Part shown: positions 1 to 64,000 of the stretch, piece by piece
Layout of the letters: the number at the start of each line of letters is the position of its first letter
Position numbering within the stretch: position 1 is the stretch's first letter
Assembly: GCF_013409985.1 (NCBI RefSeq)
Contig: NZ_JACCBY010000001.1
Span: forward strand, 1,116,001 to 1,180,000
Reading direction: 5' to 3'
DNA from: Sphingomonas melonis
GTDB taxonomy: Bacteria > Pseudomonadota > Alphaproteobacteria > Sphingomonadales > Sphingomonadaceae
DNA length: 64,000 nucleotides
Notes under the pieces: model-generated
The model's input: the letters and a program-made list of their open reading frames with translations, nothing else
Database searches by the model: none
Told to the model about the DNA's origin: nothing
Position numbers and translations under genes: made by a program

Positions 1-166
<166 letters not shown>

Positions 167-208
167 GAGACGGATCGGCGCTGCGGCGCCGGCCCGATCG
201 AGACACAG

Positions 209-252
209 CGGCCCGGCTCTCCAAAAAAGGAGAGTCGGGCCGTTGCTATTTT
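209..252 (+). terminator. Intrinsic terminator after tuf
   Basis: A 14-bp stem (209-222 with 229-242, one G-T pair) closes a six-A loop and is followed by TTGCTATTTTAT. It separates tuf from the S10 operon, so rpsJ probably has its own promoter in 253-437. Confidence 0.85.
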
Positions 253-370
253 ATGAGGGCTCCTTTAAGGGCGCTCCTCCAAGTTTTACTGAGTTACGGC
301 TCTTTCTCGTCGTCGCGCTGCACCCGTCAATCGGGCAGGGCGATCTCATCCCGCCGGTCCAGCACCAGCG

Positions 371-416
371 GCACGAGTCCTCCGCCATCGGGCGGTGGAG
401 ACGGCCGGGGTCGTGC
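371..416 (+). promoter_or_regulatory. Hairpin in the rpsJ leader
   Basis: GCACGA (371-376) pairs with TCGTGC (411-416), and inside it CCGCC-ATCG-GGCGG (382-395) forms a smaller stem. It ends about 20 nt before the rpsJ start in a 185-nt leader. In E. coli the S10 leader binds L4 for feedback control. Whether this structure does so is inference; no L4-site consensus was recognised. Confidence 0.3.
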
Positions 417-437
417 TCCTTCGCATCGGTAGGGATC

Positions 438-746
438 ATGGACAGCAATATCCGCATTCGCCTCAAGGCGTTCGATCATCGTGTGCTCGACCAGGCGACC
501 GGCGACATCGCCGACACCGCGCGCCGCACCGGCGCGCTTATCCGCGGCCCGATTCCGCTGCCGACCCGCATCGAGAAGTTCACCGTCAACCGCGGTCCGC
601 ACATCGACAAGAAGTCGCGCGAGCAGTTCGAGGTCCGCACCTACAAGCGCATGCTCGACATCGTGCAGCCGACCCCGCAGACGGTGGACGCGCTCATGAA
701 GCTCGACCTCGCTGCAGGCGTTGACGTCGAGATCAAGTTGGCGTAA
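438..746 (+). CDS. rpsJ: 30S ribosomal protein S10
   Basis: This 102-residue protein has the family's usual length. S10 sits in the 30S head and also works with NusB in transcription antitermination. Motifs include [11 protein letters not shown] near the N-terminus, GPIPLPT and the loop after it, and [12 protein letters not shown]. The frame is open upstream to 243, but only the ATG at 438 starts the conserved protein. It is the first gene of the S10 operon; a 304-nt gap separates it from rplC. Confidence 0.98.
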
Positions 747-1050
747 TGGGCCGCATCCCGCGGTCGACGTGAGTCCCGCGGGTTTGCTGTTTTCCGCTCA
801 GGCGGAACGGCCAGTTTGGGACCTCCGCTGTGCGGAGTACCTGACAGACACGAGATACCGCCGGCCGCTTCGGTTGCCGGGCCAGCGTCTCCCGTCATGT
901 TCCCGGCAACGGGGGCGACCAGCCCGGGACGGGGCGACGTACATCTTTCGGGCTGAACCGGACTCTCGACACGGCGAATCGGCCGGGGCGAGGGGCCACA
1001 CGCACGTACGGGAATGGTCCCGGGCGTGCCTCTGTAAGGAGTGACGGATC
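747..1050 (+). other. Spacer between rpsJ and rplC
   Basis: These 304 nt hold no convincing gene. A short perfect hairpin (TTCCGC 792-797, loop TCAG, GCGGAA 802-807) has no T-run. The rplC ribosome binding site TAAGGAGTG lies at 1035-1043. The length is unusual inside an S10 operon, so it may hold a processing site or a second promoter, but I see no clear -35/-10 pair. Confidence 0.5.
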
Positions 1051-1800
1051 ATGCGCACTGGCGTGATCGCGAAGAAAATGGGTATGACCCGCCTGTTCCA
1101 GGATGACGGCCGCCACGTGCCGGTCACCGTCCTGCAACTCGAAGGCCTCCAGGTCATTGCCCGTCGCGAACAAGATCGTGATGGCTATACCGCCGTCCAG
1201 CTCGGTGCTGGCGTCGCCAAAGCCAAGAATGTCGCCAAGCCGCAGCGCGGCCACTTCGGCAAGGCCGAAGTCGAGCCCAAGGCGGTCGTCGCGGAATTCC
1301 GCGTCAGCGAGGACAACCTCCTCGACGTCGGTGCGGAAATCTCGGCCGAGCATTTCGTCGCTGGCCAGCTGGTCGATATCCAGGGTCGTACCCAGGGTAA
1401 GGGCTTCGCCGGCGGCATGAAGCGCTGGAACTTCGCCGGTCTGCGTGCGACCCACGGCGTGTCGGTCTCGCACCGCTCGCTCGGTTCGACCGGTCAGCGC
1501 CAGGATCCGGGCAAGGTCTTCAAGAACAAGAAGATGGCCGGCCACATGGGCGACCGCAACCGCACCCAGCAGAACCTCGAGATCGTCGGCACCGACGCCG
1601 AGCGCGGCCTCATCTTCGTCAAGGGCTCGGTCCCTGGCTCGAAGGGCGGCTGGCTGTTCGTCAAGGACGCGGTCAAGGTCAAGGCGCATGCCGACGCTCC
1701 CTATCCCGCCAGCCTGAAGCAGGCTGCCAACAGCAACACCGCAGCCGACACGCCCGCAGAGACGAGCGCGCCGGAAGCTACCGACGGCCAGGAGGGCTGA
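1051..1800 (+). CDS. rplC: 50S ribosomal protein L3
   Basis: This 249-residue protein starts [16 protein letters not shown], the classic L3 N-terminus. It carries [17 protein letters not shown] with the long loop that reaches the peptidyl-transferase centre. L3 is an early 23S assembly protein. The protein is about 40 residues longer than E. coli L3. The extra part is a low-complexity Ala/Glu/Thr-rich tail after about residue 210, probably surface exposed. A strong Shine-Dalgarno (TAAGGAG) precedes the ATG, and rplD follows after 2 nt. Confidence 0.97.
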
Positions 1801-1802
1801 AC

Positions 1803-2429
1803 GTGAAGGTCAAGGTTCAATCCTTCGCCGGCACCGCTGCGGCGGACGTCGAGCTCAACGACGAGGTCTTCGGCCTCGATCCGCGCGCCGACATCCTGCA
1901 CCGCGTGGTCACCTGGCAGCTCGAGAAGCGTCGCGAGACGGCTCGTGGCACCCGCGAGCGTGCGGACGTCGCCCGTTCGGGCAAGAAGTTCGGTCGCCAG
2001 AAGGGCGGCGGTACCGCCCGTCACGGCGATCGCCGCGCGCCCGTCTTCATCGGCGGTGGTAAGGCTCACGGCGCCCGCGTCCGTGACTTCAACCCGTCGC
2101 TGAACAAGAAGATTCGCGCCCTCGGTCTGAAGATGGCCCTCTCGAGCCACGCCAAGGCCGGCTCGCTGATCGTCATGGACAGCATCGCGGTCGAGAACAA
2201 CAAGACCAAGACGCTGGTCGGCGATCTCGCCAAGCTCGGCTTTGGCAAGTCGGCGCTGGTCATCGACGGCGACGCCGTCGAGACGAGCTTCGCGCTGGCC
2301 GCAGGCAACCTGCACGGCATCAACGTGCTGCCGTCGGCCGGTGCCAACGTCTATGACATCCTGAAGGCTGACACGCTGGTGCTGACCCGCGCGGCGGTCG
2401 AGAAGCTGGAGGCTCGCTTCAATGGCTAA
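1803..2429 (+). CDS. rplD: 50S ribosomal protein L4
   Basis: This 208-residue protein begins at GTG 1803, two bases after the rplC stop. L4 binds 23S rRNA and lines the exit tunnel; in E. coli it also represses its own operon. Visible motifs are [35 protein letters not shown] (the extended loop) and [19 protein letters not shown] at the C-terminus. Its last 8 nt overlap the start of rplW, which suggests translational coupling. Confidence 0.97.
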
Positions 2430-2733
2430 GCAGCAGAAGGCCGTCGACAACCGTCACTATGACGTGATCGTCGCGCCGCACATCACCGAAAAGGCAACCC
2501 TGCTCTCCGAGCAGAACGCCGTTGTGTTCAAGGTCGCGAACGACGCGACCAAGCCCGAGATCAAGGCTGCCGTCGAGGCTCTCTTCGACGTCACCGTGAC
2601 CGGCGTGAACACGATCGTCCAGAAGGGCAAGACCAAGAAGTGGAAGGGTGCTCCGTACCAGCGCTCGGACATGAAGAAGGCCATTGTCACCCTGAAGGAC
2701 GGCCAGTCCATCGACGTGACGACGGGGATCTAA
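2422..2733 (+). CDS. rplW: 50S ribosomal protein L23
   Basis: This 103-residue protein starts inside the end of rplD. L23 sits at the tunnel exit, where trigger factor and SRP dock. The family signature is seen in [37 protein letters not shown] and [13 protein letters not shown]. Length and motifs are normal. rplB follows after 6 nt. Confidence 0.97.
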
Positions 2734-2739
2734 GGGGTC

Positions 2740-3579
2740 ATGGCACTCAAGCATTACAACCCGACGAGCCCGGCCCGCCGCGGCCTGATCCTCGTCGACA
2801 AATCCGCGCTCTACAAGGGCAAGCCGGTCAAGGCGCTTACCGAAGGCAAGCGCAAGACCGGTGGTCGCAACAACAAGGGTCATGTGACCTCGCGCGGCAT
2901 CGCCGGCGGTCACAAGCAGAAGTATCGCTACGTCGACTTCAAGCGTCGCAAGTGGGACGTCGAAGGCACCGTCGAGCGTCTGGAATATGACCCCAACCGC
3001 ACCGCGTTCATCGCGCTGGTGAAGTATGCCGACGAAGAGCTGGCCTACATCATCGCGCCGCAGCGGCTGGCGCCGGGCGACAAGGTCCTCGCGGCCAAGA
3101 AGACCGACACCAAGCCGGGCAACGCCATGGAGCTGGGCCAGGTGCCCGTCGGCACCATCGTCCACAACGTGGAGATGAAGCCGGGCAAGGGTGGTCAGAT
3201 CGCCCGTTCGGCCGGCACCTATGTGCAGGTCGTCGGTCGTGACCGCGGCATGGTCATCGTCCGCCTCAACTCGGGCGAGCAGCGCTACATCCGTGGCGAG
3301 TGCATGGCGACGGTCGGTGCGGTGTCGAACCCGGACAACCAGAACCAGAACCTCGGCAAGGCCGGGCGTTCGCGCTGGATGGGCAAGCGTCCGCTGACCC
3401 GCGGCGTCGCCAAGAACCCGGTCGACCATCCGCACGGCGGTGGTGAAGGCCGGACCTCGGGCGGCCGTCATCCGGTTACGCCTTGGGGCAAGCCGACCAA
3501 GGGTGCTCGCACCCGTCACAATAAGTCGACCGACAAGATGATCATCCGGTCGCGTCATTCGACTAAGAGGAAGGGCTAA
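2740..3579 (+). CDS. rplB: 50S ribosomal protein L2
   Basis: This 279-residue protein is close to the family's usual 270-280. L2 binds near the peptidyl-transferase centre and is needed for subunit association. It shows the start [35 protein letters not shown], and the C-terminal [17 protein letters not shown] loop that contains the functionally important His. It sits two bases before rpsS, in the conserved S10 order. Confidence 0.98.
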
Positions 3580-3581
3580 CC

Positions 3582-3857
3582 ATGGCTCGTTCAGTCTGGA
3601 AGGGCCCGTTCGTCGAACTGAGCCTTCTGAAGAAGGCGGAAACCGCGCAGGATGCCGGTGGCCGCGCGCCGATCAAGACCTGGTCGCGTCGTTCCACCAT
3701 CCTGCCGTCGTTCGTCGGCCTCACGTTCAACGTCTACAACGGCCGCAAGTTCGTGCCGGTGTCGGTCAATGAAGAGATGGTCGGCATGAAGCTGGGTGAG
3801 TTTGCGCCGACGCGCTACTTCCCGGGTCACGCCGCTGACAAGAAGGGCAAGCGCTGA
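3582..3857 (+). CDS. rpsS: 30S ribosomal protein S19
   Basis: This 91-residue protein starts [20 protein letters not shown], the standard S19 N-terminus, and has [16 protein letters not shown] and HKLGEF-like ([10 protein letters not shown]) segments. S19 forms a complex with S13 in the 30S head near the A site. The Shine-Dalgarno AAGAGGAAGG lies in the end of rplB. The stop overlaps the rplV start by one base. Confidence 0.97.
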
Positions 3858-4233
3858 TGAGCAAGCCTGTATCCCCCCGTAAGGTCGGCGAGAAGGAAGC
3901 GCTTGCCGTCGCCACGCAGATCCGTGGTTCGGCACAGAAGCTGAACCTGGTCGCGGCGCTGATCCGCAACAAGCCGGTCGGCGATGCGATGAGCATCCTT
4001 CAGTTCTCGACCAAGGCGATGGCGGTCGACGCGCGCAAGGTGCTGGCCTCGGCCATCGCCAATGCCGAGAACAACCACAACCTCGACGTCGACGCGCTCG
4101 TCGTCGCCGAGGCGTCGGTCGGCAAGTCGATCACCATGAAGCGCTTCGCGACCCGCGGCCGTGGCAAGTCCACCCGCATCCTGAAGCCGTTCAGCCGTCT
4201 GCGCATCGTCGTGCGCGAGCAGGAAGAAGCATA

Positions 4234-4234
<1 letters not shown>
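3857..4234 (+). CDS. rplV: 50S ribosomal protein L22
   Basis: This 125-residue protein has the L22 pattern: [43 protein letters not shown] and [19 protein letters not shown]22's long hairpin lines the exit tunnel, where mutations affect macrolide binding. It overlaps rpsS and rpsC by one base each, so translation is probably coupled. Confidence 0.97.
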
Positions 4235-4941
<707 letters not shown>

Positions 4942-4954
4942 GGACTGACACGAC

Positions 4955-5389
4955 ATGTTGCAGCCAAAGCGCACCAAATTCCGCAAGGCCTTCAAGGGCC
5001 GCATCCACGGCGACGCCAAGGGCGGCACCAGCCTCAACTTCGGGTCGTACGGCCTGAAGGCGATGGAGCCGGACCGGATCACCGCACGCCAGATCGAGGC
5101 GGCCCGCCGCGCGATCACGCGTCACATCAAGCGCCAGGGGCGTTTGTGGATCCGTATCTTCCCGGACGTGCCGGTCTCGTCGAAGCCGGCCGAAGTCCGC
5201 ATGGGCTCGGGCAAGGGTTCGCCTGAGTTCTGGGCCGCCCGCGTCAAGCCGGGCCGGATCCTGTTCGAGCTCGACGGTGTCGAGGGCAAGATCGCCGCTG
5301 AGGCGTTCGAGCGCGCCGCCATGAAGCTCCCGATCAAAGTCAAGGTCGTCGCCCGTCTGGGTGACACCAGCCACCTCGGAGGCGAGTGA
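4955..5389 (+). CDS. rplP: 50S ribosomal protein L16
   Basis: This 144-residue protein starts [19 protein letters not shown], with [20 protein letters not shown] and [18 protein letters not shown], all typical of L16. L16 contacts the A-site tRNA elbow and is a late assembly protein. The GSGKG loop contains the Arg that some 2-oxoglutarate oxygenases modify. rpmC starts 3 nt after the stop. Confidence 0.98.
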
Positions 5390-5392
5390 TAG

Positions 5393-5596
5393 ATGGCCAA
5401 GTCTGATTTTCAGAGCCAGAGCGACGATCAGCTGTCCGAGAGCCTCGGCCAGCTGAAGCGCGAGCAGTTCAACCTCCGCTTCCAGGCGGCGACGAACCAG
5501 CTCGAAAAGCCGAGCCGCGTCAAGGAAGTCCGTCGCGACATCGCGCGGATCAAGACCCTCCAGGCGCAGCGCACCAGCGCCGCGGCTGCCAAGTAA
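5393..5596 (+). CDS. rpmC: 50S ribosomal protein L29
   Basis: This 67-residue, two-helix protein has the L29 core: [43 protein letters not shown]29 binds next to L23 at the tunnel exit. Length is normal. It is tucked between rplP and rpsQ with small gaps. Confidence 0.95.
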
Positions 5597-5606
5597 GGAA
5601 CATCAG

Positions 5607-5879
5607 ATGCCGAAGCGCGTGCTGACCGGACTGATCGTGTCCGACAAGGGCGACAAGACGGTGGTCGTGAACGTGGAGCGCAAGGTCAAGCACCCGCTCT
5701 ACGGCAAGATCATCCGTCGCTCGAAGAAGTACCACGCCCATGACGAGGCGAACGAGTACAAGGCCGGCGAGACCGTGCGGATCGAAGAGACCGCACCGAT
5801 CTCCAAGCTGAAGACCTGGAAGGTCGTCGATCGGGTGAACACCCATGCGACGCCCGAGCGGGTCGACGTCGACGCATAA
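5607..5879 (+). CDS. rpsQ: 30S ribosomal protein S17
   Basis: This 90-residue OB-fold protein has the S17 motifs [39 protein letters not shown] and [22 protein letters not shown]17 is a primary 16S-binding protein. It is the last gene of the S10 block. A strong hairpin begins right at its stop, and the spacer to rplN is 168 nt. Confidence 0.97.
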
Positions 5880-5907
5880 TCATCCGCCGGCTCCGGCCGG
5901 TGGATGA
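5880..5907 (+). other. Strong hairpin at the rpsQ stop (S10/spc boundary)
   Basis: A 12-bp stem (5880-5891 with 5896-5907, one G-T pair) closes the tetraloop TCCG. It begins inside the last base of the rpsQ stop codon. There is no T-run after it, so it is more likely an RNA processing or stability element than a terminator. Confidence 0.6.
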
Positions 5908-6047
5908 ATCAGGGCAGGGGGCTTGCGTCCTGCCAGCGGAGTGGCTAATGGGCCGCTCCCCCTGGTGCGGCTCGCCCGCGCCGGGGGTCATTATTTTAGG
6001 CGGGGCTGGGTCGGTATCCACCCCATAGAGAGAAGGAAGTTGGATCA

Positions 6048-6416
6048 ATGATCCAGATGCAATCCAATCTCGACGTCGCTGACAACAGCGGCGCGAAGCG
6101 GGTGCAGTGCATCAAGGTGCTGGGCGGCTCGAAGCGTCGTACCGCCACCGTCGGCGACATCATCGTCGTCAGCATCAAGGAAGCACAGCCCCGGGGCAAG
6201 GTGAAGAAGGGTGACGTGCATCGCGCCGTCATCGTCCGCACCGCCAAGGACATCCACCGTGCCGATGGCTCGACCATCCGCTTCGACGGCAACGCCGCCG
6301 TCCTGGTCAACAAGAACGAGGAGCCGATCGGCACCCGTATCTTCGGCCCGGTCGTGCGCGAGCTGCGTGGCAAGAAGCACATGAAGATCATCTCTCTCGC
6401 TCCCGAGGTGCTGTAA
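6048..6416 (+). CDS. rplN: 50S ribosomal protein L14
   Basis: This 122-residue protein begins [27 protein letters not shown] and has [19 protein letters not shown]-type and [13 protein letters not shown] segments, all diagnostic of L14. L14 forms an intersubunit bridge and is the RsfS docking site. It opens the spc block. AGAGAAGGAAG at about 6028-6038 is the probable ribosome binding site. It overlaps rplX by one base. Confidence 0.98.
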
Positions 6417-6733
6417 TGGCCGCCGCGAAGATCAAGAAGGGTGACCAGGTCGTCGTCCTGTCCGGCAAGGACAAGGGCAAGACGGGCACCGTCACCCAGG
6501 CGATGCCGAAGGACGGCAAGGTGATCGTGGGCGGCGTCAACGTCGCGACCCGTCACCGCAAGCCGACCCAGGCGAACCCGCAGGGCGGTCTCGAGAAGAT
6601 CGAGGCGCCGCTGCACATCTCGAAGGTCGCGCACGTGACCGCCGACGGCAAGCCGACCCGCGTCCGTTTCGAGACGCAGGACGGCAAGAAGGTCCGCGTG
6701 GCCGTGAAGACGGGGGACAAGATCGATGGCTGA
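6416..6733 (+). CDS. rplX: 50S ribosomal protein L24
   Basis: This 105-residue protein carries the KOW motif near the N-terminus ([20 protein letters not shown]) followed by [13 protein letters not shown] and [16 protein letters not shown]24 starts 50S assembly. It overlaps rplN by one base and rplE by 8 nt. Confidence 0.97.
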
Positions 6734-7313
6734 TGCCGCCTATAAGCCCCGCATGAAGGGCATGTACGAGGACACGATCATCAAGGCGATGGTCGAGAAG
6801 TTCGGGTACAAGAACGTCAACGAGATCCCGCGCATCGAGAAGATCGTCCTGAACATGGGCGTCGGCGAGGCGACCCAGGACAAGAAGCGCGTCGACCAGG
6901 CCGCTTCCGAAATGGAACTGATCGCAGGCCAGAAGCCGGTGATCACCAAGGCGAAGAAGTCGATCGCGCAGTTCAAGCTGCGTGAGGGCATGCCGATCGG
7001 CGTGAAGGTCACCCTTCGCCGCGAGCGCATGTACGAATTCCTCGACCGTTTCATCACGATCGCTCTTCCCCGCGTCCGCGACTTCCGCGGCCTCAACCCG
7101 AAGAGCTTCGACGGCCGTGGCAATTATGCCTGCGGCATCAAGGAGCAGATCGTGTTCCCCGAGATCAACTATGACCGCATCGACAAGGTGCGCGGCATGG
7201 ACGTGATCGTCACCACCACGGCGAAGACCGACGACGAGGCGCGCGAGCTGCTCCGTCTCTTCGGTTTCCCGTTCCCTCAGCCCGAGGCTGAGCAGCAGAA
7301 GCAGGCTGCGTGA
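6726..7313 (+). CDS. rplE: 50S ribosomal protein L5
   Basis: This 195-residue protein has the L5 motifs [36 protein letters not shown] and [21 protein letters not shown]5 binds 5S rRNA and the central protuberance, contacting P-site tRNA. It starts within the end of rplX. The length, slightly above E. coli's 179, reflects short terminal extensions. Confidence 0.98.
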
Positions 7314-7354
7314 GCAGCCTCGCTTTCCTGAAGTAAGGAAGAGAGCTTAAGTCC

Positions 7355-7660
7355 ATGGCGAAACTGAGTTCGATCAACAAGAATGAGCGTCGCAAGAAGC
7401 TTGTGAAGCAATATGCTCCCAAGCTGGCGAAGCTGAAGGCGATGGCGAATGACCAGAGCCTCGACGAGAGCGAGCGTCTGATCGCTCGCCTCAAGATGGC
7501 GGAACTGCCGCGCAACGCGAACCCGACCCGCATCCGTAACCGGTGCGAGATCACGGGCCGCCCGCGCGCTTATTACCGCAAGTTCCGTCTCGCACGCGTG
7601 ATGCTCCGTGATCTGGCCAATAAGGGCATGATCCCCGGTCTCACCAAGTCGAGCTGGTAA
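7355..7660 (+). CDS. rpsN: 30S ribosomal protein S14
   Basis: This 101-residue protein is the long form of S14 without the zinc-binding CxxC motifs ([16 protein letters not shown] at the start, [27 protein letters not shown] at the end). S14 binds 16S rRNA in the 30S head. The zinc-free form means it does not need zinc-dependent replacement. It lies 41 nt after rplE. Confidence 0.97.
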
Positions 7661-7669
7661 GGATTCATC

Positions 7670-8065
7670 ATGGCAGTGACCGATCCCCTGGGTGATTTGC
7701 TCACCCGTATCCGCAACGGCCAGCGCGCGAAGAAGGACTCCGTCCTCTCGCCGGCGTCGAAGCTGCGCATCCGCGTGCTCGACGTGCTGCAGCGCGAAGG
7801 CTACATCCGTGGCTACAGCGACGAGCAGATGGGCCCCGCCGCCGGTGTCCGCATCGAGCTGAAGTATTTCGAGGGTCAGCCGGCGATCAAGCATGTCGCC
7901 CGCGTCTCGAAGCCCGGCCGCCGCGTCTATTCCGGTTCGCAGGATCTTCCCCGCGTCCGCAACGGCCTCGGCATCACCATCGTCTCGACGCCTCGTGGCG
8001 TTCTGTCCGACGCGGAAGCGCGCGAGCAGAATGTCGGCGGCGAAGTGCTTGCGGAGGTCTTCTGA
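7670..8065 (+). CDS. rpsH: 30S ribosomal protein S8
   Basis: This 131-residue protein begins with [21 protein letters not shown] and ends with [29 protein letters not shown], both typical of S8. S8 is a primary 16S-binding protein and, in E. coli, the autoregulator of the spc operon. It overlaps rplF by one base. Confidence 0.98.
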
Positions 8066-8598
8066 TGAGCCGCATCGGTAAGAAGCCGGTTCCCGTACCG
8101 GCCGGCGTGACGCCGACGATCAACGACGGCATCATCAGCGTGAAGGGCCCCAAGGGCACCCTCACCATGCCGCTCCGCGAAGAGATCAGCTACACGCTCG
8201 AGGACGGCGGCATTTCGGTGCAGCCGGCCAATGAGACCAAGCGCGCTCGCGCGTTCTGGGGCATGCAGCGCACGATGGTGCAGAACCTGATCACCGGCGT
8301 GACCGACGGCTTCACCAAGAAGCTGCTGATCACCGGCGTCGGCTATCGTGCCGCCGCGCAGGGCCGCAACCTCAAGCTGCAGCTCGGCTACAGCCATGAC
8401 GTCAACATCGACGTGCCGGAAGGCATCGAGGTGAAGACGCCGGACGCCACCACCGTCGAGATCAGCGGTTCGGACAAGCAGAAGGTCGGCCAGCTGGCCG
8501 CCGAGATCCGCCGCTGGCGCAAGCCCGAGCCGTACAAGGGCAAGGGCATCAAGTACGACGGCGAGTTCATCTTCCGCAAGGAAGGGAAGAAGAAGTAA
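8065..8598 (+). CDS. rplF: 50S ribosomal protein L6
   Basis: This 177-residue protein starts [15 protein letters not shown]. It has two similar domains and the C-terminal [19 protein letters not shown] motif. L6 binds near the sarcin-ricin loop. It overlaps rpsH and rplR by one base each. Confidence 0.98.
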
Positions 8599-8954
8599 TG
8601 ACCAAGGGTCTCTCTCTTTTCGCGAAGCGCCGTCGGCGCAATCGTACCGCGCTGAAGGCGCGTGCCGGCACTCGTCCGCGGCTGTCGGTGCATCGTTCGG
8701 GCAAGCACATCTACGCCCAGGTGATCGACGACGTCGCCGGCAAGACCGTCGCGTCGGCCTCCACCCTGGAGAAGGACGTGCGCGACCAGTCGGGCGCGAA
8801 CATCGCGGCGGCGACTGCGGTCGGCACCCGCGTGGCGGAGGCGGCGAAGGCCGCCGGCGTGACGCAGGTCGTGTTCGATCGTGGCGGCTTCCTGTTCCAC
8901 GGCCGCGTCAAGGCGCTGGCTGAAGCGGCGCGTGCCGCCGGATTGGAGTTCTAA
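8598..8954 (+). CDS. rplR: 50S ribosomal protein L18
   Basis: This 118-residue protein has [17 protein letters not shown] and the C-terminal [21 protein letters not shown], the L18 signature. L18 carries 5S rRNA into the ribosome with L5. The basic N-terminal arm ([12 protein letters not shown]) binds RNA. Only one base separates its stop from the rpsE start. Confidence 0.98.
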
Positions 8955-8955
8955 T

Positions 8956-9717
8956 ATGGCTGACGAGAACAACGTGCAGCCCGCAGCGGCTGAAGGCGCT
9001 CCCCAGGACGCCGGTGCGCCCCAGGGCGGCCAGCAGGGCGGCTTCGCCGGCCGTGGCGGTCCGCGTGGCGGTCGTGGTGGTGGCGGCGGTGGCCGTGGCC
9101 CCGGTGGCCCGGGCGGCAATCGCGGTGGCCGTGACGGCGGCCGTGGCGGTCGTCGCGACGATCGCCGTGGCGGTCAGGACGATGGCGGCGAAGAGCTGAT
9201 CGAGAAGCTGGTCCACATCAACCGCGTCTCGAAGACGGTGAAGGGCGGCAAGCGCTTCGGCTTCGCGGCGCTGGTCGTCGTCGGCGACGGCAAGGGCCGG
9301 GTCGGCTTCGGTCACGGGAAGGCGCGCGAAGTGCCGGAAGCCATCTCCAAGGCCACTGCGGCTGCGAAGAAGGCCATGGTCCGCGTGCCGCTGAAGGACG
9401 GTCGTACGCTGCATCACGACGGCAACGGCCACTTCGGTGCCGGTCGCGTGACGCTCCGTTCGGCGCCGCAGGGCACCGGCATCATCGCGGGTGGCCCGAT
9501 GCGCGCCATCTTCGAGAGCCTCGGCGTTGCCGACGTGGTGACCAAGTCGGTCGGCACGTCCAACCCCTACAACATGATCCGCGCCACGTTCGAGGCACTG
9601 GGTGAGCAGACTTCGCCGAAGTCGGTCGCGCAGCGCCGTGGCAAGAAGATCGCCGACCTGCTCGGCCGCGGTGGTTCGCAGACCGCCGAGGCGGATGCAG
9701 CGGCCGTCGTGGAGTAA
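8956..9717 (+). CDS. rpsE: 30S ribosomal protein S5 with an RGG-rich N-terminal extension
   Basis: The 253-residue protein is much longer than E. coli S5 (about 166). Residues 1-23 are acidic and Ala/Gln-rich. Residues 24-77 are a Gly/Arg tract with many RGG and GGR units. The S5 core begins near residue 78 ([20 protein letters not shown]), with the dsRNA-binding fold, [17 protein letters not shown] and FGVTDV-like [19 protein letters not shown]5 is central to decoding accuracy and mRNA unwinding. The frame is open further upstream (to 8881), but the ATG at 8956 directly follows rplR. Confidence 0.97.
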
Positions 9718-9722
9718 CTGAC

Positions 9723-9899
9723 ATGGCGACGATCAAGATCAAGCAGACCGGTTCGCCGATCCGCCGCACCAAGGATCAGCGCGCGACGCTGATCGGCCTC
9801 GGCCTCAACAAGATGCACAAGGTCTCGGAGCTGGAGGACAGCCCCGAGGTCCGCGGGATGATCCGCAAGGTGCAGCACATGGTCGAGGTCCAGGGCTAA
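9723..9899 (+). CDS. rpmD: 50S ribosomal protein L30
   Basis: A 58-residue frame starts ATG 9723 and ends TAA 9897-9899. It reads [18 protein letters not shown], then [17 protein letters not shown] and [13 protein letters not shown], the compact L30 fold. L30 sits on the solvent side of the 50S. The gene lies 5 nt after rpsE. The distance to rplO is unusually long (191 nt) and holds a repeat and a terminator. Confidence 0.96.
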
Positions 9900-9906
9900 C
9901 CCACGA

Positions 9907-9987
9907 CCCGTTCGCCCCGAGCCAGTCGAAGGGCATCCCTCCACGAGGGGGACGGGCATGGGCTTGGACAAGCTCGGCCCGGACGGG
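9907..9987. repeat. Imperfect inverted repeat between rpmD and rplO
   Basis: The segment 9907-9930 (CCCGTTCGCCCCGAGCCAGT and on) is an imperfect reverse complement of 9964-9987. It resembles common sphingomonad extragenic palindromes that read like TTCG-CC-GAG-C-GTCGAA-GGGC. This family assignment is from memory. Confidence 0.5.
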
Positions 9988-10023
9988 ATTGGGGATCGGT
10001 TCCCGACCTAGTGACAAATACGG

Positions 10024-10054
10024 GGAAGGGGGCTAAGCGGCCCCCTTCCTTTTT
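10024..10054 (+). terminator. Perfect intrinsic terminator between rpmD and rplO
   Basis: GGAAGGGGGC (10024-10033) pairs perfectly with GCCCCCTTCC (10040-10049) around a 6-nt loop and is followed by five T. It lies inside the spc operon, so it should act as an attenuator or mark the end of one transcript. Confidence 0.8.
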
Positions 10055-10090
10055 CCATCAGCGCGACAAAAGCGAAAGCGAGTGCATATC

Positions 10091-10633
10091 ATGAAGCTCA
10101 ACGAACTCCGCGACAACCAGGGTGCCCGCAAGTCCAAGATCCGCGTCGGACGCGGCATCGGTTCGGGCAAGGGTAAGACCGCCGGCCGCGGCCAGAAGGG
10201 TCAGAAGAGCCGCGAGGGCGTCAGCATCGCCGGCTTCGAAGGCGGCCAGATGCCGCTCCACATGCGTCTGCCGAAGCGCGGCTTCAACAACATTTTCGCC
10301 AAGGATTATGCCGAGGTGAACACCGGCGCGATCCAGAAGGCGATCGATTCGGGCAAGCTGTCCGCCGAAGGCACGATCGACCAGGCGGCGCTGAAGGCGG
10401 CCGGCCTCGTCCGTGGCGGCAAGGACGGCGTCCGTCTGCTCGCCAAGGGTGAGCTGACCACCAAGCTCGCCTTCCACGTCGCCGGTGCATCGGCGGGTGC
10501 GCGCGCGCAGGTCGAGAAGACCGGCGGTTCGCTCGACATCCCGACGATCGTCCCGGCCGCCGAGAAGGCCGCCGCCAAGAAGGGCGTGCAGTACAAGGCG
10601 CGCCAGGAGAAGAAGGCGTCGTTCAAGGCGTAA
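10091..10633 (+). CDS. rplO: 50S ribosomal protein L15
   Basis: This 180-residue protein begins [35 protein letters not shown], the L15 N-terminus, with [15 protein letters not shown] and a C-terminal domain ending in a Lys/Ala-rich tail. L15 is a late 50S assembly protein. An in-frame GTG at 10082 would add three residues; the ATG fits the family. It follows a strong terminator, so it may be transcribed partly from its own promoter. Confidence 0.97.
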
Positions 10634-10639
10634 CATCAT

Positions 10640-10665
10640 GTGTCCCCGCGGCCTCGCGGGGACAC
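10640..10665 (+). other. Strong hairpin between rplO and secY
   Basis: GTGTCCCCGCG (10640-10650) pairs perfectly with CGCGGGGACAC (10655-10665) around the loop GCCT. No T-run follows. It starts a few bases after the rplO stop, so a role in 3'-end protection or processing is plausible. Confidence 0.6.
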
Positions 10666-10709
10666 AAAGCGCCGGACCGATTAGACAAGGCGCACCCAGC
10701 GCCTATATG

Positions 10710-10750
10710 AGCGGCGGGGCGGGTCAAAACGCATCCCGCCGCTTTTGTTT
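10710..10750 (+). terminator. Terminator-like structure upstream of secY
   Basis: AGCGGCGGG (10710-10718) pairs with CCCGCCGCT (10735-10743) around a 16-nt loop, followed by TTTTGTTT. It ends 18 nt before the secY start. It could be an attenuator that lowers secY and adk relative to the ribosomal genes. Confidence 0.55.
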
Positions 10751-10767
10751 CCAGGACACCGACACGC

Positions 10768-12132
10768 ATGGCATCCGCAGCCGACCAGATGGCGCAAAGC
10801 ATCAGCCTCGCCAAATTCGCGCAGGCGACCGACCTCAAGAAAAGGTTGTGGTTCACGATCGGCGCGCTGATCGTCTTCCGGCTGCTGAGCTATGTGCCGC
10901 TGCCGGGCATCGACCCGACGGCCCTCGGCCTGCTGAGCCAGCGCACCACGGGCGGCGTGCTCGATTTCTTCAACACCTTCTCGGGCGGTTCGCTCAGCCG
11001 CATGTCGCTGATCGCGCTCGGCGTGATGCCCTATATCACCGCCTCGATCGTCGTGCAGCTGTCGACCTCGCTGTCGCCGCAGCTCGCCGCGATCAAGAAG
11101 GAAGGCGAGTCGGGACGCAAGAAGCTCAACCAATACACCCGCTACGGCACCGTCGCGCTGACCGCGATCCAGGGCTATTTCATCGCCGTCGGGCTCGAGG
11201 CGCTCAGTGCGAGCAACGGCCTCGCCGCGGTGATCGAACCGGGCATGACCTTCCGCATCGCCGCGGTCATCTCGCTGATCGGCGGTACGATGTTCCTGAT
11301 GTGGCTGGGTGAGCAGATCACCAGCCGCGGTATCGGCAACGGCGTCAGCCTCATCATCATGGCCGGCATCGTCGCGCATCTGCCGACGACGCTCGTCAAC
11401 CTGCTCGAAGGCGGCCGGTCGGGCTCGATCGACGCGGTGCGGCTGATCGGCATCATCATCGCGGTCGTCGCGCTGATCCTGTTCATCTGCTTCATGGAGC
11501 GCGCGCAGCGCCGCATCCTGATCCAATATCCCAAGCGCCAGACGCAGCGCGGCATGCAGGCCGACCGCAGCCACCTGCCGCTCAAGATCAACACCGCGGG
11601 CGTGATCCCGCCGATCTTCGCCTCGTCGCTGCTGCTGATGCCGCTGACGATCAGCCAGTTCGCGGGCCAGCGTGTCGCCGGCCAGTCGAAATGGGGTGAT
11701 TTCATCATCACGCTCAACCAGTATCTGGCGCACGGCCAGCCGGTGTACATGGCGCTCTACGCCGCCGGCATCATCTTCTTCTCGTTCTTCTACACCGCCG
11801 TCGTCTTCAACCCGGAGGAGACCGCGGACAACCTCAAGCGCTATGGCGGGTTCATCCCCGGCATCCGCCCCGGCAAGAACACCGAGACCTATTTCGATTA
11901 CGTGCTAACCCGCATCACCGTGATCGGCGCGGCCTATCTGACGATCATCTGTCTGTTGCCCGAATATCTGGTGTCGGCGCTGTCGATCCCCTTCTATCTC
12001 GGCGGCACCAGCCTGCTGATCGTCGTCAACGTGACGATGGACACGGTGACGCAGATCCAGAGCCATCTGCTCGCCCATCAATATGGCGACCTCATCAAGA
12101 AGGCGAAGCTGAAGGGCGGGCGTCTCCGCTAA
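10768..12132 (+). CDS. secY: Preprotein translocase subunit SecY
   Basis: This 454-residue protein has about ten membrane segments. SecY forms the protein-conducting channel of the inner membrane with SecE and SecG. Typical stretches are FRLLSYVPLPGIDP (start of the plug region), SLSRMSLIALGVMPYITASIVVQLS, GNGVSLIIMAGIVA and GFIPGIRPGKNTETYFDYVLTR (cytosolic loop that contacts the ribosome). It is in the normal spc position before adk, with a 42-nt gap. Confidence 0.98.
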   Translation: MASAADQMAQSISLAKFAQATDLKKRLWFTIGALIVFRLLSYVPLPGIDPTALGLLSQRTTGGVLDFFNTFSGGSLSRMSLIALGVMPYITASIVVQLSTSLSPQLAAIKKEGESGRKKLNQYTRYGTVALTAIQGYFIAVGLEALSASNGLAAVIEPGMTFRIAAVISLIGGTMFLMWLGEQITSRGIGNGVSLIIMAGIVAHLPTTLVNLLEGGRSGSIDAVRLIGIIIAVVALILFICFMERAQRRILIQYPKRQTQRGMQADRSHLPLKINTAGVIPPIFASSLLLMPLTISQFAGQRVAGQSKWGDFIITLNQYLAHGQPVYMALYAAGIIFFSFFYTAVVFNPEETADNLKRYGGFIPGIRPGKNTETYFDYVLTRITVIGAAYLTIICLLPEYLVSALSIPFYLGGTSLLIVVNVTMDTVTQIQSHLLAHQYGDLIKKAKLKGGRLR

Positions 12133-12174
12133 GCCCTTCGGCCGACGACAACGAGCCAAACAGGGAGAGCTCGC

Positions 12175-12819
12175 GTGAACATCATCCTTCTCGGGCCGCC
12201 AGGGGCGGGCAAGGGCACCCAGGCGCAGCGGCTGATGGCCACGCGCGGGATGCAGCAGCTGTCGACCGGCGACATGCTGCGCGCCGCGGTCAAGGCGGGC
12301 ACGCCCGTCGGCCTGCAGGCGAAGGCGGTGATGGAGGCGGGTGAACTCGTCTCGGACGCCATCGTCTCGGCGCTGATCGGCGAGCGGCTCGACCAGGGCG
12401 TCGGTGGCGGCGCGATCTTCGACGGCTATCCCCGCACCGCGGCGCAGGCCGTGGCGCTCGACGGATTGCTCGAGGCGCGCGGGCTGACGCTCGACCATGT
12501 CATCGAGCTCGAAGTGGACGAGGCGGCGCTGATCGAGCGCGTCGAGGGCCGCTATACCTGCGCCAAATGCGGCGCGGGCTATCACGACCGGTTCAAGCTG
12601 CCCAAGGTCGCCGGCGTCTGCGACGTCTGCGGGTCGACCGAGTTCAAGCGCCGCCCCGACGACAATGCCGAGACCGTGCAGACGCGCATGGCCGAATATC
12701 GCGCCAAGACCGCACCGATCCTGCCGATCTACGAGGCGCGCGGCTTGGTCGAGCGCGTCAACGGCATGGCCGACATCGACCATGTCTCGCAGGCGATCGC
12801 GGCGATCCTCGACGGGTGA
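12175..12819 (+). CDS. adk: Adenylate kinase (zinc-type lid)
   Basis: This 214-residue enzyme converts AMP and ATP to two ADP. The P-loop GPPGAGKGT is at residues 7-15, AMP-binding DGYPRT at about 83-88, and the lid has four cysteines (129, 132, 149, 152) as two CxxC pairs, predicting a structural zinc. The GTG start at 12175 is preceded by AGGGAGAG. It is the last gene of the spc block; a repeat element follows. Confidence 0.97.
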   Translation: MNIILLGPPGAGKGTQAQRLMATRGMQQLSTGDMLRAAVKAGTPVGLQAKAVMEAGELVSDAIVSALIGERLDQGVGGGAIFDGYPRTAAQAVALDGLLEARGLTLDHVIELEVDEAALIERVEGRYTCAKCGAGYHDRFKLPKVAGVCDVCGSTEFKRRPDDNAETVQTRMAEYRAKTAPILPIYEARGLVERVNGMADIDHVSQAIAAILDG

Positions 12820-12866
12820 GGGGGCGTTCGGGCGAAGCGCGCTTCTCCCGCAAACACCACCCTGTC

Positions 12867-12968
12867 GTCATCCCGGCGAAAGCCGGGACCCATGGTCACG
12901 TGCGGCTGACGGCAACGCGCACCCCGATGGTCATCGCAACCATGGGTCCCGGCCTTCGCCGGGATGAC
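12867..12968. repeat. Palindromic intergenic repeat, related subtype
   Basis: Two arms of about 30 nt (starting GTCATCCCGGCGAAAGCCGG, ending CCGGCCTTCGCCGGGATGAC) are near-perfect reverse complements separated by about 43 nt. It has the layout of the 105-nt family at 15801, 33144, 57626, 59252 and 61231, but the arm sequence differs. The rest of the adk-to-regulator gap (12820-13201) has no gene. Confidence 0.8.
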
Positions 12969-13138
12969 GAAGGTTGGGGCCAGCCTGTCCTGGCATAACC
13001 CGTTACAACCATGACGCTTTTGTCATCTGACGGTCACCGCTCCGCTACCCTGTTGCGCCTAGACGATAGCCCACGGTCGCAACGACGGTCGGCAGGTTAG
13101 ACGAGATCGGTGCCCGTCACTCCCGGGGGTGCCGTAGG

Positions 13139-13172
13139 GGCCGGCGGAAGGGATGCTTTCCGCCGGCCTTTC
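13139..13172 (+). terminator. Terminator-like hairpin upstream of the response regulator
   Basis: GGCCGGCGGAA (13139-13149) pairs perfectly with TTCCGCCGGCC (13158-13168), followed by TTTCC. It may end the adk transcript, attenuate the two-component operon, or end a small RNA encoded in 12970-13170. Confidence 0.5.
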
Positions 13173-13201
13173 CTGTAGTGAGGAAGCGTGAGCAAGACAC
13201 C

Positions 13202-13897
13202 GTGAGCCGCAAGATCCTGATCGTCGAGGATGACAGCTCGACCGCCGCCTATCTCGCCAAGGGCCTGTCCGAGGCCGGCTATTCCGTCGAATCGGCCCGC
13301 GACGGCCGCGACGGCCTGTTCCTCGCCAGCGAGGGCATCTTCGACCTCATCATCGCCGACCGCATGCTGCCGGGGCTGGACGGCCTCTCGATGGTCAGCG
13401 CGATCCGTGCCGCGGGCATCGCCACGCCGGTGCTCGTCCTTTCCGCGCTGGCGGCGGTCGACGATCGCGTCGACGGGCTCAAGGCCGGCGCCGACGATTA
13501 TCTGTGCAAGCCCTTCTCGTTCGCCGAACTGTCGGCGCGGATCGAGGCGCTCGTGCGCCGCTCCGACCGGGTCGCGACCGAGCCCACCAAGACCAAGCTT
13601 GCGGTCGGCGATCTCGAGATCGACCTGCTCGCCCGCCACGTCACCCGTGCAGGCCGCAACATCCCGCTCGGCGCGCGCGAGTTCAACCTGCTCGAATTCC
13701 TCGCCCGCCATGCCGGACAGGTCGTCACGCGGACGATGATGCTCGAAAAGATCTGGAACTATCATTTCGATCCGGGCTCCAACGTCGTCGACGTCCATAT
13801 CGGCCGCCTGCGCCGCAAGCTCGAGGACGGCTTCGCCTCGCCGATCCTCCACACCGTCCGGGGCGCGGGTTACCGACTTGCGGCCGATCCCGTCTGA
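13202..13897 (+). CDS. OmpR-family response regulator
   Basis: The 231-residue protein has a receiver domain (residues 1-120) with the acidic pair D10-D11, phospho-acceptor D53 in ADRMLPG, and the conserved Lys in CKPFSF. A winged-helix DNA-binding domain follows (about 135-230; LGAREFNLLEFLARHAGQVV, VDVHIGRLRRKL, TVRGAGYRL). GTG 13202 gives the family-like start SRKILIVEDD; an in-frame GTG at 13178 would add eight residues. The partner kinase follows after 40 nt. The regulated genes are unknown. Its place between adk and rpsM is unusual. Confidence 0.93.
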   Translation: MSRKILIVEDDSSTAAYLAKGLSEAGYSVESARDGRDGLFLASEGIFDLIIADRMLPGLDGLSMVSAIRAAGIATPVLVLSALAAVDDRVDGLKAGADDYLCKPFSFAELSARIEALVRRSDRVATEPTKTKLAVGDLEIDLLARHVTRAGRNIPLGAREFNLLEFLARHAGQVVTRTMMLEKIWNYHFDPGSNVVDVHIGRLRRKLEDGFASPILHTVRGAGYRLAADPV

Positions 13898-13937
13898 TCC
13901 AGGTTCGCGTTTCGGGAGTCGTTGGGTAGGACGGGCC

Positions 13938-15278
13938 ATGCGCCTGTCCGTCACCGCCCGTATTGCCCTGCTGTCGATCGCGCTGGCGCTGATCTCCAAC
14001 CTCGTGCTGGTCGGCTTCGTCTGGAAGCAGACCGACGCCGCGGTGGTCGGCACCGTCCGGCGCGAGACGATCGAGCAATCCGACGCGATGCGCGCCATCT
14101 ATCGCGCCGACGGCCTGCCCGCGGTGATCGAGGCGATCGAACATGCCCGCGTCGCCGGCGACACCGCGCTGCTGCTCGCGGTGCTCGACCGGAACGGCAA
14201 CCGCGTCGCCGGCTATGCCCCCGCGCAGGTCAGGATCCCGCTCGTCTCCAGCCAGTTCCGCATCGCCGATTTCGACACCAGCGAGGCGACCAACGACATC
14301 GGCTATACGCTGCGGCCGATCGGCGACCACTGGCTGCTGACCGGCCGCCGGCTCGATCTGGTCGAGGCGGAGCGCAACGCGATCGAGGGCGCGCTCGCGG
14401 TCGCGGTGCTGCTGTCGCTGGTGCTCGGCATCGGCGCGGGGCTGGTGCTGGCGCGCTACGTCGGCTTGCGCCTCAACCGCATCGCCGCGGTCATCGAGGC
14501 GGCGGGGGAGGGCGACCTGTCGCGGCGCGTGCCCGTCGCCCCGGCGCGGCGCGACGCCTTCGACCGACTCGGCCAGCAGCTCAACCTGATGCTCGGCAAG
14601 CTCGAACGGCTGATGGTCGAATTGCGCGTCGTCACCGACAGCATGGCGCACGACCTGCGCTCGCCGCTCACCCGGCTGCGCACCAAGACCGAACAGGCGG
14701 TGCTGATCGCCGATCCCGCCGCGCGCGAGGCGGCGCTCGGCGGGCTGCTCGTCGAGACCGATCTCGTCATGCGCATGCTGACGATGGTCATCGAGATCAG
14801 CCGCTCCGAATCGGTCTCGCGCGAACGCTTCATCCTCGTCGAGCCGGCCGAACTGGTCGAGGAGATCGCCGAACTCTACGAGCCCGTCGCCGAGGAGGCC
14901 GGGCTCGACTTCACCGTGGCGATCGACGCGTCGGCGCCGGCGATGCTGCTCCATCGCGAATTGCTGAGCCAGGCGATCACCAATCTGATCGACAATGCGC
15001 TGAAGCATGCGGCAAGCGGCGGGGTGCTGACGCTGCGCCTTGTCGCGCAGCCGCGCGAGATCGCCATCCAGGTCGAGGATCGCGGCAGCGGCATTGCCGA
15101 AGCCGACCGCGCGCAGGCGCTCAAGCGCTTCGGCCGGCTCGATGCCGCGCGCACCACGCCCGGCGCGGGCCTCGGCATGGCGCTGATCGAGGCGGTCGCC
15201 CGCCTGCACAATGGCCGGTTCGAACTCGCCGACAACGTGCCCGGCCTTGTCGCGCGGATCGTGCTGCCGGTCCATTGA
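13938..15278 (+). CDS. Membrane sensor histidine kinase
   Basis: The 446-residue protein has a membrane segment at about 8-28, a periplasmic sensor of about 120 residues, a second membrane segment at about 150-172, and a HAMP linker (AAVIEAAGEGDLSRRVPV). The phosphorylated His is H238 in SMAHDLRSPLTRLR. The ATPase domain has the N box (N353 in NLIDNALKH), DRGSGI and GAGLGMALIEAV. ATG 13938 begins the signal-anchor; the frame is open 60 nt further upstream. It should phosphorylate the regulator encoded just before it. The signal is unknown. Confidence 0.93.
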   Translation: MRLSVTARIALLSIALALISNLVLVGFVWKQTDAAVVGTVRRETIEQSDAMRAIYRADGLPAVIEAIEHARVAGDTALLLAVLDRNGNRVAGYAPAQVRIPLVSSQFRIADFDTSEATNDIGYTLRPIGDHWLLTGRRLDLVEAERNAIEGALAVAVLLSLVLGIGAGLVLARYVGLRLNRIAAVIEAAGEGDLSRRVPVAPARRDAFDRLGQQLNLMLGKLERLMVELRVVTDSMAHDLRSPLTRLRTKTEQAVLIADPAAREAALGGLLVETDLVMRMLTMVIEISRSESVSRERFILVEPAELVEEIAELYEPVAEEAGLDFTVAIDASAPAMLLHRELLSQAITNLIDNALKHAASGGVLTLRLVAQPREIAIQVEDRGSGIAEADRAQALKRFGRLDAARTTPGAGLGMALIEAVARLHNGRFELADNVPGLVARIVLPVH

Positions 15279-15476
15279 GCCGGCATTGCGCCCGGCGTCG
15301 CCGCTGGCCATCCGCGGGACGCCGGACGCTCGTCGTATTTCCTGCCCGGCCGGCGGTTAACCCCTTGTCAGGCCGCGGCCGATAAGGTGACGGAACAGGC
15401 GCAGCCGGGGGGCTGCGTTCAACGGGCGGCGTGTCGCCGCGGGGGCTTTGCGCCGGAAACGGCAAGAAGGAGCATT

Positions 15477-15677
15477 ATGCTGGGGGCGATCGTCTTTACC
15501 TATGGGATGCTGATGAGCTTCGTGTTGCAGGGCGCGACCCGCAACGCCAAGCTGGCGCGGCCCAATCCGCCGATGCTGCAATATATCGGCTATCTTCTCT
15601 GCGGCCTGTCCGCCGGCCTGTCGATCATGCTGCTGATCATGGCGTTCACCGCGAAAGCGCCCTTCCCGCTGATGTGA
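15477..15677 (+). CDS. Small two-helix membrane protein of unknown function
   Basis: A 66-residue frame starts ATG 15477 with a strong ribosome binding site (AAGAAGGAG at 15464-15472). Two hydrophobic segments are predicted (about residues 2-18 and 39-60), joined by a basic loop TRNAKLARPNPPM. No family was recognised. It follows the two-component genes by 198 nt on the same strand, so co-transcription is possible but not shown. Confidence 0.7.
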   Translation: MLGAIVFTYGMLMSFVLQGATRNAKLARPNPPMLQYIGYLLCGLSAGLSIMLLIMAFTAKAPFPLM

Positions 15678-15800
15678 CGCGCTCCTCTGGAAGGGGGTGC
15701 GGCCGAGGGCAGGGAGTCTCGTTACCGACCCCCGGTCCCCGTCCGGGGCGCTCGCATAGAGCGGCAACAATGAGGTTCGAATCGCCTCCTCATCAGATTC

Positions 15801-15905
15801 GTCACCCCGGACTTGTTCCGGGGTCCACCGGGCAGCAGGAGGACGGCATCCTCTCCAGCCGTTCTCCTCGCCGCGGAGTGGACCCCGGAACAAGTCCGGG
15901 GTGAC
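15801..15905. repeat. 105-nt palindromic intergenic repeat, copy 1
   Basis: Arms 15801-15828 and 15878-15905 are 28-nt perfect reverse complements (outer part GTCACCCCGGACTTGTTCCG). The 49-nt centre includes CTCCTCGCCGCGG. It is the most perfect copy of the family. Confidence 0.9.
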
Positions 15906-16214
15906 GGCGCGGGTTTGGAAAGAGCAGGTCCAACAGAACGGCCTATGCCACAGCCCCGTCGCTCCCCGCGCAAGCGCCTCACCCCACCGCCCACCAACCC
16001 CCGGCTTACCGCCGGGGAACCAGTCGCTTGACACGGCGTTTGCGCGCGCCTACCTGCACTCCTCTCCGAAATACCGGCTTCCGGCGACGCTCGTTTGCGC
16101 TCGTCGCGCTTTGCGTAGATGCAAGGTCGTGGAAAATGGTGTTGGGTCGGAGGATGCGACGAGATGGGGGGCGTGCGGCCATGCCGTTCCCCGTGGAGCT
16201 AGGAGAAACATTTC
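15906..16214 (+). other. Spacer before rpsM, probably holding the alpha-operon promoter
   Basis: No convincing gene lies between the repeat and rpsM. The ribosome binding site for rpsM is at about 16199-16206 (CTAGGAGA). Because the two-component genes interrupt the ribosomal cluster, the alpha operon needs its own promoter here, but I cannot place -35 and -10 boxes with confidence. Confidence 0.4.
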
Positions 16215-16583
16215 ATGGCACGTATCGCGGGTGTCAATATCCCGACCAACAAGCGCGTGGTGATCGCGCTGACCTACATCCATGGCATTGGCCTGACCAA
16301 GTCCAAGGAAATCATCGCCAAGCTGAACATCGCTCCCGAGCGTCGCGTTCAGGACCTGACCGATCAGGAAGTGCTGCAGATCCGTGAGACGATCGACGCC
16401 GACCACACGGTCGAGGGCGATCTGCGTCGCGAAACCGCGATGAACATCAAGCGTCTGATGGATCTCGCCTGCTATCGTGGCCTGCGCCACCGTAAGGGCC
16501 TCCCGGTCCGCGGCCAGCGCACGCACACCAACGCCCGCACCCGCAAGGGCAAGGCGAAGCCGATCGCAGGCAAGAAGAAGTAA
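16215..16583 (+). CDS. rpsM: 30S ribosomal protein S13
   Basis: This 122-residue protein begins [26 protein letters not shown] and has [27 protein letters not shown], the S13 signature. S13 contacts the P-site tRNA and the 50S. The basic tail ends KKK just before the stop. A hairpin includes the stop codon. Confidence 0.98.
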
Positions 16584-16603
16584 TTCGTCCGGGGGACGAA
16601 TTA
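16581..16603 (+). other. Hairpin containing the rpsM stop codon
   Basis: TAATTCGTCC (16581-16590) pairs perfectly with GGACGAATTA (16594-16603) around GGG. The first three bases of the stem are the rpsM stop codon. No T-run follows. A second short pairing, GGAGAC with GTCTCC, lies downstream. Confidence 0.6.
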
Positions 16604-16677
16604 CTCCGTCGGAGACAGGTTCGAGGCCGATCGCCTCCCCGTCTCCGCACCACGACTAGGGTCAGGATTTTCAGTCA

Positions 16678-17067
16678 ATGGCACGTGAACCGCAGCGTAT
16701 TCGCCGTCGCGAACGCAAGAACATCACCGCCGGCGTCGCGCATGTGAACGCCAGCTTCAACAACACCATGATCACCATCACCGACGCGCAGGGCAACGCC
16801 ATCTCGTGGTCGTCGGCCGGTGCGATGGGCTTCAAGGGCAGCCGCAAGTCGACCCCGTACGCCGCTCAGGTGGCCGCGGAAGACGCCGGCAAGAAGGCCG
16901 CCGAGCACGGCGTGCGTACCCTCGAAGTCGAGGTCAAGGGTCCGGGTTCGGGCCGCGAATCGGCGCTGCGCGCGCTGCAGGCGGTCGGGTTCCAGATCAC
17001 TTCGATCCGCGACGTCACCTCGATCCCGCACAACGGTGTGCGTCCGTCGAAGCGTCGCCGCGTCTGA
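16678..17067 (+). CDS. rpsK: 30S ribosomal protein S11
   Basis: This 129-residue protein has [41 protein letters not shown] and the C-terminal [20 protein letters not shown], all diagnostic of S11. S11 forms the 30S platform near the Shine-Dalgarno pairing site. It lies between rpsM and rpoA as usual. Confidence 0.98.
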
Positions 17068-17150
17068 TCTTCCACGCGCCGGCTGACGAGTCGGCGCGTT
17101 TTTCTCCCGGCTGGAGCTGCCCCCGTTCCGGCCCAAATTAGGGGACACCT

Positions 17151-18218
17151 GTGTCTGTCAATGCAAAGAACTGGCAGGAACTGAAGAAGCCCAACGGCCT
17201 TGAGAAAAAGGGCGGCGACGGCAAGCGGAAGGCGACCTTCGTGGCCGAGCCGCTGGAGCGTGGCTTTGGCCTGACGCTTGGCAACGCGCTGCGCCGCGTG
17301 TTGCTCTCCTCGCTGCAGGGCGCGGCCGTGACCTCGATCAAGATCGAGAACGTGCTGCACGAATTCTCCAGCCTGGCGGGCGTCCGCGAGGACGTCACCG
17401 ACATCGTTCTGAACGTCAAGCAGATCGCCATCCGCATGCAGGGCGAGGGGCCCAAGCGCCTCCAGCTCTCCGCGACCGGTCCCGGTGAAGTCAAGGCCGG
17501 CGACATCGCCGTGTCCGGCGACATCGAGGTGATGAACCCCGAGCTGGTGCTGTGCCATCTCGACGAAGGTGCGACGCTCAACATGGAGCTGACCGCCGAC
17601 ATCGGTAAGGGCTATGTCCCCGCGACCGCCAACCGTCCGGCCGATGCGCCGATCGGCCTGATCCCGGTCGACGCGCTCTATTCGCCGGTACGTCAGGTTT
17701 CGTACAAGGTCGACCCGACCCGCGTCGGTCAGGACCTCGATTACGACAAGCTGACGCTGACGATCGAGACCGACGGCACCGTGACGCCCGAGGATGCGGT
17801 GGCCTATGCCGGCCGTATCCTGCAGGACCAGCTGGCGCTGTTCGTCCACTTCGACGATTCGGCGATCACCCGTTCGTCCGCGCCGATCGGCCAGGCGGCC
17901 GCTCCTGCGGCTGGCGGCGACGCGGCCGGCGATACGCAGCAGATCAATCGTTACCTCCTCAAGAAGGTCGACGAGCTCGAACTGTCGGTGCGTTCGGCCA
18001 ACTGCCTCAAGAACGACAACATCATCTATATCGGTGACCTCGTCGGCAAGACCGAGGCCGAGATGCTCCGGACCCCGAACTTCGGCCGCAAGTCGTTGAA
18101 CGAGATCAAGGAAGTCCTCTCGTCCATGGGCCTGCGCCTCGGCATGGAAATCCCGGGCTGGCCGCCCGAGAACATCGAAGAGATGGCGAAGAAGCTCGAG
18201 CAGGAAATCATGGGCTAA
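17151..18218 (+). CDS. rpoA: RNA polymerase alpha subunit
   Basis: This 355-residue protein starts at GTG 17151. The N-terminal dimerisation domain shows [30 protein letters not shown] flexible Ala/Gly linker (about residues 245-265, [14 protein letters not shown]) leads to the C-terminal domain with [25 protein letters not shown] and [14 protein letters not shown], which binds UP elements and activators. It sits in the conserved alpha-operon position. Two hairpins follow before rplQ. Confidence 0.98.
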
Positions 18219-18224
18219 GCCGCA

Positions 18225-18335
18225 CCGGGATAGCCTGCTATCCCGGAGACGGCGACAGCCCGGCCGACGGGCGGGGAAGCGACGCAGTCGCGACACCGTC
18301 CCGTTCGACGTGACCGGTGCGGCTCCGCCGCACCG
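18225..18335 (+). other. Two hairpins between rpoA and rplQ
   Basis: CCGGGATAG-CCTG-CTATCCCGG (18225-18246) and CGGTGCGGC-TCC-GCCGCACCG (18315-18335) are both perfect stems. Neither has a T-run. The whole rpoA-rplQ spacer is 254 nt and holds no gene. The rplQ ribosome binding site GAAGGAAG is at about 18460-18467. Confidence 0.55.
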
Positions 18336-18472
18336 CCACCCGGCCGCCCAAGGACACGTATCTCTGCGTGACCTTTGCGACTTTACAGGGCCCGAATGGC
18401 GGTGGCCCGTTACGAACCGCCTGGTCTGGGGATCTCCGTAAGACGGCCCCTTAACGAACGAAGGAAGTTACC

Positions 18473-18895
18473 ATGCGTCATCGCGTCGGCGGCCGTAAGC
18501 TGCAGCGTACCTCGGCCCATCGTATTGCGCTGTTCCGCAACATGTCGGCCGCGCTCATCAAGCATGAGCAGATCACCACCACCGTCGCCAAGGCGAAGGA
18601 ACTGCGTCCCTACGTCGAGAAGCTGATCACGCTGGCCAAGAAGGGCGGCCTGTCGAACCGTCGTCTCGCCCATGCGCGCCTGCTCGACGATGCGCAGCTC
18701 GTGAAGCTGTTCGACGTCCTCGCCGAGCGCTACGCGAACCGCAACGGCGGCTACACCCGCATCATCAAGGCCGGCATCCGCGCGTCGGACGCCTCGCCGA
18801 TGGCGATCATCGAGTTCGTCGACCGCGACGTCTCGGCCAAGGGCCAGGATTCGGGTCCGGTCCAGTCGGACGAGGATTTCGACGAAGCCGCCTGA
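18473..18895 (+). CDS. rplQ: 50S ribosomal protein L17
   Basis: This 140-residue protein has [24 protein letters not shown] and the L17 motif [27 protein letters not shown]17 lies near the exit tunnel. The C-terminal tail ([20 protein letters not shown]) is acidic. It ends the ribosomal cluster and is followed by a clear terminator. Confidence 0.98.
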
Positions 18896-18917
18896 TCGGC
18901 CTCGCCACCAACGGATC

Positions 18918-18950
18918 AAGGGGCGTACCGGCAACGGTGCGCCCCTTTTT
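18918..18950 (+). terminator. Intrinsic terminator after rplQ
   Basis: AAGGGGCGTACCG (18918-18930) pairs with CGGTGCGCCCCTT (18935-18947, one G-T pair) around GCAA and runs into five T (18946-18950). It closes the alpha operon. Confidence 0.9.
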
Positions 18951-19024
18951 CGTAGGTTCAGAATACTGTCAGCATCGGACGTGTATACCGGGCTCTGCAA
19001 TATGGCTCCGAAGAGGAGGCGATC

Positions 19025-19399
19025 ATGCGCGGCGTCTGGATCATCGCGATATTGGCTCTGGCCGCACCGGCAACGGCGCGGGAGCGGCATCCGCAGCATA
19101 CCGCCATCTCGACCCCGACCTCGGAAGCACTGGAGTCGGAGCGTCGTCGCGCGCGGCTCAATCCTGTGGGCGGAGCCTTGCTGGCTGGCGCAGCCGGAGC
19201 GATGGCATTGGGCTGGCGACCCGCTCCGTCGCGTCCGAAACGTGAGGAGACGCTGTTTATCCGCCCCGGCGCATATGAAGATGTACGCCGGACGGACGAC
19301 AGCGCGGTCCCGCTGACCCCGCATAGGCCTTCCCCTCCGGCGACGGCCTATCAACCGGCCCCGCCGGTTCCGCTCGAAGTCAAGCTGCCCGCCCGCTGA
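19025..19399 (+). CDS. Small secreted Pro-rich protein of unknown function
   Basis: This 124-residue protein starts after AGAGGAGGCGATC, a strong ribosome binding site. A signal peptide is likely (RGVWIIAILALAAPATA, cleavage near residue 19). A small hydrophobic stretch (GGALLAGAAGAMALGW, about 49-64) is followed by a Pro-rich tail. No family was recognised. It lies between the rplQ terminator and guaA; co-transcription with guaA (63-nt gap) is possible. Confidence 0.65.
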   Translation: MRGVWIIAILALAAPATARERHPQHTAISTPTSEALESERRRARLNPVGGALLAGAAGAMALGWRPAPSRPKREETLFIRPGAYEDVRRTDDSAVPLTPHRPSPPATAYQPAPPVPLEVKLPAR

Positions 19400-19462
19400 T
19401 AGGCACGGCGGTCGCGCGGAAATCGACTGGCATGGCGCGCCGGCTTTGCTATGCGGGCGGCC

Positions 19463-21019
19463 ATGCAGCATACCGACACCATCCTGATCGTCGACTTCGG
19501 CAGCCAGGTGACCCAGCTCATCGCCCGCCGGGTCCGCGAAGCCGGCGTCTATAGCGAGGTCGCCCCCTTCCAGTCCGCCGAGGCGGCGTTCGACCGGCTC
19601 AAGCCCGCCGGCATCATCCTGTCGGGCGGCCCTGCCTCGGTGACGCTCGCCACCAGCCCGCGGGCGCCGCAGCGCTTCTTCGAGGCGGGCGTGCCGATCC
19701 TCGGCATCTGCTACGGCCAGCAGCTGATGAGCGCGCAGCTCGGCGGCAACGTCATCGTCTCGGGCGACGGCGGCGAGTTCGGCAAGGCCTATGTCGAGGT
19801 GAAGGCCAATTGCGCGTTGTTCGACGGCCTGTGGGCCGAGGGCGAGCGGCATCAGGTGTGGATGAGCCACGGCGACAAGGTCGATGCGATCCCGCCCGGC
19901 TTCACGCCCGTCGCGACCTCGGAAGGCGCGCCTTATGCGATCGTCGCGGACGAGTCGCGCCGCTTCTACGGCGTCCAGTTCCACCCCGAGGTCGTTCACA
20001 CCCCCGACGGCGGCAAGCTGATCGCCAATTTCGCGCGCCACGTCTGCGGCCTCGCCGGCGACTGGACGATGGCCGAGTTCCGCGAAGCCAAGATCGCCGA
20101 GATCCGGGCGCAGGTCGGCAAGGGGCGGGTGATCTGCGGCCTGTCGGGCGGCGTCGATTCGTCGGTCGCCGCACTGCTGATCCACGAGGCGATCGGCGAT
20201 CAGCTCACCTGCGTGTTCGTTGACGGCGGCATCCTGCGCGCTGGCGAGGCCGAGCAGGTCGTCGGCCTGTTCCGCGGCCATTACAACATCCCGCTCGTCC
20301 ATGTGGAGGCGCAGGACCTGTTCATGGACGGCCTCGCCGGGGTCACCGATCCCGAGGCGAAGCGCAAGTTCATCGGCAAGACCTTCATCGACGTGTTCGG
20401 GGCGGAAGCCAAGAAGATCGGCGGGGCCGAATTCCTGGCGCAGGGCACGCTCTATCCCGACGTGATCGAGAGCGTCAGCTTCACCGGCGGCCCCTCGGTG
20501 ACGATCAAGAGCCACCACAATGTCGGCGGCCTGCCCGAGCGGATGAACATGAAGCTCGTCGAGCCGCTGCGCGAATTGTTCAAGGACGAGGTGCGCGCGC
20601 TCGGCCGTGAGCTCGGCCTGCCCGACGTGTTCGTCGGCCGTCATCCCTTCCCGGGGCCGGGTCTTGCGATCCGCATCCCCGGCGAGGTGACGCGCGAGCG
20701 CTGTGACATCCTGCGCAAGGCGGATGCGGTCTATCTCGAGGAGATCCGCAACGCCGGACTCTACGATGCGATCTGGCAGGCGTTCGCGGTGCTGCTGCCG
20801 GTGCGCACCGTCGGTGTCATGGGCGATGGTCGCACCTATGACCATGTACTCGCGCTGCGGGCGGTGACCTCGACCGACGGCATGACCGCCGAGGTGTTCG
20901 ACTTCCCCAGCGACTTCCTGCCGCGGGTGGCCACCCGGATCGTCAACGAGGTCAAGGGCGTCAACCGCGTGGTCTACGACTATACGTCGAAGCCGCCCGG
21001 CACGATCGAGTGGGAGTGA
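19463..21019 (+). CDS. guaA: GMP synthase (glutamine-hydrolysing)
   Basis: This 518-residue enzyme turns XMP, ATP and glutamine into GMP. The class-I amidotransferase domain has the nucleophile Cys83 (GICYGQQLM) and the His174/Glu176 pair (QFHPE). The ATP-pyrophosphatase domain has SGGVDSS at 228-234, and the C-terminal dimerisation domain ends PPGTIEWE. An in-frame ATG at 19451 would add four residues. It shares a bidirectional terminator with the receptor gene that ends next to it. Confidence 0.97.
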
Positions 21020-21033
21020 TCGGGCGCTAGCAG

Positions 21034-21064
21034 ACGGCGCGGGCAGCGATGCCCGCGCCGTTTG
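21034..21064. terminator. Terminator between convergent guaA and receptor gene
   Basis: ACGGCGCGGGC (21034-21044) pairs perfectly with GCCCGCGCCGT (21051-21061) around AGCGAT, with TTTGC on the + side. It lies between the guaA stop (21019) and the stop of the minus-strand receptor gene (21068), and could serve both. Confidence 0.7.
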
Positions 21065-21067
21065 CAT

Positions 21068-23593
21068 TCAGAGGGCGACCCGCAGCGACAGCGAGGTGGT
21101 GCGGCCGTTGATCGAGCGCGCGCGGACGATGCCGTTGGCCGGGATCGATCCGTCCTCCGACTCGGTGAAGCCGCGTACGTCGAACAGGTTGTTGGCGTTC
21201 AGCGAGAGTAGCAACCGGTCGGTCCAGCGCCATTGCGCGAAACCGTTGACCTGGGTGAAGCCGGGCAGCTTCAGGTCGCCGACGTCCTGGGCATAGCTGC
21301 TCGTCGTGCCGACGACATTGGCGCCGATGCTGAACCGGTCGACGGTCACCTCGGGCGTCGCCTGGAACATCAGGGCTGCCTGCCGCCGCGGGGTGCGGCC
21401 GACGCTCTGGGGGCTCAGCGCGTCCTGCGTGATCTTGGCGTCGGTATAGGTCGCGCCGACGGTGAGGTCGAACGGTCCGGTGCCATAGCTGCCGTCGAAT
21501 TCCAGGCCGAAGGCGCGGTATTTGCGGTCGATGAAGGTCTGACGGGTCGCCTCGAAATTCTGCTCCTCGGTGCCGGCCCAGAAGCCGGTGAGGTTGGCCT
21601 TCATACCGTTGCGGCGATACTTCAGCCCCGCTTCGGCCTGGCGCACGTAATCCACGCCGGCATCGTGGTTGACGAGCGAGCCGTCCGTCACGCTCACGGC
21701 CGGCCCGAACAGCAGGCGGTCGGCATTGGCGCGGGCGCCGCGGCTGTAGCGCACGAACACCGCGAACGGCTCGGACACGCGGAAGTTGATCCCGGTCGAA
21801 TAGGACAGATAGTGCCAGGAATAGTCGACCGGCGCGGGGCTGGTCAGTGGTATCACCGCCACCCGCCGCTCGGCGTCCGCGAAGCGGTTGTCGCGATTCA
21901 TGTCGACGATCGCCGTACCGTTGCGGTTGCCGCCGAGGTCGGCACCGAAGATCGCGCCGCGCGCACGGCCGAAATCGTAGCGGATGCTGGCGCCGAGCGC
22001 GACGCGGCCGATCTTGTAGTTGAGCGATCCGAACGGCGCGTTGACGCCATAATCGACGCGATAGCTGCGACGGCAGCAGCCCGCCGCGTCGGGCTTGCCA
22101 TAGCCATGGTCGGCGAACCAGGTCGCGCCATAGCCGTAATAGCCGTCCTGCGTCATCGCCTGGCCGGCGCCGTCGAACACGTCCACCAGCGCGGCGCGTC
22201 CGTCGCCGCGGACGTCCATCAGCGGCGACGTCCACAGCCAGTCGGTGTCCACCGTCTGACGTGAGGCATAGAAGCCGGCAGTGGTGGTCAGGTCGCCCTG
22301 GCCGACGCGGAACACGCGGCTGACCCTCAGGTCGTTGGTGGCATTGTTCAGGCTGTTGAGCTTGACGTCGAACACCACCATGCGCGCGAGCAGGCCGTTG
22401 CCGTTGAGCCCGGCGAGATCGGTGATCGCCTGGCCGCCATTCGGCCCGGTGGCGTAGCGCAGCGTCGCGCCCGCCCCGCCGAGATCGGTCGCGGTGGTCG
22501 CGGCGCTGGCGATGGCAGCCGGGAAGTTGGAGATGAACCGGCCCGAGATGTAGGCATACCGGAAGCGCTCGGTCACCGTCCAACCCGAAAGGTCGGTCTG
22601 GCTTTCGAAGCCGATCGCCTTGACGACCGGGTGCTGGCCGTCGCGCAGATCGTCGACGACGCGATTGTTGTTGCCATCGAGCGTGACGTTGCTGGTGAAG
22701 TAACGCGACAGCAGCGCGTCATGCGCGATGGAGAAGCCGGGAACGTCTTCGTACTGCGGGTTGGCGGCGGTACCGGTCACGCGCACCGGGTTGGGCAGAT
22801 AGGCCGCCGACCGGTCGTTGAGCAGCTTGCCGTAGAGGCGCACGTAGCCGTTGGCGAACTCCTTGGTGACGTTGAGCTTGATCTGGCCGCCCTTGGTGCC
22901 GTCATAGCCGAGGTGGCGGGGGCCTTCGCCCTGATGGTAGAAGCCGCCGATCTGGAAGCGCAGGCCGTCGGCGACCTTGCCGCCATAGGTGATGTCGAGC
23001 CGGTGCTCGTTATAGTCGAGGCCGGTGCTGGCCTGGATCGTGCCGCCAGGAACCTCCCCGGTCTTGGAGATCAGGTTGATGACGCCGCCGGGCGAATTCG
23101 ACGAGAAAGTCGAGGCCGAACCGCCGCGGATCGCATCGACCGAGGCGAGAGTGAGGTCGGCGCGCAGGAAGATGTCGGCGTTGCCGAAGGTGATGTCGCC
23201 GAATTCGAGGATGGGCAGGCCGTCTTCCTGCAATTGCAGGAATTTGGCACCGCCGGTCGCGATCGGCAGCCCCCGGATCGAGATATTGGCATTGCCGTCG
23301 CCGCCCGAGCTTTCCGAGCGGATGCCGGGGATGTTGCGGAAGATCTCGGCGGTCGAGCGCGGCGCGATCTTCAGGATCTCCGTCTCGGGCAGCGAGCTGG
23401 TCGAGATCGCACTGTCGAGCCGGTCGCGGCTGCGGGCAACGGCGGTGACGATGATGTCCGTGTTCCGATTGCGCGGTTCGGTCGCGCCGGTGGCCTCTGT
23501 CTTGGCGTCGGCCGGACGATCCTGCGCGCCTGCTGCCTGCGGCAGAAAATTCGCTAGCGAAATCATAGTCAAGCTTAGTCGGGCAAGAAACAC
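21068..23593 (-). CDS. TonB-dependent receptor
   Basis: This 841-residue outer-membrane protein starts at GTG 23593 after GGAGG with 5-nt spacing. A signal peptide ends near AAGAQ (residue 24). The plug domain includes DIIVTAVARSRDRL (TonB-box-like), NIPGIRSESSGGDGNANISIRGL and GGSASTFSSNSPGGVINLISKTG. The rest is a 22-strand barrel ending SLSLRVAL, so the usual terminal Phe is replaced by Leu. The substrate is unknown; a LacI-like palindrome upstream hints at a sugar. It needs the TonB-ExbBD complex encoded at 51-53.6 kb. Confidence 0.9.
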   Translation of the reverse strand: MFLARLSLTMISLANFLPQAAGAQDRPADAKTEATGATEPRNRNTDIIVTAVARSRDRLDSAISTSSLPETEILKIAPRSTAEIFRNIPGIRSESSGGDGNANISIRGLPIATGGAKFLQLQEDGLPILEFGDITFGNADIFLRADLTLASVDAIRGGSASTFSSNSPGGVINLISKTGEVPGGTIQASTGLDYNEHRLDITYGGKVADGLRFQIGGFYHQGEGPRHLGYDGTKGGQIKLNVTKEFANGYVRLYGKLLNDRSAAYLPNPVRVTGTAANPQYEDVPGFSIAHDALLSRYFTSNVTLDGNNNRVVDDLRDGQHPVVKAIGFESQTDLSGWTVTERFRYAYISGRFISNFPAAIASAATTATDLGGAGATLRYATGPNGGQAITDLAGLNGNGLLARMVVFDVKLNSLNNATNDLRVSRVFRVGQGDLTTTAGFYASRQTVDTDWLWTSPLMDVRGDGRAALVDVFDGAGQAMTQDGYYGYGATWFADHGYGKPDAAGCCRRSYRVDYGVNAPFGSLNYKIGRVALGASIRYDFGRARGAIFGADLGGNRNGTAIVDMNRDNRFADAERRVAVIPLTSPAPVDYSWHYLSYSTGINFRVSEPFAVFVRYSRGARANADRLLFGPAVSVTDGSLVNHDAGVDYVRQAEAGLKYRRNGMKANLTGFWAGTEEQNFEATRQTFIDRKYRAFGLEFDGSYGTGPFDLTVGATYTDAKITQDALSPQSVGRTPRRQAALMFQATPEVTVDRFSIGANVVGTTSSYAQDVGDLKLPGFTQVNGFAQWRWTDRLLLSLNANNLFDVRGFTESEDGSIPANGIVRARSINGRTTSLSLRVAL

Positions 23594-24502
23594 AATGGCC
23601 TCCGGTGGGGTGGGGGTAACGGAGCCATTTTAGAAGGTAATTAGCGCTACCATTGCGAGGTTAGGAAAAAACACAAACGATTGCATATGGGTGATTTACG
23701 GGAAGAGGCTTCCGATGAAGTAAGGTCTGTACTTACAGGAAGAATAGAGGCAACGATTAGAATTGAAAGCATAAAGATAAAAACTAGGTAAATAGTTATT
23801 ATGTTTGATGGGGGATGTGACTATCGCATAACGCCGGGCGCTCATGCGCTGAAATGCTGATTCGAAACGGATGCGAAACGAAATCTGTGATGCGCTTCTG
23901 GTGGGCGTAGCGAGGGGCATAAGCCCCCGATGCCGGTACACAGCTTTTAATAAAATTGAGACGTAACCATAGAAGATACGTGATCTCCGGGGAAGTGGTG
24001 GCGATTACACGTTGTGCAGCGGATGCGCAGATTTGATCGACAGGCTGATCAAGTATTAAAGCGCGGGATAAGGCGAAGACTAACTGATAACTTATGCGTT
24101 GGTGCAGGATAGCCGGTTGAACAAGAGGTTGATAATGTAGCCCGGCCGTTTGCCGCCTTATGAACTTCTCAGGGATTAGGTGTCTACCGGTGGTCGCCTG
24201 GTTGCGCGGGCCTAGCCTCATGCGCAGCGGCGCGCCGGCTCGTGTCGCTACACCGCAAAGTGCATCGCCGAACGGGAACAGGTCGATATTTCAGTCAAGG
24301 TGAACCCATGATCTTCACCGGGCGACGTGAAGAGTGCAAAAAGGCAGGCGTTGGCGATGTTGCCGCGCTACCGTCTAAGCGGTTGACCGCTGCCCTAAAG
24401 TGCCGTTGGCCCGCCCGAGGGGAAAGCGGTGGGCGCTCGGATCATCTGGAAACCGTAGTGCGAAGAAAACCGTGACGTCAGTTCGTGACGGATCGCGCTG
24501 CC
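23594..24502. other. AT-richer, gene-poor segment
   Basis: About 900 nt have visibly lower GC than the flanks and several short frames on both strands, none with a recognised motif, good start or codon bias. A small GGGGC-ATAA-GCCCC hairpin lies at 23914-23927. The 5' part (23594-23700) should carry the promoter of the receptor. The rest may be decayed foreign DNA or hold an unrecognised RNA. Confidence 0.5.
23639..23652 (-). promoter_or_regulatory. Possible LacI-family operator upstream of the receptor
   Basis: On the minus strand the site reads TGGTAGCGCTAATT, with the perfect palindromic core TAGCGCTA (23642-23649). LacI-family regulators of sugar-receptor genes in alpha- and gammaproteobacteria often use TGGTAGCGCTA-type operators. 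It lies about 46 nt before the start codon. No lacI-type gene is in the window. Confidence 0.4.
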
Positions 24503-25675
24503 TCAACCATCCGAACGAACCAGCTTGATATCGCGATCAGCGGCCCAGCCATGGACGTCCTCGCGCCGGAGGGCGGTCGCCATCAGGTCGGGAAACTGGT
24601 CGGGCGTGCAGGCGAACACCGGAATGCCCAGCGATGCCACTCGCGCCGAGAGATGCGGATCATAGGATGGCCGCCCCGTGTCGGAGAGCGCGAGTAGCAC
24701 GATGACGTTGACGCCCGACACCGCCAATCGCGCCAGCCGGTCGACCAGCGCTTCGGCATCGCCGCCTTCGTAAAGATCGGTGATGAGTATCAGATGTGCT
24801 TTGCCAGGTCGCTCGATCCGGTCTTCGCAATAGGCGACTGCCCGGTTGATGTCGGTGCCACCGCCCAGTTGCACCCCGAACAGCACCTCGACCGGATCGG
24901 CCAGTTCCTCGGTCAGGTCGACGATCGCGGTGTCGAAGCAGACGAGCTTGGTCGCCACCACGGGCAGCGACGCCATGACGGCTGCAAAGATCGAAGCGTA
25001 GACCACCGAACTGGCCATTGATCCCGACTGGTCGACGCACAGGATCACCTCGTCCAGATCGACGATGCGCCGCTGCTGGCGCATGAAGCCGATGAGGCGT
25101 TCGGGGACCACCGTGCGATACTCAGGCTGATAATTGCCGAGATTGGCGCGGATGGTGCGCGGCCAGTCGATATCGGCGAACCGTGGCCGGCTGGTCCGCC
25201 GCGAACGATCGAGCGCGCCGCGGATCGCGTCCGCCGTGCGCGCCTCCAGCCGGGCGAGCAGCGCCGCGACCACCTTCGCGATCACGACGCGCGCCGTCTC
25301 CTTCGTCTTTTCCGGCATCACCCCGCGCAAGGCGATTAGATCGGCGACCAGGTTCACATCGGCCTCGACCGCCGCCAGGAACTCCGGCTCCAGCAGCATC
25401 TGGCGCAGGCCCTTGCGATGGAAGGCATCCTGCTGGATCACCTGGACGACCGGCGCGGGGAAGAAGTCGCGAATATCGCCCAGCCATTTGGCGACGCGCG
25501 GTGCCGATCCACCAAGGCCGCCGCGCCCCTTCTTCTCTTCCTCACCATCGCCGTAGAGCGCGGACAGCGCGCTCGACATGCGGCGATCGCTTTCCGATAG
25601 CGCCACGCCGCCTTCGTCAGCCCCATCGACGCCGAGTGCGAGCGTCCAGCGGCGTCCGCGTTGGTCCTCCGTCAT
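24503..25675 (-). CDS. VWA domain protein, CoxE-like (YehP-type)
   Basis: This 390-residue protein has a helical N-terminal half, with Gly/Lys-rich EEKKGRGGLGG at about 46-56, and a von Willebrand A domain from about 207. The metal site is complete: DQSGS at 215-219, Thr274 in GGGTDI and Asp300 in LITDLYEGGD. In MoxR systems, VWA partners are thought to act with the ATPase as metal-delivery or remodelling adaptors. It is the last gene of a five-gene operon; its ATG overlaps the DUF5682 stop by 4 nt. No signal peptide is seen, so it is cytoplasmic. Confidence 0.85.
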   Translation of the reverse strand: MTEDQRGRRWTLALGVDGADEGGVALSESDRRMSSALSALYGDGEEEKKGRGGLGGSAPRVAKWLGDIRDFFPAPVVQVIQQDAFHRKGLRQMLLEPEFLAAVEADVNLVADLIALRGVMPEKTKETARVVIAKVVAALLARLEARTADAIRGALDRSRRTSRPRFADIDWPRTIRANLGNYQPEYRTVVPERLIGFMRQQRRIVDLDEVILCVDQSGSMASSVVYASIFAAVMASLPVVATKLVCFDTAIVDLTEELADPVEVLFGVQLGGGTDINRAVAYCEDRIERPGKAHLILITDLYEGGDAEALVDRLARLAVSGVNVIVLLALSDTGRPSYDPHLSARVASLGIPVFACTPDQFPDLMATALRREDVHGWAADRDIKLVRSDG

Positions 25676-27921
25676 GGTCGCACCCCCGTCATCAGCGCGA
25701 TCACGCGCGCTTCGTGTGCGGGCCAGATCGCGACGGCGTCCGGCAGCAGCCGATAGCCGCGCGCGCCGCTGCCCGATCGGCCGAGAGCCGCGTCCATCAA
25801 CCGGCGCCGCTCATTACGGTCGAGGGCGGAGAACACCCGCCGGAACAGCGGCAGATTGGCGACGAACGCCTCCTCCTCCAAGGTCGAGAGCCAGCTATCG
25901 ACCACCTCGCGCAACGCCGTGTCGTGGATCAGCCGTTGTCCCGCGCCCTCCAGAAAACCTTCGAAATAGCCTGCGGCCGCGGCTGCCGGGGTGCCCGGCG
26001 ACAGCATCCGGGCGAGCAGTATGGCGGCTTGGTCCGCGGACAGCGCCTCCGCCTCGTAAAGCAGGCGTGCTGCGGAGCCGGCAATCAGGCGTGTCGTCTG
26101 CGCGTCGTCGAACAGCTTGCGCAACGCCTCGTGCCAGGTCGCGACCACGTCCGGTGCCAGCTCGGCCAGCTGGATCGCCCCGTCCGCCGCCAGGATTGCA
26201 CCGCGCAACGCCCCCGCGGCGTCGGCATCCAGGTTGCGCGCGGCATAGGGGAAGGCCAGCGCCGCCTGCACCACGATGCGCGGCATCAGCCCGGCGAGAT
26301 GCCCGACCGTTCCGCTCCGTGCTTCGCCATAGCGCAGGATGTCGGCCATGGGCGGCAGCGCGGCGAGCAGCGCCTGACAGTCGCTGGTCAGCGCGGCCCG
26401 GTCTTCGAGCAGGGCGATACCTTCCTGCGTCGCGCGCGGCAGGTCGGCAATCATGGCCCGGCGCACCAGCTCCGCCAGCGCGCCGAGGTCGGTTTCCGCC
26501 CGCATCGCCTCGGTCAGCCGTCCGCCGGCGGCTTCGGCGATGGTCGAGCCATGGATCAGGTTCTCTATCAATCGAACGGCATATTCGGGCTGCCAGGCCA
26601 AGACCCAATTCTCGCGGAACGTGCCGCGGCTGCGCCCGGCATCGGCCAAACGGCCCCACGGCACGTCGAGCGCGTTCAGCCGATGCAGCAGCGTCGAGCG
26701 TGCCAGCCCGCTGTCGCTGCGCAGGTCGAGCGTCAGCGCCCGTTCCAGCGCTTCGGGTTTCAGCCGCATGGCCTTTTGCTGGCGTTGCAGATCCTCCAGC
26801 AGCGGGGCCAGCGGCGTGTCGGCGGGGATCACCCCGACCGCAGACCCGATCAGCAATTCGGCGGCGATGTCGTCCCATATCGCGCGTTCGCCCTGGCAAA
26901 GGCAGGCGATCGCCGCCTCGCGCAGTTCCGCGAAGCCGGGATGGGGGCGGGCGCGCAAGGCGGCCAGCGCATGGCCCAGCCGCTGCGCTTCGATCACCGA
27001 TGCGGTGGACACGAAGTGGCCGTGTTCGCGCAGCACCCGCGCGATACGGGCGAGCCAGATTGCGTCGCGATCCTGGGCGTGGCGCGTGTCCCAGAGATGC
27101 GCACACCATCCCGGCGCAACGACCCCGGCACCATAGCCGCTCGCACGGGCGAGACGGGGGGCGGTCCAGGGTGCCCAGGTCGCCTTCGTCTTTGTCTTGG
27201 ATCGCCCCTTGAGCACGGCGCGATCGGCGGACAGGCTGATCTTGGCGGCCAACGCGGGAACGTGCCATGCGCCGCACACCACGGCGACCGGACCCTCGCT
27301 CGCCTTGGCGCCGCGCGCAATTTCGATACGCATATGCGCTTCCCGCGCCGCCTCGCGCCCGGATGGCGGGGCGGCTTCGCTGCGCAGCGCCGTCATAGCA
27401 TCGGCCACCGCCGCGAATACCGATGTCGAGGCGGGATTCTCCTCGATGACGTCGGCCCACCAGGATTCGCCATCGTCATACCCCGCCGCCATGGCCAGCG
27501 TGCCGATCGGATCGCTGGCGACCGGATCGTCGTCGGCGCTGACCTCTGGTTCCTGGTCGATGCCGATGCTCTGCTCGCCCTGCCGCTCGTCCGGCCAATC
27601 CCCAAGTCTGTCCGAGGCGGGAAGGTCGATGAAGCGCACCTCTGCACCATGCGCCACCGCCCAGCGCGCCGCCTGATATTCGGGAGAATAGTCCGCGAAG
27701 GGGAAGAAACTGGCGCGGGCCGGATCGTCCTCGACATAGGTGAGCAGCGCGACCGGCGTCGCCATCCCCGGATCGGCGAGCATCGGCAGCAGGTGCGAGG
27801 CATCCGCCGGCCCCTCGATCAGCACCGCCGCTGGCCGGAGCGCGTCAAGCGCCTCCACCAGACGACGTGCCGAACCGGGGCCGTGATGACGGACACCGAA
27901 CAGCGATACCTCGGCCGCCAT
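25672..27921 (-). CDS. DUF5682 family protein (YehM-type)
   Basis: This 749-residue cytoplasmic protein begins SLFGVRHHGPGSARRLVEAL followed by VLIEGPADA, a G-x-x-H / E-G-P arrangement like that at the start of TraB/TIKI or erythromycin-esterase-like folds. A His-containing VVCGAWHVPALAAKI follows near residue 240. The rest is mostly helical, without other motifs I recognise. Family membership is by recall. It lies 4 nt after the MoxR gene and overlaps the VWA gene by 4 nt. A hydrolase activity is only inference. Confidence 0.8.
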   Translation of the reverse strand: MAAEVSLFGVRHHGPGSARRLVEALDALRPAAVLIEGPADASHLLPMLADPGMATPVALLTYVEDDPARASFFPFADYSPEYQAARWAVAHGAEVRFIDLPASDRLGDWPDERQGEQSIGIDQEPEVSADDDPVASDPIGTLAMAAGYDDGESWWADVIEENPASTSVFAAVADAMTALRSEAAPPSGREAAREAHMRIEIARGAKASEGPVAVVCGAWHVPALAAKISLSADRAVLKGRSKTKTKATWAPWTAPRLARASGYGAGVVAPGWCAHLWDTRHAQDRDAIWLARIARVLREHGHFVSTASVIEAQRLGHALAALRARPHPGFAELREAAIACLCQGERAIWDDIAAELLIGSAVGVIPADTPLAPLLEDLQRQQKAMRLKPEALERALTLDLRSDSGLARSTLLHRLNALDVPWGRLADAGRSRGTFRENWVLAWQPEYAVRLIENLIHGSTIAEAAGGRLTEAMRAETDLGALAELVRRAMIADLPRATQEGIALLEDRAALTSDCQALLAALPPMADILRYGEARSGTVGHLAGLMPRIVVQAALAFPYAARNLDADAAGALRGAILAADGAIQLAELAPDVVATWHEALRKLFDDAQTTRLIAGSAARLLYEAEALSADQAAILLARMLSPGTPAAAAAGYFEGFLEGAGQRLIHDTALREVVDSWLSTLEEEAFVANLPLFRRVFSALDRNERRRLMDAALGRSGSGARGYRLLPDAVAIWPAHEARVIALMTGVRP

Positions 27922-27925
27922 CGCG

Positions 27926-29005
27926 TCAGATCAGCTCGGTCAGCGAGGCGTAATAACCCTCGAACCCGCGACGCTTCTTGAGCACGGTCTTGAGATATTC
28001 GCCCAGCACCGCCTTGTCCTGCACCGGGTCCTTCACCACCGCGCCGATCATGTTGGCGGCCAGCATGTCGGGCGTAAGTCGCCCGTCGTTGAAGAAGGTC
28101 GCCTGGCTGATCCCGCCGACCATCACGCCGATCGCCTCGGCGGTGGACAGCCCGCCACTGGGGGATTTGAGCGCGACCTTGCCGTCCTCGGTCGATCCGG
28201 AGCGCAGTTCGCGGAAGATCGCGACGACCCGCGCCACTTCCTCGGCGACGTTCTTCGGGGCGGGCAGGTCGAGACTGCGCGCCATCTCAGCCACCCGCTT
28301 GACGATGATCGCCACTTCCTCGTCGGCATTGTCCGGCAGTGGCAGGACGACGACGTTGAAGCGCCGCTTGAGTGCCGAGCTCAACTCGTTGACGCCCTTG
28401 TCGCGGTTGTTGGCGGTGGCAATGATATTGAACCCGCGTCGCGCATAAACCGCGCCGTTCAGCTCGGGGATCGGCATCATCTTTTCGGACAGCACGGTAA
28501 TCAGCGTGTCCTGCACGTCCGATCCCATACGGGTCAGCTCTTCCATGCGACAGAGCTTGCCCGTCTCCATCGCCCGCATCAGCGGGGTCGGGACCAGTGC
28601 GTCCCGGCTGGGGCCATGGGCCAGCAGCTGTGCACAATTCCATCCATAGCGGACCTGGTTTTCATCGGTCCCCGCCGTGCATTGGATCACCATCGTCGAA
28701 TCGCCGGTGATGGCGGCCGACAGATGCTCCGACACCCATGACTTGGCGGTTCCCGGCACCCCGAGCAGCAGCAGCGCGCGGTCGGTTGCGAGCGTCGCTA
28801 CCGCCGTTTCGATCAGCCGCCGGTCGCCGACATATTTGGGCGTGATCGCAGCGCCGCCGGGTGCAACGCCGCCCATCAGATAGGTAACGACGCGCCTGGG
28901 CGACAGCGCCCAGCCGGCTGGGCGACGGTCGGCATCGTCCGCCGCGAGCGCCGCAAGCTCACCGGCATGGATGTCCTCGGCGGGCAGGCGCAGCTTCTCG
29001 CTCAT
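27926..29005 (-). CDS. MoxR-type AAA+ ATPase (YehL subfamily)
   Basis: This 359-residue ATPase has Walker A GVPGTAKS (82-89), a Walker-B-like CRMEEL (152-157, Glu-Glu instead of Asp-Glu), sensor 1 ATANN (196-200) and the arginine-finger segment SALKRRF (210-216). MoxR ATPases work as hexamers with VWA partners to mature or remodel target proteins. The gene overlaps the DUF5691 gene by 4 nt and is followed by DUF5682 and VWA genes, the arrangement seen in E. coli yehLMP. It should be the motor of the operon's complex. Confidence 0.9.
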   Translation of the reverse strand: MSEKLRLPAEDIHAGELAALAADDADRRPAGWALSPRRVVTYLMGGVAPGGAAITPKYVGDRRLIETAVATLATDRALLLLGVPGTAKSWVSEHLSAAITGDSTMVIQCTAGTDENQVRYGWNCAQLLAHGPSRDALVPTPLMRAMETGKLCRMEELTRMGSDVQDTLITVLSEKMMPIPELNGAVYARRGFNIIATANNRDKGVNELSSALKRRFNVVVLPLPDNADEEVAIIVKRVAEMARSLDLPAPKNVAEEVARVVAIFRELRSGSTEDGKVALKSPSGGLSTAEAIGVMVGGISQATFFNDGRLTPDMLAANMIGAVVKDPVQDKAVLGEYLKTVLKKRRGFEGYYASLTELI

Positions 29006-30408
29006 TCGGTCGGTCTCCTGTTATCGAGCGCGGCGTTGAGCCGCAGCATGTCGAGCCGCGGATCGGAGGCGATCAGCCCCGCCGCCGCCAATTGGTCAAG
29101 CGCCTGCCGCGCCGCGCTGCCCGAGGCGATCAGGCCGAGCGCCAGTAACGCGTCGGCCTGATCGACGGACCTCGCATTCTCCGACGACAGCGCGTCGAGC
29201 AGCGCCTTGCCTGCGGGCGTGCGGATCGCATCATCGATCCCGCCATCGCCACCAGCGATCGTCAGTACCATCGCGAAGCTGGCGTCCGGCACGCCCAACA
29301 GTCGCGTTGCGATCTGACGACGTCGGGACGGAGACAATCGGGGTAGCAGTTCGGCCAGCGCATGCGGGTCCATCGCATTGCCAGCGTCCGACAGGTTGGC
29401 GATCGCTTCGACGATCGCATCGCTGGCCGAGCGTGCCGCCATGGCCGCCAGTTGCTGATCGCCGGGCAAATCCCGACCCCAGGGCCAAGCGGCGACCAAT
29501 TCCGTCGAAGACAGGCCCAGTGCTTGCGCGAAGCCATCAAAGGAAAGCGTCTGGATCAAGGTGTCGCGACGGTGCCGCTGGGCGGCGGTCTTCATCGTTT
29601 TCGCCACGATCGCGCGGGTGCGGCGTAGCAGCCCCCTGGTCTCGACGGTAAAGAAGGCGGCGAGTTCCGTGCTCTCCGCGTCGCTGCCCCCGGGGTGACC
29701 CAGACGCGCCAGCAGCGCGGCGGCCAGTGCCTTGACGCGGGGCGCCCGATCGCCGGTCAGCCGTTCCAATAGTGGCCGATCGGCGTCGCACAGTCCCATG
29801 GCCAACATGTCGAGCAGACGCACACGCCGGTCCGCAGGTTCATCGGCGATCCGTTCCGCCAGCAACAGGCTTGCCTGTGCGGGATCCTGCTGCCGTAACG
29901 CGGCAAACGCGACGTGGCGCGCAGCGGGTGCGAAGTCGGTCCAGTTTTCGGCGCTCAGCGCCTCGGGAGCGGCCGATGATGCGCCCGACGCGGCGGCCCA
30001 GTCCTGCCAAGCCGCATAAACCGCGGGCACTTCCTCATCGGGACGGGGCATCCAGTCGCCCGGATGCAGCGTCCAGCCGCGCGCATCGATAAAATCGAGC
30101 AGGTGACGGCGCGTCTGGGCATCGCGCATCTGCTGGAGCAGGCGTCGTACGCGAGGGCGAAGTCGGTCGGGAAGCGGCGGCTGGGCCAGCGCCGGAATGT
30201 CGTCACGTGGACGCACCTCCCCCACAGGCTGCGTGATCGCGAGCGTGCCGAGCAAATGGCCGGACAGCGCCAGCAGCCGCAGTTCCGCCTCACGCGCATC
30301 GGTGCCCAGCGTATCGCGCCAGGCGGCGGGGGCGTGAGCGGTCGCGCTGCCGCCCATGGTCCAGCGCGTCAACACCGGGCCTAGCGCATCGAATATCGCC
30401 TCAGCCAT
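29002..30408 (-). CDS. DUF5691 family protein, helical-repeat
   Basis: This 468-residue protein is rich in Ala and Leu, with repeated helical pairs (such as RLLDMLAMGLCDADRPLLERL, RVKALAAALLARLGHPGG) that suggest a HEAT-like solenoid. No catalytic motif is seen. The DUF5691 assignment is from memory of this operon type. It overlaps the SWIM gene by 8 nt and the MoxR gene by 4 nt, so synthesis is probably coupled. It may be a scaffold for the complex. Confidence 0.75.
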   Translation of the reverse strand: MAEAIFDALGPVLTRWTMGGSATAHAPAAWRDTLGTDAREAELRLLALSGHLLGTLAITQPVGEVRPRDDIPALAQPPLPDRLRPRVRRLLQQMRDAQTRRHLLDFIDARGWTLHPGDWMPRPDEEVPAVYAAWQDWAAASGASSAAPEALSAENWTDFAPAARHVAFAALRQQDPAQASLLLAERIADEPADRRVRLLDMLAMGLCDADRPLLERLTGDRAPRVKALAAALLARLGHPGGSDAESTELAAFFTVETRGLLRRTRAIVAKTMKTAAQRHRRDTLIQTLSFDGFAQALGLSSTELVAAWPWGRDLPGDQQLAAMAARSASDAIVEAIANLSDAGNAMDPHALAELLPRLSPSRRRQIATRLLGVPDASFAMVLTIAGGDGGIDDAIRTPAGKALLDALSSENARSVDQADALLALGLIASGSAARQALDQLAAAGLIASDPRLDMLRLNAALDNRRPTE

Positions 30409-31780
30409 GGCCGATCCGCCCCCACCGCGTCTGCATCGCCAGCATCTCCAGCCGGTTGCCCGACCATAAGGCGGCTGTGCGTCTCAACTCGGTTCCAGCG
30501 GCCAGCCCCTCGACATCACCCGCCAGCGGCAGGGGTGAGGCGCCCTCTTGCGGTTGCCACCACGATGCGCCCGCCCGATCGAAGCCGATGCGCCCCGACG
30601 GAAGCAGGACCGGTCGTTCGGCAGCCCATGGCTCGGCGAGCAGCGGCGCGGTCAGCGCCTCCGCCAGTGGTCCGTCCGGCGGTGGCCAGTCGAGTGGAGG
30701 CCCGTCGACCAGCGCCGCTTCGCGCTGGATCAGCAGCGCGCGCAGGGGCATGCGCGCCGGATAGAACAGCAGTTCGCCAACGAATTGCTCGCCCGGCGTG
30801 AACGCTGAATGCCGTCGCCCGGCGCTGGCCGGAAAGAAATCGAGCAGCATCGCGAAGCGCGGCCCGGCGGCCAGATTGAGCAGCCAGGTCGTTTGCGATA
30901 CCAGCCCATCGCGGCGGGTGCGAATCCGCTCCGCGAGCACTTCCCAGGCGGACGTCACACGTGTGGGCGCCGGATCGGCCAGCAGCGTTTCGCGAGTCTC
31001 GGCCGCGGCCACGGTGCGGCGCAGTTCCGCATTGCGCGGATCGGCGCGAAACGCACGGGCGAGCAGTACCAGTCGCGCCAGTTCCACCGTCGCGCCGCGC
31101 ACCCGGTCGCCATTGGGCAGAGCGAGCAGTCGCGCGGGCATATCATCGACATGGCCCGCCAGGGCGGCGGCCTTGCCGTCGACCAGCCGCGCCGCGATCC
31201 GGCGACAGCGCGCGGTCACATCATCGACGAGGCCGCCAAGCCCCAGGCGAAGCTGATCGCTGATCCACTGTTCCAGCGCGTCCAGCCCATCCAGGATCAT
31301 ACGCTCGGTGTCTTCGGTTCGTTTGGCGCTGGTCGCCTCGCGTCGCGCCGCGGCCTTGGCATCATCGACGGGCTCGCGTTCGGCGGACCGGGCGGCGTCC
31401 AGATCCTTATCCGCTGCCGGTCTTGCCGACTTGGGTGCGCCGCTGGTCGAACGCCGACGCGCCAGCCACTCGCTCACCCATTCCGGTGTTTCCGCCACGG
31501 CGAACGCGACGATTGCCTCCGCCCTCAGCCAGAACAGGGCAAGAGCATGTTTGCACGGGAACTTGCGCGAAGGGCAGGTACACTTGCTTCCCCTGTCGCG
31601 AAGGTCTGCCATAACCCGATAGGGATTGGCCCCCGATCCGGCACATTCGCCCCAGATCAGCGCCTCGTCTTCGCTGATGCCGACTCCCGACCATTTTCCC
31701 GGCTTCGCAAGTCCGGCGGCGGCGTTGAGCGATGCTTGGTCGGTGGCAAGCTGTTGCACCGCCATCAAATCGATCGCCAC
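30401..31780 (-). CDS. SWIM zinc-finger protein (YehQ-like)
   Basis: Counting from GTG 31780, this 459-residue protein has LAKPGKWSGVG near the N-terminus and a SWIM finger CTCPSRKFPCKH, ligands C67, C69, C76 and H78, predicted to bind zinc and DNA or protein. An Ala/Arg/Glu-rich linker (about 100-155) leads to a helical C-terminal region. Other in-frame starts are TTG 31798 and ATG 31765. It is the first gene of the operon, so its upstream region (31799-32064) should hold the promoter. Confidence 0.82.
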   Translation of the reverse strand: MAIDLMAVQQLATDQASLNAAAGLAKPGKWSGVGISEDEALIWGECAGSGANPYRVMADLRDRGSKCTCPSRKFPCKHALALFWLRAEAIVAFAVAETPEWVSEWLARRRSTSGAPKSARPAADKDLDAARSAEREPVDDAKAAARREATSAKRTEDTERMILDGLDALEQWISDQLRLGLGGLVDDVTARCRRIAARLVDGKAAALAGHVDDMPARLLALPNGDRVRGATVELARLVLLARAFRADPRNAELRRTVAAAETRETLLADPAPTRVTSAWEVLAERIRTRRDGLVSQTTWLLNLAAGPRFAMLLDFFPASAGRRHSAFTPGEQFVGELLFYPARMPLRALLIQREAALVDGPPLDWPPPDGPLAEALTAPLLAEPWAAERPVLLPSGRIGFDRAGASWWQPQEGASPLPLAGDVEGLAAGTELRRTAALWSGNRLEMLAMQTRWGRIGHG

Positions 31781-32064
31781 ACTGCCCCCGATCCCCAATC
31801 CCTACCTCGAATGATAAGGCAGAATGGCAAAATCCCAAAATCGGTTTGCCTGCTTCGAGGCAGCTAAAGGCTGGCGTTTCCGATAATCGCTAGAGGTTTA
31901 AAGAACCCAGCTTCGTTTCCTCCCTCAATCCGGTAAAATTATCTGCAAGCGCCTAAGAAGACGCGAGTATGTGGCGCGGTAGGCATTGCGGGCATGAGGG
32001 TAGTGCCCGTGGCTGTTCGAATCAAGACTTATGGAACATTCAAAAACCAGGTGCTTACAGGAAA
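31781..32064. other. AT-richer spacer between SWIM-protein operon and tRNA-Arg
   Basis: These 284 nt hold no convincing gene. The composition is clearly lower in GC than the neighbours (for instance TAAAATTATCTG). It should carry the promoter of the five-gene minus-strand operon and the end of the tRNA transcript. No clear terminator or integrase remnant is seen. Confidence 0.5.
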
Positions 32065-32141
32065 TGGCGCGCCCGGCTGGATTCGAACCAGCGGCCACAA
32101 GCTTAGAAGGCTCGTGCTCTATCCATCTGAGCTACGGGCGC
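32065..32141 (-). tRNA. tRNA-Arg (anticodon TCT)
   Basis: The reverse complement folds as a 77-nt cloverleaf including an encoded CCA. The acceptor stem is GCGCCCG (32141-32135) with CGGGCGC (32075-32069), the D stem GCTC/GAGC, the anticodon stem CGAGC/GCTTG around CTTCTAA, and the T arm GCTGG-TTCGAAT-CCAGC. The anticodon TCT reads AGA/AGG Arg codons, which are rare in GC-rich genomes. The 3' end points toward the five-gene operon. Confidence 0.95.
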
Positions 32142-32201
32142 GCGCGGCAGTCCGATTAGCGCGGTTTGCGCGGAACGGGAACCGCCATATAACGCGTCGC
32201 C

Positions 32202-32942
32202 ATGGGCGAGCGGACGGAACGGGCGGTCGACGCCGCGGCGATGCGCGGGCAGGCGTTCCGCTATTACGACTTCGTCATGGCGGCGTTCGTCGCCATCCTG
32301 TTGCTTTCAAACGTGATCGGTGCGGGCAAAGTCGCCCAGATCGTGCTGCCCGGCATCGGCCCGTGGCCGTTCGGCGCGGGTATCCTGTTCTTCCCGGTCA
32401 GCTATGTCATCGGCGACGTGCTGACCGAGGTCTATGGCTATGCGCGGGCGCGGCGGGTGATCTGGGCGGGCACCGCCGCGGTGGTGTTCATGGCGTTCAT
32501 GAGCTGGGTGGTCGTCGCGCTGCCGCCGGCGCCGAGCTGGGGCAACCAGGCCGCCTATGCCACCATCTTCGGCCAGGTGCCGCGGATCGTGCTGGCGAGC
32601 GTCTGCGCCTTCTGGGCGGGCGAGTTCGTCAATTCCTACGTCATGGCGCGGATGAAGCTGTGGAGCGAGGGCCGCCATCTATGGATGCGGACGATCGGCT
32701 CGACGGTGCTGGGGGAGGGGGTGGACAGCCTGATCTTCTATCCGCTCGCCTTCCTGGGCGCGGCGGGGTTCACGCCGGCGCTCGTCGTCACGGTGATGCT
32801 GACGCAATGGGCGCTCAAGGTGGCGTGGGAGGTGATCCTGACGCCGGTCACCTATGGCGTGGTGGGCGCGCTGAAGCGCGCCGAAGGCGTCGACGTGTTC
32901 GATCGTGCGACCGATTTCACGCCGTTCCGGACCAGGGTGTGA
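32202..32942 (+). CDS. yhhQ: Queuosine precursor transporter, VUT family (YhhQ)
   Basis: This 246-residue inner-membrane protein has about six hydrophobic segments and the family motif FFPVSYVIGDVLTEVYGYARARRVIW, followed by FWAGEFVNSYVMARMK and GSTVLGEGVDSLIFYPLAF. YhhQ takes up 7-deazaguanine precursors such as preQ0/preQ1 for tRNA queuosine. It starts 60 nt after the tRNA-Arg gene on the other strand. No que genes are next to it. Confidence 0.88.
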   Translation: MGERTERAVDAAAMRGQAFRYYDFVMAAFVAILLLSNVIGAGKVAQIVLPGIGPWPFGAGILFFPVSYVIGDVLTEVYGYARARRVIWAGTAAVVFMAFMSWVVVALPPAPSWGNQAAYATIFGQVPRIVLASVCAFWAGEFVNSYVMARMKLWSEGRHLWMRTIGSTVLGEGVDSLIFYPLAFLGAAGFTPALVVTVMLTQWALKVAWEVILTPVTYGVVGALKRAEGVDVFDRATDFTPFRTRV

Positions 32943-33143
32943 GCGCTGCCGTGTCGGACGACATGGACACGGTGATGGAAACGATCGGGGCCTGATCGTT
33001 TCCGCTTTTGGGGGGTGGATCGACCACGTGAGAGAGCGGATGCTCGGCGGTAGCAGGGCGGCGGGGGTGTAGGACAGCGTGACGCGGCGGTAGCAGCGGT
33101 GCGCAGTACCGGCCCGATCTCCCCTCTGGTCCTCGCCCACCCC

Positions 33144-33248
33144 GTCACCCCGGACTTGTTCCGGGGTCCACTCTGCGAGGAGGGGAAGGGCTTGATCCGA
33201 CACCCTTCTCTTGCGGCTGGGTGGACCCCGGAACGAGTCCGGGGTGAC
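33144..33248. repeat. 105-nt palindromic intergenic repeat, copy 2
   Basis: Arms 33144-33171 and 33221-33248 pair over 28 nt with one T-G mismatch. The length is exactly that of copy 1, with a different centre. It lies in the 430-nt gap between convergent yhhQ and purQ (32943-33372), which has no gene. Confidence 0.9.
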
Positions 33249-33372
33249 GGATATGATGAGGAAGCCGATCGAACCTCATCCTCGCCGCGATGTGCGACTG
33301 CCCTGTCCGCCAGGGTGAACCGGAACTCCCAAATGGCGCACGCCTCCGCGAGGGGCGGTTCGCCGGCCGATC

Positions 33373-34041
33373 TTACGCGCCGATGGTTTCCAGCACGCCT
33401 TCGAACAGACGGCGGCCGTCGGTGCCGCCGTGGGCGGTTTCGATCTTGCGTTCGGGGTGCGGCATCATGCCGAGCACGTTGCCGGCGGCGTTGAGCACGC
33501 CGGCGATGTCACGTGCCGAGCCGTTGACCGGTTCGCCATAGCGGAAGGCGATGCGGCCTTCGCCTTCGAGTCGGTCGAGCGTGTCGGCATCGGCGAAGTA
33601 ATTGCCGTCATGATGGGCGACGGGGACGCGGATCGTCTCGTCGGCGTCATAGCGGCTGGTGAAGGCGGTCTGGGCGTTGGCGACGGTCAGCGCGACGTCG
33701 CGGCAGACGAAGTCGAGGCCCGCGTTGCGCATCAGCGCGCCCGGCAGCAGACCCGCCTCGGTCAGCACCTGGAAGCCGTTGCACACGCCGAGCACGGGCA
33801 GGCCGCGACCGGCCTGCTCGACGATCGCGCGCATGATCGGCGATCGCGCCGCGATCGCGCCCGAGCGCAGATAGTCGCCGTAGGAGAAGCCGCCCGGCAC
33901 CGCGACGAGGCCGACGCCCTTGGGCAGTTCGCTGTCGCCGTGCCAGACCATCGCCGGCTTGCTGCCGGTCACCCGTTCCAGCGCCACCGCGAGATCGCGA
34001 TCGCAATTGGAGCCCGGAAAGACGACGACCGCGGTTTTCAT
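33373..34041 (-). CDS. purQ: Phosphoribosylformylglycinamidine synthase, glutaminase subunit PurQ
   Basis: This 222-residue class-I amidotransferase supplies ammonia for step 4 of purine synthesis. The nucleophile is Cys87 in GVCNGFQ. The start [17 protein letters not shown] and the C-terminal [11 protein letters not shown] (catalytic His and Glu) are typical. With PurS and a separate PurL it forms the three-part enzyme of alphaproteobacteria. It starts one base after the purS stop. purL is not in the window. Confidence 0.97.
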
Positions 34042-34042
34042 G

Positions 34043-34273
34043 TCAGACGCGCTCCACGCGGAAGTTCTCGATCACCGTGTTGGCGAGCAACTGGCGGCAC
34101 ATGCCGTCGATCGATTCGTCGCTGGTCGAATCGGCGACCTCGAGCTCGAACATCTTGCCGGCGCGGACGTCCTCGACGCCCTCGAAGCCGAGGCTGCCGA
34201 GGGCGTGATGGATGGCGCGGCCCTGCGGGTCGAGCACGCCGGGCTTGAGCGTCACGAAGATACGCAGCTTCAT
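34043..34273 (-). CDS. purS: Phosphoribosylformylglycinamidine synthase subunit PurS
   Basis: This 76-residue protein has [28 protein letters not shown] and ends [12 protein letters not shown], typical of PurS. PurS bridges PurQ and PurL so that ammonia can pass between them. It lies between purC (18-nt gap) and purQ (1-nt gap) in one operon. Confidence 0.96.
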
Positions 34274-34291
34274 CTTACTTACCCCCAGCCT

Positions 34292-35071
34292 TCACTTGCC
34301 ACGCCGCTTGCGGTGGCTGTCGAGATCGAGCACGGCGCCGTCCTCGCCCTCGGGCATCAGGCCGAGGCGACGCGCCACCTCCTGATAGGCCTCCGCCTCG
34401 CCGCCGAGATCGCGGCGGAAGCGGTCCTTGTCCATCTTCTCGTTGGTGTCCATGTCCCACAGGCGGCAGCCGTCGGGGCTGATCTCGTCGGCGAGGATGA
34501 TCCGGCCGAAGTCATTGTCCCAGATGCGGCCGAACTCGAGCTTGAAGTCGACCAGCCGGATGCCGACGCCGGCGAACAGGCCGCTGAGGAAGTCGTTCAC
34601 GCGGATCGCAAGGTCGGCGATGTCGTGCATCTCCTCCTGGCTCGCCCAGCCGAAGGCGGCGATATGCTCGTCGGTGATCATCGGATCGCCGAGCGCATCG
34701 TCCTTGTAATAATATTCGATGATCGTGCGCGGGAGCTTGACGCCCTCCTCGATCCCGAGCCGCTTCGACAGCGAGCCGGCGGCGACGTTGCGCACGACGA
34801 CCTCGATCGGCACGATCTCGACCTGGCGGATCAGCTGCTCGCGCATGTTGAGGCGGCGGATGAAGTGCGTCGGCACGCCGATCGCGTCGAGCATCGTGAA
34901 GATATGCTCGCTGATCCGGTTGTTGAGCACGCCCTTGCCGTTGATCGTGCCCTTCTTCTGGGCGTTGAACGCGGTGGCGTCGTCCTTGAAATACTGGATC
35001 AGCGTGCCGGGCTCGGGCCCCTCGTACAGGATCTTGGCCTTGCCTTCGTAGATCTGGCGGCGCCGAGCCAT
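34292..35071 (-). CDS. purC: SAICAR synthetase
   Basis: This 259-residue enzyme joins CAIR and aspartate using ATP in purine synthesis. Motifs are [41 protein letters not shown] and [22 protein letters not shown]. The frame runs on to 35170, but the ATG at 35071 starts the conserved protein. First gene of purC-purS-purQ. Confidence 0.97.
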
Positions 35072-35234
35072 GCGCGTGTCCCCTGAAATAGAGCAGCCCC
35101 GGCGGCGCGATGGATCGCGGGCCGGGGCCGGAATGGTCGCGCCTATAGGGGAAGGGGGGCGGGGGTGCAATCGGAAGGCGCGGATCGCGACAGGGCCGGT
35201 TTGCTTTCCACCGGACCGCGTCTACATTGCGTCC

Positions 35235-35417
35235 ATGGCTACCGGACGCATCAATTCCCCGGCTTCGATCCGCACCGCCTCCGATGTCGTCCGCGCCTTC
35301 GGGGGGAGCTGGGAAGCGGTGGAGCGGGCGTCCGCGGTGAATGCCGATGGCGTTCACGTCATCCGCCGCAGCGATATTGAGCGTGCGCGGCGCGGCGAGA
35401 CGGTCGTCCGCCGTTGA
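35235..35417 (+). CDS. Small hypothetical protein
   Basis: A 60-residue frame starts ATG 35235. It reads as soluble and helical (TASDVVRAFGGSWEAVERASAV, DGVHVIRRSDIERARRGE), with a pattern that could be a small winged-helix or HTH-like fold. No family was recognised. It lies 15 nt before the interrupted membrane-protein gene and divergent from purC. Confidence 0.5.
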   Translation: MATGRINSPASIRTASDVVRAFGGSWEAVERASAVNADGVHVIRRSDIERARRGETVVRR

Positions 35418-35432
35418 TCGGGTAAGGCCGCG

Positions 35433-36185
35433 ATGGGCCTGACGCTGATTGCGGTGCTGGTGACGGCGTTGCTGCTGCCAGGGATCGTCGCGACAAAGGC
35501 TTTTTATCAGGTTGCGCAGACTAAGGAGGTGGAACCCGCCATCCCGTCGCTGACCAGCGCTGACGGCATCGCGCAGATCGGGCTGCTCAGCGTTTTCGTC
35601 CACCTGACGTACGTCATAGGTCTCGGGATCGTGGCGACGGCTCACGGACCGCAATGGTTGGCTGGTATCCCGCTGGCCAATCCCTACGTCGCGATGCTCG
35701 TCCCGCCTGCCACCATCGAGTCGGTCTATGCCTTGATCTCGGGCCTCTTTTTCCTCTGCCTGCTTGCGACCGTGTTGGGGACGCTTGCCGGTCGGCTGGT
35801 CATGTGGGGCGGTGACTCGTCGATCTTCTATGGTCCGATGGCGGAGGTGTTCGCCAAGACCGGCAGCGACCAGGACTTTATCATCGCCTAAGTCCTCACG
35901 ACGATTGAGCAGGAAGGGGCGTTGATCGGCTATCAGGGAACGGTCGTCAGTCTGTTGCGCGACGCTGATCGCTTTCCGGCGAAAGTCGTGCTCAAGGACG
36001 CATCGGTGTTCCGGCTGGTCATGGCGGAGGGCCGCCCAATGCGGCGCGAGGCGGGCGAGACGATCGACTGGATCGCACTTTCCGCCGAGCAATGGCACAA
36101 TATCGCATTCAAGGTCTTCAAGGTCGTCGATGAAGAGGGGAATATGGGGGATGGCGAAGCCAACGAAGCGGGGCAGGCGGACTGA
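35433..36185 (+). pseudogene. Membrane-protein gene broken by an in-frame TAA (possibly DUF6338-like)
   Basis: The frame from ATG 35433 encodes 152 residues with about three or four hydrophobic segments (LTLIAVLVTALLLPGIVA; QIGLLSVFVHLTYVIGLGIV; VYALISGLFFLCLLATVLG). It stops at TAA 35889-35891. The same frame then continues without another stop to TGA 36183-36185, adding about 97 residues of a soluble domain (VLTTIEQEGALIGYQGTVVSLL, RLVMAEGRPMRREAGETIDWIAL). Together they look like one protein of about 250 residues. Read-through, a point mutation and a sequencing error are all possible. The DUF6338 link is tentative. Confidence 0.6.
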
Positions 36186-36867
36186 GCCGTACGCGGCGCT
36201 GAGTCTGCTGCCACTGCTCTTCGCCACGCCCGCGGCCGCGCAGCAGCAGGATGCGCAGCTATGGACGCAGATCAACACCAACGTGCCGCTGACCGACGAG
36301 GTGCGCGTCACGCTGGAGCAGATCGCGCGGTTCAGCGATCGGCAGGACGGATTGTACCAGACCGAATTCGGTGCGCTGGTCGGGGTGAAGGCGACCAAGG
36401 GCGTCGAACTCGGCTTCGGTTATCGCAAGGTCGGCGCGCATAACGCCAACACCGGCGCCGACGAGGATCGCATCCGCCAGCAGGTGGTGGGGACGTTCGG
36501 CGGCTTCACGACGCGCTTTCGCGTCGACGAACGGTTCAATCCGCGCGGGTCCGAGATCGGTTTCCGGGTGCGGCCGCTGCTGCGCTACAACCAGCGGCTG
36601 GGAGCGAGCAAATGGGCGTTGTTCGTCAGCCACGAGAGCTTCTTCCTGCCCAACAGCACGCGCTGGGGACAGCGCAGCGGCTATGAGCGGATGCGCAACA
36701 TCGTCGGCTTCGTCGTGCCGATCGGCAAGCTGATGACGGCGGACGTCGGCTATCTCAACCAGTTCCGCCCCGGGCGCAGCGAGGCGCGGGCGCAGATGGA
36801 TCATGCGCTCAACCTGCAGCTGACGATCAACCTGCAGGGGCAGGTGTTCCCGCATCTCAACGACTGA
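36151..36867 (+). CDS. DUF2490 family outer-membrane-type protein
   Basis: This 238-residue protein has a signal peptide (LSLLPLLFATPAAAQQQ). The body alternates polar and hydrophobic residues like an outer-membrane beta-barrel (VELGFGYRKVG, TTRFRVDERFNPRG, RVRPLLRYNQRLG, ADVGYLNQFRPG) and ends NLQLTINLQGQV. DUF2490 proteins share this layout; the function is unknown. ATG 36151 fits the signal peptide; an ATG at 36130 would add seven residues. Its start overlaps the end of the interrupted gene. Confidence 0.8.
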   Translation: MAKPTKRGRRTEPYAALSLLPLLFATPAAAQQQDAQLWTQINTNVPLTDEVRVTLEQIARFSDRQDGLYQTEFGALVGVKATKGVELGFGYRKVGAHNANTGADEDRIRQQVVGTFGGFTTRFRVDERFNPRGSEIGFRVRPLLRYNQRLGASKWALFVSHESFFLPNSTRWGQRSGYERMRNIVGFVVPIGKLMTADVGYLNQFRPGRSEARAQMDHALNLQLTINLQGQVFPHLND

Positions 36868-36888
36868 CGGCGTAAGTGGGGCGGCCGG

Positions 36889-38103
36889 TCAGGTCACCGC
36901 ATTGCGGTCGGCATAGGCAGGGTTGCGCCATGCCTCGGTCGCGATCACGGCGCGGAGGTGTTCGCCGGCCTGCCAGACGTCTTCATGGCTGAGATAGAGC
37001 GGCGTCAGGCCGAGGCGCAGCACGTCGGGCGCGCGGAAATCGCCGATGACGCCGCGTGCGATCAGCGCCTGCGTGACCTCATAGGCATGGGGATGGCGGA
37101 AGCTGATATGGCTGCCGCGCTGCGCCGGATCGGCGGGGCTGACGCAGGGCAGGCCGGCGGCGGCGCCCGCCGTGGCGAGGATCGCGAACAGCGCGGCGCT
37201 CTTGGCGGCGACCTGGGTCAGGTCGACTTCCGCCCAGATCGCGAGCGCGGCCTCGAGGCTCGCCATCGCGAGGATCGAGGGGGTGCCGACCAGCCAGCGT
37301 TTCATCCCCGCGGCGGGACGATAGGCGTCGGTGAAGGCGAAGGGCTCGGCATGGCCCATCCAGCCGCTCACCGGATTGGCGAGCGCGTCGTGCAGCCGGC
37401 GCGCGACATAGAGGAAGGCGGGCGCGCCGGGGCCGCCGTTGAGATATTTGTAGGTGCAGCCGACCGCGAGATCGACGCCTGCGGCGGTGACGTCGATCGG
37501 CACCGCGCCGACGCTGTGGCTGAAGTCCCAGAGGATCAGCGCGCCGGCCTCATGCGCGCGGGCGGTCCAGCCGGCGAGGTCGAAGCGTTCGGCGGTCTTG
37601 TAATGCACTTGGGTGAGCAGCAGCACCGCGGTATCGTCGTCGAGCGCGGCGGCGAGGTCGGCGCGCGCGACGACCTTCAGCGCCGCGCCCTCCACGCAGG
37701 CGACCGCGCCCTCGGCGATATGCAGATCGGTGGGGAAATTGCCCGCCTCGCTGACGATGGTGCGGCGGGCGGGATCGTGGCGCAGCGCGGCGACCAGCGC
37801 CTTGAACAGATGCGTCGACGTGGTGTCGCCGACGATCACCTCGTCGGCGGCGGCGCCGATCAGCGGCGCGATCTTCGCACCGAGGCGCTGCGGGGCGTCG
37901 ATCCAGCCTTCGTTCCAGCTGCGGATGAGGCGCTCGCCCCATTGCCGCTGCACCGTGTCGGCGAGCGCCGGGGCGACGGCGCGCGGCAGGACGCCGAGCG
38001 AATTGCCGTCGAGGTAGAGCAGGCCGTCGGGCAGCGCGAACCGGTCGCGCAAGCGCGCGAGCGGGTCGGTGCGGTCGAGGGCGCGGGCGTCGTCGCGGGT
38101 CAT
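36889..38103 (-). CDS. kynU: Kynureninase
   Basis: This 404-residue PLP enzyme cleaves kynurenine to anthranilate and alanine. The PLP lysine is K219 in GCTYKYLNGGPGAPAFLYV. Other motifs are LYLDGNSLGVLP, DTTSTHLFKAL, WDFSHSVGAVPID and GWMGHAEPFAF. The start ATG 38103 overlaps the stop of the formamidase gene by 4 nt, so the two are one operon of tryptophan breakdown. Tryptophan 2,3-dioxygenase (kynA) is not in the window. Confidence 0.95.
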   Translation of the reverse strand: MTRDDARALDRTDPLARLRDRFALPDGLLYLDGNSLGVLPRAVAPALADTVQRQWGERLIRSWNEGWIDAPQRLGAKIAPLIGAAADEVIVGDTTSTHLFKALVAALRHDPARRTIVSEAGNFPTDLHIAEGAVACVEGAALKVVARADLAAALDDDTAVLLLTQVHYKTAERFDLAGWTARAHEAGALILWDFSHSVGAVPIDVTAAGVDLAVGCTYKYLNGGPGAPAFLYVARRLHDALANPVSGWMGHAEPFAFTDAYRPAAGMKRWLVGTPSILAMASLEAALAIWAEVDLTQVAAKSAALFAILATAGAAAGLPCVSPADPAQRGSHISFRHPHAYEVTQALIARGVIGDFRAPDVLRLGLTPLYLSHEDVWQAGEHLRAVIATEAWRNPAYADRNAVT

Positions 38104-38927
38104 GCGGCGTCTTTCGTCAGGGCGGCGTGCAGGAGGGCGCGGGTGTGCGCCCAGGCGGGGGTGCCGGGGGCGATCAGCTCGACATGACCGGTGTCGGCGA
38201 CCGTGTGGAGGCGCGCCGTATCGCCGGCGGCCTGCGCGCGCGCGACATAATCCTCGGCGAGGCGATAGGGGACGATGCGATCCTCGCGGCCGTTGACGAG
38301 ATCCTGCGTCGCGCCGAGCGGGAGGAGCGGCGGGATCGACGTGTCCGCATAGGGCGCGGCGCGGCTTTGGTCGGTGAGCTGCGCGATCACCCCGGTACCG
38401 CAGCCGTTGTCGGGGCTGGCGGCGACCGCGGCGAGATCGGGCAGGCCGCCGAGGCTGACGACGTGATCGAGGCGCAGCGGATCGGGATGGTGGAGCGGGC
38501 TGTCGGCCGCGATCCGGTGGCGCGCGGCGAGCCACAGCGCGAGATGGCCACCGGCGGAATGACCGAGCGCGACGCGGCGGGCGAGGTCGAGCCCATACGC
38601 GGCGGCGTCGCTGCGCAGCCGGTCGGCGGCGGCGGCGACATCGCGGAAGGTGCCGGGATAGCCGCCGCCGGCGCGGTCGACGCCGCGATAGTCGATGTTC
38701 CACACCGCGATGCGGGCGGCGCGCAGGTCCGCGGCGGCCCAATCCATCAACCGGCGGTCGGCGACGCTCGTCTGCCAGCAGCCGCCGTGGACCATCAGCA
38801 CCACCGGATGCGGCCCGGCACCGGCGGGGCGCCAGAGGTCGATCACCTGCAGCGGGTCGGGGCCGTAGGCGATGGTCGCGTCGGGCGTGCCGCGCGGGCG
38901 GCTGGTGAGGTCGGGCCAGGTGAGCAT
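38100..38927 (-). CDS. Alpha/beta hydrolase, probable kynurenine formamidase
   Basis: This 275-residue hydrolase has the oxyanion motif HGGCW (47-51), the nucleophile Ser124 in GHSAGG, and a His near the C-terminus in DTGHVELI. It is of the esterase/AFMID type, not the metal-dependent KynB type. The 4-nt overlap with kynU makes N-formylkynurenine the likely substrate. Substrate assignment rests on context. Confidence 0.75.
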   Translation of the reverse strand: MLTWPDLTSRPRGTPDATIAYGPDPLQVIDLWRPAGAGPHPVVLMVHGGCWQTSVADRRLMDWAAADLRAARIAVWNIDYRGVDRAGGGYPGTFRDVAAAADRLRSDAAAYGLDLARRVALGHSAGGHLALWLAARHRIAADSPLHHPDPLRLDHVVSLGGLPDLAAVAASPDNGCGTGVIAQLTDQSRAAPYADTSIPPLLPLGATQDLVNGREDRIVPYRLAEDYVARAQAAGDTARLHTVADTGHVELIAPGTPAWAHTRALLHAALTKDAA

Positions 38928-39023
38928 GCGGGGGTAACGCTAGCGGACGGCGGACGGGCGCGCGATCCCTTCAAAGCCGCGCCCGTTGCCGTTTGCGCCC
39001 CTGCGGCCTAGGGTGTTCCCGAT

Positions 39024-41276
39024 ATGGCCACCGACTTTCAGGAACCCCCGATCGGCATCCTCGATGCGCCGTTCGATACCGCGCTGTCCGACCGCTATCT
39101 GGTCTATGCGCTGTCGACGATCACCGCGCGGTCGCTGCCCGACGTGCGCGACGGGCTCAAGCCCGTCCACCGGCGGCTGCTGTGGGCGATGCGGCTGCTG
39201 AAACTCGATCCGAGCCAGGGCTATAAGAAATGCGCGCGCGTCGTCGGCGACGTCATCGGCAAATACCATCCGCACGGCGACCAGTCGGTCTATGACGCGA
39301 TGGTCCGCCTCGCGCAGACCTTTTCGCTGCGTTACCCGCTCGTCGACGGGCAGGGCAATTTCGGCAATATCGACGGCGATAACGCCGCCGCCTATCGCTA
39401 CACCGAGGCGCGGCTGACGCAGGTCGCGATCGACCTGATGGACGGGCTCGACGAGGATGCCGTCGCCTATCGCCCGACCTATAATGGCGAGGAGCAGGAG
39501 CCCGAGCTGTTCCCCGGCCTGTTCCCCAATCTGCTCGCCAATGGCGCGAGCGGCATCGCGGTCGGCATGGCGACGAGCATCCCGCCGCACAATGCCGCCG
39601 AGCTGCTCGACGCGGCGATGATGCTGGTCGACAAGCCGGATGCGCCCGACACCGCAGTGCTCGATTATGTGAAGGGCCCCGACCTGCCGACCGGTGGGCT
39701 GATCGTCGATCCGGCGGCGGTGATCGCGGAAAGCTATGCGACGGGGCGCGGCAGCTTCCGCGTCCGCGCGCGCTGGGACATCGAGCGCGAGAAGGGCGGC
39801 GGCTGGCAGGTCGTGGTCAGCGAGATCCCCTATGGCGTGCAGAAGGGCAAGCTGATCGAGCAGATCGCCGGCCTCATCAACGACAAGAAATTCCCGATCC
39901 TCGCCGACGTGCGCGACGAATCGGATGCCGAGGTGCGGATCGTGCTCGAACCGCGCAGCCGCACCGTCGATCCGCAGGTGCTGATGGACGGCCTGTTCCG
40001 CTTCTCCGATCTCGAGACGCGGATCAGCCTCAACCTCAACGTGCTCGACAAGGATCGCACGCCGCGGGTGATGTCGCTTGGCGGTGCGCTCAAGGCATGG
40101 GTCGAGCATCAGTTCGTCGTGCTCGAACGGCGCACGCGCCACCGGCTCGGCAAGATCGCCGACCGGATCGAGCTGCTCGACGGCTATCTCATCGCCTATC
40201 TCAACCTCGACCGGGTGATCGAGATCATCCGCACCGAGGACGAGCCCAAGGCGGTGATGATGGAGGAATTCCGCCTGACCGACCGGCAGGCGGAGGCGAT
40301 CCTCAACATGCGGCTGCGCAGTCTGCGCCGGCTGGAGGAGTTCGAGATCCGCGGCGAGCGCGACAAGCTCGACAAGGAACAGGCCGAACTCGAAGGGCTG
40401 CTCGCCGATCCCGCCAAGCAGAAGCGGCGGATGAAGCGCGACATGAAGAAGGTGCGCGACCGCTACGGCCCCGAGACCGCGCTCGGCGCGCGGCGCACGA
40501 CGATCGAGGAAGCGGCGCCGACCCGCGACATTCCGCTCGAGGCGATGATCGAGCGCGAGCCGATCACGGTGATCCTGTCGCAGCGCGGCTGGATCCGCGC
40601 GATGAAGGGCCATAACGACCTCGCCTCGGCGGAGACGCTGAAGTTCAAGGAAGGCGACGGCCCCGCCTTCGCCTTCCACGCGCAGACCACCGACAAATTG
40701 CTGCTCGCGGCGGAGAACGGGCGGTTCTTCACGCTGGCGGCGGACAAATTGCCCGGCGGGCGCGGTTTCGGCGAGCCGGTGCGCGCGATGATCGACCTCG
40801 ACGGATCGATCGGCGTCGTCGCCTTCCTCAACGCGCGCGCGCAGGAGCAATTGCTGATCGCCGCCACCGACGGCCGCGGTTTCCGCGTGCCCGTCGCCGA
40901 GGTGATCGCCGAAACGCGCAAGGGCAAGACGGTGATGACGCCGCGGCCCGGCGCCAAGCTGCTCGTCGTCCGTCCGGTCGCGCCCAATGCCGATTACGTC
41001 GCGGCGATCGGCGACAACCGCAAGTTCCTGGTCTTCCCGATCGCCGAGCTGCCGGTGATGACTCGCGGCCAGGGCGTGCAATTGCAGCGCTTCCGTGAGG
41101 GGCGACTGTCCGACGCCACCACCTTCGTCTTCGCCGAGGGCATGAGCTGGACGATGGGCGGCGAATCGGGACGGACGCGCACCGAAAGCGACCTGTCGCT
41201 GTGGCGCGCGGCGCGCGGCGCGGCGGGACGGACGCCGCCGACCGGCTTTCCGCGCGACAATCGGTTCGGAGGGTAA
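39024..41276 (+). CDS. parC: DNA topoisomerase IV subunit A
   Basis: This 750-residue protein has the breakage-reunion domain: [23 protein letters not shown], the QRDR region [13 protein letters not shown] (81-93), and catalytic Tyr126 in YRYTEARL. A six-bladed C-terminal beta-pinwheel follows, with GyrA/ParC repeats such as ERGWIR-like [11 protein letters not shown]. ParC with ParE decatenates daughter chromosomes. The length matches ParC better than GyrA (about 900), and no GyrA box was seen. In the QRDR the position of E. coli Ser80 is Gln87 and Glu84 is Asp91. Confidence 0.93.
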
Positions 41277-41538
41277 GGAGCAGAGCGCCCGGGTCGCGGC
41301 GATCCAAGATGGGCGGTTGCTCGCACGCCCGACAGGTGGATACATTCGACCGTTCGTGATCCCGGAGTCGACGCAAGCACAAAAGGTCAGCGGCGTGACA
41401 TTTCAGTCACGCTGCCGCCCGCGGGATGAATCACAACTATAACAACTATTTGTTTGCTCGATGCGAGAAGGTGCGTGGCTGCTGTCCGCATGACAGAGTA
41501 ACATGAACGAAATTTAATTTGAGACTTATTGCAGCTGC
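41277..41538 (+). other. Leader region of the second TonB-dependent receptor
   Basis: The segment has no gene. A hairpin with core GCGTGAC-ATTTCA-GTCACGC is at 41390-41415 without a T-run. AT-rich DNA (41440-41530) just before the gene probably holds the promoter. Confidence 0.4.
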
Positions 41539-44500
41539 ATGACACTCCGAGGCAATCCAAAACAATCATGGGGTCATCGCGTGTCCAACAAGATGTTGCT
41601 TGCCACTACGAGCCTTGCAGCAACGCTGATCGCCGCGGCGCTGGCGGTTACGCCGGCGACGGCGCAGGCTGTTTCGGATGCTGCCGCTGACCAAGCAAAC
41701 GGACAGGTCACGCAAAGCGCAACCGCCGCGGACAAGGGCGCACGGTCCGGCAATGAGATCGTGGTCACGGGATCGCGTATCCGCCGCCCGGCAATCGACA
41801 ACGCTCAACCGACCAATACCATCGACGCCAAGTTGCTCGACGAGCGGGGCTATGCCAACGTCGCCGACGCGTTGAACCAGCTGCCCGGATTTGGCCTTGC
41901 CGACAGTTCGTCGATCGGCAACCAGGGTAATGGTTTTGGCGTGGGCCAGAGCTTCGTCAATCTTTATGGCCTCGGCTCGCAGCGCACGTTGACGCTGGTG
42001 AATGGCCGCCGCTTCGTCGGTGCCAATGCCTCGACCGTCTTCTCCTCGGCCGGCGGCGGTGGTCAGGTCGACCTCAATACGATCCCGACCAAGCTGATTG
42101 AACGCGTCGACACTGTGTCGATCGGCGGCGCACCGATCTACGGTTCCGATGCGATCGCCGGCACCGTGAACATCATCCTCAAGCATGACTATGAAGGCCT
42201 CGACCTGGACGGGCAGTCAGGCATCAGTCAGCGCGGCGACCTCGGCAATCGCCGAATCCGCGCGCTCGGCGGGAAGAATTTCGCCGGTGGCCGCGGCAAT
42301 ATCACGCTCAATGCCGAGTATAATCAGGATGACGGCCTGATCGGCAACCAGCGTGATGTCATCCGTCGGCAATATGGTTTCATCGCGCCGCTCGATCCCA
42401 ATTCGCCGTACAAGAAAGTACTGGTGCAGAACGTCAGGACCTTCCTCGGCCAGCCGGGCGGAAATCCCTATATCGTCGACGGGGGGGCGCTGCGACCGAA
42501 CCGCAGCGTCACCGATGCTAACGGCAATTTGCTGCGCTTCGCACCCGATGGCACGCTGATCCCGTTCAACACGGGCACGGCGACATCCGATCCCACCACC
42601 TTCCTCGGCGGTGACGCGCTGAACATGGCCGACACGACCAACCTGCGCGTCGATGACAATCGGTTCAACGCCACCGTACTGCTCAACTACCAGTTGAGCG
42701 ACGGCATCCACTTCTTCGGCGAAGGCTGGTATTCGCGCAGCAACGCCACCAACGTGGCAGGCCAGCCCGTCTACAATACCGGATTTTTCCGCCAAGCGGA
42801 GCCGGGTGCGTTCGACGTCAACGGCAATTACATCGTCAAGCTGGGCAATCCCTTCCTCAATCCCCAGGCCAAGGCGACGATCGTGCGCAACTTGGTCGCG
42901 AACGGCTTGCCGGCAACCGATAACGACGTCTTCTATCTTGGCCGGGCGAACACCGATCTGATCAGTGGCGTCGCGCGGCTGAAACAGAACCTCTATCGGT
43001 TCGTCGGGGGCTTCACCGGTGACTTTCAGGCGCTTGGCCACACGTTCACCTGGGAAATCTCAGGCAATTACGGGCGGTCGAGCGGAACGTCGCTGACCCC
43101 CTCGCTGGTCGAACCCAACCTGCGCCGTGCGCTCAACGCCGGTACCGATGCCAACGGCAACATCGTCTGCGCACCGTTCAACCCGGATCCAAACGATCCG
43201 GCGGCGCCGCCCAACGTCGCGGCATATGCGGGCACGATCTCGCAGACCTGTGCCCCGCTCAACCTGTTCGGCAATGGAGCGCCGAGCCAGGCGGCGCGTA
43301 ACTATGTGACGACGATCGCACGCACCCGGTCGATTACGACGCAGCGCGACGTGCTCGCAACGCTGACCGGCGCGCTAGCCAAGCTGCCTGGCGGCGATCT
43401 CGGCATATCGATCGGCTACGAGAACCGGCGCGAATATTCGCGCTTCACGCCCGATGCCTATTATACCCAAGCGCTTGGCCGTTCGATCCCGATCCTGGGG
43501 GTGGAGGGCAGCTACGTCACCAACGAGGTCTTCGGCGAGATGCGCGCGCCGCTGATCAGGCCGGAGCAGCACATCCCGTTGGTGCGCGAATTCGAGGTCA
43601 ACGCAGCGGGACGCTACGTCCACAATTCTGCCAATGGCGGCGCCTTCACGTGGACGGCGGGTGGCCGCTGGTCGCTATTCCCGGGGTTCGCGATCCGCGG
43701 CAACTACACCCGTGCCATTCGTGCGCCGTCGATTACCGAGCTCTACGCGGCCAATCAGCCCGCCTATGATGGCGGCTACGATCCCTGCGATCAACAGAAC
43801 CTGACCAGCGGCCCTAACCCCGCAGTGCGTCAGGCAAATTGCCGTGCGGCCGGCCTTCCAGCCAACTTCAGCTCGCTAATCAACTCGGCAACGGTGCCGG
43901 TGACGATCATCGGCAACCGCAATCTGGCAAATGAGAAGGCAAGCTCGTGGACGATCGGATCGGTGTTTGAGCCCCGGTTCCTGCGTGGACTGTCGCTGTC
44001 GGCTGATTACGTCAGCATTGACCTCACCGATACGATCGTTGCCTCCTCGTCCAGCGCGGTGCTGAAAGGCTGCTACGATTCGACGACCTATCCGGACAAC
44101 TTCTACTGCAATCTGGTAAGTCGGGACACTTCGGTGGACAATTTCGGGCAGATCACCGCTTTGGAGGAGCCCTATGTCAATCAGGGTGGCCAGGTCTTCC
44201 GGGCGGTCGAGGCGACGCTCGCCTATCAATTCGCGCTGCCGCACGACATCGGGCGGCTGACGCTCGGAGCGAGCTATCAGCACGTCATCAAGCAATATGC
44301 GATAATCAGCGCAGACACGGGTATCCAAAGCAGTCGTGGCCAGGTCGGCGCGGGCTACGGTAATTTCATCGACCGCGGTAATTTGAACGCGACGCTCGAC
44401 AGCGGCCCGGTGTCCTGGTTCAACCAGATCCTGTACACCGGTCCGGCGGTCTTCGACGCAACCGAGCCGGCCGGAACGCGCGACGTGCCGGGTGTCAGCA

Positions 44501-44685
44501 GCTATGTGATGTGGAACACCGGGATCACGCTGCACGCCACCAAGCGGTTCGATCTGCGGATCAACGTCAACAATGTCACCGACCGTGGCATCCCGTATCC
44601 GGCAAGCGGATCGCCGGCGCAGAACGCCTATTACGATGCGCTGGCCGGGCGTGCGTTCCTGATCGGTGCCGCGATGCACCTCTAA
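41539..44685 (+). CDS. TonB-dependent receptor, large
   Basis: This 1048-residue outer-membrane protein has a signal peptide (LLATTSLAATLIAAALAVTP...AQA). The plug has EIVVTGSRIRRPAIDNAQPT, a TonB-box-like start, then NVADALNQLPGFG and LVNGRRFVG. The large barrel shows Trp/Tyr-rich strands and ends AFLIGAAMHL. Cys residues in two loops (CAPFNP...CAPLN; DPCDQQN...ANCRA) may form disulfides. Starts at GTG 41581 or ATG 41593 are also possible and would fit the signal peptide better. The substrate is unknown. Confidence 0.88.
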   Translation: MTLRGNPKQSWGHRVSNKMLLATTSLAATLIAAALAVTPATAQAVSDAAADQANGQVTQSATAADKGARSGNEIVVTGSRIRRPAIDNAQPTNTIDAKLLDERGYANVADALNQLPGFGLADSSSIGNQGNGFGVGQSFVNLYGLGSQRTLTLVNGRRFVGANASTVFSSAGGGGQVDLNTIPTKLIERVDTVSIGGAPIYGSDAIAGTVNIILKHDYEGLDLDGQSGISQRGDLGNRRIRALGGKNFAGGRGNITLNAEYNQDDGLIGNQRDVIRRQYGFIAPLDPNSPYKKVLVQNVRTFLGQPGGNPYIVDGGALRPNRSVTDANGNLLRFAPDGTLIPFNTGTATSDPTTFLGGDALNMADTTNLRVDDNRFNATVLLNYQLSDGIHFFGEGWYSRSNATNVAGQPVYNTGFFRQAEPGAFDVNGNYIVKLGNPFLNPQAKATIVRNLVANGLPATDNDVFYLGRANTDLISGVARLKQNLYRFVGGFTGDFQALGHTFTWEISGNYGRSSGTSLTPSLVEPNLRRALNAGTDANGNIVCAPFNPDPNDPAAPPNVAAYAGTISQTCAPLNLFGNGAPSQAARNYVTTIARTRSITTQRDVLATLTGALAKLPGGDLGISIGYENRREYSRFTPDAYYTQALGRSIPILGVEGSYVTNEVFGEMRAPLIRPEQHIPLVREFEVNAAGRYVHNSANGGAFTWTAGGRWSLFPGFAIRGNYTRAIRAPSITELYAANQPAYDGGYDPCDQQNLTSGPNPAVRQANCRAAGLPANFSSLINSATVPVTIIGNRNLANEKASSWTIGSVFEPRFLRGLSLSADYVSIDLTDTIVASSSSAVLKGCYDSTTYPDNFYCNLVSRDTSVDNFGQITALEEPYVNQGGQVFRAVEATLAYQFALPHDIGRLTLGASYQHVIKQYAIISADTGIQSSRGQVGAGYGNFIDRGNLNATLDSGPVSWFNQILYTGPAVFDATEPAGTRDVPGVSSYVMWNTGITLHATKRFDLRINVNNVTDRGIPYPASGSPAQNAYYDALAGRAFLIGAAMHL

Positions 44686-44796
44686 CGGCAAAGCGCTGTG
44701 ACCGCCGCCAGAACGGCGGTCGCGGCATCCTAACTTTCGTCGTTTATGAACGTATACTTTCAGGGCGCTTTAACGAACGGCGGCTAGACGGGGGGC

Positions 44797-46482
44797 ATGG
44801 CCACCGCTTCGCCTGACCTGTCCTCCGTGCCGCTTGCCGCGCTGGAGCTGTTCGAGCGCGATCTCGAGATGATCCCGATTCCGACGGTGCAGGTGGTGCG
44901 CGAGGGCGGCGGGTTCGCCTTTCTGGCGGTCAATCGCGCCTATCGGCTCGCCGGTCTCGGCGTGATCGCCGACCGGTCGCCGATGCTGGCGCTGCTCGGC
45001 AGCCGGATCGATGCCTTCCTGCGCTCGGCCGACCTGCGCATCGATTTCGACTGGTCGATCGGCCAGGTGATCGATTCGCGTTATTATCGCGTCACCATCG
45101 CCCGGCCGACGCCGACGCTGCGCGACCGTTGCCAGATCGCGTTCATCGACCTCACCGCGCAGGTCCATACCGAACGCTCGCTGCGCCGCGAGATGACAAC
45201 CGACAGCCTGACCGGTCTGCCCAACCGCGAAGGCTTCAGCGACATGATCGAGGCGGTGCAGGCGGAGCGGAGCTGTCATGCGGTGCTGGTCATCGACATC
45301 GACCGGTTCGGCCGGCTCAACGCCTGCCTGGGCGGGCTGGCCGGCGACGAACTGCTGATCACCGTCGCGCGGCGGATCAAGGGCGTGTTGCGCGCGCGCG
45401 ATTCACTGGCGCGGATCGGCGGCGACGAATTCGGTATCCTGATGGCGGTCGACGACGATCCCGCCGAGGCCAACCGCCTCGCCGAGCGGATCCGGCTGGC
45501 GCTGTCGGCGCCGTTCCGGCTGAGCGATTATGAGATCGGCGTCGAATGTTCGATCGGCATCGCCTATGGCGACGACGCGATCGACGACGTCGAGGAGTTG
45601 ATCCGCAACGCGCAATTCGCGGTCAAGCGCGCGAAGACGGGGCGGCAGGTGGAGAGTTACCAGACACAGGCGTTCACGCTGGCACGCGAGCAGTTCGCGA
45701 TGGAGACGGCGCTGCGCCGGGCGATCGACGACCGGCAATTGCGGCTCGCCTTCCAGCCGATCTGCGACCTCGCGACCGGCGCGATCGTGTCGTTCGAGGC
45801 GCTGGCGCGCTGGCGCGATCCGCGCGGCGTCGAGCACCAGCCGAGCGACTTCATCCCGGTTGCCGAGGAATCGGGCTTGATCGTGCCGCTCGGCCGCTGG
45901 GCGATGGACGAGGCGGCGCGCACCTTGCGCGCGTGGGACGACGAATGTGGCGGCGATTGCGGGATGCGCGTCGCGGTCAACCTGTCGGCGATCCAGATGC
46001 AGCGCGACGACATCACCGCGGTGGTCGAGGCGGCGCTGATCCAGCACGGCCTCGCGGGCGAGCGGCTGGTGCTCGAACTGACCGAAAGCGCGATCGTCAC
46101 CGATCCCGACCGGATCGCCGGGATCATGCACGGGCTGAAGGCGCTCGGCACGACGCTGGCGATGGACGATTTCGGCACCGGTTATTCCAACCTCGCCTAT
46201 CTCCAGAAGCTGCCGATCGACATCCTGAAGATCGACCGCAGCTTCGTGTCGGGCATGCTCGCCGACCGCGACAAGATCGCGATCGTGCGCGCGGTGCTCA
46301 GCCTCGCCCAGGCGCTGGGGATGCGGACGACGGCGGAGGGGATCGAGAGCAACGACCTGGCGCAGACGCTGGCGGCGCTCGGCTGCACCTATGGCCAGGG
46401 CTATCTCTATGCGCGGCCGCTGGAAGCCGACGATGCGCTGGCGATGGTCGTCGCGGCGCGCACCGCCGCATCGGCGAGCTGA
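44797..46482 (+). CDS. Cyclic-di-GMP GGDEF/EAL protein with N-terminal PAS-like region
   Basis: This 561-residue soluble protein has a PAS-like region (about 1-125), a GGDEF domain with an intact GGDEF at 208-212, and an EAL domain with EAL at 334-336, ELTES, DDFGTGYSNL and KIDRSFV. Both catalytic signatures are kept, so it could both make and degrade c-di-GMP. The GGDEF I-site RxxD is not obvious. Its 3' end overlaps the convergent cca gene by 76 nt. Confidence 0.92.
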   Translation: MATASPDLSSVPLAALELFERDLEMIPIPTVQVVREGGGFAFLAVNRAYRLAGLGVIADRSPMLALLGSRIDAFLRSADLRIDFDWSIGQVIDSRYYRVTIARPTPTLRDRCQIAFIDLTAQVHTERSLRREMTTDSLTGLPNREGFSDMIEAVQAERSCHAVLVIDIDRFGRLNACLGGLAGDELLITVARRIKGVLRARDSLARIGGDEFGILMAVDDDPAEANRLAERIRLALSAPFRLSDYEIGVECSIGIAYGDDAIDDVEELIRNAQFAVKRAKTGRQVESYQTQAFTLAREQFAMETALRRAIDDRQLRLAFQPICDLATGAIVSFEALARWRDPRGVEHQPSDFIPVAEESGLIVPLGRWAMDEAARTLRAWDDECGGDCGMRVAVNLSAIQMQRDDITAVVEAALIQHGLAGERLVLELTESAIVTDPDRIAGIMHGLKALGTTLAMDDFGTGYSNLAYLQKLPIDILKIDRSFVSGMLADRDKIAIVRAVLSLAQALGMRTTAEGIESNDLAQTLAALGCTYGQGYLYARPLEADDALAMVVAARTAASAS

Positions 46483-47621
46483 GCGACGCGGGCACCGTCG
46501 GGGAAGTCCTCGGCGATCCATTGCGTCTCGATCCGGCGCAGCACCGCCGCCACCTCCGGCCCCTTGCGCAGGCCGCGCGCGACCAGCGCGCCGCCGCCGA
46601 TCGGCAGCGCCGGCGGCGTCCAGTCGCGGATGGCGGCGACATCCTCGCCGGCGAGCAGCAGCCGGTCGATCGCGCTGGTCGTGCCGACGCGATAGGCGAG
46701 CGCGCGCGGGCCTTCGTCGCCGGGCCCCTGGCGGGCGGCGACCAGCCGCTTGCGATCGGCGTTCGATAGCTTGAGGCGCGCGCCGACGCCCTCCGCCGCG
46801 TCCGGCGGGAGCAGGGCGGCGAGGCGGCGGATCGCATCGGGGGCGACGCCGGCGGCGGCCTCGCGCTCGGCGAGCGCGGCGAACAGCGTCGCATCGGTGA
46901 TCTCGGGCAGCACCGCGCGGAAGATGCCGCGGTCGATCATCAGCGCGATCACCGGCACCGCATGGCGGGCGACGAGCAGCTTGAGCAATTCGGCGGCGAT
47001 CCGCTCGCGCGACAGCGCCATCAGGTCGTTGGCACGCGCGGTGCAGGCATCCAGCCCCTCGGCGTCGATCGCCGCCTGATCCTCGGCGCCGAAGCGCGCA
47101 TGGAAGCGGAAGAAGCGCAGGATGCGCAGATGATCCTCGGCGATGCGGCGATAGGCGTCGCCGATGAAGCGGACGCGGCCGGCGTCGAGATCGGCAAGCC
47201 CGCCGAAATAGTCGATCACCTCGCCGCTCGCCGGATCGGCGTAGAGCGCGTTCATCGTGAAGTCGCGACGCGCGGCATCGTCCTGCCAGACGTCGGTGAA
47301 GGCGACGACGGCATGGCGGCCGTCGGTCGAGACGTCGCGGCGCAGCGTCGTCACCTCGATCGGGCCATCGGGCAGCACCGCGGTAATGGTGCCGTGTGCG
47401 AGGCCGGTCGGGACGGCGCGGATATCCGCCGCCTTGAGCCGTGCGAGCACCTCCTCGGGCAGCAGCCGGGTGGCGAGGTCGATATCGGCGGGATCGAGGC
47501 CGAGCAGCGTATCGCGCACGACGCCGCCGACCAGCCGCGTCTGCTCCGGCCCGCCGAGCACGTCGATCAGCGCAGGGAAGCCGGCGCGCGCGGCGATCCG
47601 GTCGAGCGGCAGCGTCACCAT
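46407..47621 (-). CDS. cca: CCA tRNA nucleotidyltransferase
   Basis: This 404-residue enzyme adds or repairs the CCA end of tRNAs. It shows the class-II signature LVGGVVRDTLLG, DIDLATRL (metal-binding Asp pair), RRDFTMNALY and the template-region AEDHLRILRFFRFHARFG. ATG 47621 overlaps the end of the Nudix gene by 7 nt. The last gene of DUF1285-Nudix-cca, an arrangement I recall from other alphaproteobacteria. Confidence 0.94.
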   Translation of the reverse strand: MVTLPLDRIAARAGFPALIDVLGGPEQTRLVGGVVRDTLLGLDPADIDLATRLLPEEVLARLKAADIRAVPTGLAHGTITAVLPDGPIEVTTLRRDVSTDGRHAVVAFTDVWQDDAARRDFTMNALYADPASGEVIDYFGGLADLDAGRVRFIGDAYRRIAEDHLRILRFFRFHARFGAEDQAAIDAEGLDACTARANDLMALSRERIAAELLKLLVARHAVPVIALMIDRGIFRAVLPEITDATLFAALAEREAAAGVAPDAIRRLAALLPPDAAEGVGARLKLSNADRKRLVAARQGPGDEGPRALAYRVGTTSAIDRLLLAGEDVAAIRDWTPPALPIGGGALVARGLRKGPEVAAVLRRIETQWIAEDFPDGARVAQLADAAVRAATTIASASSASSGRA

Positions 47622-48208
47622 GCCAGCCGCCGCGACAGATTGACGATCATCGCCGCCGTCGCGCCCCAGATACGGCGGTCCTGCCAGTGGATCTCGTAAT
47701 AATGGCGGGTGCGGCCGCGCCACTCGGCGCTCGCCGCGGCCTGGTTGGCGGGATCGAGCAGGAAGTCGAGCGGCACTTCGAACACGCTGGCGACCTCCGC
47801 CTCGCTGGCGACGAACGGCAAATCGGCAGGGACGGCGGCGAGCACCGGGGTGACGGTATAGCCGGTGACGGTGCGGTAGCGGTCGACCGGGCCGATCACC
47901 TGCACCTGCGAGGGGGGCAGGGCGATCTCCTCCTGTGCCTCGCGCAGCGCGGCGGCAACCGCATCCTCGCCCGCATCGAGCCGGCCGCCGGGAAAGGCGA
48001 TCTGGCCGGCGTGGTGGCGCAACGTATCGGTCCGCTGGGTGAGCAGGACGCCGGGGCGGGCGCGGTCGGTCACCGCGACCAGCACCGCGGCGGGCGTCAG
48101 GTCGGCCTCGTCGCGGCCCTCCAACTCGCCGTCGTCGCCGGTCAGCAGGACGGGGGTGGTGCGGTTGCCGTCCTGCCATGCGCGCACCAGCCGTTCGGCC
48201 AGGCTCAT
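47615..48208 (-). CDS. Nudix CoA pyrophosphatase-type hydrolase
   Basis: This 197-residue protein has the Nudix box at about 74-97 (GGRLDAGEDA and REAQEEIAL) preceded by LLTQRTDTLRHHAGQIAFPG, the CoA-diphosphatase signature. It likely splits CoA and its derivatives into 3',5'-ADP and phosphopantetheines. Its ATG overlaps the DUF1285 stop by 4 nt, and it overlaps cca by 7 nt. Confidence 0.9.
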   Translation of the reverse strand: MSLAERLVRAWQDGNRTTPVLLTGDDGELEGRDEADLTPAAVLVAVTDRARPGVLLTQRTDTLRHHAGQIAFPGGRLDAGEDAVAAALREAQEEIALPPSQVQVIGPVDRYRTVTGYTVTPVLAAVPADLPFVASEAEVASVFEVPLDFLLDPANQAAASAEWRGRTRHYYEIHWQDRRIWGATAAMIVNLSRRLAW

Positions 48209-48771
48209 GCGGCGGGTTCCAGCGGGAAGAAGGCGCCGCCGCTCCACACGCCGGGCCGCTCGGCGTCGTCGGCAAGCGCGCGCTCGGCCAGCTCGTAATA
48301 GACCGGACGCGCGACCAGCGCCTCCAGCCCGCCGCGGACGTGGAGATAGGGGCGGGGCCCGTCCGCCCCTTCGGTGAAGCGCAGCGGATGGTCGGGCCCG
48401 GCGGTGACGAGGTCGCCGGTGTTGAGCCGGAAGGCGAGGCGGGCGTCGGCGCCGTCCCCCTCCGCCTTCATCTCGACCGCGACGAAGGGCGCATCCTCGA
48501 CCGCGATGTCGAGCTTTTCCACCGGCGTGACGAGGACATAGCGGCCATCGGGCTCGCGGCGCAGGATCGTCGAGAACAGCTGCACCATCGCCGGGCGGCC
48601 GATCGGCGCGCCCTGATGATACCAGGTGCCGTCGCGGGCGATACGCATCTCGCTGTCGCCGTAATGCGACGGGTTCCATTGCTCGACCGGCGGCAGCCGC
48701 CGCTGTTCGACCAGCGTGGCGATCTCGGCAAGGCTGAGACTGGCGAGATCGGGGAGCTCCTCCATCGGCAT
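48205..48771 (-). CDS. DUF1285 family protein
   Basis: This 188-residue protein has the DUF1285 pattern WNPSHYGDSEMRIARDGTWYHQGAPIGR, LVTPVEKLDIAVEDAPFVAVEM and HVRGGLEALVARPVYYELAE. The function is unknown; the fold is a small beta-barrel pair. It is the first gene of the DUF1285-Nudix-cca operon. The 40 nt upstream are shared with the end of the acetyltransferase gene. Confidence 0.88.
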   Translation of the reverse strand: MPMEELPDLASLSLAEIATLVEQRRLPPVEQWNPSHYGDSEMRIARDGTWYHQGAPIGRPAMVQLFSTILRREPDGRYVLVTPVEKLDIAVEDAPFVAVEMKAEGDGADARLAFRLNTGDLVTAGPDHPLRFTEGADGPRPYLHVRGGLEALVARPVYYELAERALADDAERPGVWSGGAFFPLEPAA

Positions 48772-48811
48772 CGCCGCGAGGTAGGCGCTCCGCGTGGCTG
48801 CGTAAAGGCGG

Positions 48812-49324
48812 TCAGGCCGTCGCCGGCACCGCCGGGCCGAGCAGGCCGGCGATCGCCGGCACCCGCGCGCCGCGCGACAGCAGGCGGTGGCGCTCGACCG
48901 GGCCGGGCAGGCGCCAGTCCGCGGTGCGGCCCGCGTCGAAGCCGAAGAAGCGCGCGTAATATTCGGGATCGCCGATCAGCATCAGCACGTCATCGAGCCC
49001 TTCGGCGCCGGCGGCGTCGAGCGCGCGGGTCATCAGCTGGCGGCCGATGCCGTCGCGCTGGCGGCCGGGCTCGACCGCGACCGGGCCGATCATCACCAGC
49101 GGATAGGCGACGCCATCGTCACCATGGAGCAGGACCGGCCAGCATTGGATCGTGCCGATCAGCGCGCCATCCTCGACCGCGGCGATGCTGAGCGCGGCGA
49201 TCGGGGCGACGCCGCCGCGTACCTTATAGGCGGTGCGGGTGTGGCGGTCGGGCCCGAACGCGCGGTCGAGCAACGCCTCGACGGCGGCACCTGCGACAGT
49301 GGCGAGCGGCACGAAAGCGATCAC
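48812..49324 (-). CDS. GNAT family N-acetyltransferase
   Basis: This 170-residue protein has the acetyl-CoA motif VMIGPVAVEPGRQRDGIGRQLMTRALDAA and GDPEYYARFFGFDAG, typical of YhbS-like GNAT enzymes. The acceptor is unknown. GTG 49324 is preceded by AAGGA at 8-nt spacing; the frame extends upstream to 49390 but without a better start. It ends 40 nt before DUF1285 and may be in the same transcript. Confidence 0.85.
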   Translation of the reverse strand: MIAFVPLATVAGAAVEALLDRAFGPDRHTRTAYKVRGGVAPIAALSIAAVEDGALIGTIQCWPVLLHGDDGVAYPLVMIGPVAVEPGRQRDGIGRQLMTRALDAAGAEGLDDVLMLIGDPEYYARFFGFDAGRTADWRLPGPVERHRLLSRGARVPAIAGLLGPAVPATA

Positions 49325-49440
49325 GGGCGGGGTCCTTCGCGTCCGGAACGGACGGGCGCGGCGCATGCGGCGGCGCGCGGCGGAACGCAAGCGGCAATGC
49401 GGTTGGCGCTCGGCGGTCCGGCTTGCTAGAGGCCGGTGCC

Positions 49441-49812
49441 ATGCAAGACAGTCTTCAGCTGGAGGTCCACGACCTCGAGGTTCAGGTGCTCACCGGTATC
49501 TATTCGGAGGAGACGCACCTGCCGCAGCCGCTCCGCATCGACCTGACGGTGGACCTCGCCTGTCCCGACCATTTCGCCCCCGACACGCCGCTGTCGGCGT
49601 CGAAGAACTATCTCGACCTGAAGCATGCCGCGACCGGTGCGTTGCCCGAGGGGCTGCACTTCACGCTGATCGAGGCGGTGGCCGATCATATCTGCGAGAC
49701 GCTGTTCCTCACCGACCCGCGGGTGCTGCGCGTCAAGGTGAAGATCGTGAAGCTGGCGATCGCCGAAGCGGGGGAGTCGATCGGCATCACCCTGGTGCGC
49801 AACCGGCGCTGA
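49441..49812 (+). CDS. folB: Dihydroneopterin aldolase
   Basis: This 123-residue protein has VQVLTGIYSEETHLPQPLRIDLTV (substrate Glu region), SKNYLDLKH and HFTLIEAVADHICETLF, then VKVKIVKLAIAEAGESIGITL with the catalytic Lys. FolB makes 6-hydroxymethyl-dihydropterin in folate synthesis. ATG 49441 is preferred over a TTG at 49423. It is divergent from the acetyltransferase gene; no other fol gene is near. Confidence 0.88.
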   Translation: MQDSLQLEVHDLEVQVLTGIYSEETHLPQPLRIDLTVDLACPDHFAPDTPLSASKNYLDLKHAATGALPEGLHFTLIEAVADHICETLFLTDPRVLRVKVKIVKLAIAEAGESIGITLVRNRR

Positions 49813-49909
49813 GGCGCGGCGCAGAGGAGAGGCATGGCCTCATCGGGGCATATCGGTACCGCCGCGTAAATCCGCCCTTCCTCTCAGGACCATCGCGACG
49901 GCAGACGCG

Positions 49910-50779
49910 TTAGCGGACCGTCCGCGTCCGTCGGCACGGGCCGAGCTGTTGCAGCACATAGGCATAATCCTCGCGCGCCAGCGCCGCGTCGGCTTCGGCA
50001 AGCGATGCGGTGCTGCGCTCCGGCAGGTCGGCGGGCAGCGCGCAGGCGAGGCGGTACCATAGCAGCGTGTCGCGCGCCGGCGGGGCGGCGGCCTCGTCGA
50101 CGATCTCCGACAGCGCCACCGCCCAGCGCGGCTGTTCGCCCGGACGGCGCAGGACGGTGAGCGATACCGGCGCGCCATTGGCGGTGGTCAGGAAGACCTG
50201 CGTCTCGCCCTCGCCGGGCAGAGCGCCGGGGACGTGGAACGCGTTACCGATACCAGTGATCACCGGCGGCGCGTCGGCGGCGAGCAAGGCGCGCGCGATG
50301 TCCCGCACCCGCGCGTCCTGCGCCGGCGTCCAGACAATCTGCGCGTCCGGCGCGGCCAGTTGTATCTGATCGGGACGACCGGCGACCGGACGGCCGAACA
50401 GCAACACCCTCATTTTCTTCAATTTCGGCAGTCGGCCTGAAGAATCCGGAGCAATATCCAGCAGATAGCCGATTCGCGGCGGCAGCCCGCCGCTGCCGCG
50501 CACCAGCGCGCCGAGGTTGGCCTCGACATAATAACGGGTGAATCCGGGGGCGACGCCCGCGGCCTCGGCGCCCTTCAGGCGGATTGCGGACCGGATCGTC
50601 GCGTCGGCGATCACCGGCGAGGCGATCACCAGATCGGCGAGATCGGCGTAGCTGATACCGCTCTCATCGTGGCCGGAAACCGCCATATCCGAGGCACTTT
50701 GGCCCGGAAATGCGGCGAAGGCGGGGCATGCGGCGAGTGCGGCGGCGGCGAGCAGGGCAGGGCGGAATCGCGGGATCAT
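49910..50779 (-). CDS. Secreted protein of unknown function
   Basis: This 289-residue protein starts MIPRFRPALLAAAALAACPAFAAF, a clear signal peptide. The mature part has SYADLADLVIASPVIADATIRSAIRLK and GYLLDIAPDSSGRLPKLKKMRVLLFGRP. No family was recognised, though similar proteins seem common in sphingomonads. Two Cys remain in the mature part near the C-terminus (ACALP, GPCRR) and might pair. It is divergent from the tonB operon, with 217 nt between. Confidence 0.7.
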   Translation of the reverse strand: MIPRFRPALLAAAALAACPAFAAFPGQSASDMAVSGHDESGISYADLADLVIASPVIADATIRSAIRLKGAEAAGVAPGFTRYYVEANLGALVRGSGGLPPRIGYLLDIAPDSSGRLPKLKKMRVLLFGRPVAGRPDQIQLAAPDAQIVWTPAQDARVRDIARALLAADAPPVITGIGNAFHVPGALPGEGETQVFLTTANGAPVSLTVLRRPGEQPRWAVALSEIVDEAAAPPARDTLLWYRLACALPADLPERSTASLAEADAALAREDYAYVLQQLGPCRRTRTVR

Positions 50780-50996
50780 GCCGATTTCGGTAGCCGACTG
50801 CACCTGAACGATACAGAAATAAAAGTGTCGCTAAACGATTGTACGTTTGTTGCGTCCGACAAAGCGTTTGCGCGGCGGGAAACGGGGCGATAGGGTTTGC
50901 GGACTGCCACACACGGCACCAGCCGGGGCAGGGGCCTACGCGCGCTCTTCCCCCGGGCGCTGCGAGGACCGAGAGATTAGGGAGTGTCGTTGCTGA

Positions 50997-51674
50997 ATGG
51001 CCTATGCTGACCAGAAGATGTCCGGTGGCAGGGTGGTCGCGATCGTCATCGTCGTGCTCATCCATGCGGCGCTGGGCTACGCCTTCGTCACCGGGCTCGC
51101 GTACCAATACGTGAAAAAGGCCCAAGAAAAACTTAACACGTTCGACGTGGAGGAGCCGCCTCCCCCGCCGCCGGACGAGCCGCCGCCCCCGCCTCCGCCC
51201 GACACGCCGATGACGCCGCCCCCCGTGGTGTCGCCGCCGCCGATCGTGCAGAATCCGAATCCGCCGCCCGTGGTGATCCAGACGGTCACGACGCCGCCGC
51301 CGGCCGTCAACATGACGCCGATCGCTGCGCCGCCCGCACCGCCGGCCCCGCCCGCACCGCCCGCCGTCTCGACGGTCAGCAAGGCGGCCGGTGCCAAGGG
51401 TAATCCCGCGGACTGGATCACGAACGACGATTACCCGCCGAGCTCGCTGCGCAACAACGAGGAAGGCACCAGCGTAATCGCCTGGACGATCAACGCGCAG
51501 GGGCGCGTCGAAAACTGCCATACCACCCAGTCGAGCGGTTCGACCGCGCTGGACCGGGCGGCATGTGCCGCGATCACGCGGCGGGGTCGCTACACCCCGG
51601 CGACGGATGCGGCCGGCAACCCGCTCGCGACCACCCAGTCGCGGCGCGTGGTCTGGAAGATCCCGAAGGAATGA
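50997..51674 (+). CDS. tonB: TonB energy transducer
   Basis: This 225-residue protein has one N-terminal membrane segment (RVVAIVIVVLIHAALGYAFVTGL, with the conserved His), a long Pro-rich span (about 50-125: EEPPPPPPDEPP and many PAPPAPP units) to cross the periplasm, and a C-terminal domain with NEEGTSVIAWTINAQGRVENCHTTQSSGSTALDRAAC, the TonB fold. TonB passes proton-motive energy from ExbB-ExbD to the outer-membrane receptors. First gene of tonB-exbB-exbD-exbD. Confidence 0.93.
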   Translation: MAYADQKMSGGRVVAIVIVVLIHAALGYAFVTGLAYQYVKKAQEKLNTFDVEEPPPPPPDEPPPPPPPDTPMTPPPVVSPPPIVQNPNPPPVVIQTVTTPPPAVNMTPIAAPPAPPAPPAPPAVSTVSKAAGAKGNPADWITNDDYPPSSLRNNEEGTSVIAWTINAQGRVENCHTTQSSGSTALDRAACAAITRRGRYTPATDAAGNPLATTQSRRVVWKIPKE

Positions 51675-51681
51675 TGCGGTC

Positions 51682-51706
51682 TCCGCCCGCCGCGACGGCG
51701 GGCGGA
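51682..51706 (+). other. Hairpin between tonB and exbB
   Basis: TCCGCCCGCCG (51682-51692) pairs perfectly with CGGCGGGCGGA (51696-51706) around CGA. No T-run follows. It could stabilise or separate the tonB and exbB parts of the transcript. Confidence 0.6.
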
Positions 51707-51749
51707 TCCTCCCCGAACTTCTACACCGTTTGATAAGGACGAATTTCCA

Positions 51750-52544
51750 ATGCTCACCACCATTCTCGCGGCCGGCGGCACCGCGGCAGCCGAAAACCAG
51801 TTCGGCCTCCAGGCCGCTCTGAAGGAAGGCGGCCTGATCTCGCAGTCGGTGTTCACGATCCTCGTGATCATGTCGATCGTCTCGTTCTACATCCTCTTCT
51901 CGAAGCTGTTCGAGCAGCAGAAGATCATCAACCAGGCGAAGCGCGTTCGCCAGGGCTTCTGGACCTCGCCGAACCTGCGCGAAGGCGCTGCCAAGCTCGA
52001 GAAGAACTCGGCCTACAAGCAGCTCGTCGACGACGGCCTGCAGGCGCAGGACCAGCACGCCAAGCTGACCGATCCGGTCGAGGCGCACGACTGGCTGCAC
52101 GGTTCGCTCGCCCGCTCGGAAGCGGCGATCAACTCGAAGCTGGGCGGCGGTCTCGCCTTCCTCGCGACGGTCGGCGCGACCGCACCGTTCATCGGTCTGT
52201 TCGGTACCGTGGTCGGCATCTACCGCGCGCTGATCAAGATCGGTGCGTCGGGCGATCCCTCGATCGACAAGGTCGCCGGCCCGGTCGGTGAGGCGCTCAT
52301 CATGACCGCGCTCGGCCTCGTCGTCGCCGTTCCGGCCGTGCTTGCCTACAACTGGCTGCAGCGTCGCAACAAGTCGATCGCGGAAGACCTGTCGGCCTTC
52401 TCGAACGACGTGCTGGGCTTCCTCGCCTCGAACGGCGCGGTCCGTCCGACGATCGCCGGTGCGCCTGCGTCGAAGGCTCCGGTGAAGCCGGCTGCGGCGA
52501 CCACGACTGCCGGCCAGGCCGGTGGCGTGCAGACCCGCCCGTAA
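51750..52544 (+). CDS. exbB: ExbB proton channel protein
   Basis: This 264-residue protein of the MotA/TolQ/ExbB family has three membrane segments (SVFTILVIMSIVSFYILFSKLF; GGGLAFLATVGATAPFIGLFGTVVGIYRAL; VGEALIMTALGLVVAVPAVLAYNWLQRR). With ExbD it forms the inner-membrane motor that drives TonB. The C-terminal Ala/Pro tail is cytoplasmic. The ribosome binding site is AAGGACG upstream of ATG 51750. Confidence 0.95.
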   Translation: MLTTILAAGGTAAAENQFGLQAALKEGGLISQSVFTILVIMSIVSFYILFSKLFEQQKIINQAKRVRQGFWTSPNLREGAAKLEKNSAYKQLVDDGLQAQDQHAKLTDPVEAHDWLHGSLARSEAAINSKLGGGLAFLATVGATAPFIGLFGTVVGIYRALIKIGASGDPSIDKVAGPVGEALIMTALGLVVAVPAVLAYNWLQRRNKSIAEDLSAFSNDVLGFLASNGAVRPTIAGAPASKAPVKPAAATTTAGQAGGVQTRP

Positions 52545-52556
52545 CACGATAAGGCT

Positions 52557-52611
52557 GCGGGGCCGCCGAGGCGGCGGTCCCGCGACCGGCCGGCGACGAT
52601 CGGTCGCCGGC
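52557..52611 (+). other. Two hairpins between exbB and exbD
   Basis: A 12-bp stem (52557-52568 with 52572-52583, one G-T pair, loop AGG) and a 9-bp stem (52589-52597 with 52603-52611) fill most of the 95-nt spacer. No T-run is present. They may act as RNA stability or processing signals. Confidence 0.6.
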
Positions 52612-52639
52612 AAGATTGCATGGATAGGATAGCTCGCAC

Positions 52640-53116
52640 ATGGCGATGAGCGTTGGCGGAGGAGGTTCCTCCGAGAAACCATTGTCGGACATCAACACCA
52701 CGCCCCTCGTGGACGTGATGCTGGTGCTTCTGATCATCTTCCTGATCGCCGTTCCGGTGGCGATCCAGACGGTCAAGGGCATCGTCCTGCCCAAGGTCCG
52801 TTTCGATCCGACGACGACCAAGCCCGAGAACGTCCTGCTGTCGGTGACGACCAAGCCGGACGGCAGCTGCCTGGTCTATTGGGGCACGTCGCCGATCACC
52901 AGCAAGGACCTGCTGACCCGCGCGGTCGACAAGCTCAAGCTGGAGATCGATCGTCAGGGTGGCGCAGGCAACCCGGATCTCGAACTGCCGGAAGTGCATA
53001 TCCGCGGTGACGTGAACACCCCCTACAAGTGCATCGGCGGCACGGTCTACACGATGCAGCAGGCCGGCTTTGCCAAGGTCGGCTTCATCTCGCAGCCGCC
53101 GCCCGCGGGTGGCTAA
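52640..53116 (+). CDS. exbD: ExbD biopolymer transport protein, first copy
   Basis: This 158-residue protein has one membrane segment with the essential Asp25 (SDINTTPLVDVMLVLLIIFLIAVPVA). The periplasmic domain has an unusual CLVYWG and a second Cys (YKCIGG) that could pair. ExbD works with ExbB to power TonB. A second exbD follows after 30 nt. Confidence 0.93.
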   Translation: MAMSVGGGGSSEKPLSDINTTPLVDVMLVLLIIFLIAVPVAIQTVKGIVLPKVRFDPTTTKPENVLLSVTTKPDGSCLVYWGTSPITSKDLLTRAVDKLKLEIDRQGGAGNPDLELPEVHIRGDVNTPYKCIGGTVYTMQQAGFAKVGFISQPPPAGG

Positions 53117-53146
53117 TCCGCCCCGCCCGACCCAGGAGTATCTGAC

Positions 53147-53575
53147 ATGGCAATGAGTGGTGGCTCGGAAGATGGCGAGCCGATGATGGAAATGAACACG
53201 ACGCCGTTGATCGACGTCATGCTCGTGCTCCTCATCATGTTCATCATCACGCTTCCCATCCCGACGCACGCGGTCAAGGTCGATCTGCCGGTCAATGACC
53301 CGCGGAACGTCAAGCCGCCGGTGGATCCGCAGAAGAACAAGATCATCATCGATGCCGCCGGCACGGTGTCGTGGAACGGCGTTCCCGTCGACGAGGTGAC
53401 GCTGCGCACCTATCTCGACGCCGCCGCGGCGATCAACCCGGAGCCGGAGCTGCACTTCCAGCCCGATCCGGCGGCGAAGTACGACAAGGTCGATCAGACC
53501 TTGGCGGTGATCAAGCGGTCCGCGGTGACCAAGCTCGGCTTCATCGGCAACGAGCAGTATCGCAACGACTTCTGA
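53147..53575 (+). CDS. exbD: ExbD biopolymer transport protein, second copy
   Basis: This 142-residue protein has the membrane segment NTTPLIDVMLVLLIMFIITLPI with the essential Asp23. It differs from the first copy in its periplasmic part (AGTVSWNGVPVDEVTLRTYLDAAAAINPEPELHFQP). The second copy could give a mixed ExbD dimer or serve another receptor set. It ends the operon at a clear terminator. Confidence 0.93.
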   Translation: MAMSGGSEDGEPMMEMNTTPLIDVMLVLLIMFIITLPIPTHAVKVDLPVNDPRNVKPPVDPQKNKIIIDAAGTVSWNGVPVDEVTLRTYLDAAAAINPEPELHFQPDPAAKYDKVDQTLAVIKRSAVTKLGFIGNEQYRNDF

Positions 53576-53597
53576 TCGCGATCGGATGACGGACAGA

Positions 53598-53627
53598 GGG
53601 GCGGTTCCGCAAGGAGCCGCCCTTTTT
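53598..53627 (+). terminator. Intrinsic terminator after the exb operon
   Basis: GGGCGGTTCC (53599-53608) pairs with GGAGCCGCCC (53613-53622, one G-T pair) around GCAA, followed by five T. It closes the tonB-exbB-exbD-exbD transcript. Confidence 0.9.
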
Positions 53628-53918
53628 GCGTGTTGGAGCAGGACGATACGGGCCGGGCTCGCGCCACTCGCGAACGGTCGGCTCATCGCGGCGACCACAA
53701 TCGGCCGGAACGGAATTGGGAAGCACCGCGATGACCGCATCGCGAGTCTGACGGATCGGGCGGTCACGGGGGGTATCGGCCGGGGGAATGAGGTTGCCGC
53801 CACCCTGATCCGCCGGGCTTATGACGAGGCCCGACATGGAGACTTCTCCTCCAGCCCGATGCGGCTCCGGTCCGCACAGGCCCGCCATTCTCGCATGACC
53901 GCCGCGATGCGCGGTGGG
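53628..53918. other. Spacer between exb terminator and ArsR-type regulator
   Basis: About 290 nt hold no convincing gene; short frames on both strands lack good starts and motifs. I see no repeat or promoter with confidence. Confidence 0.4.
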
Positions 53919-54239
53919 TCAATCAGGCGCGAACGCCAGTATCCGCTCGAGCAATCCCGGAAATCGCGCCTCGACATCGTCCCAGCGCAACGTGTTGATG
54001 TTCTCGACGCCGCGCTTCGTCGTGCAGATCAGGCCACTTTCGCGCAGCACGCGGAAATGGCCGCTCAGCGTCGATTTCGGCACCTGCTGGAACGGCGCGG
54101 TTGCCGCGGTGCAATTGAGGCCGGTCTGCGCCGCGCGCAACGCCTTGACGATCCGTAGCCGGGTCGGATCGGCCAGCGCGGACAGGATGTGGTGCAATGC
54201 CATTGCATCGGCAGGGGGATGGACGAACCCGATCATCAT
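53919..54239 (-). CDS. ArsR-family winged-helix regulator
   Basis: From ATG 54239 this gives 106 residues: ALHHILSALADPTRLRIVKALR at the start, then the recognition helix region KSTLSGHFRVLRESGLICTTKRG and the wing. It is typical of small ArsR/SmtB-type repressors; no clear metal-binding Cys motif is seen, so the signal is unknown. Other in-frame starts are ATG 54272 and ATG 54203. It is divergent from the dehydrogenase gene, with a palindrome between, so it probably controls both. Confidence 0.82.
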   Translation of the reverse strand: MMIGFVHPPADAMALHHILSALADPTRLRIVKALRAAQTGLNCTAATAPFQQVPKSTLSGHFRVLRESGLICTTKRGVENINTLRWDDVEARFPGLLERILAFAPD

Positions 54240-54271
54240 CGCCCCATAGCAGACGCTCGCTTCCAAGCCCA

Positions 54272-54308
54272 TTGTTCGATATAACCGAAATACCGAATCA
54301 TCGAACAA
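54272..54308. promoter_or_regulatory. Palindrome between regulator and dehydrogenase, probable operator
   Basis: TTGTTCGAT (54272-54280) and ATCGAACAA (54300-54308) form a perfect 9-bp inverted repeat with a 19-nt AT-rich centre. It ends just before the ribosome binding site of the dehydrogenase gene. Symmetry and place suggest that the ArsR-type protein binds here. Confidence 0.55.
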
Positions 54309-54319
54309 GGAGGATCATC

Positions 54320-55054
54320 ATGGTACAGAATGCCTTGGTCACTGGTGGAACCGCTGGCATCGGCCTTGCTACGGCGAAGGCGCTACGCGGTGCTGGCGGA
54401 CGGGTCTATGTCACGGGACGATCGCGTGAACGGCTCGATGCCGCGATCGCTGGACACGAGCTGATCGGGCTGGCTGCCGATATGGCGAAGCCGGAGGATA
54501 TCCGGGCCGTCGCCGATCGCCTCGCTGCGGATGACGTGAAGCTCGACATATTGGTCGCCAACGCCGGCACCGCCGAAATCACCAAATTCGGATCGGTCAG
54601 CGAGGCGGATTTCGACCGGACGTTCGACCTCAACGTTCGCGGCGTTTTCTGCACGGTGCAGACGCTGTTGCCCTACCTCGCCGAGGGCGCGTCGGTGGTC
54701 CTGATCGGTTCGATCTGCTCGATCAAGGGCATGGCCGATCTCAGCGTCTACAATGCGTCGAAGGCGGCGCTGCATGCCTTTACCCGCTCCTGGGCGAACG
54801 ACCTGCGGGGACGCCGGATCCGCGTCAACACGGTGAGTCCGGGGCCGATCCGCACGCCGCTGGCGTACCGACTGCAGGGTGATGCGGATGGCGCGATCAC
54901 GGCGTTCGAGGATTGGGCGGCGCAGGCATCGCCCGCGGGGCGGATCGGCGAGCCCGAGGACGTCGCTGCGGTCGTGCGCTTCCTGGCGAGCGCGGAGTCC
55001 CGGCACATCAACGGCGTCGAACTGTTCGTGGATGGCGGGCTGGCGCAAATCTGA
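54320..55054 (+). CDS. Short-chain dehydrogenase/reductase
   Basis: This 244-residue enzyme has the NAD(P) motif TGGTAGIG (8-15), NAG (81-83), and the catalytic Tyr144-x3-Lys148 (YNASK) with a Ser in SICS. The C-terminal GVELFVDGG is typical of classical SDRs. The ribosome binding site AAGGAGG (54308-54314) is strong; the open frame upstream is not used. The substrate is unknown. It is likely repressed by the divergent ArsR-type protein. Confidence 0.93.
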   Translation: MVQNALVTGGTAGIGLATAKALRGAGGRVYVTGRSRERLDAAIAGHELIGLAADMAKPEDIRAVADRLAADDVKLDILVANAGTAEITKFGSVSEADFDRTFDLNVRGVFCTVQTLLPYLAEGASVVLIGSICSIKGMADLSVYNASKAALHAFTRSWANDLRGRRIRVNTVSPGPIRTPLAYRLQGDADGAITAFEDWAAQASPAGRIGEPEDVAAVVRFLASAESRHINGVELFVDGGLAQI

Positions 55055-55282
55055 CGGCGGCTCAGGGCTCCGTATGACGTAAGCCGGTTTGCCCACGACA
55101 GGTACGGACCGGGTCGTATCCCGGTCCGTCGATCGCGCCACACCGCACAGGTGGTCCCACGTGCCGGCCGGGTGCGCTGATCGCTGGGAAACTATCCGGT
55201 CTTTCCATCCCCTTGCCTCAACCGGATTGCCAATGTCGTTGCTGCGGCGCAACATTGGCGTACCTCCGGGAGAATATCTGCC

Positions 55283-57142
55283 GTGCTCCATCTCCGCAGC
55301 CCGTTCCGGTTCCTGCTGCACTATATCCGTATCCGCCCGTGGACCTTCCTCCTGCTCGGCCTGCTCGTCGCCGGGTCGTCGGTCAGCTCGATCGGCGTGC
55401 AATATGCGCTGAAGCTGCTCATCGACGCGATGACCGGCTCCGACCGCGTCCGTGCCGCGGTCTATACCTTCCTCGGCGTCTTCCTGGCGCTGGTGGTGCT
55501 GGAAAGCGCGATGCAGCGTGCCGCGGCGCTCACCCTCGGCCATGCCACCGTCGTCTCGGGTGTCGATATCCGGCTCGACATGGTCGATTACCTCACCGGC
55601 CATCAGATGCCCTTCTTCCAGAACCAGCGCGCCGGCTCGCTCGGCCATCGCGTGTCGGGACTGGCGGGGATTTTCGGCGCGATCGTCCACCGGCTGTTGC
55701 AGGAGGTGACGCCGCCGCTGATCGCCTTCGTCGGCGCGATGATCATCTTCGTCAGCATCGATCCCGGCATGGCGCTGGTGCTCGGCGTGATCTTCGTCAT
55801 CGTCACCGTCGTGCTGGTGGTGCTCGGCTTGCAGGGCCATGTCCACCACAAGGCGTTCGCCGAGCGCGCGGGCACCGTCGGTGGCGAATTGGTCGACCTG
55901 ATCGGCAATATCTGGGTGGTGAAGGCCTTCGCCGCGCACCAGCGCGAATTGTCGCGGCTGCAAGGCTTTCTTGACGACGAGGCGAGCGCGCAGCGGCGCG
56001 GCTGGTTCTTCGTCGAGCGGATGCGCGGCCTGCACGATCTCGCGCTGGCTGTACTGGTCGGCGGCACGCTGATCTGGGCGATCGGACGCTGGTCGGCGCA
56101 TGCGATCTCGACCGGCGACGTCGTCGTGATCAGCACGATGACCTTCCGCATTCTGCACGGCTCGCGCGATCTCGCGATGGCGCTGATCGATACCAGCCAG
56201 CAGTTCAGCTATCTGCGCGAGACGCTCGACATCATCGGCGTGCCACAGACGCTGAGCGATTCGCCGCGCGCCACCAAGCTGCGGGTCGGCGAGGGCCGGG
56301 TGGAATTGTCGCACGTCACCTTCGGCTATGATCCGTCGCATCCGGTGCTGCACGATCTGTCGCTGGTGATCCCGGCGGGGCAAAAGGTCGGCATCGTCGG
56401 CCCTTCGGGCGCGGGCAAATCGTCGCTGCTCCAGCTCATCCAGCGCTTCCACGATCCGCAGGGCGGCCATGTCGCGATCGACGGCCAGGATATCCGCGAG
56501 GTGACGCAGGAGAGCCTGCGCGACGCGCTCGCGGTGGTGCCGCAGGAGGTGATGCTGTTCCACCGCTCGGTGATGGAGAATATCCGCTTCGCCAAGCCCG
56601 ACGCCTCGGACGAGGAGGTCTATCGCGCCGCGCAGACCGCGGGCTGCGACGATTTCATCCGCCGCCTGCCGCACGGCTATGACAGCATCGTCGGCGAGCG
56701 CGGCACCAATCTCTCGGGCGGCCAGCGCCAGCGGATCGGCATCGCCCGCGCCTTCCTCAAGAATGCGCGCGTCGTGCTGCTCGATGAGGCGACCTCGGCG
56801 CTCGATTCCGAGTCGGAGCTCGAGGTCCAGAACGGGCTGGAGGCCCTGATCGAGAACCGGACGGTGATCGCGGTGGCGCACCGGCTGTCGACGATCGCCG
56901 GCTTCGACCGGGTCGTCGTGCTCGTCGACGGCCGCATCGTCGAGGACGGTCCGCCGCAGCAGCTGCTACGCCAGAAGGGCGGCGCGTTCCGTCAATTGTG
57001 GGTGATGCAGGTCGAGGGGCTCGACCGCAGCACGGGCATCTCCGCGGCGGGCGAACGGCTGCGGCACATCTCCTACAAGAGCCGCGAACACCTCCAGCGG
57101 ATGGTCCGCAACGCGTGGCAGGGGGTGAAGGACCGGAACTGA
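55283..57142 (+). CDS. ABC exporter, fused membrane and ATPase domains
   Basis: This 619-residue half-transporter has six membrane helices in its first 300 residues and an ATPase domain with Walker A GPSGAGKSS (373-381), ABC signature LSGGQ (477-481), Walker B VVLLDEATS and the switch His in AVAHRLS. It should work as a dimer to export a lipid, peptide or drug; the cargo is unknown. The GTG start at 55283 follows CGGGAGA. It lies 228 nt after the dehydrogenase; that gap has no gene. Confidence 0.92.
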   Translation: MLHLRSPFRFLLHYIRIRPWTFLLLGLLVAGSSVSSIGVQYALKLLIDAMTGSDRVRAAVYTFLGVFLALVVLESAMQRAAALTLGHATVVSGVDIRLDMVDYLTGHQMPFFQNQRAGSLGHRVSGLAGIFGAIVHRLLQEVTPPLIAFVGAMIIFVSIDPGMALVLGVIFVIVTVVLVVLGLQGHVHHKAFAERAGTVGGELVDLIGNIWVVKAFAAHQRELSRLQGFLDDEASAQRRGWFFVERMRGLHDLALAVLVGGTLIWAIGRWSAHAISTGDVVVISTMTFRILHGSRDLAMALIDTSQQFSYLRETLDIIGVPQTLSDSPRATKLRVGEGRVELSHVTFGYDPSHPVLHDLSLVIPAGQKVGIVGPSGAGKSSLLQLIQRFHDPQGGHVAIDGQDIREVTQESLRDALAVVPQEVMLFHRSVMENIRFAKPDASDEEVYRAAQTAGCDDFIRRLPHGYDSIVGERGTNLSGGQRQRIGIARAFLKNARVVLLDEATSALDSESELEVQNGLEALIENRTVIAVAHRLSTIAGFDRVVVLVDGRIVEDGPPQQLLRQKGGAFRQLWVMQVEGLDRSTGISAAGERLRHISYKSREHLQRMVRNAWQGVKDRN

Positions 57143-57170
57143 CCCGACGCTTGCATCATTGTCTCTGAAG

Positions 57171-57186
57171 TGACACAACAGTGTCA
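57171..57186. promoter_or_regulatory. Small palindrome upstream of the TPR-like gene
   Basis: TGACAC-AACA-GTGTCA is a perfect 6-bp inverted repeat 45 nt before ATG 57231. TGACA/TGTCA sites are bound by several regulators (for instance MarR/TetR-like or NtrX-like), but the factor here is unknown. Confidence 0.35.
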
Positions 57187-57230
57187 CAAAAATGAAACCT
57201 GCCGATCAGGCGGGAGAAGGAGACGATGCA

Positions 57231-57575
57231 ATGCGTATGATTGTCGCGACGATGCTGGCGGGTGCGTGCCTGACGACGCCAGCACTGGCCACGGACCGGA
57301 CGGGCTATCAGGCGATCGCTGCGGGCGATTTCACCGCGGCGGCGAAGCGACTCGAAGCGGAGCGGCGGATCTTTCCGGATCGCCCCGAACTGATGCTGAA
57401 CCTGGCCGTCGCTTATGCGCGGATCGGCCGCGCTGCCGAGGCGCGCACGCTCTATGATGATGTGCTCCAGCGCCCGGCGGTGGCGATGGACATGCCCGAC
57501 GGCGCGGTGGTGTCGTCGCACGATGTCGCGACGCGCGGGCTGACGCGGCTGCAGACGCGGATCGCGATCCGCTGA
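57231..57575 (+). CDS. Small periplasmic TPR-like protein
   Basis: This 114-residue protein has a signal peptide (RMIVATMLAGACLTTPALA) and then a tetratricopeptide-like pair of helices (YQAIAAGDFTAAAKRLEAERRIFPDRPELMLNLAVAYARIGRAAEARTLYDDVL). AGAAGGAG (57215-57222) is a strong ribosome binding site. TPR units bind other proteins; the partner is unknown. A frame extension upstream to 57192 is less likely. Confidence 0.8.
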   Translation: MRMIVATMLAGACLTTPALATDRTGYQAIAAGDFTAAAKRLEAERRIFPDRPELMLNLAVAYARIGRAAEARTLYDDVLQRPAVAMDMPDGAVVSSHDVATRGLTRLQTRIAIR

Positions 57576-57625
57576 CCGCGCGCGGCGCGTTCCGTCAGGG
57601 GCGCGCCGATCGTTCCAAACGCTGG

Positions 57626-57730
57626 GTCACCCCGCACGGGTTGCGGGGTCCACCGGGCCACAAGGGCGCGGGCGGGGGTACGTCATTCTCCCCGCAGCAG
57701 AATGGACTCCGGAACACGTCCGGGGGTGAC
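57626..57730. repeat. 105-nt palindromic intergenic repeat, copy 3 (degenerate)
   Basis: Arms 57626-57653 and 57702-57730 match the family with several changes. The length (105 nt) is kept. It lies between the TPR-like gene and the convergent dcd gene. Confidence 0.75.
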
Positions 57731-57762
57731 GGCGTCGGTGGCGGCGGTCGTCACGCCCCCCC

Positions 57763-58317
57763 TCAAAGCCGCGGCAGGGTGACGCCGCGCTGCCCCATAT
57801 ATTTGCCGGCACGGTCGGCGTAGCTCACCTCGCAGGGCTCGTTGCCGCGCAGGAACAGGAACTGGCAGGCGCCCTCGTTGGCGTAGATCTTCGCCGGGAG
57901 CGGCGTGGTGTTCGAGAATTCCAGCGTGACATGCCCCTCCCAGCCGGGTTCGAGCGGCGTCACGTTGACGATGATCCCGCAGCGCGCATAGGTCGACTTG
58001 CCGAGGCAGATGACCAGCACGTCGCGCGGCACCCGGAAATATTCGACCGTGCGGGCGAGCGCGAAGCTGTTCGGCGGGATGATGCAGACATCGGTCTTGC
58101 GATCGACGAAGCTGTTCGACGCGAAATCCTTGGGATCGACCAGGGCATTGTCGACATTGGTGAAGATCTTGAATTCGTCGGCGACGCGCGCGTCATAGCC
58201 GTAGGAGGACAGGCCGTAGCTGATGCAGCCCTCGCGCCGCTGGCTCTCGACGAACGGTTCGATCATCTGCTGGTTCAGCGCGGCTTCGCGAATCCAGCGG
58301 TCGGACAGGACGGACAT
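57763..58317 (-). CDS. dcd: dCTP deaminase
   Basis: This 184-residue protein begins [21 protein letters not shown] and has [20 protein letters not shown], the motif [31 protein letters not shown] with the catalytic Glu, and ACQFLFL. Dcd deaminates dCTP to dUTP, feeding dTMP synthesis. It acts as a homotrimer of the dUTPase fold. ATG 58317 is preferred over an upstream open frame. Confidence 0.96.
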
Positions 58318-58405
58318 GCATGGCTCCCCTTTGCCGCGCCTCTTCGCCGGTTCGGGCCGGGGTGGCAAGCTGGTCAGCGCGACCGCGGCGGCTTAGGGCG
58401 AAGCG

Positions 58406-58867
58406 ATGCGCCCGCTGATCGATCTTGCCTATCACCTGCGCCGCCGGGCGATGGCGCTGGTCGGCTGGCGGACGCGGGGCGTGAAGGTCATGGCGTTCGA
58501 TCCCGAAGGGCGGCTGTTGCTGGTGCGGCATCGGTACGGGCGTTCCGATCTGTGGATGCTGCCGGGCGGCGGGATCGGCCGGCGCGAGCCGCCCGCCGCC
58601 GCCGCGATCCGCGAACTGGCGGAGGAGACCGGCTGTGCGCTCGCCGACGTGACCGACATCGGGTGTTACGCCGCGCGCACCGAGGGGCGGCGCGATACCG
58701 TCTTCCTGTTCCGCGGCACGACCGGCGATACGCCGGTGGCGGATGCGGTGGAACTGGCCGAGGCACGGTTCTTCGCGCTCGATGACCTGCCCGACACGGC
58801 GTCGCCGGCGACGCTGCGGCGGATCGCGGAATATCGTGGCGCTGCGGCACCGGATGGCCGCTGGTAG
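58406..58867 (+). CDS. Nudix hydrolase
   Basis: This 153-residue protein has the Nudix box at about 54-76 (PGGGIGRREPP, then IRELAEETGC). It follows VMAFDPEGRLLLVRHRYGRSDLWMLPGG, a pattern of house-cleaning Nudix enzymes. The substrate is unknown. It is divergent from dcd, with 88 nt between, and followed by a monooxygenase-fold gene after 58 nt. Confidence 0.88.
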   Translation: MRPLIDLAYHLRRRAMALVGWRTRGVKVMAFDPEGRLLLVRHRYGRSDLWMLPGGGIGRREPPAAAAIRELAEETGCALADVTDIGCYAARTEGRRDTVFLFRGTTGDTPVADAVELAEARFFALDDLPDTASPATLRRIAEYRGAAAPDGRW

Positions 58868-58925
58868 GCTTGTCGCGGCGGGGGATCGCCCCCACGGTAA
58901 AGGCTTGCAGCACAGGATAATCGAT

Positions 58926-59225
58926 ATGGCAGTCAAGGTGATCGCATTCGTCACGGTCAAGCCGGGGCAGGACGAGGCGTTCGTCGCCGCGGCGAGGGTG
59001 TGCGTCGCCGCCTCGCGCGCCGAACCGGGGACGCTGCACTATGAGCTGTGGCGCGAGACCGAGGGCGCGCGGCGGTTCGTGTTCAACGAGCTCTATGCCG
59101 ACCAGGCGGCGGTGGACGCCCATATGCAGTCCGACCATTTCAAGGCGTTCGGCCTCGCCGCGCGCGATCTCGCCGCGGCGCGGCCGGAAATCATCGTCAC
59201 CGAGGCGGTGGACGTGGCGGGGTAG
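58926..59225 (+). CDS. Antibiotic biosynthesis monooxygenase (ABM) fold protein, YgiN-like
   Basis: This 99-residue protein reads VIAFVTVKPGQDEAFVAAAR, EPGTLHYELWRE, RFVFNELYADQAAVDAHMQSDHFKAF, a dimeric ferredoxin-like ABM fold. Relatives act as quinol monooxygenases or heme-degrading enzymes; the role here is unknown. It follows the Nudix gene on the same strand. Confidence 0.87.
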   Translation: MAVKVIAFVTVKPGQDEAFVAAARVCVAASRAEPGTLHYELWRETEGARRFVFNELYADQAAVDAHMQSDHFKAFGLAARDLAAARPEIIVTEAVDVAG

Positions 59226-59251
59226 GGCGATCCAGTCACCCCACGCCCGCC

Positions 59252-59356
59252 GTCCCCCCGGACGTGGTCCGGGGTCCATTCCGCGGCGAGGAGACGGGCG
59301 GGAGTGGCGAACGCACCCTTGCGACCCGGTGGACCCCGGAACGAGTCCGGGGTGGC
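59252..59356. repeat. 105-nt palindromic intergenic repeat, copy 4
   Basis: Arms 59252-59279 and 59329-59356 pair with a few mismatches. The length is 105 nt and the centre includes CGCGGCGAGGAG as in copies 1 and 5, in one orientation or the other. Confidence 0.88.
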
Positions 59357-59481
59357 GGTTCGCATAATGAAGCCGGGCGAGCCTCATCATGGCGGCCGTA
59401 TGTCAGTGCCTTGCCAGTGCAAGGCGAACACCCGCCCCCGACCGCGCTGGCCGCATCCGCCGAAATCCGCTATCACGCGCC

Positions 59482-61131
59482 ATGCTCCGCATCACCGAAT
59501 TGAAGCTGCCCCTCAACCATCCCGAGGAGGCGCTGGCTGCCGCGATCCGCAACCGGCTGCGCATCACGCCGCGCGATCTCGTCCGCTATACCGTGGCGCG
59601 GCGCGCGCATGACGCGCGCGACAAGATGGACATCCATTTCGTCTATTCGATCGACGTCACCGTCAAGAACGAGGCGCCGCTGCTCGCCCGGTTCAAGCGC
59701 GACCGCCACGTCAATCCGACGCCGGACACCGGCTATCGGTTCGTCGCCAAGGCGCCCGCCGGCTATGCCGGGCCGCGGCCGATCGTGGTCGGGGCGGGGC
59801 CGTGCGGCCTATTCGCCGGGCTGATCCTCGCGCAGATGGGTTTCCGGCCGATCATCCTCGATCGCGGCAAGGTGGTGCGCGAGCGGACCAAGGACACCTG
59901 GGGCCTGTGGCGGCGCAGCGAGCTCAACCCCGAATCGAACGTCCAGTTCGGCGAGGGCGGTGCCGGCACCTTCTCCGATGGCAAATTATGGAGCCAGATC
60001 AAGGATCCGCGCCATCTCGGCCGCAAGGTGCTGACGGAGTTCGTCAAGGCCGGCGCGCCGCCCGAGATCCTCACCGAGGCGCATCCGCATATCGGCACCT
60101 TCCGCCTCGTCACCATGGTCGAGAGCATGCGCGCCACCGTCGAGGCGCTGGGCGGCGAATATCGCTTCCAGCATCGCGTCGACGATCTCGAGATCGACAC
60201 CGATGCCGCGGGCAACCGCCGCGTCACCGGACTGCGCTTGCAGACCGGCGAGCGGCTGGCGGCCGAAGGGCCGGTGGTGCTCGCGCTCGGCCATAGCGCG
60301 CGCGACACCTTCCATATGCTGCACCAACGCGGCGTGTTCCTGGAGGCCAAGCCGTTCTCGATCGGCGTGCGCATCGAGCATCCGCAAAGCTGGATCGACG
60401 AGGCGCGGTTCGGGCCGTGCGCGGGCCATCCCGATCTCGGCGCGGCGGCGTACAGCCTGTCGCACCACTGCAAGAACGGGCGGACGGTCTACAGCTTCTG
60501 CATGTGTCCAGGCGGCACGGTGGTCGCCGCGACCTCCGAACCGGGGCGCGTCGCAACCAACGGCATGAGCCAATATTCGCGCAACGAGCGCAACGCCAAT
60601 TCGGGGATCGTCGTCGGCATCGATCCGGCGCGCGACTATCCCGGCGATCCGCTCGCCGGCATCGCATTGCAGCGGCATTGGGAGACGCGCGCGTTCGAGG
60701 TCGGCGGCGGGGCGTACATGGCGCCGGCGCAGCGGCTCGGCGATTTCCTCGCCGGGCGGCCGTCGACGAAATTGGGCAGCGTCATCCCGTCGTACCGGCC
60801 GGGCGTGCACCTCACCGATCTCGCCGCCTGCCTGCCCGATTTCGCGGTGACCGCGATGCGCGAGGCGCTGGTCGCGTTCGGCCAGCAGATCCCGGGCTAC
60901 GACCATCCCGATGCGGTGATGACCGGGGTCGAGACGCGCACCTCGTCGCCGGTACGGATCACGCGCGGCGACGATTTCCAGAGCGTCAACACCGCCGGCC
61001 TGTATCCGGCGGGCGAGGGGGCGGGCTATGCCGGCGGCATTCTGTCGGCGGCGGTCGACGGCATCAAGATCGCCGAGGCGGTGGCGCGCGATCTGATGGG
61101 AATGCGCCCAGCACTGGCCGACGCGGCCTAG
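59482..61131 (+). CDS. FAD-dependent oxidoreductase, COG2509 type
   Basis: This 549-residue protein has an N-terminal helper domain (1-95) before the FAD-binding motif VVGAGPCGLFAGLILAQMGF (GAGPCG at 104-109). WRRSELNPESNVQFGEGGAGTFSDGKLWSQIKD and the C-terminal GLYPAGEGAGYAGGILSAAVDGIKIAEAV are typical of this group of uncharacterised dehydrogenases. A Cys-rich stretch FCMCPGG lies near residue 340. The substrate is unknown. ATG 59482 starts the conserved part. Confidence 0.88.
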   Translation: MLRITELKLPLNHPEEALAAAIRNRLRITPRDLVRYTVARRAHDARDKMDIHFVYSIDVTVKNEAPLLARFKRDRHVNPTPDTGYRFVAKAPAGYAGPRPIVVGAGPCGLFAGLILAQMGFRPIILDRGKVVRERTKDTWGLWRRSELNPESNVQFGEGGAGTFSDGKLWSQIKDPRHLGRKVLTEFVKAGAPPEILTEAHPHIGTFRLVTMVESMRATVEALGGEYRFQHRVDDLEIDTDAAGNRRVTGLRLQTGERLAAEGPVVLALGHSARDTFHMLHQRGVFLEAKPFSIGVRIEHPQSWIDEARFGPCAGHPDLGAAAYSLSHHCKNGRTVYSFCMCPGGTVVAATSEPGRVATNGMSQYSRNERNANSGIVVGIDPARDYPGDPLAGIALQRHWETRAFEVGGGAYMAPAQRLGDFLAGRPSTKLGSVIPSYRPGVHLTDLAACLPDFAVTAMREALVAFGQQIPGYDHPDAVMTGVETRTSSPVRITRGDDFQSVNTAGLYPAGEGAGYAGGILSAAVDGIKIAEAVARDLMGMRPALADAA

Positions 61132-61137
61132 GTTCGC

Positions 61138-61169
61138 GCGAAGACGCGAAGACGCGAAGACGCGAGGAC
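61138..61169 (+). repeat. Tandem 8-nt repeat
   Basis: GCGAAGAC is repeated four times (61138-61169, last unit with one change) right after the oxidoreductase stop. Such runs are frequent in sphingomonad intergenic DNA, to my recollection. Confidence 0.8.
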
Positions 61170-61230
61170 GAGCGCGCAGAGGCGCGAGAGGTGCGGAGGA
61201 GGCAGGTCCGCCGCTTGCCCCACCTTACCC

Positions 61231-61334
61231 GTCACCCCGGACTTGTTCCGGGGTCCACCTCGCGGCGAGGAGAGAGGCTGGAAGGAATTCGCACGCCCGC
61301 GGCCCAGTGGACCCCGGAACGAGTCCGGGGTGAC
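61231..61334. repeat. 105-nt palindromic intergenic repeat, copy 5
   Basis: Arms 61231-61258 and 61307-61334 pair over 28 nt with one mismatch; total 104 nt. It lies in the 391-nt gap between the oxidoreductase and exonuclease genes (61132-61522), which has no gene. Confidence 0.9.
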
Positions 61335-61522
61335 AGGGTGGATGCGGAACACGGGGGTGCGCACGGCACCGCCCCCCTGCGGTCCGCCGGGCTCGAGATG
61401 CGATCGCACGCCTTGCGGCCCCCCGCAACGATCCCGCATGGCGGGCTGCGTCAGCCGTTCACGATTGCCCAACCGATCCAAACGGCACGGCACCGACCCG
61501 CCCCCTGGCGCGTACTGTCGGC

Positions 61523-62521
61523 ATGGCACGATTGGGCGACTGGCTGGAACCGCATCCGCACGGCATCTATGTGGAGCCGGCGGACGCCTGGATCGACCCT
61601 TCCGAACCCGAGCCCAGGGCGCTGGTGACGCATGGCCATGCCGACCATGCGCGCGGCGGCCACGGCGCGGTATGGGCGACGCCCGAGACGCTGGCGATCA
61701 TGGACGCGCGCTACGGCGAACAGGCGGGCCATCCGGTCGCGTATGGCGAGAGCATCCGCATGGGCGAGGTCGACATCGGCTTCGTGCCCGCCGGCCACGT
61801 CCTCGGCTCGGCGCAGATCGTGCTCGACTATCGCGGTGAGCGGGTCGTCGTGTCGGGCGACTACAAGCGCCGGCCCGATCCGACCTGCACGCCCTTCCAG
61901 CCGGTGCCCTGCGACGTCTTCGTCACCGAGGCGACTTTTGCGCTGCCGGTGTTCCGTCATCCCGACACCGGCGACGAGATCGACAAGTTGATCGCGCGGC
62001 TGCACGCCAATCCCGACCGCTGCGTGCTGGTCGGCGCCTATGCGCTCGGCAAGACGCAGCGGGTGATCGCCGAACTGCGCGCGCGGGGCCATGAGGCACC
62101 GATCTACATCCACGGCGCGTTGCAGCGGCTGTGCGACCTGTATCAGGAGCATGGCGTGCGGCTCGGCGCCTTGCTGCCGGTCGCCGACGCGAAGAAGGCC
62201 GATATGGCGGGCCATGTCGTGATGTGCCCGCCCGGCGCGCTCAACGACCGCTGGTCGCGGCGGCTGCCCGACCCGATCACCGCGATGGCGAGCGGCTGGA
62301 TGCGCGTGCGCCAGCGCGCCCGGCAGAAGAACGTCGAACTGCCGCTGATCCTCTCCGATCATGCCGATTGGGACGAACTAACCGACACTTTATCCGAAAT
62401 CGCCCCGAAGGAGGTGTGGGTGACGCACGGCCGCGAGGAAGCGTTGGTCCATTGGTGCATGACCCGCCAGATCAAGGCCCGCGCGCTGGCGTTGGTCGGG
62501 TTCGAGGATGAGGACGATTGA
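61523..62521 (+). CDS. Ligase-associated DNA exonuclease (SNM1/Artemis-like)
   Basis: This 332-residue metallo-beta-lactamase-fold nuclease has the metal motif THGHADH (36-42), GHVLGSAQ, SGDYKRRPDP and SDHADWDEL. The family (ligase-associated exonuclease) normally sits next to an ATP-dependent DNA ligase and a helicase. Here the next gene is rpoN and no ligase is in the window. The role is probably trimming DNA ends for repair. Confidence 0.9.
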   Translation: MARLGDWLEPHPHGIYVEPADAWIDPSEPEPRALVTHGHADHARGGHGAVWATPETLAIMDARYGEQAGHPVAYGESIRMGEVDIGFVPAGHVLGSAQIVLDYRGERVVVSGDYKRRPDPTCTPFQPVPCDVFVTEATFALPVFRHPDTGDEIDKLIARLHANPDRCVLVGAYALGKTQRVIAELRARGHEAPIYIHGALQRLCDLYQEHGVRLGALLPVADAKKADMAGHVVMCPPGALNDRWSRRLPDPITAMASGWMRVRQRARQKNVELPLILSDHADWDELTDTLSEIAPKEVWVTHGREEALVHWCMTRQIKARALALVGFEDEDD

Positions 62522-62533
62522 GGGCCATGCGTC

Positions 62534-62726
62534 ATGTCGGAGGTGATCCGGGTTTCGCATGACAACGGTCTGACCTTGTCGACGCTCTGGCTTGTCTAGG
62601 GAGAGAACGGCGAGACCATCGTAGACTGTATTGCGGATGAGGCGCGGCTGAAACGCTGGCGTCTGCGACGGGCAATCATGTGGCGACGCGCGTCTCCGGC
62701 TCAGAGACCGCGGTCGGGAAGGGACG
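62534..62726 (+). other. Short frame with in-frame TAG, possible gene remnant
   Basis: ATG 62534 reads SEVIRVSHDNGLTLSTLWLV and stops at TAG 62597; the same frame continues GENGETIVDCIADEARLKRW. No family was recognised. It may be a decayed small gene or chance. The rest of the 205-nt gap to rpoN is featureless. Confidence 0.25.
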
Positions 62727-64000
62727 TCACCCCGCCCCCTCCAGCGTCCGCGCGCGGCGGCGTTGTACGCTGCTGCCGATGCCCATCGCCTCGCGATATT
62801 TCGCCACGGTACGGCGGGCGATGTCGAAGCCCTTGGCCTGCAACGATTCCACCAGCGTGTCGTCGGACAGGATCTTGGCGCCTTCGCTGGCGATCAGGCC
62901 GCGGATCGCGCTCTTCACCGCTTCCGCCGACACCGCGTCGCCGCCGTCGGCGGCCTGGATCGCCGAGGTGAAGAAGTATTTCAGCTCGAACACGCCGCGC
63001 GCGCAGCTGAGATATTTGTTGCTGGTGACGCGGCTGACCGTCGATTCATGCATCTCGATCGCCTCGGCGACCTTGGCGAGCGTCATCGGTCTGAGGTGGG
63101 CGACGCCTTTGAGGAAGAACGCCTCCTGTTGCTTGACGATCTCGGCGGCGACCTTGATGATCGTGCGCTGGCGCTGGTCGAGCGCCTTGATCAGCCAGTT
63201 GGCGCTGGCGAGCGCGTCAGACAGCCACGCCTTGGCCGCCTTGTCCTGCGGGCCATGGCTGAGTTCGTGGTAATAGCGGCGGTTGACGAGCACGCGCGGC
63301 AGCGTCGCACTGTTGAGCTCGATGCCCCAGCCCGACTTGGTCCGGACGACGAACAGGTCGGGCGTCACCGCCAGCGCGGGTTCACCGCCATAGCGGCAGC
63401 CGGGCTTGGGATCGTAGCCGCGCAATTCGCGGATCATGTCCGCCATGTCCTCGTCGTCGACGCCGCACATCCGCTTGAGCCGGACCAGGTCGCCACGCGC
63501 GAGCAGGTCGAGATTGTCGATCAGCCGCGCCATGCACGGGTCGTAGCGGTCGGCTTCGCGCGCCTGGAGCGCGATACATTCGGCAAGGTCGCGGGCGCCG
63601 ACGCCGGTCGGCTCGAGCGTCTGGATCTGATGCAGCACGTGCTCGACGCGCGCGAGCGAGGTGCCGAGCCGGCTGGCGATATCGAGCAGCGGGACGGTGA
63701 GATAGCCGGCCTCGTCGATCTGATCGATGAGATGCTGTGCGATGAACCAGTCGGCGCCGTCGATCACCGCGCCGGCCTGCGCAAGGAGATGGTCGGCGAG
63801 CGTATGGTCGCGTTGCGCCAGCGAATCGAAGTCGAGCCCGTCCTCACCACCCGCGGCCCCGCCGCTGCCGCCGCCGGTCATCGACAGTGCGCCGTCGAAG
63901 CCGCCGCCACCATCGGCGACGCTGTCCTGCTGATGGCTTTCGGTGGCATAATCGAGATCGAGCGGGTCGGCGGCTGCGGCGCCGCTGACCAGTTCGTCGG
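62727..64000 (-). CDS. rpoN: RNA polymerase sigma-54 factor (5' end outside window)
   Basis: The reading frame runs on the minus strand from beyond 64000 to TGA 62727. The core-binding domain (DHLLAQAGAVIDGADWFIAQHLIDQIDEAGYLTV, LEPTGVGARDLAECI) and the DNA-binding part with MTLAKVAEAIEMHESTVSRVTSNKYL and the RpoN box ARRTVAKYREAMGI are visible. Upstream of ATG 63881 the frame stays open (DELVSGAAAADPLDLDYATES), the acidic linker after region I. Sigma-54 directs transcription at -24/-12 promoters with AAA+ activators. Confidence 0.96.
   Translation of the reverse strand, partial: DELVSGAAAADPLDLDYATESHQQDSVADGGGGFDGALSMTGGGSGGAAGGEDGLDFDSLAQRDHTLADHLLAQAGAVIDGADWFIAQHLIDQIDEAGYLTVPLLDIASRLGTSLARVEHVLHQIQTLEPTGVGARDLAECIALQAREADRYDPCMARLIDNLDLLARGDLVRLKRMCGVDDEDMADMIRELRGYDPKPGCRYGGEPALAVTPDLFVVRTKSGWGIELNSATLPRVLVNRRYYHELSHGPQDKAAKAWLSDALASANWLIKALDQRQRTIIKVAAEIVKQQEAFFLKGVAHLRPMTLAKVAEAIEMHESTVSRVTSNKYLSCARGVFELKYFFTSAIQAADGGDAVSAEAVKSAIRGLIASEGAKILSDDTLVESLQAKGFDIARRTVAKYREAMGIGSSVQRRRARTLEGAG

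Follow-up and report, generated by a model that had tools for sequence, protein, structure and literature searches.

The locus at positions 31780 to 24503 of the window, the 64,000-nucleotide stretch of Sphingomonas melonis DNA analysed here, raises the question of what a MoxR-type AAA+ ATPase and a VWA protein do when encoded together with a SWIM zinc-finger protein, a DUF5691 protein, and a DUF5682 protein. The five open reading frames are intact, lie on the minus strand, and follow the order SWIM-DUF5691-MoxR-DUF5682-VWA (Table 1). Their junctions comprise, in transcription order, an 8-nt overlap, a 4-nt overlap, a 4-nt gap, and a 4-nt overlap, coordinates that agree with the original prediction of five genes coupled by overlaps of 4-8 nt or a 4-nt gap; the SWIM gene starts with a GTG at 31780, while the listed reading frame begins further upstream, with a TTG at 31798. 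With moderate confidence, we read the set as an accessory MoxR-VWA remodelling complex that carries a TraB-like hydrolase subunit and helps cells to recover from genotoxic or oxidative stress.

Table 1. Features of the operon and of its site in the window.
Feature	Coordinates	Strand	Remarks
SWIM zinc-finger protein, 459 aa, GTG start	30401..31780	-	Matches gene 1 of the Deinococcus operon
SWIM zinc ligands CTCPSRKFPCKH, residues 67-78	31547..31582	-	Cys/His in 47/47
DUF5691 protein, 468 aa, predicted HEAT/ARM-like	29002..30408	-	Evolves fastest of the five
MoxR-type AAA+ ATPase (AAA_5), 359 aa	27926..29005	-	Evolves most slowly of the five
Walker A GVPGTAKSW, MoxR residues 82-90	28736..28762	-	
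DUF5682 protein, 749 aa	25672..27921	-	TraB-like N-terminal domain (~1-232) and helical C-terminal part
DUF5682 first GxxH/HH motif, G9-H13	27883..27897	-	H12, H13 in 79/79 rows with a residue
DUF5682 E36 ('EGP' glutamate)	27814..27816	-	79/79 rows with a residue
DUF5682 R193-E194	27340..27345	-	R 81/81, E 80/81
DUF5682 second GxxH motif, G217-H220	27262..27273	-	80/80 rows with a residue
VWA_CoxE protein, 390 aa	24503..25675	-	
VWA MIDAS DxSxS stretch, residues 213-222	25010..25039	-	
tRNA-Arg (tct)	32065..32141	-	Operon begins ~285 nt 3' of the tRNA

All five proteins score above the respective Pfam cut-offs, including (i) SWIM (31.5 bits, cut-off 19.6), (ii) DUF5691 (72 bits, cut-off 27), (iii) AAA_5 for the MoxR protein (125.9 bits, cut-off 22), (iv) DUF5682 (721.6 bits, cut-off 26), and (v) VWA_CoxE (177.4 bits, cut-off 26.4). 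Together with the conservation of the zinc ligands, the Walker A, and the MIDAS, these scores bear out a zinc finger, an AAA+ motor, and a VWA protein with an intact metal site. Among 50 aligned VWA proteins, the first Asp of DxSxS is found in 49, both Ser in 50, the threonine of GGT in 49, and the last Asp in 50. The G, K, and S of the MoxR Walker A are kept in 48/48 aligned sequences, as are the sensor-1 Asn and the Arg of the SALKRR motif; the Walker B position, usually DE, reads EE, and by sequence the motor is closest, among solved structures, to midasin and NorQ. The structure model of DUF5691 is HEAT/ARM-like, in line with a helical scaffold at the level of prediction.

The candidate enzyme is the DUF5682 protein, for which a TraB/TIKI-like hydrolase had been proposed. 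Residues 1-232, taken from the full-length model (pLDDT 86.7), superpose onto 7w5z_E, a chain named 'TraB family protein', with a Z of 9.5 and an rmsd of 4.8 over 192 aligned residues, above the Z of 7 to 8 that is common according to the structure-comparison tool. The TraB/TIKI signature, reportedly described by Bazan in 2013, comprises two GxxH motifs with a conserved Glu and Arg. It is present in DUF5682 apart from exceptions at the first glycine, which is replaced by P in 9/15 type-B rows and 1/3 long-form rows; H12, E36, R193, and H220 are conserved in every subtype, and the N-terminal motifs are absent in one broken copy, L023 (47/48 in one alignment). Sequence statistics, on the other hand, do not support the assignment: hmmsearch gives 3.6 bits with the best shuffle at 9.1, hhalign gives an E of 0.006 at a probability of 6%, Pfam TraB matches none of 31 DUF5682 members, and Foldseek returns for the DUF5682 and DUF5691 models no match at E <=0.001 and no TraB protein in the top 50 rows. 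The GumN-type TraB profile aligns weakly but in register (hhalign E 0.018 vs 0.14-0.74 for four unrelated profiles). Since a profile-level match to TraB/TIKI (PF01963) is absent, DUF5682 is not filed as a member; its N-terminal domain is nevertheless predicted to adopt a TraB/TIKI-type fold, for which sequence profiles alone are no proof. A TraB-like N-terminal domain is supported by predicted fold and motifs and not by sequence statistics.

The association of the genes is not due to chance: both the MoxR and the VWA gene adjoin DUF5682 at 75 of 81 loci, some of which come from one genome, and the six exceptions comprise three contig ends (L021, L049, L101), one deletion (L023), and two rearrangements (L096, L100). 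Pairwise distances correlate at 0.90-0.98 over 39 loci (raw distances, species tree ignored), and DUF5682 is fused to the VWA domain in L094 and L095, the sole direct hint, from gene sequence, of a possible physical interaction. A further partner is exchangeable, DUF5691 being found at 56 and DUF4132 at 13 of the 81 DUF5682 loci and both together at none; comparison of the two by hhalign covers 73 columns with an E of 0.016 and a probability of 2.8%, the best of five profiles and not significant. The expectation that the genes are conserved together consequently holds for the MoxR-DUF5682-VWA triad, but not for one fixed five-gene set, as DUF4132 takes the place of DUF5691 in the yeh form.

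The DUF4132 form of the gene set is E. coli yehLMPQ. The products of yehL, yehM, and yehP, which are adjacent and in the same order, share 40, 29, and 35% identity with the window MoxR, DUF5682, and VWA proteins, whereas YehQ and the window SWIM protein have a common SWIM domain (Pfam) only, with no BLAST match. DUF5691 was not found in the yeh cluster or in the E. coli control genome, nor DUF4132 in the window genome. The likeness to yehLMPQ noted in the original prediction therefore extends to the first three genes and falls short at YehQ and DUF5691. The E. coli copy is present in 5162/5426 genomes (~95%) at >=80% coverage and is chromosomal in 5320/5322 places.

Regarding regulation, the available part of one study (Blanchard 2017; PMC5552922) describes the Deinococcus operon Deide_18730-Deide_18690, ddrTUVWX, as five radiation-induced genes of unknown function, with the SWIM gene first and a CoxE-like VWA gene last, so that the machine can no longer be called undescribed. 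According to the same part of that source (PMC5552922), radiation induces the SWIM gene >10-fold and the last gene together with two 'conserved proteins' >5-fold, figures that cover the four genes other than Deide_18700 and come from D. deserti RNA-seq with a single sample per strain and condition; induction is IrrE-dependent, under IrrE/DdrO control, and an RDRM lies upstream in all four species possessing the operon. The window operon is of the ddrTUVWX kind, on the basis of gene count, order, and product names together with a homologous operon in another Deinococcus species, D. taeanensis. This complete D. taeanensis copy preserves the order, matches all five profiles, and shows 33, 33 (over 72 residues), 63, 41, and 51% identity to the window proteins, with BLASTP E values from 1e-4 (DUF5691) to 1e-160 (MoxR). 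An RDRM-like site with 13/15 consensus positions begins 36 nt before its first gene; 1.7% of 2000 random 300-nt windows of the locus reach that score, about the share expected if this site is the only one there.

The D. taeanensis locus (L179) is the only one of 64 upstream regions with an RDRM-like site, and the region upstream of the window operon contains neither an SOS-type nor an RDRM-like match. As the window bears no RDRM, its operon is filed as a ddrTUVWX homologue and not as a member of the RDR (DdrO) regulon, and as it bears no recognisable damage box, a stress role there is one that we infer. SOS/LexA control was rejected as a candidate, GTTC-N7-GTTC, GAAC-N4-GTTC, and CTGT-N8-ACAG being absent from the 64 upstream regions; GAAC-N7-GAAC has one match among them, in L028. 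No paper linking yehLMPQ with ddrTUVWX, and no mention of DUF5682, was found in a literature search with bioRxiv preprints and most subscription papers outside its scope; the text of PMC7159879 contains none of YehL, SWIM, TraB, TIKI, DUF4132, or WGR.

Four other explanations have to be weighed. A ternary MoxR-vWA system for anti-phage defence or conflict, in which DUF5682 is the effector, would suit the patchy distribution (DUF5682 in 10/151 genomes of a genus draw and 12/299 of a phylum draw) and the tRNA-Arg site, which is operon-free in 9/9 relatives examined (17-20 kb each; the best-matching of 61 genomes). It would also suit 36 plasmid records, some chromosome-sized, one flank that matches AbiEi and AbiEii strongly and another that matches PDC-M60A/C, and the peptidase effectors of other MoxR-vWA systems (PMC12839542, available part). 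An integrative element at the tRNA-Arg was rejected, the window containing no second exact copy (>=15 nt) of the tRNA 3' end; the same site is used in L001. Presence in ~95% of E. coli genomes, near-core, argues against a defence-only role, only 1/50,697 phage records has the system, iSTAND, VMAP, and beta-propeller Pfam matches are absent from all five proteins, and PADLOC matches the MoxR protein alone, weakly (best E 0.007). A defence island was likewise rejected: 127 flanking proteins (<=4 per side, 150-900 aa, 20 loci, own ORF caller) match 28 PADLOC families at E <=1e-10, and none of the 25 families listed occurs in more than two proteins, a weak negative since the scan has no background control. 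The conflict role raised in the original prediction thus finds little backing and appears improbable.

A CoxD-CoxE/NorQ-NorD-like chaperone, inserting or activating a metal cofactor in one dedicated enzyme with DUF5682 as a metal- or cofactor-handling partner and not a protease, agrees with the CoxE-type VWA protein, with NorQ among the near PDB relatives of the motor, and with E. coli molR, located in the DUF4132/WGR region before yehL and reportedly required for molybdate use (Lee 1990). The flanks, however, display no prominent client enzyme, the best 25 of 187 Pfam families among the 127 proteins being mostly generic with <=5 proteins each, and upon DdrO depletion in D. radiodurans the DUF4132/WGR genes are differentially expressed while moeA and moeB are not (PMC8533742, available part); we regard this explanation as possible, yet unlikely. 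An RNA-repair accessory, which would work with RtcB-type ligases to remodel RNA-protein complexes once damage has occurred, is suggested by RtcA-RlaP-RtcB-Ro60 adjoining the VWA gene in both L001 (at 45 nt; RtcR then follows) and L036, by L104, where a single gene (CreD) separates RtcB and a band-7 protein from the DUF4132 gene, by RtcB in 8/10 DUF5682 genomes vs 30/141 others in the genus draw (Fisher p 0.0003, kinship ignored), and by the radiation induction of the RtcB Deide_21600 (PMC5552922, available part). Against it, the strong cases are only three in 84 sequences (L015, L035, and L043 are weaker and L084 repeats L036), RtcB is absent from the window genome, the phylum draw gives 4/12 vs 69/287 (p 0.50), and genome size may be a partial explanation (p 0.035 in the 39 genomes >=3.8 Mb of 61 with size listed), which makes such a role more improbable still than defence. 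Co-regulation alone, keeping five genes together with no single complex, would account for loci in which SWIM and DUF5691 are divergent from the triad (L086-L088) or reordered (L031), but the tight adjacency of the triad, the distance correlations, and the DUF5682-VWA fusions render it very improbable.

The preferred remodelling complex would operate as other MoxR-VWA machines, since in CoxD-CoxE, NorQ-NorD, and RavA-ViaA a MoxR motor acts via a MIDAS-bearing VWA partner. An ATP-driven MoxR ring would act through the VWA protein, target recognition would fall to the SWIM protein and HEAT-like DUF5691, and DUF5682, which combines a helical arm with a putative metallohydrolase domain of the TraB/TIKI type, would be the enzymatic subunit acting on the substrate opened or presented by the motor; the assembly of the complex, its activity as a hydrolase, its target, and any part it plays under stress in this sphingomonad are what we infer. 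The complex may aid recovery from genotoxic or oxidative stress, a role proposed because the homologous ddrTUVWX is radiation-induced in Deinococcus. More speculatively, and doubtfully, the set could represent a class of stress-induced AAA+-coupled hydrolases in which SWIM and DUF5691/DUF4132 pick damaged complexes, MoxR-VWA unfolds or presents them, and a TraB/TIKI-type metallohydrolase cuts; if so, the swap between DUF5691 and DUF4132 would set the client. We know of no cytoplasmic TraB/TIKI-type metallohydrolase previously linked to an AAA+ motor. The reading joins three strands unlinked in the papers compared: the yeh cluster, the ddrTUVWX operon, and MoxR-VWA machinery that includes a TraB-like domain. 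As E. coli K-12 has the DUF4132 form, the function is testable in a standard laboratory strain, and the conserved His, Glu, and Arg of DUF5682 are targets for point mutation.

Compared to known systems, the window operon resembles NorQ-NorD, CoxD-CoxE, and RavA-ViaA in pairing an AAA+ motor with a MIDAS-bearing VWA protein, but encodes three further subunits and no client enzyme. The vWA-MoxR ternary conflict systems also have MoxR and vWA components, whereas the window MoxR scores 24.4 against bpMoxR, below the cut-off of 27, and the Pfam matches typical of the comparison (beta-propeller, VMAP, iSTAND) are lacking. DUF5682 shares with TraB/PrgY/TIKI (PF01963) the GxxH, Glu, Arg, GxxH arrangement, and its predicted fold matches a TraB-family chain, but it has no significant sequence match and bears a large helical C-terminal part. 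In yehLMPQ, the DUF4132 protein YehI is encoded upstream, with yehK between yehI and yehL, and the SWIM gene is last instead of first. ddrTUVWX is alike in its five genes and in the order from SWIM to CoxE-type VWA, and differs in its IrrE/DdrO control and RDRM; the D. taeanensis copy displays in addition an ORF of 78 aa that separates the AAA gene from the DUF5682 gene.

The five genes run on the minus strand with junctions of -8, -4, +4 and -4 nt, and their products, SWIM, DUF5691, MoxR (AAA_5), DUF5682 and VWA_CoxE, each score above the Pfam cut-off. In an NCBIfam search no match to the five proteins exceeded the cut-off set for its model, and a PADLOC search returned weak matches only, all to the MoxR motor. 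The original prediction took the genes as a candidate for one self-contained machine, and conservation of the set was followed in 81 loci, comprising (i) 52 loci from a scan with the window DUF5682, one genome per species, in the main alphaproteobacterial, the rest including some gammaproteobacteria as well as one actinobacterium and one verrucomicrobium, (ii) E. coli, (iii) 27 loci from further genomes, and (iv) Deinococcus taeanensis (repeats of L003, L008 and L036 were left out, and a few genomes contribute two or three loci). DUF5682 is flanked by both MoxR and VWA in 75 of the 81 loci, and SWIM is present in 70. In the broken Sphingomonas copy L023, either the operon has decayed or the assembly is faulty, and the L052 copy looks interrupted.

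Coordinates and features of the loci discussed
Locus	Coordinates	Feature
Window	31780-24503	Five-gene operon
Window	31780-32141	tRNA-Arg(tct) immediately upstream; operon start ~285 nt 3' of tRNA-Arg
L001	13441-20500	RNA-repair genes RtcA, RlaP, RtcB, Ro60-like, plus RtcR
L036	13603-18770	RNA-repair genes RtcA, RlaP, RtcB, Ro60-like
L104	17847-19894	RtcB with band-7 protein
L023	8667-12855	Deletion, exception to MoxR-DUF5682-VWA adjacency: DUF5691 and MoxR absent, SWIM and DUF5682 frames merge
L052	2115-8760	~6.6 kb of other genes separate DUF5691 from MoxR
L053 (E. coli)	14101-15945	YehQ: CxC...CxH motif present twice, starting at residues 70 and 166 (window SWIM protein: one SWIM match)
L106	11895-19892	Type-B triad preceded by three tandem DUF4132 genes
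L094	1573-12454	Actinobacterial form: ~2000-aa protein ahead of MoxR, plus DUF5682-VWA fusion
L095	316-14877	Actinobacterial form, as L094
L021, L049, L101		Contig ends, exceptions to adjacency
L096		VWA upstream, exception to adjacency
L100		Two WGR-DUF4132 genes ahead of VWA, exception to adjacency

The partner of the triad is exchanged between loci: DUF5691 accompanies it in 56 of the 81 and DUF4132, at a distance of up to 8 kb, in 13; no locus has both, and 12 have neither. Among these last, Pfam detects DUF5691 in L089, with which L090 and L091 cluster; DUF5691 is present but displaced by ~6.6 kb in L052; the sequence ends nearby in L021, L030, L044 and L101, the L044 genome containing DUF5691; and the remainder are the deletion in L023 and the long forms L094-L096. 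A draw of 299 genomes across the phylum contained DUF5682 above the cut-off in 12, with one more match below it. The high-scoring copies (type A, 658-865 bits) occur in six genomes, exactly the six with DUF5691 above the cut-off, and in the same cluster in 6/6; DUF5691 matches below the cut-off occur in two others. The low-scoring copies (type B, 328-371 bits) are accompanied by DUF4132 in 7/7 genomes, in the same cluster in six, the seventh (G167) carrying it on another contig, its DUF5682 contig ending there. One genome (G196) holds both types at separate loci, and two (G007, G200) have DUF4132 without DUF5682. Each association gives a Fisher p of ~1e-12, kinship ignored. Across 39 loci, pairwise distances of the five proteins correlate at 0.90-0.98 (species tree ignored), and change relative to MoxR is 1.2x for VWA, 1.9x for DUF5682, 2.2x for SWIM and 3.1x for DUF5691. 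L094 and L095 encode a single DUF5682-VWA fusion protein, which suggests contact between the two; the ~2000-aa protein of L095 has no match in Pfam, and its L094 counterpart clusters with it.

By sequence, the closest solved structures to the motor are midasin and NorQ, and its Walker B motif reads EE in 48/48 aligned proteins. DUF5691 yields a confident HEAT/ARM-like model (pLDDT 87.3; top structural match Z 8.8 over 92 residues), a predicted fold that is a common arrangement and identifies no family. DUF5682 had been proposed as a possible TraB/TIKI-like hydrolase, and its predicted model is good (pLDDT 86.7, pTM 0.80), residues 1-232 aligning to 7w5z_E, a "TraB family protein" by PDB name (Z 9.5, rmsd 4.8, 192 residues, 12% identity); the remaining structural matches fall mostly on the helical part, and by sequence methods alone the TraB link lies below significance. 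GxxH is a signature of TIKI/TraB proteins. Among 82 aligned rows (four duplicates included, gapped rows not counted), conserved residues comprise H12, H13 and E36 (79/79 each), D99 (80/80), R193 (81/81), E194 (80/81), and G217 and H220 (80/80 each), the first GxxH glycine being replaced by proline in 9/15 type-B and 1/3 long-form rows. The N-terminal motifs are kept in 47/48 copies and absent from L023. A figure legend places a TraB-family subunit in a ciliate respiratory supercomplex (PMC10060162), and TIKI and TraB proteins are described in one paper as potential metalloproteases (PMC12329661).

The window genome has one DUF5682 gene. The operon is accessory in the genus (DUF5682 in 10/151 genomes drawn) and near-core in E. 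coli (5162/5426 genomes, at least 80% coverage); Actinobacteria, the phylum of L030, gave 10/149. It occupies the same tRNA-Arg site in L001 and is absent from that site in nine relatives examined, one with PurC 99% identical; no repeat of the tRNA-Arg end was found in the window. DUF5682 also occurs on plasmids (36 records, some of them as large as a chromosome) and in one phage record. This mixed distribution is easier to reconcile with a stress role than with one in defence alone. RtcB-type repair genes adjoin the operon at two loci, L001 and L036, and lie one gene away at a third, L104, the three genomes being unrelated. RtcB is enriched with DUF5682 in the genus draw (8/10 vs 30/141, p 0.0003); no enrichment appears in the phylum draw (4/12 vs 69/287, p 0.50), RtcB is absent from the window genome, and the RNA-repair association is a lead only. 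We give an even chance to the operon encoding an ATP-driven remodelling complex with a predicted TraB-like hydrolase subunit, used under stress.

Four of the five ddrTUVWX genes, a Deinococcus radiation-induced operon, appear in a table of most induced genes, Deide_18700 not being among the rows listed; the underlying D. deserti RNA-seq comprised one sample per strain and condition, and Table 4 of that paper treats D. radiodurans, D. geothermalis and D. proteolyticus (PMC5552922). D. taeanensis has the order SWIM-DUF5691-AAA-(78-aa ORF)-DUF5682-VWA, with identities to the window, the 78-aa ORF aside, of 33, 33 (72 residues only), 63, 41 and 51%. An RDRM-like site starting 36 nt ahead of its first gene matches 13/15 consensus positions, a score equalled in 1.7% of 2000 random windows of that locus, about the expectation for one such site. 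Because no RDRM-like box was found upstream of the window operon, a damage role for this operon is one that we infer from its homologues. DdrO control is described in D. radiodurans for two proteins, one with DUF4132 and one with WGR (PMC8533742); both are relatives of the type-B partner. The portions of the literature on these genes that we consulted contain no statement of the mechanism, the TraB-like domain or the partner swap.

The E. coli cluster is of type B, with yehI (DUF4132), yehK, a gap of ~300 nt and then yehL-yehM-yehP-yehQ, of which yehLMP is homologous to the core triad of the window operon. Compared through the D. taeanensis copy, the window operon is a homologue of ddrTUVWX, and the gene set is already known by name in Deinococcus.
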